Below, in pieces: positions 1-32,903 of a stretch of 32,903 nucleotides of DNA. Origin of the DNA: Bacteroidales bacterium (GTDB lineage Bacteria; Bacteroidota; Bacteroidia; Bacteroidales; B18-G4); contig JAGYLD010000022.1 in NCBI GenBank assembly GCA_018401355.1, forward strand, positions 1 through 32,903. Direction: 5' to 3'. The position numbers were made by a program, and so were the translations under genes. The first letter of the stretch is position 1. The number at the start of each line of letters is the position of its first letter. The notes below the pieces were generated by a model, which was not told the origin of the DNA, did no database searches, and saw only the letters and a list, made by a program, of their open reading frames with translations.

Positions 1-162
1 TCAGACCTCGAGATCATGGTCAGTGATGGTGGTGTAAAGATCAACAAAACCTCAAAAGTTGTGGTAACAGATATTGAAGCTAAAAACGGAGTTATCCATG
101 TGATCGACAATGTTCTTGTACCAGAGAAGAAAAAGAAAGCTTCCTCATCATCAGCATGCTGA
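1..162 (+). CDS. Fasciclin (FAS1) domain protein, C-terminal fragment
   Basis: This frame is open from the window edge to a TGA and encodes the last 53 residues of a protein that begins upstream of the window. It carries the end of a FAS1 domain: the block GVIHVIDNVLVP matches the closing strand of both FAS1 domains in the next gene (GVIHVIDKVMLPP and GVIHVIDEVILPP). After the domain comes a short basic and serine-rich tail ending KKKKASSSSAC. FAS1 proteins are extracellular adhesion or matrix proteins. The following fasciclin gene starts 45 nt downstream on the same strand, so the two probably form an operon of related surface proteins. The missing N-terminus prevents a statement about signal peptide or domain number. 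Confidence 0.8.
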   Translation, partial: SDLEIMVSDGGVKINKTSKVVVTDIEAKNGVIHVIDNVLVPEKKKKASSSSAC

Positions 163-207
163 GGACATATAAATTCAATTAATTAACAACCTTAAAAAAA
201 TATAACG

Positions 208-1161
208 ATGAAGAAAACAATTTTTAAATCAATGTTCCTGGTGCCGGCTTTGGCACTGACATTCATGCTGGCGTCATGCGATAAAGATGACGATGATGAC
301 GTTCAGCCGGCTCCGGCTCCCCAACCCAAAACGATTGTTGACATAGCAGTTGAAGACAATAACTTCAGCACTTTAGTTGAAGCCCTTCAAAAAGCGAATC
401 TTGTTCAGGCTATGGAAGCCGACGGACCCTTTACTGTATTTGCGCCAACAAACGATGCTTTCAATCAGCTTTTCACTGATCTTGGTGTTTCAGGCATCAA
501 TGATCTGACTGCAGAAACTCTGACACCAATTTTACTATATCATGTTCTGGGAGTAAAGGCTGAATCAAGTGGAATAAGCACTGGCTATTTTGAAACCATC
601 AACACCAGCGGACCAAATGGAAATACCGTACAGATATACGTAACTGTTGGTAATGGAGTTCAAATCAATGGCGATGTAAATGTAACAACAGCTGATATTG
701 ATGCATCTAACGGTGTGATTCATGTTATAGACAAGGTTATGCTGCCTCCAACTGTTGTTGACATGGCCATTAGTAATCCGGCTTTCAGTATTTTGGTTGA
801 AGCAGTGGTAAAGGCAAACTTAGTTGATGCCTTAAATGCTGAAGGCCCTTTTACTGTATTTGCACCAACAAATGATGCTTTCCAGGACCTTTTCAATGAT
901 TTGGGTGTTTCAGGCATTGCAGATTTAACTGCAGCCCAGCTCTCACCAATATTATTATATCATGTAGTGAATGGCAATGTTCGTTCTGATATGGTTTCCA
1001 CAGGAATGGTGCCAACACTGAATGGTGCCAGCATTGATGTTGTTGCTAACTCAAATGGTGTTACCTTAAATGGAACTGCCAATGTAGTTATTGTCGATGT
1101 TCAAGGAGCTAATGGAGTAATTCATGTGATTGACGAGGTAATACTCCCACCAACTAAATAA
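208..1161 (+). CDS. Fasciclin-domain lipoprotein with two FAS1 repeats
   Basis: This 317-residue protein has a lipoprotein signal peptide with lipobox LASC and lipidated Cys24, followed by an Asp-rich stretch and a Pro/Ala linker. Two FAS1 domains follow at about residues 42-180 and 181-316. Each has the conserved FAS1 block GPFTVFAPTNDAF, the ILLYHV segment and the closing GVIHVID strand. The two repeats are very similar in DNA as well, so the second domain is probably an internal duplication. FAS1 domains mediate adhesion and matrix contact. The Asp run after Cys24 resembles the acidic signals that direct some Bacteroidota lipoproteins outward, which would suit surface display, but this is inferred. 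It lies 45 nt after another FAS1 gene and is followed by a clear terminator. Confidence 0.93.
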   Translation: MKKTIFKSMFLVPALALTFMLASCDKDDDDDVQPAPAPQPKTIVDIAVEDNNFSTLVEALQKANLVQAMEADGPFTVFAPTNDAFNQLFTDLGVSGINDLTAETLTPILLYHVLGVKAESSGISTGYFETINTSGPNGNTVQIYVTVGNGVQINGDVNVTTADIDASNGVIHVIDKVMLPPTVVDMAISNPAFSILVEAVVKANLVDALNAEGPFTVFAPTNDAFQDLFNDLGVSGIADLTAAQLSPILLYHVVNGNVRSDMVSTGMVPTLNGASIDVVANSNGVTLNGTANVVIVDVQGANGVIHVIDEVILPPTK

Positions 1162-1182
1162 TCTAAATTGCTTTTTCATAAC

Positions 1183-1212
1183 AAACCGGCCCCGGAAAAG
1201 GCCGGTTTTTTT
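1183..1212 (+). terminator. Rho-independent terminator after the fasciclin genes
   Basis: The arms AAACCGGCC (1183-1191) and GGCCGGTTT (1200-1208) form a perfect 9-bp stem with an 8-nt loop, followed by a T tract to 1212. It begins 21 nt after the stop of the fasciclin lipoprotein gene, where the FAS1 operon should end. Confidence 0.9.
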
Positions 1213-1326
1213 GTGCCGGTAACCATTCTTATATATTGTGGTGAGCAGTTTTATTGGCTTTGTTTTATAATGCTGACATAATGCACCTCCCAGGCAACTT
1301 TTGTTGTAATATGTTGTTATACATAT

Positions 1327-1935
1327 ATGTTGATCAGGATATTTCTGTTTGTATTGCTTTTAGTATTTGCTGAGGCCAGGATATATTCCCAGGAAGCTGA
1401 TCCTTTCCTGTCAGGATTTTTTGCTGTGCAGCAGGATGACGGCATTTATTTGCGCTGGACAATAAAAGCCGGGAATACCTGTGATGGAACAAGGATTCAA
1501 CGTTTCAGTGAGGGTATTGGTTATGAGAATATCGGAGAAATTCCCGGTGTATGTGGTAATCCTGATGTTTCTGTATCCTATGATTTTACCGATTCCAATC
1601 CTGAAAAGAACAAGACAAACCTCTACCGCCTTGAAATGGGCATCCTGGGGAACAGCAGTCCGGTTGCAATAGAATATCTTGTTTTGAATGATGAGGGCTT
1701 TTCAGTCCAGCCTAATCCGGTAAAAGGCCGTTCCAGGCTGCTTTTTAACAATCCTGATAATGTTGAAACAACACTGTTGGTTGCGGATATGAGCGGAAAA
1801 ATAGTGTGGCAAAGTGAAACATCCAATAATTACTTCTTCATTGACAGCAATTTCCTTGGATCAGGAATGTATATGTTTACCCTGAAAAATGATAATTCAG
1901 GATATACGAAAGGAAAAATTCTGGTCGTTCAATAA
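1327..1935 (+). CDS. Small secreted protein with T9SS type A sorting domain
   Basis: The 202-residue product starts with a hydrophobic signal peptide, with cleavage likely near Gln22. A mid region of about 100 residues looks like a single fibronectin-III-type beta sandwich (it contains YENIGEIPG and LYRLEMG). Residues from about 128 onward form a T9SS C-terminal domain: VQPNPVKGR, then VADMSGKIVW, and a final GMYMFTLKN...GKILVV. The family knowledge is that such domains direct export across the outer membrane by the type IX system. No catalytic residues can be named, so the job of the mature domain is unknown. The ATG at 1327 is the only start that keeps the signal peptide intact. Confidence 0.85.
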   Translation: MLIRIFLFVLLLVFAEARIYSQEADPFLSGFFAVQQDDGIYLRWTIKAGNTCDGTRIQRFSEGIGYENIGEIPGVCGNPDVSVSYDFTDSNPEKNKTNLYRLEMGILGNSSPVAIEYLVLNDEGFSVQPNPVKGRSRLLFNNPDNVETTLLVADMSGKIVWQSETSNNYFFIDSNFLGSGMYMFTLKNDNSGYTKGKILVVQ

Positions 1936-1936
1936 A

Positions 1937-1996
1937 AATCCGTGTAATCCTTGGTTATTGATTTCACCACAGATTACACAGATTATCGCAGATTAA
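1937..1996. repeat. Short direct repeats of CAGATTA
   Basis: In the gap between two convergent genes CAGATTA occurs at 1970-1976, 1979-1985 and 1989-1995, preceded by an ATCCGTGTAATCC segment. The last copy overlaps the stop codon of the minus-strand Omp28/PKD gene. Similar ATCCGTGTAATCC and CACAGATTACACAGATTA tracts recur between genes in many environmental bacteria. That statement is from memory and was not checked. Function unknown. Confidence 0.5.
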
Positions 1997-3588
1997 TTTG
2001 TTTTGATGATTTTTCTTATAATAGTTGAAGCATCATCCTGGATTACAACAAAATAGACACCATTTTGAAGATGTGATAAATCCATTGTAAGCAATTGAAC
2101 CATGCCGGAATTTACCGGGATATTCATCACATTTTTCCCATCCGGAGCAATAATTTTCACCACACTCAGAACTGACTTCCTGTTAAATTCAATGTGCAAA
2201 GCATCTTTGCAGGGATTAGGGTACATCACAACATTACCATCAGGGTTTGTTTCGTGTAAACCTACTCCACCCACATGGATATATGCCTCTTTTGCCAGAA
2301 TGCTTTCTCCAAACTCGTTGGAAGTCATCAAGGTTACATTATATTCTCCGGGAACATCATATTGTATAGCAGGGGGGGTCTGTTCATTGGATGCATCCGG
2401 ATCTCCTCCCGGGAAAGACCATGCCCATGCAAGGGGGGTATGTGTCGATAAATCCGTGAACTGCACCGTTTCACCCTCCACAATATTGGTATTGTCCGCT
2501 TCGAAGTCGGATTCCGGGGCATAACCCACAACGATGTAATCCGTCTTGGTCACCTCACTTTGTCCGGCAGCATTGCTAACAGACAGAGTTACTGAATAGT
2601 TACCAATGGTATTATACATGACAGGCGGAGGATTTTGAAGTGAAGATGAGGCAGGATCTCCTCCGTCAAATGTCCATTCCCACTCTGTTGGATCACCAGT
2701 GGATTCATCTTCAAAGGCAACGGTCGTTCCAAGTCCGACCGTCGTATCGGCAGCAGAGAAATCTGCTGTAGGAGGAATGATTGTGTGATCACCGACATCT
2801 ACACCCACCCCGCTGATCACTTCTTCACTGTTGTAATCCACAACAAAGGCCAGCAGCTCGCAATTGTCCATGTTATAACCCATATTTGAATTATCGAAGC
2901 TGTAATTCATTACCACCAGGGATCCTTGTACTGTGGAGCCACGTAACTGGTCACCCCATTGGGCTGCAAATGATTCTCTGAAAACATGTTTGTGAACGTA
3001 ACTTGCAGATCCTCCGGACTGCTGGGCAATAAGGTCGTTTTCGGCCAGGGTAACATACAGCCGGACATCCTGTTGCACGGTTTCGGTAAAATATATTTCT
3101 ACAGTGACATCCAGCATATTGGTGGATGGATTGAAGGTTGAGGCCATCCCGACATTCAGGGGTGAAGATTCGCCCATGATGGTATTTGCATGCTGGGTCC
3201 ATACAGTTCTACTTTGAATTTTCTCACCATTCCATTCCCTCCTTTGGATAAATGAACTTGGCATAAACCTGGAACTTCCGCAATATGGAGTTGAATAAAA
3301 TGCATTGGGATATGTCCTCCTGAAATCAGGATTGCCCGCGTAAGGTTGCGTATAGCTGGAATTTGACGGGTGATAGGCTACGCAAAAAGCCCTGCCCGGG
3401 TTGTTTTGCAGTATGGATGCCATTACCTGATGCCCTGACGGACAATTGGGGCAACGAACCCCTGTAAATTCTTCCAGGATGGCGTTCTTGTTTTGAGGCT
3501 CAGTGCTGACATAGTTTTGGGCCATGATGGCTTGTATTGCCATGATAAACAAGAAAATAAAAGTTGATAATAAAGGGAGTTTTTTCAT
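1993..3588 (-). CDS. Omp28-like thioredoxin-fold protein with two PKD domains and T9SS sorting domain
   Basis: A 531-residue secreted protein. A signal peptide covers residues 1-23. An Omp28-related region follows, with LEEFTGVRCPNCPSG at residues 39-51. The Cys46-x-x-Cys49 pair sits where a thioredoxin-fold active site would be. Two PKD domains lie at about 272-355 and 356-440, each with the W-x-W-x-F/FPGGDP and Y-x-V-T-L signatures. From about 450 there is a T9SS C-terminal domain (VVMYPNPC, then LQNGVYFVVI). PKD domains usually mediate protein or polysaccharide contacts, and the CxxC region suggests a redox or disulfide role, but no activity is shown by the sequence. It is transcribed alone from a good Bacteroidota-type promoter and is convergent with the preceding T9SS gene. 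Confidence 0.87.
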   Translation of the reverse strand: MKKLPLLSTFIFLFIMAIQAIMAQNYVSTEPQNKNAILEEFTGVRCPNCPSGHQVMASILQNNPGRAFCVAYHPSNSSYTQPYAGNPDFRRTYPNAFYSTPYCGSSRFMPSSFIQRREWNGEKIQSRTVWTQHANTIMGESSPLNVGMASTFNPSTNMLDVTVEIYFTETVQQDVRLYVTLAENDLIAQQSGGSASYVHKHVFRESFAAQWGDQLRGSTVQGSLVVMNYSFDNSNMGYNMDNCELLAFVVDYNSEEVISGVGVDVGDHTIIPPTADFSAADTTVGLGTTVAFEDESTGDPTEWEWTFDGGDPASSSLQNPPPVMYNTIGNYSVTLSVSNAAGQSEVTKTDYIVVGYAPESDFEADNTNIVEGETVQFTDLSTHTPLAWAWSFPGGDPDASNEQTPPAIQYDVPGEYNVTLMTSNEFGESILAKEAYIHVGGVGLHETNPDGNVVMYPNPCKDALHIEFNRKSVLSVVKIIAPDGKNVMNIPVNSGMVQLLTMDLSHLQNGVYFVVIQDDASTIIRKIIKTN

Positions 3589-3616
3589 CGCATTTGATTT
3601 GAGGTATTTATATCGT

Positions 3617-3647
3617 CAAATTTAAAGATATAAATCTATCAATGCAA
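3617..3647 (-). promoter_or_regulatory. Bacteroidota-type promoter for the Omp28/PKD gene
   Basis: On the minus strand TTG (3645-3647) is followed after 20 nt by TAAATTTG (3617-3624). This matches the Bacteroidota -33 TTG and -7 TAnnTTTG pattern. The gene starts at 3588, leaving a leader of roughly 25 nt. Confidence 0.5.
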
Positions 3648-3703
3648 TAAAAAAAACAGGATCTGCATATTAACAACCAACAGCTTCTTCGACTTCTTCG
3701 TGA

Positions 3704-3919
3704 TGGCTGCAATTCGGCTGTTTTCTCTGCTGTGGCAATCGAGGCATGACCTATCCTCACCTAACCAGAAAAGAATTGGCTGAACTGGCTGGAATGTCAA
3801 CGGAAAATGTCATTCGTATCCTGAAAAATTTTCAGCAAGACGGACTGCTTGAAATAAAAGGCAAGACATTTGCCATTAAGGATGATATTGGCTTGCGAAA
3901 ATTGTGTCATGTAGGGTAG
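3704..3919 (+). pseudogene. Crp/Fnr-family regulator remnant (C-terminal HTH only)
   Basis: A short plus-strand frame between two minus-strand genes encodes a recognisable Crp-type winged helix. From the ATG at 3746, 57 residues read LTRKELAELAGMSTENVIR, then a recognition-helix and wing segment with LKNFQQDGLLEIKGK. This is the C-terminus of Bacteroidota Crp/Fnr regulators, which bind DNA through this HTH. The N-terminal cyclic-nucleotide-binding domain and dimerisation helix are missing. Upstream, the same frame is stopped by TGA at 3701. A neighbouring frame (about 3679-3748) is open and Leu-rich, but I could not match it to the family with confidence. I regard it as a decayed gene. A stand-alone 57-residue HTH protein from 3746 is less likely. 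Confidence 0.6.
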
Positions 3920-3924
3920 CACCT

Positions 3925-4896
3925 TTATTTCTTATATTGATCGAACCATTGAATTGTATCCCGGATGGTATCTTTTAATGGCCTTGGTTTAAAATCAAGA
4001 TGCTTTTTTGCTTTTGAATTGTCAATATTTCTGCTGCTACCTGCAACCACCATCAATGAATCCTTTGTATACAATGGTTGCTCTTTTTTAAACCATGACA
4101 TCGCCTGAATAAATGGTAAGCCCAACCAGGCAATGAACATTGGCATTTCCAGTTTTGGCGTATTATTTCCGGTTAATTCTTCAACCATCAGAGAAATTTC
4201 CTTCAGGCTATGCCACTTTCCCGATAAGATATAGCGCTTACCAGGCACTCCTTTTAGGGTCGCATTGCATGCTGCATTCACTACATCCCTGACATCAACC
4301 CAATTATATCCTCCGGGAATAATTGCAGGAATAGAATTTGATCTGAGTTGCCGGATCAGCTGTCCTGACATTGAAGGTGCAAAATCATTAGGACCCATGA
4401 TGGCCGTTGGGTTCAAAACAATTGTTTCAAGAATTTCTGTCGGGATGTCCTGTATAAGCTTTTCAGCCTTTGCCTTTGAGGTTTCGTACATGATCCTGCT
4501 TTTCGAAATCAATGGACGGTTCTCGTCAAGGGGAGAAGTATTGTTGGAGTGATCGATGGCGTGTATGGTACTGAAATGGATCAGCCTTCGTACATTATTC
4601 CTGATGCATGCCTCGATGATGTTCTTTGTACCTTCTACAATTGTGGTAAACATTGATTTCTTATTGCCGAGGAGGTCTATTTTTGCGGCCAGGTGAAATA
4701 CAACTTCAGCATCTTTTACGAGGTTATTGAGGGAGTTTGGAATGAGAACATCGCCTTCAATCAGTTGCATTTCGACATTTTTGAGGCTATCAGCAGAATG
4801 GTGTTTCAAGCCTTTGAGATTATGTCCCAGAGAGCTGAGCTTTCTGCACAGGTTGTTCCCTACATGGCCGCTGGCTCCGGTAACAGCGATTTTCAT
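3925..4896 (-). CDS. NAD(P)-dependent extended SDR (epimerase/dehydratase family)
   Basis: A 323-residue extended short-chain dehydrogenase. The Rossmann nucleotide-binding motif TGASGHVG is at residues 6-13, the catalytic Ser/Thr in HFST at 109-110, and the YxxxK pair is Tyr137/Lys141. The overall pattern resembles dihydroflavonol-4-reductase and 3-beta-hydroxysteroid dehydrogenase relatives, which reduce ketones on large substrates. It starts 11 nt after the cysteate-synthase-like gene and must be co-transcribed with it. That context makes 3-ketocapnine reduction in sulfonolipid synthesis a reasonable guess, but the substrate cannot be read from the sequence. Another reductase or epimerase role remains possible. 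No membrane segment is seen, so it is probably cytoplasmic. Confidence 0.85.
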   Translation of the reverse strand: MKIAVTGASGHVGNNLCRKLSSLGHNLKGLKHHSADSLKNVEMQLIEGDVLIPNSLNNLVKDAEVVFHLAAKIDLLGNKKSMFTTIVEGTKNIIEACIRNNVRRLIHFSTIHAIDHSNNTSPLDENRPLISKSRIMYETSKAKAEKLIQDIPTEILETIVLNPTAIMGPNDFAPSMSGQLIRQLRSNSIPAIIPGGYNWVDVRDVVNAACNATLKGVPGKRYILSGKWHSLKEISLMVEELTGNNTPKLEMPMFIAWLGLPFIQAMSWFKKEQPLYTKDSLMVVAGSSRNIDNSKAKKHLDFKPRPLKDTIRDTIQWFDQYKK

Positions 4897-4907
4897 CTGT
4901 ATCCAAA

Positions 4908-6188
4908 TTAAAACAGGGTTTCAATATTTTCAAAAACTTCTTCAGGATCAGGATCAATTTTAAAGAAAAGAGAGGGTTTAAGATAATGAAGTCTGTTTTC
5001 CTTTTTAAATTTTTCTTCCCCACCTCCTGTAATATTAAGCATGATAACCGCATTTTTTTCTACCATATTTTCGCTTACAGCTTGTATCAGTGATGCTGTT
5101 GCAATTGCTGCTGCCGGGTGAAGGTCTATGCCTTCGAATTTTTCAAAAAGGTCATTGGCTATGATTGCTTCTTCATTATTGCAAATGATCACATCTCCGC
5201 CGGCATCTGTCATGGCATCAAAAAGTCCACCGATCAGGGAGTAAGGTGGTTTTCGGTTGGAAAGGACTTTTGCACTTATCTCCGCCACCTGCTTTCTTGC
5301 AATTTCGTCATCCATTGCCAGGATATTTCTTGAACCGGCTTTCCATGCATCGAAAATGGGAGTAAAGGGATAGTTTTGTGACACCATCAGCTTCATTTTA
5401 TTCTTTCCAAAACGGCCATCCTGGATCAACCTTAAATTGGCCTCCCATGCAGCTATGGCACCTGTACCGCTACCAATGGCCTGAAAGTAGTAATCCGGGA
5501 TCTTCCCAATGAATTCGGCAGCAGACAAAACGGTTGTTCCCATGCCATCGCGCCTGGCTACGTTTTTAGCTCCGCCTTCAGGAAAGAACCCCGGGTGCCG
5601 GCAGGCAATGTTTGAAAGGTGGATGGCATCAAAATAATCACTTCCTTTTTCTGAAACGATGAGCCTGACATTATCATTGATAGGGGAGTCAAACCAAAGC
5701 ACGTCAATATTGTCTTCGGGTACAGTGAGTAATAAAGGAATGTTGTTGTCTGAGCAAACCCTGGCAAAGGCCCGCGCTGTATTTCCTGCGGATGCAACAA
5801 CAAGAATTTTATCACTTTGGCTGTTCATTCTGCCACAAACGGAATATGCCTCCGTTTCTTTGAATGAGCAGGTTTTCATCATTCCCCCTTTTTCAGGCCA
5901 GTAGCCGCTAAAGGTGATATACAGGTTTTTTAGGCCCAGTTCTTTGGCAAGGCCTTCACTTTTGTATGTCACCGGTGGTGCAGAACCTTTCAGGTGCCTG
6001 TGAACAGGCAGCCAATCGGAATATTTGTAAATGCCAAAATCGTTGCTTTTAAAATCAATTTGCTTTTTGTCGTATATGGCACGGATAAAGCCTGGCTGGC
6101 TTTCGTTTGGTGCTTCCAGCATCCAATCTTTGTCGTCGAAGGTCTTCCCGGAAACAAGAGATTTGAGATGGTAACTCGTTTTGGTCAT
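4908..6188 (-). CDS. Cysteate-synthase-like PLP enzyme (threonine synthase fold)
   Basis: A 426-residue fold-type II PLP enzyme. It carries PVTYKSEGLAKELGLKNL (72-89), GYWPEKGGMMKTCSFKETEA with the likely PLP lysine Lys110, the cofactor-phosphate loop SAGNTARA (133-140), the signature AIGSGTGAIAAWEA (237-250) and a late NITGGGEEKF. These blocks match my memory of cysteate synthase, which makes L-cysteate from O-phosphoserine and sulfite, more closely than ordinary threonine synthase. In methanogens cysteate feeds coenzyme M. In Bacteroidota it is the head-group precursor of sulfonolipids such as capnine and sulfobacin. It is the first gene of a two-gene operon with an SDR. A diverged threonine-synthase paralogue is the main alternative. 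It is cytoplasmic, with no signal peptide. Confidence 0.8.
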   Translation of the reverse strand: MTKTSYHLKSLVSGKTFDDKDWMLEAPNESQPGFIRAIYDKKQIDFKSNDFGIYKYSDWLPVHRHLKGSAPPVTYKSEGLAKELGLKNLYITFSGYWPEKGGMMKTCSFKETEAYSVCGRMNSQSDKILVVASAGNTARAFARVCSDNNIPLLLTVPEDNIDVLWFDSPINDNVRLIVSEKGSDYFDAIHLSNIACRHPGFFPEGGAKNVARRDGMGTTVLSAAEFIGKIPDYYFQAIGSGTGAIAAWEANLRLIQDGRFGKNKMKLMVSQNYPFTPIFDAWKAGSRNILAMDDEIARKQVAEISAKVLSNRKPPYSLIGGLFDAMTDAGGDVIICNNEEAIIANDLFEKFEGIDLHPAAAIATASLIQAVSENMVEKNAVIMLNITGGGEEKFKKENRLHYLKPSLFFKIDPDPEEVFENIETLF

Positions 6189-6211
6189 TGGCTTGAATTT
6201 GATTCCCGTGC

Positions 6212-6219
6212 CAAAAGTA
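6212..6219 (-). promoter_or_regulatory. Candidate -7 element for the cysteate synthase operon
   Basis: The minus strand reads TACTTTTG, a perfect TAnnTTTG, about 24 nt before the ATG at 6188. No clear -33 TTG is seen at normal spacing. The bases that follow, GCACGGG, resemble those after the element at 8757. Confidence 0.4.
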
Positions 6220-6275
6220 ATAAATTCGCATTATTTTGTACCTTGTATGACGAAACAATCCTAAACATTTTGATC

Positions 6276-7214
6276 ATGAATGAAACCAAACGGATCCTTG
6301 CTGTATTAATTTTTGCTTATTTAAGTATTGGTAGTGCGTTGTCACAAAAATTCCCTGCTAATAGCAACGATGGTTGGTTTAACCCTTCTTGTGATACTTT
6401 GCATTTTCCCCTTACAGGAACACCCACATTGTACTCTGTTTCATCCCCTGGATCCGGTTATGTCTGTGGCAATAACTCCTATGGTGATCTTGCCAAAGCA
6501 GACTATTTTGCTCCTGATAGCATAGGCAGGAGAGTGTATAAGGCATTTTTTGATTTTGCACTTGCAGTCAACGAATCTGGTCAGAACCCGGATATCGATT
6601 TTAAGATTTGGGATACACAGGGTTCAGATAGCCTTCCCGGCAATGTTTTAGGAACAGCTTCCAAATCATTGTCTTCTATAATTTCAGATATTCAGGCTGG
6701 TTATATGACAGAAGTGAATTTTAATCCTCCTGTAGAAGTGAATGCCCCTTTTTTCCTTGGTGTAATTTTGCCAATTGATGAAGGCGATACCCTGGCCCTG
6801 ATATCAAATCTTGACGGGGAGGTGGATCCTGGAATATCTTATGAGCAATGGTCAGAAGGGGAATGGTATCCAGTAAATAGTGGTAGTTCCTGGGGCCTGA
6901 ACCTTATGCAATCCATTTTTGCGATCTATTGTGATGTGGGGTATAATATCCCTACCCATTCAAGGGCTTTGAGTTTCAGAGTTTTTCCAAACCCTGCAAA
7001 CAATTTGGTTAATATTACCTTGGAGCAAGTGGCATGGGAAAGTATAGCTTTAATAAAGGTTTTTAGTACGTCCGGTCAGGTTTTGGATGTGTTTGAGGTT
7101 CCAGATGGGAACCAATCCATTCAATTGAATATTACAGGGTATCCTGCCGGGTTATACTATATTTCTGTTCTTTCGGAAACAATAATAATTACTAAAAAAC
7201 TCCTGGTTTATTAA
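6276..7214 (+). CDS. Secreted protein with T9SS type A sorting domain
   Basis: I place the start at the ATG at 6276, giving 312 residues. The open frame extends upstream to 5994, but that part lies inside the divergent cysteate synthase gene. The 6276 start gives a good signal peptide (NETKRILAVLIFAYLSIG...). The body, about residues 20-225, has no family I recognise. It is rich in beta-forming segments and has Cys in NPSCDT and GYVCGNN that could pair. The C-terminus is a T9SS sorting domain: FRVFPNPANNLVNIT, then VFSTSGQVL, and a final AGLYYISV...KKLLVY. It is therefore exported through the type IX system to the surface or medium. A small lipoprotein gene follows 19 nt downstream and may be co-transcribed. 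Confidence 0.82.
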   Translation: MNETKRILAVLIFAYLSIGSALSQKFPANSNDGWFNPSCDTLHFPLTGTPTLYSVSSPGSGYVCGNNSYGDLAKADYFAPDSIGRRVYKAFFDFALAVNESGQNPDIDFKIWDTQGSDSLPGNVLGTASKSLSSIISDIQAGYMTEVNFNPPVEVNAPFFLGVILPIDEGDTLALISNLDGEVDPGISYEQWSEGEWYPVNSGSSWGLNLMQSIFAIYCDVGYNIPTHSRALSFRVFPNPANNLVNITLEQVAWESIALIKVFSTSGQVLDVFEVPDGNQSIQLNITGYPAGLYYISVLSETIIITKKLLVY

Positions 7215-7233
7215 CATCAGGTTAAAAGAAATT

Positions 7234-7788
7234 ATGAAGAAGATATTCCTGACATCAATAGCATTATTTACTTTCCTTTTTTCCTGCTCCCAGGAATACT
7301 TCACTGTGGAAGATTGGAATTTCAGGATTAGAAAAGTATCGGAACCATTTGTTTTCCAGGATGAAAACTATAGTTTTACTGCCAGTTTTGATCTTGAAGG
7401 TAAAGATATGTTACTTGTTGAGGTTTATCCAAAAGATCGAAGCTGCAAGGCAGACAGTATTTGCCTGCAAAGTGAAATGGATCGCATCTTTATAGACATC
7501 AAAAATCAGGATAGAGAAAGGTTCGACGGGCTTAAACTGATTGAGCGCAGTGCTCGCTTAAAAAATGGGTTTAAGGGATTACATGCAATATATTCTGGTG
7601 GTGAGGAAAATGCCATTATCGACATATATGTTACCGAGGGATTCGTTTATGCTTTGTCCCTGACAACAAAAAAGGATCCATCAAATTATATTGAAGCTTT
7701 GAACTCCTTTGAATTCTTAAGGGAGTTAAAAGAACACGGCAAAAGGTCAAAGGAATTTCAGGAAAAAAAGAATGCCATCAGGAATTAG
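7234..7788 (+). CDS. Hypothetical lipoprotein
   Basis: The 184-residue product has a short lipoprotein signal with lipobox LFSC (Cys18), so it should be lipid-anchored in the periplasm or at the surface. The mature part begins with FTVEDWNFRIRKVSEPF and has an alpha/beta look, with regular charged helices late in the sequence (ELKEHGKRSKEFQEKK). This resembles the small PsbP-like proteins seen in Bacteroidota, but I cannot assign a family with certainty. It sits 19 nt after a T9SS protein gene on the same strand and ends 4 nt before the stop of a convergent glycosyltransferase. Function unknown. Confidence 0.75.
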   Translation: MKKIFLTSIALFTFLFSCSQEYFTVEDWNFRIRKVSEPFVFQDENYSFTASFDLEGKDMLLVEVYPKDRSCKADSICLQSEMDRIFIDIKNQDRERFDGLKLIERSARLKNGFKGLHAIYSGGEENAIIDIYVTEGFVYALSLTTKKDPSNYIEALNSFEFLRELKEHGKRSKEFQEKKNAIRN

Positions 7789-7792
7789 TTTT

Positions 7793-8719
7793 TTAGCTGA
7801 TGCTTCTGATCTTGTAGGGTTTTTTATCCTGTGATTCATAGTAGGTCCGCATAAGAATTTCAATGGCAATGCCTATGGTGATGAGTTGAATGCCTGCAAT
7901 GAGCAAAATAAGTCCCAAAATCAGCAATGGCTTTCCCCAGATATCATGGCCAAATATCTTTAAAATGAGAAGATACAGGTTGATGCCAAGGCCGCCTAAA
8001 AACAATATAAGGCCAAAGTTTCCAAAAAGATGCATGGGTTTTTGCATGTATTTTTTAAAGAAAAGTACCAGCAACAGGTCACTGACCACTTTAATTGTTC
8101 TGCTGATGCCGTATTTTGATTTACCCTTGGTTCGCGGATGATGTTTTACATCCATCTGTATAATGGTAGCTCCTTCCAGCGAGGCTAATACAGGTATAAA
8201 GCGGTGTAATTCTCCATACAAGCCGAGGCTTTTGGCAATATCATTCTTAAAGATTTTCAAAGTACAACCGTAATCTTTGATCTTAACACCTGTTGTTGAC
8301 CGTATGATGTAGTTGGCGATCCTGCTAGGGATCTTTCTAAAGAACATACCGTCTTGCCTGTTTTTCCGGATACCGGCGACTAAATCCCAGTTGTCTTTTT
8401 CTGCAAGTTCCAGCATAGCAGGGATATCTGATGGGTCATTCTGAAGATCCCCATCAATGGTTACAATATATTCGCCATTGGCATGGTCGATTCCGGCTGA
8501 CAGGGCAGTGCTTTGACCATAATTTTTCTGAAGTTCGATAAGTTTAAGATCTTTATCAAGGATTTCTTTTATCTCGTTAATGGTGTTGTCAGTGGAGCCA
8601 TCATCAACATATATGATCTCGAAAGGATATTTCTTCAATGCTTTTCTGATCTGTTCCACCAGAGGACGGATATTGCCTTCTTCATTATAAACACAAACAA
8701 CAACAGATAGCTTAAGCAT
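7793..8719 (-). CDS. Family 2 glycosyltransferase, DPM1/GtrB type, with two membrane helices
   Basis: I take the ATG at 8719 (MLKLSVVVCVYNEEGN) rather than the upstream in-frame TTG at 8725, giving 308 residues. The GT2 domain has DDGSTDNT at 39-46, the metal-binding DGDLQNDP at 89-96, and a GTrB-like region with RTKGKSKYG. Two strong membrane segments near residues 230-290 (LFGNFGLILFLGGLGINLYL and the following PLLILGLILLIAGIQLITIG) complete the DPM1/GtrB/ArnC architecture. Such enzymes transfer a sugar from a nucleotide donor to a polyprenyl phosphate at the inner membrane. The donor and acceptor here are not evident. It is a single-gene unit with a candidate -7 element upstream. Confidence 0.88.
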   Translation of the reverse strand: MLKLSVVVCVYNEEGNIRPLVEQIRKALKKYPFEIIYVDDGSTDNTINEIKEILDKDLKLIELQKNYGQSTALSAGIDHANGEYIVTIDGDLQNDPSDIPAMLELAEKDNWDLVAGIRKNRQDGMFFRKIPSRIANYIIRSTTGVKIKDYGCTLKIFKNDIAKSLGLYGELHRFIPVLASLEGATIIQMDVKHHPRTKGKSKYGISRTIKVVSDLLLVLFFKKYMQKPMHLFGNFGLILFLGGLGINLYLLILKIFGHDIWGKPLLILGLILLIAGIQLITIGIAIEILMRTYYESQDKKPYKIRSIS

Positions 8720-8756
8720 GATCAAAGAATTTAAATGTTCAGAAAAAAAACCCGTG

Positions 8757-8764
8757 CAAAGTTA
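8757..8764 (-). promoter_or_regulatory. Candidate -7 element for the GtrB-type glycosyltransferase
   Basis: The minus strand reads TAACTTTG, a perfect TAnnTTTG, followed by CACGGG, 37 nt before the ATG at 8719. A TTGACA lies upstream at a wider than usual spacing of 26 nt, overlapping the 3' end of the receptor gene. Confidence 0.4.
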
Positions 8765-8776
8765 ACATATAATTGG

Positions 8777-11254
8777 TTAGTAGGAAATGTCAAGGCCAGG
8801 ATCGTCTCCATTCAGGGTACTTTCACCTTTGTTCATTTTGAAGTTATTAAACCGGTATGATAGTGAAAAGATGAAGATCTGTGATTCTCTGGTGAAAGTA
8901 GTATGTTCATAAAAAACACCATCTTCTGATGAAGTGAAATCATATTTCATGGTCCCGAAAATATCTCTGACCTGCAATGTTAGGCTAAGCTTGCGTTTAA
9001 AAAGATCTTGCCTGGCTCCGACATCACTGGTAAACATGCCCTCTCTTGTTCCTTGAGCTGTGATGGATGGACCACGATAGGAAGCCCTGAGTTCCATGCG
9101 GGTATTTTTATGTAATTTAAACCTGGCACTTAGCCTTGTATTCCAGTTTGTACTGCTGTTATCAACGGTGTTGTTGTTGATCTCTCCATTTAGTTTGTAA
9201 TAATACAAACTTCCCATCAGGTTAAACGACAACCATTCGATGGCGCTGTAGTTGATCATTGATTCTGCACCAACGGAATGATCTTCATTAAGGTTTTTAT
9301 AGGTATGAATGACAATATTATTTTCTGAGGCTTCAATGACTCTTGTGATCAGGTTGTTTGTGTTTTTATAATAGGCTTCAAGGCTCAGGTAAGAGTTCCC
9401 CCATTTTTTTAACCAACCCAATTCAATAGAGTTAATATATTCCGGATCAAGTGCTGGATTTCCTTTCCATCTGTTGTTCGCATCTATGTAGTAAGTAAAT
9501 GGTTCCAGTTGTCTGCTCCCTGGCCGGTCAATTCTGCGAGAATAACTGGCATATATCTGATGGTTGTTGTTTAATTCCCTGGAAAAATGCACACTAGGAA
9601 AATAATCAGGTCTTTCTACCGTGTATTCATCATCCTTGTTTTGTTCATTGGTGGTCTTTCTGAAGGTGTATTCTCCCCTTAGTCCAAATTTATAATGAAA
9701 GCCCAATACATGATGGGCATAAGTAATATAACCAGCATATACATCACGTCGAAAATCCATTTTGTTGCTATAATCGGGAACTTCTGATGTAAATGGTATC
9801 TGGCTGAACCTGTAATTTTCAGCATCTCCCAGATGATCGGCATATAATCCTGCTTCAAGCAGAGATTTGTTTTTGAAAGGTTTTGTATAATCCAGTTTAA
9901 CCTGGATTTGTATAGCATCTTCTTTTTCTTCAGTCTTTGTATATCTATCCTGATCCCCAATCTTTTTCCATTCCGAATCTGTGATCCATTCTGTGGTTGT
10001 TTCCTCATCGTTTCCCTGACGGGCTGCAATGAAAGCATTAAATTCAAGTTTTTGGCCCAGGGTGTCAATATTCTGGGTTAATGAAATAACTGATGAAAAG
10101 AAATCAGAAATTCTGGGGCTTTCTTCTTCATGAAGTGTGTATAAAGTCAAGGGTGGACCAGGAATGTTCCATTCTTTACTTTTCGTCTTCCCTTCCCATC
10201 CGGAATTAAATTGTCCCAGTCTGATATCAATTCCTAGCAATGTATTATTTGTAATGTTCCAGTCGAAACCGAATCTTCCCAGGAGGCTTTTTCTTATCCG
10301 GTTCCTTGTACCATTTTGTTCAAGAAAGAACGTTGTGTCATTATGATATGTTTCACGGCTTGTATTGCGCTCACCAGGATAAAACGTATTTCTGTAATCA
10401 AGACTACCGACCAGGTTAATGTTTTTGGTGCGGTAATTCAACAGGAAGTTTCCATCATATTTATCACCCGTGCCAATGCTTGCGTCAATCTGACCGCTTA
10501 GTCCTGAATCTCTTGTTTTTTTTGTTATTACGTTTATTATGCCGGCGGTTCCTGCAGCGTCGTATTTTGCTGATGGATTGGTGATGATCTCAATTTGTTT
10601 AATAGAACCGACTGGTATTTGCTGAAGGGCATCGCTGCCAGACAGGACTGTCGGACGATTGTCAATCAGTACAGTAAAATCCGAACTTCCCCTTAATGAT
10701 ACATTCCCTTCAATATCAACTTCAACAGATGGTGTGTTTTCAAGTACATCAACTGCGGTTCCCCCTGCTGCCAAGATATCCTGGCTGACATTTACCACTT
10801 TTTTATCAATCTTGTATTCAATTAATGATTTATCTGCGATTACTTCTACTCCATCAAGTAAATATTTGGCAGGCGAGAGGTATATTCTTTCAATTTTATG
10901 ATTTTGATATTGCTTTGATAATTGAATGGTTTCTGATGTATACGTTTTAAAACCAATAAAATTGGTCTGAATAAAATACTTGCCGAATGCAAGTCCTTCA
11001 ATGCGGAATTTGCCTTTAATGTTTGTGGTTGTTCCTGTGATCATCACAGAATCAGGTAATGAATAGATGATCACGGTGGCATATTCAATGGGTTCATTGT
11101 TGATTTTTGAATGCACGGAACCGTAAATGGAGCCATTATTGGGATCTGGAGGCATGAAATCGATGAAACTGTTGCTGGCACTGGCTGTATTTCCGGCAAG
11201 AAACAGACAAATACATAAATTAATAATTCTGAGATTATGCTTAACAGTTTCCAT
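8777..11254 (-). CDS. TonB-dependent outer-membrane receptor with CarboxypepD_reg domain
   Basis: The start is placed at the ATG at 11254 (METVKHNLRIIN), which begins a clean signal peptide ending near ASAS. The longer frame begins with TTG. The protein is 825 residues. Order of parts: signal peptide; a carboxypeptidase-regulatory-like domain at about 30-115 (GSIYGSVHSKINNEPIEYA, GLAFGKYFIQ); a plug domain at about 125-255 with LRGSSDFTVLIDNRP and IKQIEIITNPSAKYDAAGTA; and a long beta barrel in the style of the OMP_b-brl_3 family. The barrel does not end in the classic aromatic residue; the last residues are DISY. Family members import siderophores, oligosaccharides or peptides. No SusD partner or substrate clue is present, so the ligand is unknown. 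Confidence 0.9.
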   Translation of the reverse strand: METVKHNLRIINLCICLFLAGNTASASNSFIDFMPPDPNNGSIYGSVHSKINNEPIEYATVIIYSLPDSVMITGTTTNIKGKFRIEGLAFGKYFIQTNFIGFKTYTSETIQLSKQYQNHKIERIYLSPAKYLLDGVEVIADKSLIEYKIDKKVVNVSQDILAAGGTAVDVLENTPSVEVDIEGNVSLRGSSDFTVLIDNRPTVLSGSDALQQIPVGSIKQIEIITNPSAKYDAAGTAGIINVITKKTRDSGLSGQIDASIGTGDKYDGNFLLNYRTKNINLVGSLDYRNTFYPGERNTSRETYHNDTTFFLEQNGTRNRIRKSLLGRFGFDWNITNNTLLGIDIRLGQFNSGWEGKTKSKEWNIPGPPLTLYTLHEEESPRISDFFSSVISLTQNIDTLGQKLEFNAFIAARQGNDEETTTEWITDSEWKKIGDQDRYTKTEEKEDAIQIQVKLDYTKPFKNKSLLEAGLYADHLGDAENYRFSQIPFTSEVPDYSNKMDFRRDVYAGYITYAHHVLGFHYKFGLRGEYTFRKTTNEQNKDDEYTVERPDYFPSVHFSRELNNNHQIYASYSRRIDRPGSRQLEPFTYYIDANNRWKGNPALDPEYINSIELGWLKKWGNSYLSLEAYYKNTNNLITRVIEASENNIVIHTYKNLNEDHSVGAESMINYSAIEWLSFNLMGSLYYYKLNGEINNNTVDNSSTNWNTRLSARFKLHKNTRMELRASYRGPSITAQGTREGMFTSDVGARQDLFKRKLSLTLQVRDIFGTMKYDFTSSEDGVFYEHTTFTRESQIFIFSLSYRFNNFKMNKGESTLNGDDPGLDISY

Positions 11255-11424
11255 CGCTATCCATTGCAATTGCCATGATTTTGAGCGCGTGCAAGTTAAT
11301 GAATTTATCTTAATGGCCCTTCATTATACAAGATTCAATTTGTTGCAGGCGTCTTCACTGACTATTGATTCAATTTTCAGGACGGATAAAAATTATTGAT
11401 TATTTTCAAACTTAGTTTAACTTT

Positions 11425-12135
11425 ATGACTTCATTAGTGGTCATGAACAGGCAAGCAAAAAAACCGGTATATCATATTGTATTCCTGCTTATTATTTTAT
11501 TCGTAGCATTCATATTGCCGTGTTACTCTCAGGAAGTCAATGAGACAGCCCCCAAGACCCCATTTCGTGAAGGCCGATGGATATTGGGTTTTTCGGGTAA
11601 TGTCAGATCTTCATTTGTCACAAATGCATTTAGCTGGCGACAGGAGTTAAATTTCACCAATGGCTATCAACTGGAGATAAAAGGTGGCTATTTTTTGAAA
11701 GAGAGTTTTACAGTTGGACCTTTGTTTTCGATTGAGAGACAGAATCTTGAGGAAAATACTATTTCTGAGCATGAAATATTCAGAATGGGGCCCTGGTTTA
11801 GATATTATCTGAGTAAAGAAGGAGTTTCCAGTTTGTATCCAAACCTTTTGTTTTATTATGCTAATTACTATACACACTCATTAATAGATCAGCCTGCAAG
11901 ATCGTTTGACCTGGAGAAAAAGGGTCAGGGGCCGGGAATAGCTTTCGGATTAGGTTTTAACTACACCATCAAGGACATTGCAGTGCTTGAAATGAACCTC
12001 AACTATTATTATGCCTACCTATTCGGCAAGGAAATAGATTATGTCAAGAATAGTGAAGGATACAGAGAGTTCAGCATTGGTGACCTTTTCCTGACAATAG
12101 GGTTTTCTGTACTATTAAAGGATGGGAAAGAATGA
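11425..12135 (+). CDS. Outer-membrane beta-barrel protein (hypothetical)
   Basis: A 236-residue protein with a long basic N-terminus and a hydrophobic signal segment (IVFLLIILFVAFILP), cleavage near YSQEV. A shorter start at 11443 would trim six residues. The mature part is a run of alternating amphipathic strands rich in Tyr, Phe and Gly (GYQLEIKGGYF, GIAFGLGFNYTI, NLNYYYAYLFG), ending GFSVLLKDGKE. This suggests a small 8-10-stranded outer-membrane barrel. No known family was recognised. Its stop overlaps the next start by 4 nt (ATGA at 12132-12135), so it is translationally coupled to the Omp85-type barrel and the two probably act together. Confidence 0.75.
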   Translation: MTSLVVMNRQAKKPVYHIVFLLIILFVAFILPCYSQEVNETAPKTPFREGRWILGFSGNVRSSFVTNAFSWRQELNFTNGYQLEIKGGYFLKESFTVGPLFSIERQNLEENTISEHEIFRMGPWFRYYLSKEGVSSLYPNLLFYYANYYTHSLIDQPARSFDLEKKGQGPGIAFGLGFNYTIKDIAVLEMNLNYYYAYLFGKEIDYVKNSEGYREFSIGDLFLTIGFSVLLKDGKE

Positions 12136-13238
12136 AGAAGGTAGTTGTCATAGTTGTTATGTCAGTGGCTTTTCTGTCGATTTTTGGCCAGGAAAAGGAA
12201 CAATCACTTTTACGTTTTGATACATTAAAGGTTAAAAAGACATTTCAGGTAGTTGGCTTACCCATCGTGTTTTATATGCCTGAAACCAGCCTGGGATTTG
12301 GAGCAGGCGCACAATTGTTTCTTCACCGCCAGGCCAATCTTTATAATTCCAGGGAATCGAATATTCTGGTCACAGCCATTTATACATTGAATAAGCAATT
12401 TATTGTTGATGCAAGGCCAAAAATTTACTTTCAATTTGGCGACTGGATGATGGATGGCATGGTGAAATATAAAATTTTCCCCAATAAATTCTGGGGGATA
12501 GGCAATTTCACCCCTTCTTCATGGGAGGAGAAATACAACATGGAAACGATGGAAGTTTCTGCGACATTTTTGAAATACCTGCCTCCTTCACTAAATTTCG
12601 GCCTTGAATATGCTTTTGCAGATCATAAAATGCTTGAAATTGAGCCAGGAGGGAGTCTTGATACAGCCAATATTCCAGGGGCAAAAGGATGCAGATCTTC
12701 AGGAATTTATGTTGTTTTTAATCTGGATAACCGTGACAACATTTTCTTTCCTTACAAAGGTAATTTTATGCAAATAAAAGCAGGTTTTTCCAGTAAAGTT
12801 TTAGGAAGTACATACAGCTACAACAAGTTTATTATTGACCTCAGGAAATACATAAGTTTATCACGGAATCTTGTGCTGGCTTCCCAGATTTATCTGGAAG
12901 ATGGCTACGGAGATGTGCCATTTCAGGCTAAGGCCTTAATCGGTGGGAATGAAAGAACCCGTGGATACTACAAAGGAAGGTATATGGATGATCACCTGGG
13001 ATCCGCTCAGGTAGAGGTCAGATGGAGGTTTATGAGACGATGGGTGCTTGCTGGTTTTGCATCAGGAGGCGAAGTTTCAAGTTTGCCATGGGACTATTTT
13101 AGGGATTTGAAATTTAGCTTTGGTGGCGGAATCAGATTTCAATTATTGAAAAATGCTCCTACTCATGTTAGATTTGATTTTGGCATAGGTGAAGACAATA
13201 ATCATGGGTTTTATTTCAGCGTAAATGAGGCTTTTTAA
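12132..13238 (+). CDS. POTRA-less Omp85/BamA-type outer-membrane barrel
   Basis: The 368-residue protein has a signal peptide (to about Gly20) and then only a barrel of the bacterial surface antigen type. The key marker is GGNERTRGYYKGRY at about residues 270-283, the equivalent of the Omp85 L6 (V/I)RG(F/Y) motif. The region NLDNRDNIFFPYKGN also matches the Omp85 strand pattern (normally DxRDxxxFPxxG). The C-terminus ends in Phe (NEAF), as expected for insertion by the BAM machinery. There is no room for POTRA domains, so this is not BamA or TamA itself. Similar short family members have unclear roles, with lipid or protein translocation proposed. It is coupled by ATGA overlap to the preceding barrel gene. 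Confidence 0.82.
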   Translation: MKKVVVIVVMSVAFLSIFGQEKEQSLLRFDTLKVKKTFQVVGLPIVFYMPETSLGFGAGAQLFLHRQANLYNSRESNILVTAIYTLNKQFIVDARPKIYFQFGDWMMDGMVKYKIFPNKFWGIGNFTPSSWEEKYNMETMEVSATFLKYLPPSLNFGLEYAFADHKMLEIEPGGSLDTANIPGAKGCRSSGIYVVFNLDNRDNIFFPYKGNFMQIKAGFSSKVLGSTYSYNKFIIDLRKYISLSRNLVLASQIYLEDGYGDVPFQAKALIGGNERTRGYYKGRYMDDHLGSAQVEVRWRFMRRWVLAGFASGGEVSSLPWDYFRDLKFSFGGGIRFQLLKNAPTHVRFDFGIGEDNNHGFYFSVNEAF

Positions 13239-13342
13239 CTGATTGTTACCCTGTTAAATGATTCTAAATTATTAAAACTTTTTTATTGCAATATTCCTGA
13301 CTCAAATATTTAGTAATTTTATGCATTGGTTACATTTTTACA

Positions 13343-13350
13343 TATTTTTG
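13343..13350 (+). promoter_or_regulatory. Candidate -7 element upstream of the PsbP-like protein gene
   Basis: TATTTTTG is a perfect TAnnTTTG ending 14 nt before the ATG at 13365. It overlaps the longer TTG-started frame and so favours the ATG start. A TTG at 13326-13328 sits only 14 nt upstream, a short spacing. Confidence 0.35.
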
Positions 13351-13364
13351 ACAAGCCGGGCTTT

Positions 13365-14768
13365 ATGATCTCAACAGGTAAGACACGTAAAACGGTTTTT
13401 TTAATTCTTTTTCTTTCACTTGTATTGACTGTGCATGCTGATTGGTTTAAAGATGAAAATTTCAGGTTTCAGATAAATGTTCCCGCCAAATGGCAGAAAG
13501 CTCAATACCAGGAAGGCAGGGATCACGTATTTGATTTCATGAGCCAGGATAAAAAAATTGCAGTTCAAATTAGGGTTTTTGAAGCAGGAAGCAATACAGA
13601 GGCCTCTCAGTTGGTTGATCCTTTTGAAAATGTGCTGGTAAAGGATGGAATTCAGAAGCTAAGTATCGATGAATGCCTGCATAATGGCACATCAGGAAAA
13701 CTTGCTGTATATACAACCGGATTTGATGCAAATGGAGCGGGTATTGCTGCATTTTATGCTGTTAAAAATGGATTTGGCTACATTGTTCTATTTATTCTTC
13801 CAAACCAGTTGTTTGATACTTATAAAACTGAAATGGATCAAATTATGAAATCTTTTAAGATTTTGGATCCTGTGGAGGATCTTGCCAAGAATGATCCATT
13901 GGAGAACGTCAGCCTGATAAAAATAACAAGTCTTCAATTGTACACAAATAATCAGGAAACAGAAAATCAGGATAACTCAGGACTTGTCTTTGAAGATGAT
14001 GTTCAGAAAATATTCGCTACATTTAAATATAAAAGTGCCGGTAACCCTCAAGCTATGATCATCCGCTGGGTCAACACAGATAATGGAACGGAATTGAGCC
14101 GAACCATCCACCAGGCTGTTTCGGTTCCTTCAGGACAAGGAAACGCTGATCTTAGCAGGCCGAACAGGGGCTGGGACCCCGGAAATTACAGAGTTGAACT
14201 TCTTCATAACAATGAAGTGTTAAAATTCAGATCTTTTAAAATTGAGGAGCCCAAATCACCAATAGTTGCCGTCAAATCAACAGAAACTATTAAACAGGAA
14301 AGCGAACCTGAACCAAAACCCGAGGTTGAAGCAACATCCATGAATGAATCTGCAGAAAAACCTGTTGAAAACAAAATGACTTCAGCTAATCATTATTATA
14401 AGCAAATAAAACTGGGCCCTTCTGAATCATTTAATTTTCAGACTGGTTCAGTTGATAAAAAACCGGACGATGACCTCGTAATGGAATATTCCTGTGATTA
14501 TACAAAACCAGTTATAAAGGGTAATTTTGTTCTTACAGGAAAAAAAGACTTTCTTGAAGTGGAAAGCCCTCCCGGTAATAATGCCTTTGATTCAAGCTCC
14601 GACAATGATATAAATATATTACCACTCAAAGAAGTTGCAATTTTTAAGCTGGAGGATGGAACCTATGCTAAATTTAAGGTGGTAAAGCATGCCTTCCTGG
14701 AAGCAGTAAGTGAACCTAAATGCCGCCACTATATTGAAGCCATCGTGGAATACCCGGCCTTTCAATAA
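13365..14768 (+). CDS. Secreted protein with N-terminal PsbP-like domain
   Basis: The start is set at the ATG at 13365, which opens a signal peptide (KTVFLILFLSLVLTVHA). An in-frame TTG at 13326 is less likely. The 467-residue product has three parts. Residues about 25-165 look like a PsbP/DUF-type single domain (WFKDENFRFQINVPAKWQK...IMKSFKIL). Residues about 185-300 form a beta-rich module ending GWDPGNYRVELLHNNEVL, as in Ig-like attachment domains. A charged Glu/Pro/Lys linker at about 305-340 leads to a final beta domain. No catalytic motif is seen. It is probably periplasmic or surface-exposed, with unknown function. It follows the barrel pair on the same strand after 126 nt and may be separately transcribed. 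Confidence 0.75.
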   Translation: MISTGKTRKTVFLILFLSLVLTVHADWFKDENFRFQINVPAKWQKAQYQEGRDHVFDFMSQDKKIAVQIRVFEAGSNTEASQLVDPFENVLVKDGIQKLSIDECLHNGTSGKLAVYTTGFDANGAGIAAFYAVKNGFGYIVLFILPNQLFDTYKTEMDQIMKSFKILDPVEDLAKNDPLENVSLIKITSLQLYTNNQETENQDNSGLVFEDDVQKIFATFKYKSAGNPQAMIIRWVNTDNGTELSRTIHQAVSVPSGQGNADLSRPNRGWDPGNYRVELLHNNEVLKFRSFKIEEPKSPIVAVKSTETIKQESEPEPKPEVEATSMNESAEKPVENKMTSANHYYKQIKLGPSESFNFQTGSVDKKPDDDLVMEYSCDYTKPVIKGNFVLTGKKDFLEVESPPGNNAFDSSSDNDINILPLKEVAIFKLEDGTYAKFKVVKHAFLEAVSEPKCRHYIEAIVEYPAFQ

Positions 14769-14789
14769 ATTGTGTATCAAATATAAATC

Positions 14790-15887
14790 TTAGATTTTGA
14801 TTTTTCTGCCTTTCCACAAAATCAAACCCCTCATACGGTTTCTTATAGATAAAAATGATATTGCAAGTTGAGATATTTGCACGGGCAACATGTAAAGTAT
14901 ATTCCCAATTATGCTTTGTTTGCCAAGCCATGATACAAATATCCTCATAGTCAAAAGGATGATCAGGTATGCGATGGAAAAATAAATATTCCATCCGATT
15001 GCTATGATTACTAGTCCAAATGTTGTAACAAAGTTGTATAGAACAAGAATGAAGATACTGCCACCGAAAAAGTCAACAATATTCCTGGAGAATCCTTGCA
15101 ATGCGTCCTTGTATCCATGATACATTCTGCAAATAATCTGATTGTTACCCAATAATGTGGCTGTACGAAATCCCAGTTTCTTCATGACCTTCATAATCAT
15201 TATGTCTTCAACAGGATGGTTCTTGACAAGTTCATGGTAATGGTATCGATTATAATTAAGTGCATCAAATAGCATAAACTGGCCATTTGCAGCCGAAAAG
15301 GATACGAGTCGGGATTTCCTGATGAGGATAAGTGGCAAAAGTGTTAAAAGTATCCAGTGCATCACAGGCACTGTGCTTTTTTCTCCTGCAGAAAGCATTT
15401 TTTGATCCGGGAAAATGGATAACAACTTTAAGTGCTTTGAATCGAAGTAGTGAATAGCACTGCTTATCAATCCCGGGCCGACTTGCACATCAGCATCGAT
15501 AAACATAAAGAATTTTCCATTGGCTTTTTTTGCAAGAAGATGACAACCAAATGATTTTCCAATCCATCCCACAGGAAGGTCTTCTCCTTTTATCCAGGAA
15601 AAGCGTGAATCCAGCTTACTGAATTTTTCTGCAATTTCAGGTGTTTTATCTGATGACTGATCATCATAAACGATTACTTCAATATTTTTATAATCCTGAT
15701 TTCGGAGGTTTGTAAGCAATACAGGAAGGTTCTTTTGTTCGTTACGAGCAGGAATGAGGATGGAAACAAGAAAGCTGTTTTGTCGGTTTGATTTGATTTT
15801 TAAAGCGGGAAAAGTAAAGGTATTTAAAATAACCACTAAAAACCGTATGATCAGAAACCCAGCTATGAAAGATGCCAGCCATGCCAT
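14790..15887 (-). CDS. Family 2 glycosyltransferase of the carotenoid operon (CruG/CrtQ-like)
   Basis: I prefer the ATG at 15887 (MAWLASFIAGFLIIRF), one base after the acyltransferase stop (TAAAATGG). An in-frame ATG at 15929 would add 14 residues and overlap that gene by 41 nt. From 15887 the protein has 365 residues: an N-terminal membrane helix, GT2 motifs DDQSSD (75-80) and DADV (131-134), the PVGWIGKSFGC block (106-116) typical of carotenoid and hopanoid-associated enzymes, NHPVEDIMIMK, and two or three C-terminal helices. Operon context (desaturase, CruF, acyltransferase) indicates transfer of a sugar to a hydroxylated carotenoid end, as CruG does in myxol glycoside synthesis. The sugar and exact acceptor cannot be read from the sequence. 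Confidence 0.82.
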   Translation of the reverse strand: MAWLASFIAGFLIIRFLVVILNTFTFPALKIKSNRQNSFLVSILIPARNEQKNLPVLLTNLRNQDYKNIEVIVYDDQSSDKTPEIAEKFSKLDSRFSWIKGEDLPVGWIGKSFGCHLLAKKANGKFFMFIDADVQVGPGLISSAIHYFDSKHLKLLSIFPDQKMLSAGEKSTVPVMHWILLTLLPLILIRKSRLVSFSAANGQFMLFDALNYNRYHYHELVKNHPVEDIMIMKVMKKLGFRTATLLGNNQIICRMYHGYKDALQGFSRNIVDFFGGSIFILVLYNFVTTFGLVIIAIGWNIYFSIAYLIILLTMRIFVSWLGKQSIIGNILYMLPVQISQLAISFLSIRNRMRGLILWKGRKIKI

Positions 15888-15888
15888 T

Positions 15889-16506
15889 TTACTCGTGCTG
15901 TTTATCAATACATTCCTGAAGGAATTCATTAAAATTTGACTCCAGAAAGATATTCGTTATTTTTTGCCTCTCAGATATTTCCTTGAAGTATATTGTTAAA
16001 CCTGGTTTTTTGTTTGAGAAATAATCAATGAGGTTGACCATAAAGATAATTTGAATCTTTTGTTCAATCTCTTTTAGAATTTTAATCCAGCCTTCTTCAA
16101 ATTTGACTTTATGTTGGTGCATGGATCGGATTTCTCCCTGGGGAAATATCAGCAAGAGATTGTTCGGGTCTTTAAGAATATTATTGCCGTATTCAATGGA
16201 TTCCAACATGGATCTGTCACCGGGATCAATTGAAAATGCGCCAATCTTACAGAGGAATCTCCTTTTGCTGAGTTGTTCTCTCAGCATCATAACATATGTT
16301 TTTTTTAAAAAGACATACCGGTTGAGATGATATGTAAAAAAGCCGTCCCACCAGCTGAAGTGATTGCCAATCAGTAATATTGGTTTATTTTGCACTTGAT
16401 ACTTCCCAATAATATCCACTTTGCTGAAATGTTTCAAGAGCATAATCTTGGTATAATGTTTGAAAAAGAAGTGATAAAATTGATTGTGTTGTGCTTTGAT
16501 GATCAT
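15889..16506 (-). CDS. PlsC-like acyltransferase, probable carotenoid-glycoside acyltransferase
   Basis: The 205-residue protein carries the glycerolipid acyltransferase motif I, NHFSWWD (His49 to Asp54, HX4D), and motif III as FPQGEIRS (121-128), where plain PlsC has FPEGTRS. The catalytic pair is therefore intact. Family members move acyl chains from acyl-ACP or acyl-CoA to a hydroxyl. Its position between a CruF homologue and a glycosyltransferase, 13 nt from one and 1 nt from the other, suggests that it acylates the sugar of a carotenoid glycoside, analogous to CruD in green sulfur bacteria. A housekeeping lysophosphatidate acyltransferase is less likely given the operon and the diverged motif III, but the sequence alone does not exclude it. 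Confidence 0.8.
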   Translation of the reverse strand: MIIKAQHNQFYHFFFKHYTKIMLLKHFSKVDIIGKYQVQNKPILLIGNHFSWWDGFFTYHLNRYVFLKKTYVMMLREQLSKRRFLCKIGAFSIDPGDRSMLESIEYGNNILKDPNNLLLIFPQGEIRSMHQHKVKFEEGWIKILKEIEQKIQIIFMVNLIDYFSNKKPGLTIYFKEISERQKITNIFLESNFNEFLQECIDKQHE

Positions 16507-16519
16507 GGTTTGTGGATTG

Positions 16520-17176
16520 TCAGTATCCTGTGATAAATAAAATTACAAAAAAGGCAGATTGAATTGATATAATAGGTATGGCAAGTTTGTTTGAAGCCTT
16601 GATCTTAAAAGCATAAAATAAACATAAAAACACAAAAGAAATGATGAACCAGGCTGCATAGTTTTGCAGAGGAACTATACCACCAATCCAGGTCCACATA
16701 TCATATGACATGGCAAAAGGTTCTAACAAAATGTCGTAGCATACAAGTAAAAGTCCTCCAACCATGGCTTTAAAAACGAAGTGCAGCTTTATTTTTTTAA
16801 CAAGTATGTATGCAGAATAAACAACAAAAAGCCAGTTAATTCCAATCAGGAGTGGAGTTTCAAAAATTTTAACTCCCATCCTCTCACCATAGGTATATCC
16901 TCCAAAAATGATACCTGTATGCACTCCGATGGATTCAATTGAAAACCCTAATATTATAATGGTCAGGGATATAATGATGAATTTTATTGTCCATGGCTTA
17001 TGATAAAAAAGCATCAGGACAAAATTCATCAGGATGGTATATGGGATTAAAAAAATTATAATTGGTTTGGTTTTTGGATAAAACATACCTGCAAGTCCCA
17101 CCAAATAGAAAATGATGAGCAACAATATGATTGTCCTTTCAGGATGTTTTCTGTGATATGCCAGCAATTTATTCAT
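16520..17176 (-). CDS. cruF: CruF-family carotenoid hydratase (carotenoid biosynthesis protein)
   Basis: A 218-residue integral membrane protein with about seven hydrophobic segments. The loop IESIGVHTGIIFGGYTYGERMG and the later LLVCYDILLEPFAM and WTWIGGIVPLQNYAAWF blocks are typical of the CruF/DUF422 carotenoid family. CruF adds water across the 1',2' double bond of an acyclic carotenoid end, giving the tertiary hydroxyl of myxol, saproxanthin and salinixanthin-type pigments. Its start overlaps the desaturase stop by 4 nt (ATGA), and the acyltransferase begins 13 nt downstream, so all are one operon. It acts in the inner membrane. A bisanhydrobacterioruberin-type hydratase role is the close alternative within the same family. 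Confidence 0.8.
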   Translation of the reverse strand: MNKLLAYHRKHPERTIILLLIIFYLVGLAGMFYPKTKPIIIFLIPYTILMNFVLMLFYHKPWTIKFIIISLTIIILGFSIESIGVHTGIIFGGYTYGERMGVKIFETPLLIGINWLFVVYSAYILVKKIKLHFVFKAMVGGLLLVCYDILLEPFAMSYDMWTWIGGIVPLQNYAAWFIISFVFLCLFYAFKIKASNKLAIPIISIQSAFFVILFITGY

Positions 17177-18639
17177 TTCCTGTGTTTAATTTCATGAGCA
17201 ACGATTCTGGCAGAGGAAAGGCACATTGGTATTCCACCACCAGGGTGTACGGACCCGCCAACAAAATACAGGTTGCTGTACCGGCTTCTGTGATTGGGAT
17301 GTCTGTTAAAAGCAGCAAACCTGCTATTGCTGTTTATGCCATATAATGAACCTTTATATGAACCTGTTTTATTGTAAATTTCTGGTGGATGAAGGACTTT
17401 TTCTGTAGTGATATGGTTTTCGATATCGGTTTTAAGCATCCGGTTGATTTTACCAATGATATTTTCCCGTGAGGCTTTAACCAGGGCATTCCAGTCCTGA
17501 CCTGTATCAGGAGGTACATTGATCATGGTGAACCAGTTCTCATATCCTGCAGGGGCATCTCCCTTTACCAGTTTTGAACTGATGAAAATATATACAGTTG
17601 GATCAGAAAAGACATTTTGTTTGTTAAATATTGCATCAAATTCGCTTTTATAGTTATTTGAGAACAATATATTGTGAAGGCTGAGTTCCGGAAAAGCTTT
17701 GTTTATGCCCCAGTAGAAAACCAGGGCTGAAGATGAAAGGTTTTTTGTTTTTGGTTTTAATTCTTTTCCCGGAAGAAGATTTCCATAGATTGTATTGACA
17801 TCAATGTCACTCACAATAAAGTCAAAGGGAAAGGTTTTTCCTCCGGATTTTAATCCCTGGGCTTTTTTACCTTTAAGCACGATTGCATCTACATTTGAAT
17901 TAAAGTTAAATTTTACATTCAGCTCACCGGCAAGTTGATGCAGGCCGGTAATGATGCTGTACATGCCATTCTTTGGGAAATATGCTCCTTCATTATGTTC
18001 CAAATGGGAGATCATATTGAGTGTTGCGGGAACACTGTAGGGGTTTGAACCCACGTAGGTGGCATAACGATCAAATAGTTGCTGGGTCCTGGGATCTCTA
18101 AATGCCTTTTTGTTTTTATTGTGCATGGAAGTTAAAGCATCTATTGAACCAAATTTCAAAAAAGCTTTTAAGTAATCTCTATTGTAAAGGTTGGATGTTT
18201 TGTGTAATGCTCTTAAAATAAATATGTTAGAAGTAAGATTGTAGATTTTTTCAGCTTTATCGAGGTGTTTCAGAATGCTTTCCCGGCTATCATTGGTTTT
18301 TAATTCTATTTCTTCAGCAAAAAGATCAATATCCTGATAAGCGTTGATGATAGAACCATCTTCATAATGATATTTGCACAATATCTCCAGTTTATCATAT
18401 TCGAGATAATTGGCAGGATTTTTACCGGCCAGGATAAAAAGTTCGGTAACAAAATGAGGCATGGTAAAAAGGGAAGGGCCCATATCAAATCGATATCCTT
18501 TGCTTTTGTATTCGGCGAGTTTCCCGCCGGGATATGAATTTTTCTCAAAAACAGTTACAGAGTGACCCATCAAAGCAAGTCTGATGGCAGTTGCAATTCC
18601 GCCAATACCGGAGCCAATGATCCCTGTTTTTATTCCCAT
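17173..18639 (-). CDS. Carotenoid desaturase of the CrtI/CrtD family
   Basis: A 488-residue FAD-dependent amine-oxidase-fold enzyme. The dinucleotide-binding motif GSGIGGIATAIRLALMG is near the start, followed by FEKNSYPGGKLAEY and FDMGPSLFTMP, which are hallmarks of bacterial carotenoid desaturases. The C-terminal FAD-contact block NLYFVGGSVHPGGGIPMCL is also intact. Length matches the family. It is first in the operon, directly before cruF. That position favours a CrtD-type 1-hydroxycarotenoid 3,4-desaturase, but phytoene desaturase (CrtI) cannot be excluded without a phylogeny. No phytoene synthase is present in the window, so early pathway steps are encoded elsewhere. A perfect palindrome lies 5 nt before its ATG. 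Confidence 0.85.
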   Translation of the reverse strand: MGIKTGIIGSGIGGIATAIRLALMGHSVTVFEKNSYPGGKLAEYKSKGYRFDMGPSLFTMPHFVTELFILAGKNPANYLEYDKLEILCKYHYEDGSIINAYQDIDLFAEEIELKTNDSRESILKHLDKAEKIYNLTSNIFILRALHKTSNLYNRDYLKAFLKFGSIDALTSMHNKNKKAFRDPRTQQLFDRYATYVGSNPYSVPATLNMISHLEHNEGAYFPKNGMYSIITGLHQLAGELNVKFNFNSNVDAIVLKGKKAQGLKSGGKTFPFDFIVSDIDVNTIYGNLLPGKELKPKTKNLSSSALVFYWGINKAFPELSLHNILFSNNYKSEFDAIFNKQNVFSDPTVYIFISSKLVKGDAPAGYENWFTMINVPPDTGQDWNALVKASRENIIGKINRMLKTDIENHITTEKVLHPPEIYNKTGSYKGSLYGINSNSRFAAFNRHPNHRSRYSNLYFVGGSVHPGGGIPMCLSSARIVAHEIKHRK

Positions 18640-18644
18640 TATTA

Positions 18645-18661
18645 TTAGATATGCTATCTAA
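18645..18661. promoter_or_regulatory. 17-bp palindrome at the carotenoid operon start (operator candidate)
   Basis: TTAGATA TGC TATCTAA is a perfect inverted repeat with 7-nt arms, 5 nt upstream of the desaturase ATG on the minus strand. A protein bound here would block transcription or early elongation. Alternatively the RNA could form a weak hairpin at the start codon. No regulator gene is adjacent. Confidence 0.45.
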
Positions 18662-18703
18662 ACAGATAAGAATACAATTAGTTTCTTGAAAAGTTACATT
18701 AGT

Positions 18704-18721
18704 TAATGAAGATATTCATTA
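18704..18721. repeat. Short inverted repeat after the coiled-coil lipoprotein gene
   Basis: TAATGAA (18704-18710) and TTCATTA (18715-18721) form perfect 7-nt arms around GATA, immediately after the stop of the minus-strand lipoprotein gene. It is AT-rich and lacks a T tract, so it is a weak terminator at best. It could equally be a binding site in front of the carotenoid operon. Confidence 0.35.
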
Positions 18722-18722
18722 T

Positions 18723-19139
18723 TTAGTGGCTGCAACGGTATATAGCCTGATCGAGTGCTTTATGAAAATAATGCATTCTAACATCAGAATTAAGGTACTG
18801 ATTAATTTCTGCTTCAATTTCTTTCAACCTTGCTTCCAGTTGAATGATCTTTTCTTTGATGGCAGCAGCTTGCTGATCTGATGTTGGAGGAGAACTTTGC
18901 AGTTTGTTTATCTTACATACAAAATCTGCTTTCTGATTGGCAAAATCATCGAGCACCTGTATTTCAGCCACTGAAAGCCCTCTTGACTGTCTGTTTTTAA
19001 ACTGTTGTTCAGTAGTTTCTTTTTCTTTCATTGGCGCTGTCCGGGGTATGGGTTCTTCCTGGACAACTTCCTGGGTTTGTTTGCAGGAATTCAAGGCAAA
19101 CAAAGAAAAGACAGTAAAGACCAATATTAATTTTTTCAT
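18723..19139 (-). CDS. Small lipoprotein with coiled-coil region
   Basis: The 138-residue product has a lipoprotein signal with lipobox LNSC (Cys19). The mature part begins with an acidic/proline linker, then a region with regular heptad-like charge from about residue 88 to 118 (AAIKEKIIQLEARLKEIEAE), consistent with a coiled coil. Cys residues at 78 (DFVCKIN) and 136 (YRCSH) could pair. It starts 22 nt after the minus-strand REC-Hpt gene and is probably co-transcribed with it, so a link with the phosphorelay (for example an envelope sensor or structural partner) is possible but unproven. No family recognised. Confidence 0.75.
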   Translation of the reverse strand: MKKLILVFTVFSLFALNSCKQTQEVVQEEPIPRTAPMKEKETTEQQFKNRQSRGLSVAEIQVLDDFANQKADFVCKINKLQSSPPTSDQQAAAIKEKIIQLEARLKEIEAEINQYLNSDVRMHYFHKALDQAIYRCSH

Positions 19140-19161
19140 ATGAACTTATTTTACTTTCTGA

Positions 19162-19953
19162 TTAATCTCCTATTTCTTTTCTTAATTGCTGGTAAACATC
19201 ATTAAGCATTTCTTTCATATCCAATAATTTATTTTTTGCTTCTTCCAGGCGAATACCAGCTTTTAAATATCCTTCAATTTCCAATAGTTCTTCATATGCC
19301 TGATGCATACCCATATAAGGAAAAGAGGATTTTATTTTATGAAGGATTTTCAGGGTTTCCGGTAAATTATCATGAATGGTTATACTGATCTTATTAAACC
19401 CATCTTGTGTGTTGATTATAAATGTTTCCACAGTTTGTTTTACCAGACGTTCCTTATTATTGTACAGTTCACGAATTTCTGTAAGATCAAAAATAATGGA
19501 TTTCTCGGTGTTTTTTACATTAGTTGGGTTAATTTCAAGGCAATCATTTATTCCTAATACTTTACAGATGGTATGCTTTAGTTCTTCCAGGGAGAAGGGT
19601 TTTGCGATATATTCATCCATCCCGGCTTCTAAAGCCTGATCTCTGTTATAAATCAGGCCGTAAGCGGTAATAGCAATTATGGGAACATTATTTTTAGGTG
19701 CAGGAAAGTTTGACCTGATATTTTTAACAGCTTCAAAGCCATCCATTACCGGCATATTGATATCCATTAGAATCAGGTCAATATCATTTTCCTTGAGTTT
19801 TTGCAGTGCTTCTTTTCCATTATTAGACATTATTAAGTCAAATCCGAGCTCCTTCGATTGTGCTTTAATGATTAACTGGTTGAATTCATTGTCTTCTGCA
19901 GCAAGCACTTTAAGATTTTTCAGTGGTCTTGGATTTCCGGTTTTACCTTTCAT
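19162..19953 (-). CDS. Response regulator receiver fused to an Hpt domain
   Basis: A 263-residue cytoplasmic protein. The receiver domain spans about residues 13-130, with acidic pocket Glu20-Asp21, phosphoacceptor Asp64 (LMDINMPVMDG), Thr96 and Lys118 (AKPF). A second domain at about 160-260 is helical and includes HKIKSSFPYMG, where His205 fits the histidine phosphotransfer (Hpt) site. A REC-Hpt protein can receive phosphate from a kinase and relay it to another regulator. No histidine kinase is next to it, so the donor is encoded elsewhere. It is divergent from a second REC-Hpt gene, across a 360-bp control region, and is followed by a lipoprotein gene. Confidence 0.87.
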   Translation of the reverse strand: MKGKTGNPRPLKNLKVLAAEDNEFNQLIIKAQSKELGFDLIMSNNGKEALQKLKENDIDLILMDINMPVMDGFEAVKNIRSNFPAPKNNVPIIAITAYGLIYNRDQALEAGMDEYIAKPFSLEELKHTICKVLGINDCLEINPTNVKNTEKSIIFDLTEIRELYNNKERLVKQTVETFIINTQDGFNKISITIHDNLPETLKILHKIKSSFPYMGMHQAYEELLEIEGYLKAGIRLEEAKNKLLDMKEMLNDVYQQLRKEIGD

Positions 19954-20082
19954 CGATGCTGATTAACTAAATGAGGTTTATGAGTACTTTGCAAAATAAT
20001 CAACCTGATGTACAGGTCGCCATGACTCATGGTATAGTAAATTGATAAAAATCGAAATATATGAATTTATTTTATTAGCAGG

Positions 20083-20100
20083 CTTATTTCAGGAAATAAG
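20083..20100. repeat. Perfect 18-bp inverted repeat, possible operator
   Basis: CTTATTTC and GAAATAAG are exact reverse complements separated by AG. The site is about 130 bp from the leftward start and 213 bp from the rightward start. Dyad symmetry in a divergent promoter region suggests a dimeric regulator site. No T tract follows. Confidence 0.4.
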
Positions 20101-20286
20101 AATTAACATTTGAATATTAATAAGTTCATTTTGCCATAGAAGTACTGTAAGTTTTAACAATATGGATTTTTAAGAAGCAACTTTGCAAGGACCTATTTGT
20201 TTTTGTCGGGACCGGTGTCTGCACTGTCAACAATGTAATGTTCATATCTTATTGATTCATTAGTGAATAACACATATCAAATCAGT

Positions 20287-20294
20287 TATATTTG
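20287..20294 (+). promoter_or_regulatory. Candidate -7 element for the exopolysaccharide operon
   Basis: TATATTTG is a perfect TAnnTTTG, 19 nt before the ATG at 20314. No TTG at the usual -33 spacing was found, so an activator may be needed. Confidence 0.4.
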
Positions 20295-20313
20295 AAAATA
20301 ATCTGGACAAACT

Positions 20314-21090
20314 ATGGATCTACCCAAGGAAGGTTTGCAAATACTTGCTGCTGACGATGATGAGTTCATGCAACTTATCCTTAAAAATACACTGGATGAA
20401 TCCGGCTATTCATTTAAGGTTGTTGGAGATGGTCTGGATTTCATGGATGAGTTTATATTGAAGGACTACGATATCGTTTTACTGGATATTAATATGCCGG
20501 GTTTGGATGGTTGGGATATCATTAGTCAAATCCGTAAAATATTTCCGGAGCCTAAAAAGAATACACCTGTTATTGCACTGACCGGCCATAAGGGAGATGA
20601 CCTTATGGAAAAGTTAAAGGAATACCGGTTTAATTATTATATCTCCAAGCCATTCCGCAGGAACGACCTGGATGAAGCGATCAAAGTATGTCTTGACGGG
20701 TCCGATGGGTTTATTGCTGTTAGCAGAAAAAATATTGAAAAGACTGAAAAACTAATAGATACTTCTCAACTGGAAGAATATGCAGAAGGAGATTTAGATT
20801 TCTTCAGGAGTTTAATTGAAACGTTTCTGTCTACTGCTCCCAGATCAGTGATGGAAATGCGGAGTAAGATCCTTGGCCAGGAGTGGAGGGCTGTAGCTGA
20901 AGAAGCACATAAATTCTCTCCCCAGCTAAGTTTTCTGGGTGCACCAAAAATTGTAGCTGTTGTGGAGGAAATTGAACACAACGCCATTGATGATCCTGAT
21001 GGTGCCAAAATGATGCAGTTGCTTGAAAAACTGGATTCAATGGTGGCAGAAGCTAAGAAACTATTGATTGATCTACTTAACAGGTCCTGA
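20314..21090 (+). CDS. Response regulator receiver fused to an Hpt-like domain
   Basis: The 258-residue protein parallels the divergent neighbour. Its receiver covers about residues 8-128, with Asp14-Asp15 in the acidic pocket, phosphoacceptor Asp58 (LLDINMPGLDG), Thr90 and Lys112 (SKPF). The C-terminal domain (about 148-255) is helical, and EEAHKFSPQLSFLGA places His199 at the Hpt phosphorylation site. The residues after this His differ from the usual HxLKG pattern, since Lys is at +1 and Ser at +3, so phosphotransfer should be tested rather than assumed. It is first in an operon: the next response regulator starts 4 nt after its stop. It probably receives or passes phosphate within this pathway. 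Confidence 0.85.
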   Translation: MDLPKEGLQILAADDDEFMQLILKNTLDESGYSFKVVGDGLDFMDEFILKDYDIVLLDINMPGLDGWDIISQIRKIFPEPKKNTPVIALTGHKGDDLMEKLKEYRFNYYISKPFRRNDLDEAIKVCLDGSDGFIAVSRKNIEKTEKLIDTSQLEEYAEGDLDFFRSLIETFLSTAPRSVMEMRSKILGQEWRAVAEEAHKFSPQLSFLGAPKIVAVVEEIEHNAIDDPDGAKMMQLLEKLDSMVAEAKKLLIDLLNRS

Positions 21091-21094
21091 TCCT

Positions 21095-21454
21095 ATGAAA
21101 GTACTTATTTGTGAAGATGATGAGATGATCCTGAAAATGGTCGAGTTTAAAATGACCAGAGAGGGATACAACGTGACAGTAGCCAGGAATGGAAAGGAAG
21201 CCGCCGCCATTGTTCAGGATAGTGAATTTGATCTGATTATTACAGATGTGTTAATGCCGTATATGACGGGTTTGGAGCTTATAAACCTGATCCGCGAAAA
21301 GCTTAAAAAAACAACACCCATCATTGTGTTGAGTAAGATAGGACTAGAAGATACTGTGCTAAAAGCTTTTAAAATGGGTGCTGATGATTATGTTGTTAAA
21401 CCATTTAGTCCCAGCGAGTTATCTATTCGGGCTAAAAGGCTTTTAAATAAATGA
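21095..21454 (+). CDS. Single-domain response regulator
   Basis: I set the start at the ATG at 21095 (MKVLICEDDEMILK), 4 nt after the REC-Hpt stop. The open frame reaches back to 21068 but would overlap that gene. The 119-residue product is only a receiver: Glu7-Asp8-Asp9 pocket, phosphoacceptor Asp51 (ITDVLMPYMTG), Ser80 and Lys102 (VKPF). With no output domain it should act by protein contact, like CheY or Spo0F. The stop overlaps the ATG of the YaiO gene (ATGA at 21451-21454), so translation is coupled. The context suggests allosteric control of the polysaccharide machinery rather than of transcription. Confidence 0.88.
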   Translation: MKVLICEDDEMILKMVEFKMTREGYNVTVARNGKEAAAIVQDSEFDLIITDVLMPYMTGLELINLIREKLKKTTPIIVLSKIGLEDTVLKAFKMGADDYVVKPFSPSELSIRAKRLLNK

Positions 21455-22761
21455 TTATGAAGTGTCTTAACCGTCATATAAGAAATTGTTTAATCAGAGG
21501 CCTGCTTATCACTTTTATTTTGGGAATTTCTGCAGTTGTTTCCGGGCAGGAATTGACGATTGATTCATCATACAGTCAGGCAAGGGAATGGGCATCCGCA
21601 GGGAAATATGAAAATACAAGGAAAATTTGTAACTATATCCTCGACTCTATTCCCGAACATTACGATGCCAAAGTATTGCTTGCACTAACTTATTCCTGGG
21701 AAAATAACTACGATACTGCCCGGACAATGCTGCAGGAAATTATCGACAATGAACCAGGTTATTGGGATGCATTGAATGGCCTGACAGATATTGGCATGTG
21801 GACCCATAAATATGACACAGCCCTGTATTTCAGTGACCAGGGTTTGAAATACCATCCCAAAGACATGACATTCCTGGTAAAAAAGGCCAGGATTTTAATT
21901 GATCTGGAACGGTATGACCAGGCTGAAAGGGTTATCCTGGAGATCCTGGAAGAAGAGCCCAGCAATGCTGAAGCCCTGAATTTGATGGAAAAGCTCGACA
22001 AGGTCAGGATAAAAAACAAGATCATGCTGGAATATGATTTTGAGTTTTATGAGGAACCATGGAGCAGAAGATGGCACCTTTTTGCTGTAAGTTATGAAAG
22101 AAAAACAAGAATTGGTAGCATTATAGGCAGGGTATATGCAGGGGATATGGTGCGGACCGGGGAGGATCCTCTGTTTGGTGATGGTGCAGTGTTTCAATAT
22201 GAACTGGAAGCTTATCCCCAGTTTTCCAAAAATAATTATGCTTTTGTTAACTACAGTTATTCGCCGGATTCCTTGTTTCCAGAACATAGGGTCGGATTGG
22301 AGTTTTATCAGAAGCTTCCCTGGGCAATGGAGGTTTCGGTTGGGGGCAGATACTTGAAATTTGTCAGCAGCAGTAACAAAATTGATGAAGTATATATAAT
22401 TACGGGTTCAATATCAAAGTATTACAGGCAATATTGGTTTTCATTCAGACCGTATATCTCACCCCAGAAGAATGGGGTGGATCAGTCGTATAATTTGATG
22501 ATCAGAAGATACCTAAAAACGGCTGATAATTTTGTTTTTGTGGAACTTGCCACAGGAAATTCACCCGATGACCCTACAAGGTATTTCGGGAACTTTGAAG
22601 AATACAGGCTTAACAAATATACTGTAAGGTCTGGATTCCAATGGTTGTTCCTTCCCAGATGGGTTTGGTATCTTGAGGTAGGTTATTCTTACGAGGAGTT
22701 TCTCGACAAGGAATACCGCAATGCAATGCGGACAGGTGTAAAAATTGGATATTATTTTTAG
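21451..22761 (+). CDS. YaiO-type outer-membrane barrel with N-terminal TPR repeats
   Basis: A 436-residue protein with a signal peptide (LIRGLLITFILGISAVVSG), then TPR-like repeats at about 40-180 (YSQAREWASAGKYENTRKIC, DTALYFSDQGLKYHPKDMTF, YDQAERVILEILEEEPSNAE). From about 190 it is a beta barrel rich in Tyr and Arg strands that ends GVKIGYYF, with the terminal Phe expected of BAM substrates. This is the YaiO layout. TPR plus barrel is also the plan of PgaA/AlgK-AlgE export ports for secreted polysaccharides, so a role as outer-membrane exit port is inferred. It is translationally coupled to the response regulator upstream and followed by the SPOR/HEAT protein after 37 nt. Confidence 0.85.
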   Translation: MIMKCLNRHIRNCLIRGLLITFILGISAVVSGQELTIDSSYSQAREWASAGKYENTRKICNYILDSIPEHYDAKVLLALTYSWENNYDTARTMLQEIIDNEPGYWDALNGLTDIGMWTHKYDTALYFSDQGLKYHPKDMTFLVKKARILIDLERYDQAERVILEILEEEPSNAEALNLMEKLDKVRIKNKIMLEYDFEFYEEPWSRRWHLFAVSYERKTRIGSIIGRVYAGDMVRTGEDPLFGDGAVFQYELEAYPQFSKNNYAFVNYSYSPDSLFPEHRVGLEFYQKLPWAMEVSVGGRYLKFVSSSNKIDEVYIITGSISKYYRQYWFSFRPYISPQKNGVDQSYNLMIRRYLKTADNFVFVELATGNSPDDPTRYFGNFEEYRLNKYTVRSGFQWLFLPRWVWYLEVGYSYEEFLDKEYRNAMRTGVKIGYYF

Positions 22762-22798
22762 AAAGGTATAACGTCACAGGAAATGTCAAAACGTTGAT

Positions 22799-24799
22799 AT
22801 GCGATCAGGATTGTTAAAAAAAATGAAATTGGTAACCCGGTTTCTTAACCTGAAACTTACCGTGGCAGGCATGTTATTGCTGGTGCCGGTCTGGGCTTCC
22901 AATGTTCCTGATTCTCTTTCATACAGGGTGCAGATAGGGGCAAGGTATGGTGTCCCTTTATCACCTGAAGCATTCTCGGAAATGATCCGCGAAGAATTTA
23001 AAATCATGGAAGGTCAGCATATGGGGTGGTATAAGTACACTGTTGGCCACGCTTCATCATTTGATTCAGCATTAAGGCTAACACAATATATTACTGACCG
23101 ATATAATATCAACGGGCCTTTTGTTGCCAAATATATTTTTGGTTATCGTATTCCAATAGCAGAGGTTTTTTATAAAGTACAAATTGCGGCGTCTTATAAA
23201 AAACCACTGAGTATTTATGCCTTAAAGCGAAAATATGATCTGGAATGGCCTCTTGCGGAAGAGTATTACGATCCATATTACAAATACCTGACAGGCAGCT
23301 TCCTCGAGTTTGATTCTGCAGTTTCTTTCATCAGGGATTTGAAAGATTTTCATGGAATCATCGGGGCTTTTGTGGTTCCTTATTATTTGAATAAAAGAGT
23401 TGTTGAACCTGATTCTTTTACTTACTTTGTGAGCAACGAAGGATATCTGAATCGTTTACCTGACAAACCCAGGGAGATTTCCACAAGTGCTATAGAGGAA
23501 AGTAGAGAAACAGCTATTGAAGAAGATACAGCAATAACACCGGTTGAAACCCGGGAAAGTATTATTGAAACTGAAGAACCTAAGGAGGAAAAGATAAGGG
23601 AAGATGAGCCAGAGCAAAAATCTATTGAACAAGAACCCGTAAAACCCGTCAGGAAAGATGTTGTCAGGGAAAGCATCAGATCATGGGTGAACATAAACCT
23701 GTCGCCTGGTGTGGCTGTCTGGATAAGCCATATAATTGACCTGAGTTATAAGAGCCTGCTGATCCTGGTATTTTCTATTGTGGTAGTCTTTCTGCTGCTA
23801 AACCTGGTTGTTGTATTCTTCTTTATTATTTTTAATAAGATCAGGAGAGAGTATATGGCCAGACGAATAAAGAGATTGCAGGCTGAATACCAGGAACTTC
23901 TTACCGATTACCTTTTTGATGAAGAAAATGAAGCTGTAGTTTATTTTAAATTGAGTAATGTCAGGAATTACTTTAAAATACAGATACTCATTGATGAATT
24001 TCTCAGGATGTATTTTAATGTTTCCGGTGAAGCGGATAAGAAATTGCATGATCTGTTCATCAGGTTAAATCTCCATAAGGATTCCATGCGGCGATTAAAG
24101 AAATTTGACTGGACGAAGAAGGCAAAGGCATTCAGGGAAATTACCATGATGAACATCCAGGAAGCCGGACCTTATATCGAACAATACATCAATGCCAAGA
24201 ATGATACCTTAAGGTCAGAAGCCCAGATTGCCATGGTGAGGTTGAATGAAGATGATCCCTTTTCTTTCCTTGATAAGCTGGAAGAAGACTTTACCCATTG
24301 GGAACAGTTAAATGTACATGCGATTGTCAGGGCGTATAACATCACCATACCTGATTTTTCCCGTTGGTTTGGGTCTGAAAATGATACAGTGGTGATATTT
24401 GCTGTCAAAATGACTACCATTTATCAGCAAACCGATAGTTTTATGGAATTGCTTGATCTTACCAGACACGAAAGTGAAAAAGTCAGAAATGAAGTTATTG
24501 TTGCCATTGGAAAAATGCAGATGAAGGAAGGTATCCCTAAGCTGCTTTCCATATATTCAGCGGAAACATACAATAATAAGCTCCAGATATTAAAAGCACT
24601 GCAAAGTATTCCGGATGAATCGGAGATTGGATTCCTTGTTGATAAGGCAAAGGAGGAAGATTTCGATATTCAGTTGAATGCTTTGAAAGTTTTAAATAAC
24701 ATCGGTTTTAAAGGCCAGCAGATCATTGAAGAGCTTTCAAAAGGCCAGAATATTACGTTTAAGGAAAAAGTGAAACATGTAAAAGATAAGAGAATATAG
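22799..24799 (+). CDS. Membrane protein with periplasmic SPOR-like repeats and cytoplasmic HEAT repeats
   Basis: A 666-residue protein of unusual build. A signal or anchor segment covers about 15-33. Two related modules follow at 41-117 and 124-200, sharing YRVQIGA/YKVQIAA, YKYTVGHASSFDSA/YKYLTGSFLEFDSA and GPFVAKY/GAFVVPY. These look like SPOR-type domains, which bind glycans such as denuded peptidoglycan. Next is an acidic Glu/Pro linker (about 215-290), a strong membrane helix (about 317-347, ILVFSIVVVFLLLNLVVVFF), a basic cytoplasmic stretch, and alpha-helical HEAT-like repeats to the end (SEKVRNEVIVAIGKMQ, DIQLNALKVLNNIGF). It can therefore connect the periplasm to a cytoplasmic scaffold. 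One base separates its stop from the glycosyltransferase ATG, so the two likely work as a pair. Confidence 0.8.
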   Translation: MRSGLLKKMKLVTRFLNLKLTVAGMLLLVPVWASNVPDSLSYRVQIGARYGVPLSPEAFSEMIREEFKIMEGQHMGWYKYTVGHASSFDSALRLTQYITDRYNINGPFVAKYIFGYRIPIAEVFYKVQIAASYKKPLSIYALKRKYDLEWPLAEEYYDPYYKYLTGSFLEFDSAVSFIRDLKDFHGIIGAFVVPYYLNKRVVEPDSFTYFVSNEGYLNRLPDKPREISTSAIEESRETAIEEDTAITPVETRESIIETEEPKEEKIREDEPEQKSIEQEPVKPVRKDVVRESIRSWVNINLSPGVAVWISHIIDLSYKSLLILVFSIVVVFLLLNLVVVFFFIIFNKIRREYMARRIKRLQAEYQELLTDYLFDEENEAVVYFKLSNVRNYFKIQILIDEFLRMYFNVSGEADKKLHDLFIRLNLHKDSMRRLKKFDWTKKAKAFREITMMNIQEAGPYIEQYINAKNDTLRSEAQIAMVRLNEDDPFSFLDKLEEDFTHWEQLNVHAIVRAYNITIPDFSRWFGSENDTVVIFAVKMTTIYQQTDSFMELLDLTRHESEKVRNEVIVAIGKMQMKEGIPKLLSIYSAETYNNKLQILKALQSIPDESEIGFLVDKAKEEDFDIQLNALKVLNNIGFKGQQIIEELSKGQNITFKEKVKHVKDKRI

Positions 24800-24800
24800 G

Positions 24801-26240
24801 ATGACATTCCTTGAAACCATAAGAATATTGTTTGAACGATTTATATTGATATATGCGATTTGTATCGCATTGTTCTATATTTTCCTTGCAATCGTATCGA
24901 TTTTCGTTTTGCGAAGTTATCTCAGAAAGAACAGTTTTGTGAACTATGAAGTCATCCTTTCTTCACCTTTTGCTCCATCCATATCAATCATAGCTCCGGC
25001 ATATAACGAGGAAAAGACGATTGTAGAAAATATCCGGGCGCTTTTGTCATTATTCTATCACGATTTTGAGGTCATAATAGTTAATGATGGCAGTGCGGAT
25101 GCAACATTAAAGAAGGCAATAGAAGCCTATGATCTTGAGCTGGTTGATTTTGCTGTTAATTATAAAATTCCGACCCAGGAAGTCAGGGGGGTGTATAAAT
25201 CCAGGAATAGTTCTTTTAGTAACCTGATCGTGATCGACAAGGAAAATGGTGGCAAGGCAGATGCCCTGAACTCCGGGATAAATGTGTCCAATAATGACTA
25301 CTTTGTTTCCATCGATGTAGATTCCATAATATCTTCTGATGCGTTGTTGAAGCTTGCCAAACCATTCATGGAAGAAAAGAAACGCAGGATCATTGCCACT
25401 GGTGGGGTTATAAGAATTGCTAATTCCTGTGTTATTAACGGTGGACAACTGGATATGATCCGGTTACCAAAGCAGTTTCTGGCTCGTTTTCAGGTTTTAG
25501 AGTATACTCGTGCATTCTTGATGGGCCGAATGGCCTGGAGCAGGCTTAATGGGTTATTGCTTATTTCCGGTGCTCTGGGATTATTTGATAAAGAAGTTGC
25601 CATTAAATGCGGTGGCTATTATGCACCAACAGTTGGAGAGGATATGGAACTGGTGGTAAGAATGCGACGATTTATGAGTGAGGAGGACAAGAAATACAAG
25701 GTAGCTTATGTTCCTGATCCCTTGTGCTGGACCGAAGTGCCAACAACCTTGAAAGTCCTTGGCCGTCAACGAAACCGATGGATCCGTGGAACAATCGACA
25801 CCCTAAGGATCCACAAAAGATTGTTTTTTAATCCAAAATATGGATTGATGGGAATGCTTTCTTATCCCTACTGGTTCTTCTTTGAATGGCTTGCACCGCT
25901 GGTTGAAACTGTAGGTTTATTTTACTTCCTGTTAATAGCATTGTTTGGTGCTCCAAACTGGCCATTTTTCTTCATACTGTTGGGTTTTGTCTATTTTTAT
26001 GGGGTTACTTATTCTACCTATGCCATTCTTTATGAAGAGTTAACATTCCATAAATATGAACGTAAATGGGATGTTTTAAGATTGTTTGTATATGCCTGGC
26101 TGGAACCATTGATATTTCATCCCCTGATTCTCTTCTGGGCTATTCGTGGAAATTTTGATTATTTCGTTGCCGGGAAAAAAGGCTGGGGCAAAATGGAGCG
26201 AAGAGGGTTTGAAAAGAAGAAAAAGAAGAAGAAGAGTTAG
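24801..26240 (+). CDS. Processive membrane family 2 glycosyltransferase (PgaC/cellulose-synthase-like)
   Basis: The 479-residue enzyme has an N-terminal membrane helix (about 15-37) and a GT2 domain with NDGSAD (95-100), GGKADALN (150-157), DVD (172-174), GED (279-281) and the processivity motif QRNRW (323-327). Several hydrophobic segments follow at about 345-465. This is the signature of inner-membrane synthases that polymerise and extrude a polysaccharide, such as PNAG, hyaluronan or cellulose synthases. The last residues are a run of lysines (KKKKKKKS), which could contact lipid head groups or a partner. It ends the operon and abuts the SPOR/HEAT gene. The donor sugar is not certain. A hexosamine polymer is plausible from the flanking sugar-activation genes. 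Confidence 0.9.
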   Translation: MTFLETIRILFERFILIYAICIALFYIFLAIVSIFVLRSYLRKNSFVNYEVILSSPFAPSISIIAPAYNEEKTIVENIRALLSLFYHDFEVIIVNDGSADATLKKAIEAYDLELVDFAVNYKIPTQEVRGVYKSRNSSFSNLIVIDKENGGKADALNSGINVSNNDYFVSIDVDSIISSDALLKLAKPFMEEKKRRIIATGGVIRIANSCVINGGQLDMIRLPKQFLARFQVLEYTRAFLMGRMAWSRLNGLLLISGALGLFDKEVAIKCGGYYAPTVGEDMELVVRMRRFMSEEDKKYKVAYVPDPLCWTEVPTTLKVLGRQRNRWIRGTIDTLRIHKRLFFNPKYGLMGMLSYPYWFFFEWLAPLVETVGLFYFLLIALFGAPNWPFFFILLGFVYFYGVTYSTYAILYEELTFHKYERKWDVLRLFVYAWLEPLIFHPLILFWAIRGNFDYFVAGKKGWGKMERRGFEKKKKKKKS

Positions 26241-26245
26241 TTTTT

Positions 26246-27412
26246 CTAATCTTTATTCGTTTCCTTCTCATAACGCTTAAGAATTCTTGTCATCATTGGA
26301 TAATAATATTCCCAAAAGAAAACCTGACGGTTGTAAATATCCTGAATATCCAGGAATTGCTTGTAATACCAGGTTATTCCTGACATTTTGACAAAACGGT
26401 CAGGGATATTGTTATCTGCAAAATCAGCACAAAAATAAAAGAACCGGTGCTGAAACCGCTCACGGATAGCTGCAGGAAAGGTTGAAGGTATCCGGTATTT
26501 TCTTAAGAGGTGGGCACCTTCTTCATTGGGTTCTATCTTGAACCTGGAAATGATCTCATTTTTGTTGAGGTCAGGTACGATGATGTCGAACCAGAAAGAA
26601 TACCTGAATTTTTCAGGCAATCCATATTCCTTCCGAAACTCCCTGTCGGTGTGTATTACAGGAATTTCATTATCCAGGTGTGTCTCATTTTCCAGGATGC
26701 AAATGGTCGAAGTTTCATGAACAAGCACAATCCCTGATCTGGTGAAAGGCCACTGTCCATTGTTTTGCTCTTTGTAAAGTCTGATTACCCATCTGGGTAA
26801 TTCTTCATTTGCAATTGTATCAAAAGAATGAAAGAACCTACCTGTCCAGCCTGTCCAGGTAAGGCCCATCAATTCTTCTGCTTCCCGCCTTACCTTGTAT
26901 GAAGTTGGATGAGCAATGGAATTGAATTCTGCAATCAAAAGTTTTTCTTTGGCATAAAAGTTTTGCATCAGATAAAGCTCATTTTCATCCAGACCACCAT
27001 AAATGAGAGGACTATGTTCTGTAAGGTTATCGCGAAGATACCAGTCGTTATAATATACACCATAAGCATCTGCCACGTACATCATGTCATACAATGATGA
27101 CAAGCTGTCGAGCTGTTTCGTCGAATAATCCTGAAAATCCCTGATGGTATAATCAAAACCTTCACCAGGAAAAAATCCGAAGTAATCGTCCGCAATTGAG
27201 TATTCTTCTTTTCCTGGTTTTTTGTACTTTTTATGGGTAAGGATCCATGTAAGGGATCGGTGCTCCGGACGGGAATACTCTGCTGCGGTCTTGTCAATAA
27301 TAAGAACATGCAGTTCTTTGGAATGCTTAATCTTGTAAATGGTCCATTGAAGGACGGGGATCAATATGATCACTATGATCACGAGATTGAAAATCAGTCG
27401 TCTGGTGTTCAT
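26246..27412 (-). CDS. Membrane-anchored protein of unknown function
   Basis: I start at the ATG at 27412 (MNTRRLIFNLVIIVIILIPV). A TTG at 27487 would overlap the preceding kinase gene. The 388-residue product has one N-terminal membrane helix and a large, probably periplasmic, domain rich in Trp, Tyr and His. Recognisable blocks include LHVLIIDKTAAEYSRPEHRSL, LLIAEFNSIAHPT and ELMGLTWTGWTGRFF. None match a family I know. The early VLIIDKT strand and later LIAEFNSI hint at a Rossmann-like or amidotransferase-like fold, but this is a guess. It ends 5 nt from the convergent polymerising glycosyltransferase and is the last gene of the sugar-activation group, so a role in polysaccharide modification is possible. 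Confidence 0.65.
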   Translation of the reverse strand: MNTRRLIFNLVIIVIILIPVLQWTIYKIKHSKELHVLIIDKTAAEYSRPEHRSLTWILTHKKYKKPGKEEYSIADDYFGFFPGEGFDYTIRDFQDYSTKQLDSLSSLYDMMYVADAYGVYYNDWYLRDNLTEHSPLIYGGLDENELYLMQNFYAKEKLLIAEFNSIAHPTSYKVRREAEELMGLTWTGWTGRFFHSFDTIANEELPRWVIRLYKEQNNGQWPFTRSGIVLVHETSTICILENETHLDNEIPVIHTDREFRKEYGLPEKFRYSFWFDIIVPDLNKNEIISRFKIEPNEEGAHLLRKYRIPSTFPAAIRERFQHRFFYFCADFADNNIPDRFVKMSGITWYYKQFLDIQDIYNRQVFFWEYYYPMMTRILKRYEKETNKD

Positions 27413-27440
27413 TTTGCGGCTTTTTGATGGTCTCAGCAAG

Positions 27441-28481
27441 CTAAAAAAGCTGCTGAATGGCTTCTTTCTGCTGAAAGATCTGGTCAAGCAATGCCATTTG
27501 TGTCCGGGCCCTGTCCAGGTTGTGATCCTGGTAACGTGTGTGATAATAAATATCCCCGTTCAGGTAATCTGCCAGGAACCGGATCCCGATCAGGTAGGTC
27601 ATGAAAGCCGGTGCTTCAGGAAGCAGCCGGTATTCCGCCTTTGTCAGGAAGGATACAGCCTGCGACAGGTAACCCTTTGTAAATGCACTGCATAACTCAG
27701 TATTAAACGAAATATCATTGATATTGGTTGCATCCTCGGGTGCATTATTTGCAAGGGTACGCAGGGCATCACCAAAGTCATGGGCCACGTACCCTGGCAT
27801 GACCGTGTCAAAGTCGATCATGCATATGGCTTTTCCCTGCTCGTCAAACAATATATTGTTGAGTTTTGTGTCGTTATGCGTAATGCGGAAGGGAATGCCG
27901 GAATTGATCAGGCCTTGCTCATAGTTTTTCATATAGGATGAATGCCGCAGAAAATTCCTGTATACAACTTCCGCCTTTTTCTTTCTTTCATTGGCAACAA
28001 GTCTAAAAGCCGACATGAGCTCATGTTCTCTTTTTTCAAGGCTGTGAAAACCCGGAAGGATGATATGGAGCTTTCCTGAAAAGGCCTCCAGCCCTTTTTG
28101 AAAGGCAGCAATGGCTTTTCCCGCTTCAAAGGCAACAGCCGGGTCGGAAGTCTTCTCGATGGTGCGGCTTCCCGGGATAAAGTTGAACATACGCCAGAAT
28201 AGTCCGTCATCCTGCAGGAAATAGTAACGGCCATCTTTTGCCGGGATCATCTGCAATGGAGATTTTATATGACGGGTAACATTGTTTATGTTGGAGTTGA
28301 TCTTAGCAGCATCCGGGAAAATGGAAGTATTTACGAGTTGCAGGACGTAACCGGGATTGTCATTCTGGCCGGTTTTGATCCTGTATGTCTTATGGATATG
28401 GCCGTTACCAATGGCTTCCCAGGATGCAGGTTCACCGGCAATCTTGAAGTTTGAGGCTATATTCAGGATATCAGTTGACAT
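27441..28481 (-). CDS. APH-fold sugar kinase, NahK-like (N-acetylhexosamine 1-kinase candidate)
   Basis: The 346-residue protein has an aminoglycoside-phosphotransferase kinase fold. The N-terminal phosphate-binding segment is GNGHIHKTYRI (25-35), the catalytic loop is RITHNDTKLNNILFD (His202, Asp204, Asn209) and the metal site is IDFDT (222-226). This GNGH-plus-HND-plus-IDFD combination is the one seen in NahK, which phosphorylates GlcNAc or GalNAc at C1. It starts one base after the stop of a sugar nucleotidyltransferase gene, and kinase plus nucleotidyltransferase is exactly the pair needed to turn a free hexosamine into a UDP-sugar. Another APH-family substrate cannot be excluded. No drug-resistance context is seen. 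Confidence 0.75.
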   Translation of the reverse strand: MSTDILNIASNFKIAGEPASWEAIGNGHIHKTYRIKTGQNDNPGYVLQLVNTSIFPDAAKINSNINNVTRHIKSPLQMIPAKDGRYYFLQDDGLFWRMFNFIPGSRTIEKTSDPAVAFEAGKAIAAFQKGLEAFSGKLHIILPGFHSLEKREHELMSAFRLVANERKKKAEVVYRNFLRHSSYMKNYEQGLINSGIPFRITHNDTKLNNILFDEQGKAICMIDFDTVMPGYVAHDFGDALRTLANNAPEDATNINDISFNTELCSAFTKGYLSQAVSFLTKAEYRLLPEAPAFMTYLIGIRFLADYLNGDIYYHTRYQDHNLDRARTQMALLDQIFQQKEAIQQLF

Positions 28482-28482
28482 A

Positions 28483-29385
28483 TTACTTCCATAGGTTTTC
28501 AGGATAAATGCCCTGAGCTACAAGGTTTTTTATTTTGTTCCGGACATCTTCCACATCCTCCTTGTATGTCATTCCGGCCCAGGAAGCACTTGTGCTGAGC
28601 ACTTGCACAGAGGCTTCATGGTTTTTCACCATTTCGTTTACTACCGTTGGGATCAAAAATTCATTCATGTTTCCAGGTGCATCTGCCAGGAAACTTATGA
28701 ATTTTTTTTTCAGGATATTAAAGATCACAGGAGTAAAGCACCACATATTCATGGAGACAATAGTATCGGGTTCCAGTCCGGCTTCCTGATTCTGCTTATT
28801 GAGGTAAAAGATCCTATTTTCCGTTTTGTGGATGTCAAAAATCTCTTCTATAAAAGTAAGGCTATTGTTTCTACCGGTAACGCATCGGGCCCGGGTCACC
28901 GAACCGTGATCAGAGAGTGTGTTTTTAACTTCGTAGCCGACCAGGCCGAATGTCGGTCTTTTAGTGTTTTCGAGATTTTCCAGGAAACCCATTCCAGCCG
29001 AAAATGCTTCTTTACCGTAAAAATCATCAGCATTGAGCACCAGGAAAGGGGAGGAAACAGTATTTCTGGCTGTCCATATGGCATGACCTGTTCCCCAGGG
29101 TTTTTGCCTGCCGGCAGGGGGTGTAAATCCTGCCGGCATATCATCCATTTCCTGGAATATGAGTTTAACAGATATTTTGTTTTGGATTTTATCAACGATT
29201 CTTTTCCTGAAGTCCTCCTCAAAATCCTTACGGATGATGAATCCGGCTTCCTTAAAGCCGCACCTGATGGCGTCAAAGACGGAATACTCCATAATGGTTT
29301 CCCCGGAAGGACCGACCCCTTCGATCTGTTTCAGTCCTCCAGACCCGGCTTCCCAAGCCAGCAGCCATGACAAATTGAGGTTCAT
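28483..29385 (-). CDS. Sugar nucleotidyltransferase with a disturbed N-terminal signature
   Basis: The 300-residue frame from the ATG at 29385 is a nucleotidyltransferase relative of GlmU and RmlA, clear from residue 17 on (GGLKQIEGVGPSGETIMEYS, later LVLNADDFYGKEA with the metal-binding Asp, and DTIVSMNMWCF). In place of the family signature near residues 5-15 the frame reads LSWLLAWEAGSG. The other reading phase of the same DNA reads FVMAAGLGSR, the expected GxGSR loop. One extra base near 29345 and one missing base near 29372 explain this. It is either a sequencing error pair or a true lesion. Expected role: making a UDP- or dTDP-sugar from sugar 1-phosphate. The kinase gene begins one base downstream. 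A TTG at 29460 is an unlikely start. Confidence 0.78.
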   Translation of the reverse strand: MNLNLSWLLAWEAGSGGLKQIEGVGPSGETIMEYSVFDAIRCGFKEAGFIIRKDFEEDFRKRIVDKIQNKISVKLIFQEMDDMPAGFTPPAGRQKPWGTGHAIWTARNTVSSPFLVLNADDFYGKEAFSAGMGFLENLENTKRPTFGLVGYEVKNTLSDHGSVTRARCVTGRNNSLTFIEEIFDIHKTENRIFYLNKQNQEAGLEPDTIVSMNMWCFTPVIFNILKKKFISFLADAPGNMNEFLIPTVVNEMVKNHEASVQVLSTSASWAGMTYKEDVEDVRNKIKNLVAQGIYPENLWK

Positions 29386-29716
29386 GGTGGTTGGTTTTGG
29401 TGGGGTCAAATGTAAAGAAATAATTAATGGCCTCCAGCCCTCATCTGGAGTGGAGGCCAAATGTCAAATACTTAAAGACTTCAATCTGTAAATAAATGAT
29501 TAACAAGTGGTTATTGCCCAGTTGCTTTTCTTCAACGGAACAGAGACTTGTATTTAAGATATTTTTAAAGAATTTTTCGCGTGAAATTTTGATTTCTCAG
29601 ATAAATGAATCGCTGGTAAATTTGTAAATAACAAATTATCAACAGTATAAGAATCTGTGGAAAGATGTTTGTGGAAGAATAAGTCGCTTGCGGCCCCTGG
29701 TAGAGGCTGGAGGCCC
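29386..29716. other. Intergenic region between nucleotidyltransferase and symporter genes
   Basis: This 331-bp stretch contains no credible gene. It holds a candidate -7 element (29407-29414) for the nucleotidyltransferase-kinase operon and a hairpin whose arms GGCCTCCA (29429-29436) and TGGAGGCC (29451-29458) are exact complements. GAGGCTGGAGGCC at 29703-29715, next to the symporter stop, is nearly the inverse of GGCCTCCAGCCCTC at 29429-29442, so an inverted-repeat pair frames most of the gap. The middle is AT-rich. Confidence 0.6.
29407..29414 (-). promoter_or_regulatory. Candidate -7 element for the nucleotidyltransferase-kinase operon
   Basis: The minus strand reads TACATTTG, a perfect TAnnTTTG, 21 nt before the ATG at 29385. 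No TTG is found at -33 spacing. It argues for the 29385 start and for separate transcription from the symporter gene. Confidence 0.4.
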
Positions 29717-31510
29717 TTATCTAAACCTCAGCCTCCTCCACGCCCTGCTCAGCAACCACATGCTTATCAGCGCCATAGCAGTTGAAACCACAGCCCATTC
29801 AAAATTCCCATAGATCCAGTGTCCGGTAGCAAAAAGCATGCTGTATATCATCAAACAGCCCAGCAGCATGCATAGTATGCCAGCCGGCACGTCCCATTTT
29901 GCTGAAGTATCTTTTTCCAGGATGATGTTTTCCTCCCTGGCGATGGCTACAACTTTTCTCCAACCGGGACCACCAGGATGGACAAGCTCATAAAAGCTGA
30001 ACAAGGTTTTCTTATCTGCCGGCTTGGTTAAAAGAGTCACAGTGAGCCAGCAGATTGTGGTGACAGCTACCCCTGTCACCAGTTGCCATCCCGAAGAAAG
30101 CTCCGGCAATCCTGTCAATTGGTGGACAAGCTGGAAGTATAAGGCTACTAAGAACGAAGCGATCATGGCTGTAATTTCGCTATAGGCGTTGATGCGGTAC
30201 CAGAACCAGCGCAGGATGAAGATCAGTCCTGTGCCGGCACCAATCTGCAACAGGATATTGAAAGCCTGCAGGGCATTGTTCAGGAGCAAGGCAAACAGTG
30301 TGGCTACCACAACAAGAAATACGGTGGTCAGCCGGCCCATCAATACAAGGTTCCGTTCGCTGGCATTTGGTTTCAGGAAGCGTTTGTAAAAGTCGTTGAT
30401 TACATATGACGAACCCCAGTTCAGGTGGGTGGAGATGGTTGACATGAAAGCTGCGATCAATGATGCTACAACCAGGCCCAGAAAACCATTTGGCAAATAA
30501 CTCAACATGGCCGGGTAGGCAAAGTCGTTTTGTACGAATTGGGGGTCGGCGTTGGGGAAGGCTGCGCGGAGGGAGGCAATATCCGGGAAGACAATGATGG
30601 AGGCGAGTGCTACCAGGATCCAGGGCCAGGGCCTGAGGGCATAATGCGCCAGGTTGAAAAACAAGGTGGCCTTTACCGCTCCTTTTTCAGATTTAGCCGA
30701 TAGCATGCGCTGTGCAATATATCCGCCCCCGCCGGGTTCCGCTCCCGGGTACCATACGCTCCACCACTGCACGGCAATGGGTAGGATGAGGATGGTTATA
30801 AAAGTATCCATGTTGTTGATATCGGGAATGAGGTGCAGTTGAGGTTTTACGTTGATGTTGGAAACCAGTCCGTTGATGCCACCAACCTCCGGCAGGTTCA
30901 GGATGATGATTGCTGCACCGATGGAGCCGATCATGGAGATGATAAACTGGAAAAAGTCGGTCAGCAGGATGCCACGCAGTCCTCCGAGGGTGCTGTAGAT
31001 CACTGTTACCGTCATTGAGATCAGCAATGTTTTTGCCGGCGACCAACCCAGCATCACCTCGCCGATCTTGATCATGGCGAGGGAAACGGTGGCCATGACC
31101 ATTATATTAAAGAAAAAACCAAGGTAAAGAGCACGGAAACCACGGACGAAGGCGGCCATCTTACCGCTGTATCGTATCTCATAGAATTCCAGGTCGGTAA
31201 GGATGCCGGAGCGGCGCCACAGTTTGGCATAAATAAAGACCGTCAGCATGCCGGTAAGGAGGAAGGCCCACCAGGCCCAGTTACCAGCCACGCCGTGTTG
31301 CCTTACGATGTCGGTCACCAGGTTGGGGGTATCGCAGGAAAAGGTGGTTGCTACCATGGAAACCCCCAGCAGCCACCAGGGCATATTCCTTCCTGAGAGA
31401 AAGAATTCGGAGTAGCTTTTACCGGCTTTACGGGAAACCAGCAAACCGATCATCACAGAAACAGCAAAGAACGCTATGATGATAGCCCAATCGGAGGAGT
31501 TGAGGATCAT
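29717..31510 (-). CDS. Sodium:solute symporter (SSS family)
   Basis: The 597-residue polytopic protein has around 13-14 hydrophobic segments. Sequence blocks such as RKAGKSYSEFFLSGRNMPWWLLGVSM near the start, TFSCDTPN, TVIYSTLGGLRGILLTDFFQF (the SSS signature region, in about 180-200) and AAFMSTISTHLNWGSSYVINDFY identify the SSS/SLC5 family of Na+-coupled importers. Members carry sugars, sialic acid, amino acids or vitamins. The group with a kinase and a nucleotidyltransferase immediately downstream points to an amino sugar or other sugar as substrate, though this rests on context only. It is transcribed from its own candidate promoter, with a 331-bp gap to the next gene. Confidence 0.88.
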   Translation of the reverse strand: MILNSSDWAIIIAFFAVSVMIGLLVSRKAGKSYSEFFLSGRNMPWWLLGVSMVATTFSCDTPNLVTDIVRQHGVAGNWAWWAFLLTGMLTVFIYAKLWRRSGILTDLEFYEIRYSGKMAAFVRGFRALYLGFFFNIMVMATVSLAMIKIGEVMLGWSPAKTLLISMTVTVIYSTLGGLRGILLTDFFQFIISMIGSIGAAIIILNLPEVGGINGLVSNINVKPQLHLIPDINNMDTFITILILPIAVQWWSVWYPGAEPGGGGYIAQRMLSAKSEKGAVKATLFFNLAHYALRPWPWILVALASIIVFPDIASLRAAFPNADPQFVQNDFAYPAMLSYLPNGFLGLVVASLIAAFMSTISTHLNWGSSYVINDFYKRFLKPNASERNLVLMGRLTTVFLVVVATLFALLLNNALQAFNILLQIGAGTGLIFILRWFWYRINAYSEITAMIASFLVALYFQLVHQLTGLPELSSGWQLVTGVAVTTICWLTVTLLTKPADKKTLFSFYELVHPGGPGWRKVVAIAREENIILEKDTSAKWDVPAGILCMLLGCLMIYSMLFATGHWIYGNFEWAVVSTAMALISMWLLSRAWRRLRFR

Positions 31511-31530
31511 GGTGTGGTTTTTAGTTTGGA

Positions 31531-31538
31531 CAAAAATA
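31531..31538 (-). promoter_or_regulatory. Candidate -7 element for the symporter gene
   Basis: The minus strand reads TATTTTTG, a perfect TAnnTTTG, 20 nt upstream of the ATG at 31510. It lies between the hairpin at 31558 and the gene, as expected for a new transcription start after a terminator. Confidence 0.45.
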
Positions 31539-31557
31539 GAAATTCTTGAGAATAAAC

Positions 31558-31590
31558 GGACTCCATCCTACGGGATGGAATCCCTTTTTT
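31558..31590. terminator. Stem-loop with UACG tetraloop and flanking T tract
   Basis: TCCATCC (31562-31568) and GGATGGA (31573-31579) pair around TACG, giving the very stable cUACGg tetraloop. GGA/TCC extend the stem past one mismatch. TTTTTT at 31585-31590 follows in the plus orientation. On the minus strand it would end the AAA ATPase transcript, but the tail there (GTTTATTCT) is weaker, so the direction is unclear. Confidence 0.6.
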
Positions 31591-31644
31591 CGTATGGTTT
31601 ATTTATCGATTGTTGGCGAGTGGTGAGCATTTTGCGATTTGTCC

Positions 31645-32841
31645 TCAATCCTCCATTTCAAGAAAATCCCTGATATTATAATGTTTGATCCCTTTGAAGT
31701 CGTCAACATATTCATCGGCGGAGACAACGATCTTTTCATGGTTATCGCCAATCTTTAACAAATTGCCGAACTCCCTTTCCATGACCTTTTCTTCGTATAA
31801 TAGATAAGCTACTTGTATGTATTTTGTTTGCTTGCCTTTTTGAGCAACAAAATCAATTTCCCGATTTTGGTGCTTCCCTACATAGACTTTAAAATTGTTA
31901 TTAATAAGCTGATTATAAACCAGGTTTTCAAAAACATTCCCAATACGGCTGCCAGTAAATGGAATAATCGAATGGATCAATCCGAGATCGGAAAAGAAAT
32001 ACTTATCGTTGATCTCAAACCTTTTTTTACCGATGATGTCCAGGCGTTGAACTTTATTTATGAAAAACGAATTGATCAAATATTTCAGGTAATTTGATAC
32101 TGTATTGATGGATAAATTGATCCTTTGGGCTTTCAGGAAATCACTGATCTTTTTTGATGAAATATAATTCCCAAGGTTATCCGAAAGGTATTCAACCAGG
32201 CGATCCAGGAAATCAATATCCCTGATATTATAACGAGCCACAACATCTTTAAGAATAATTGTATTGTAAATGCTTTTCAGATATCCGTATATTATCTCAT
32301 CATCAAAGGGTAAGTGTATCAAATATGGCATCCCTCCATAGCGGATATACAGATTAAAAGATTCAGGATTGTTTGGGAGATCATTGATCTGCAGGAATTC
32401 CCTGTATGAAAGACTGTTGATGTGAAACTCTATATAACGGCCCGAGAGTAGTGTGGCCAAGTCTCCTGACATCAGATTGGCATTGCTGCCTGTGCAATAT
32501 ATGTCCACTCCTTCGGCAAAAAGTTGCCTCAGTGCTTTCTCAAACCCTTCAATTTCCTGCACTTCATCAATGCAAACATAGTTATTTTTTTTACCAGATA
32601 ATAGTCTCTTTATATGACCGTAAAGCTCTGTGAAAGTGTTGATATGTTTAAATTCATTGTATTCTTTGTTAATGTAAATAATATTTGATCCCTTATCTTC
32701 CTCTTCAATCATCTCTATGATTTGCTTGAGCAAGGTTGTTTTACCGACACGACGTTGTCCCGTTAGCACTTTTATTAATTCTTTCCCAATGAAAGGCTTA
32801 ATTCTGTTAAGGTATATGGTTCTTTTTAAAACTTTCTTCAT
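31645..32841 (-). CDS. AAA-type ATPase with C-terminal DUF4143 domain
   Basis: The start is the ATG at 32841 (MKKVLKRTIY), not the upstream TTG. The 398-residue protein has a Walker A motif GQRRVGKTT (28-36), Walker B CIDEVQEIEGFE (90-101), a sensor strand IYCTGSNA and the LLSGRYIEFHINSLSYREFL block typical of the DUF4143-linked ATPase family. The C-terminal part contains FENLVYNQLI and REIDFVAQKG, the conserved nuclease-like EIDF segment of DUF4143. The role of this widespread family is not settled; genome-defence or toxin-antitoxin-type functions have been suggested. It is more AT-rich than the symporter group next to it and is an isolated single gene, consistent with horizontal movement. 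Confidence 0.88.
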   Translation of the reverse strand: MKKVLKRTIYLNRIKPFIGKELIKVLTGQRRVGKTTLLKQIIEMIEEEDKGSNIIYINKEYNEFKHINTFTELYGHIKRLLSGKKNNYVCIDEVQEIEGFEKALRQLFAEGVDIYCTGSNANLMSGDLATLLSGRYIEFHINSLSYREFLQINDLPNNPESFNLYIRYGGMPYLIHLPFDDEIIYGYLKSIYNTIILKDVVARYNIRDIDFLDRLVEYLSDNLGNYISSKKISDFLKAQRINLSINTVSNYLKYLINSFFINKVQRLDIIGKKRFEINDKYFFSDLGLIHSIIPFTGSRIGNVFENLVYNQLINNNFKVYVGKHQNREIDFVAQKGKQTKYIQVAYLLYEEKVMEREFGNLLKIGDNHEKIVVSADEYVDDFKGIKHYNIRDFLEMED

Positions 32842-32856
32842 AATGAGATATTTACA

Positions 32857-32864
32857 CAAAAATA
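32857..32864 (-). promoter_or_regulatory. Candidate -7 element for the DUF4143 ATPase gene
   Basis: The minus strand reads TATTTTTG, a perfect TAnnTTTG, 15 nt before the ATG at 32841. A TTTG lies 23 nt further upstream, a long but possible -33 spacing. The site lies inside the alternative TTG-start codon and so supports the ATG. Confidence 0.4.
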
Positions 32865-32903
32865 CAAAATAATATTACTGGGTCACCCAAATATAGCACT
32901 AAA

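Follow-up and report, generated by a model that had tools for sequence, protein, structure and literature searches.

Known synthases of the Pga, Alg and Bcs type are under c-di-GMP control, exerted via PilZ or PgaD, and the partner of the family 2 glycosyltransferase (GT2) of the alginate system, Alg44, combines a single transmembrane (TM) helix with a regulatory domain in the cytoplasm and a further domain in the periplasm (PMC8461298). The locus reported here lies in a window, i.e. the whole stretch of 32,903 nucleotides that was analysed (contig JAGYLD010000022.1 of the Bacteroidales bacterium assembly GCA_018401355.1), and associates a putative synthase and exporter with components of a phosphorelay. 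Polysaccharide output is governed elsewhere by two-component proteins, such as WspR, which acts by making c-di-GMP, or Dif/EpsW of Myxococcus. The present gene set resembles these systems by its two-component proteins predicted to act over polysaccharide output, and differs from WspR by a receiver (REC) protein devoid of output domain and encoded in the synthase operon with a HEAT-repeat partner. In agreement with the original remark that no named system with this set was known, a literature search confined to openly available journal articles gave no published description, and the main text of an operon survey (PMC7112194) makes no mention of Bacteroidetes, HEAT or response regulators. The gene set is phylum-wide and apparently undescribed, and most likely represents a form of synthase-dependent polysaccharide secretion where c-di-GMP has given way to a phosphorelay.

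Organization of the locus

The re-examination of open reading frames retrieved five packed genes on the plus strand with exactly the coordinates and spacing first reported for them (gaps of 4, -4, 37 and 1 nt), and each of the domains then assigned, except SPOR, was matched by Pfam. The first gene (20314-21090) encodes a REC-Hpt phosphotransfer protein of 258 aa (Response_reg 4e-24, Hpt 1.1e-6) and the second (21095-21454, ATG at 21095) a dedicated stand-alone REC of 119 aa without output domain (Response_reg 1.8e-28). They are followed by a TPR protein with a YaiO outer-membrane barrel, the putative exporter (21451-22761; YaiO 1.9e-50 and TPR_19; TIGR04390), by a putative adaptor composed of a signal peptide, a periplasmic part weakly resembling SPOR, a single TM helix and a cytoplasmic HEAT domain (22799-24799; HEAT_2 4.5e-12), and by a processive-type GT2, the putative synthase (24801-26240; Glyco_tranf_2_3, PF13641, 1.9e-21). 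The source is a draft genome of 205 contigs, 83% complete, in which the HEAT protein and the GT2 family of this type are each present as a single copy.

A second REC-Hpt protein is encoded divergently from the cluster (19162-19953, minus strand; Response_reg 2.4e-25; BarA REC-Hpt region 1.5e-37), and the corresponding position in a genus relative (L041) is taken by a divergent REC protein of about the same size; the second REC-Hpt protein is a possible extra input to the relay. On the other side, the cluster is adjoined by APH-type kinase and nucleotidyltransferase-like genes (27441-28481 and 28483-29460, minus strand), which might supply activated sugar and whose homologues are found beside it in genus relatives only.

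Conservation of the gene neighbourhood across Bacteroidota

The HEAT protein was first searched in relatives, then profiles of its TM+HEAT core (A2) and of the GT2 (A1) were used, which also yielded 80 named loci of Bacteroidota, cultured as well as uncultured. Among 395 evenly drawn genomes of the phylum, the profile searches retrieved the HEAT core in 57 (E ≤ 1e-10) and a GT2 of the cluster type in 94. HEAT is located directly upstream of GT2 in all 121 Bacteroidota loci with full context; since this set was partly picked by HEAT, the fair counts for HEAT are those of the loci picked by GT2 alone, where 77 of the 78 show the same arrangement and the remaining one (L104) is a short contig. 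The two genes overlap in 84 of 142 pairs and are at most 30 nt apart in 50 more (134/142 in total). A stand-alone REC and a YaiO protein are each encoded at most six genes away in 108 of the 121 full-context loci, and the REC gene often immediately precedes that of HEAT, overlapping it or separated from it by almost no nucleotides.

Since both GT2 and REC belong to very widespread families, REC having 26 matches in the source genome, such a neighbourhood might reflect chance or a clade-specific grouping around a common GT2. We consider this explanation extremely improbable: adjacency of GT2 and HEAT reaches 59/59 for the compared GT2 matches of at least 553 bits in the even sample of 395 genomes, and at the loci picked by GT2, 59 of the 71 GT2 genes have a stand-alone REC upstream in the same gene run, compared with 18 of 613 for unlabelled genes. 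On these adjacency and enrichment counts, a chance clustering was rejected. The gene order is moreover kept in other classes of the phylum, with REC-HEAT-GT2 in 14 of the 20 loci examined and a much weaker HEAT similarity. The neighbourhood whose absence from relatives would have refuted the original prediction is clearly kept phylum-wide, and its conserved core consists of the dedicated stand-alone REC, the single-TM HEAT protein and the processive-type GT2, usually together with the TPR-YaiO barrel. It can also be read in annotated plasmid records, as response regulator, HEAT, GT2, YaiO and LTA synthase family protein in Emticicia oligotrophica, and as HEAT and GT2 in Bacteroides finegoldii.

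Some loci have kept HEAT-GT2 with no nearby REC (e.g. L031, L052, L053, L155, L076 and L079), which suggests that the HEAT protein can work without REC or that REC is encoded elsewhere. A variant operon without nearby REC (L031, L052, L053, L148 and L155) comprises HEAT, GT2, a large TPR/YaiO protein, a DUF4838-type protein and a small protein, the last being a DUF1573 in L031; this variant is present in Bacteroides finegoldii, NZ_OY725906, and the EAQ/WEQ motif of its HEAT protein has diverged. A contig labelled Armatimonadetes (L080) carries the present Bacteroidota system and is probably misbinned.

Predicted synthesis and export of a polymer

The GT2 contains NDGS, DxD (D172/D174), ED (E280/D281) and QRNRW (Q323-W327) motifs, as well as TM helices at 19-37 and 364-382. 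The key residues of the motifs show no variation among 12 relatives from distant families. The earlier call of a processive GT2 with QRNRW is extended by these four motifs which, together with the TM helices, make the protein a processive family 2 synthase type, its processivity being predicted. The YaiO protein scores well above the cut-offs of two family models (TIGR04390, 119.4 vs 32 bits; PF19413, 171.6 vs 23.9 bits), and its AlphaFold model (pLDDT 92) is composed of TPR and a 14-stranded barrel. Among the 50 structure matches listed, this barrel resembles channels of the TodX/CymA/FadL/OmpG type (Z about 19-20); PgaA, AlgE and BcsC are not among these 50, which excludes nothing. The barrels of PgaA, BcsC and AlgE have more than 14 strands and, to our knowledge, no transport role has been proven for YaiO, two points that weigh against the export reading. 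The TPR-YaiO protein is regarded as a candidate exporter.

Comparison with described systems revealed partial likenesses. Like PNAG systems (Pga/Ica), the set comprises a processive-type GT2 akin to PgaC/IcaA together with a TPR/outer-membrane barrel protein, as PgaA, but the GT2 reaches only 124.5 bits with the PgaC/IcaA equivalog, its nearest named model (cut-off 422.3), and the YaiO barrel 31.6 bits with the PgaA model (cut-off 366.65). Neither PgaB de-N-acetylase, nor another deacetylase, nor PgaD was found by Pfam and NCBIfam among the ten central genes, and c-di-GMP control is unlikely in the absence of GGDEF, the new set having REC and the HEAT protein instead. The cellulose system (BcsA/BcsB/BcsC and BcsG) likewise has a processive GT2 and, in some cases, a sulfatase-fold transferase decorating the polymer; the GT2 of the window differs by its score with the BcsA model (40 vs 699 bits) and no PilZ or BcsB is present, while BcsG is a pEtN transferase and the transferase found in relatives of the locus is LtaS/OpgB-like. 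With the alginate system (Alg8/Alg44/AlgK/AlgE), the likeness lies in the general plan of Alg44, shared by the HEAT protein; the cytoplasmic part is HEAT in one and PilZ in the other with a reversed domain order, phosphorylation of REC is here the likely signal, and a single protein unites TPR and barrel. Membership of the PNAG, cellulose and alginate systems was rejected, the family cut-offs being missed wherever models exist.

Putative decorating transferase and nature of the product

The list of components initially drawn up had missed an LtaS/OpgB-like sulfatase-fold transferase of the relatives, which bears on the nature of the product. It is encoded near GT2 or fused to it in 56 of the 121 loci, including 18 fusions to the GT2 C-terminus. 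GT2-LtaS/OpgB-like fusions of 1134-1270 aa are found in L090, L096, L131, L150-L152, L158-L160, L162, L164, L165 and L170, and those of L162, L164 and L165 also include a part matching the YaiO profile. An LtaS-like enzyme had no match in the source draft genome, where it may lie in the missing contigs (83% completeness). The occurrence of this transferase in about half of the loci argues for polymers decorated with phosphoglycerol or a similar group in the lineages bearing it, suggesting charge-decorated polymers there. The same frequent association could be explained by a GT2 forming a glycolipid or a periplasmic OpgH-like glucan to which the LtaS/OpgB-like enzyme adds phosphoglycerol, YaiO having another outer-membrane role, and OpgH with OpgB is a known pair of GT2 and phosphoglycerol transferase that gives a precedent. 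Such a product seems quite unlikely to us, considering the TPR-YaiO barrel found at most six genes away in 108/121 loci, the scores of the GT2, for which PgaC/IcaA is the nearest of the named models, and the many loci without transferase, including the genome of the window as far as detected.

An orphan family as sixth component

The cluster was initially thought to end at 26240. A sixth gene, convergent with it, lies at 26246-27487 on the minus strand (likely start ATG 27412) and encodes a protein of about 390 aa, with one N-terminal TM helix and an extracytoplasmic domain. Strongly conserved homologues occur in 33 related loci, frequently next to YaiO or GT2, and D65, K66, H76, W81, D101, E187 and N189, among other residues, are invariant in the family. 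The protein had no match in Pfam, NCBIfam or PDB sequences, and no family assignment is supported by these sources. Judging from gene linkage, we count it as the sixth predicted member of the system, which would give a protein family without annotation a place in an export pathway.

The HEAT protein and its partners

SPOR, formerly named as a part of the HEAT protein, scores below the Pfam gathering threshold in the window (PF05036, 17.2 vs 21 bits) and above it in three relatives (24.2, 24.6 and 24.0 bits), and the SPOR-like region has no reliable SPOR fold in the AlphaFold model (pLDDT <50). It is ruled out as a core element by the variability of the N-terminus (a short stretch, SPOR-like or multiple TMs), TM+HEAT being constant: in nearly all relatives, one TM helix is directly followed by about 330 residues of HEAT. 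In the window protein, the TM helix is located at about 320-345, within a long modelled helix (320-373) running from the membrane into HEAT, with a pLDDT of about 97 over TM+HEAT. Structure comparison assigns a HEAT/ARM-like fold to the modelled domain, and HEAT/ARM folds form a class of binding scaffolds. In L135-L139, the HEAT protein continues at its C-terminus for about 330-560 additional residues, which in L135 show further weak HEAT repeats.

The strongest covariation between proteins was obtained for HEAT-GT2, with a top value of 7.78, close to within-protein values, for a pair (HEAT 347/GT2 413) at the TM/cytoplasm border, and the distance partial correlation of the two proteins is 0.68. 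On these two grounds, a HEAT-GT2 contact is taken as likely. For REC-HEAT, the top value of 5.46 slightly exceeds control pairs (4.8-5.25, the latter for HEAT-YaiO) and is inseparable from them at the depth of about 74 effective sequences, the distance partial correlation is about 0 (-0.01), and no natural REC-HEAT fusion was found among about 150 loci looked at; a direct REC-HEAT contact is plausible. Over the whole family, the evolutionary distances of REC track those of YaiO (partial correlation 0.48) more than those of HEAT.

These values raise the possibility of a polysaccharide exporter in which HEAT is a constitutive scaffold of the GT2 (co-polymerase) and REC a phosphate sink or the effector of another target. 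We judge it unlikely, even if it accounts for strong HEAT-GT2 signals beside a REC-HEAT signal near control level and for the loci retaining HEAT-GT2 without REC, because the REC is so often encoded immediately 5' of HEAT, the two genes overlapping or nearly touching, and because the linked RECs form part of a dedicated clade (see below). The EAQ/WEQ motif of HEAT also speaks against it, being lost in the REC-less members of the DUF4838-type loci and kept in the REC-bearing L144; L076 and L079 nonetheless keep WEQ without REC and, with so few cases, the link between loss of the motif and absence of REC is only a hint.

Phosphorelay components and absence of GGDEF domains from most carriers

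Control of the synthase by a phosphorelay, as opposed to c-di-GMP, had been put forward together with a REC-HEAT contact; the former gains from complete operons and REC fusions in relatives, and the latter does not, covariation barely exceeding the controls. The window locus holds REC, Hpt and a terminal REC, to which loci of relatives add the histidine kinase (HK). In relatives, the REC-Hpt module stands at the C-terminal end of a hybrid kinase, encoded in many of them directly before the stand-alone REC (confirmed by Pfam for L084 and for L093, of CHASE3-PAS-HK-REC-Hpt architecture); an HK and/or Hpt gene is directly 5' of REC in 38 of 92 loci, and complete HK-REC-Hpt / REC / HEAT / GT2 operons are present. 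Since relatives carry the whole relay in one operon, the window would contain its later part, REC-Hpt and the dedicated REC, with the kinase encoded elsewhere. The phosphorelay reading is strengthened by two relatives, L043 and L055, whose dedicated REC is fused as N-terminal domain into a larger protein (REC-Hpt-REC in L043 according to Pfam).

In a tree of 263 REC domains, built with a quick method on few columns, all 103 operon-linked RECs fall within one group of 127 with a modest support of 89, and 110 of the 112 RECs of hybrid kinases fall outside it. The linked RECs have kept the phospho-acceptor D51 in 99 cases and K102 in all 103. In L181 and L182, operons comprising RECs and a histidine kinase encode HEAT proteins that show weak similarity to the core, have no TM helix and are not accompanied by GT2, giving a hint of pairing between the HEAT type of the core and RECs.

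The initial remark that neither PilZ-like nor GGDEF domains are seen holds genome-wide for GGDEF: none was found in the source genome (83% complete draft), nor in 54 of the 60 genomes carrying the locus, several of which are single-contig, and the six others belong to other classes of the phylum. PilZ was likewise absent from Pfam scans of the window genes and of ten HEAT proteins. Control by c-di-GMP would accordingly be unavailable to most carriers.

Proposed mechanism

We regard as probable, and as the best explanation of the gene set, a machine for synthase-dependent polysaccharide secretion that is controlled by a multi-step phosphorelay. A kinase would phosphorylate REC-Hpt, whose Hpt would hand the phosphate to the dedicated REC; because the latter has no output domain, it is proposed to act on the cytoplasmic HEAT domain through contact between the two proteins. 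Anchored beside the GT2 by its TM helix, HEAT would then switch polymerisation, filling the position of Alg44 (PilZ) or PgaD in c-di-GMP-controlled synthases. The polymer would pass the inner membrane via the GT2, be decorated by the transferase in some lineages and exit via the TPR-YaiO barrel. The fuller proposal is a phylum-wide undescribed class of synthases in which the phosphorylated stand-alone REC directly switches the GT2 through the membrane-anchored HEAT protein in place of c-di-GMP, and which would further include a new orphan component of the periplasm and, in certain lineages, a synthase fused to an LtaS/OpgB-like transferase; it is advanced tentatively, at slightly less than even chances.

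The gene set names a specific candidate answer to how surface polymers could be controlled in carriers that are mostly devoid of GGDEF. The named loci include tractable cultured genera, namely Flavobacterium, Pedobacter, Mucilaginibacter, Pontibacter and Polaribacter. Two HEAT-GT2-YaiO copies are located about 8 kb or less apart in Flavobacterium omnivorum (L120/L146).
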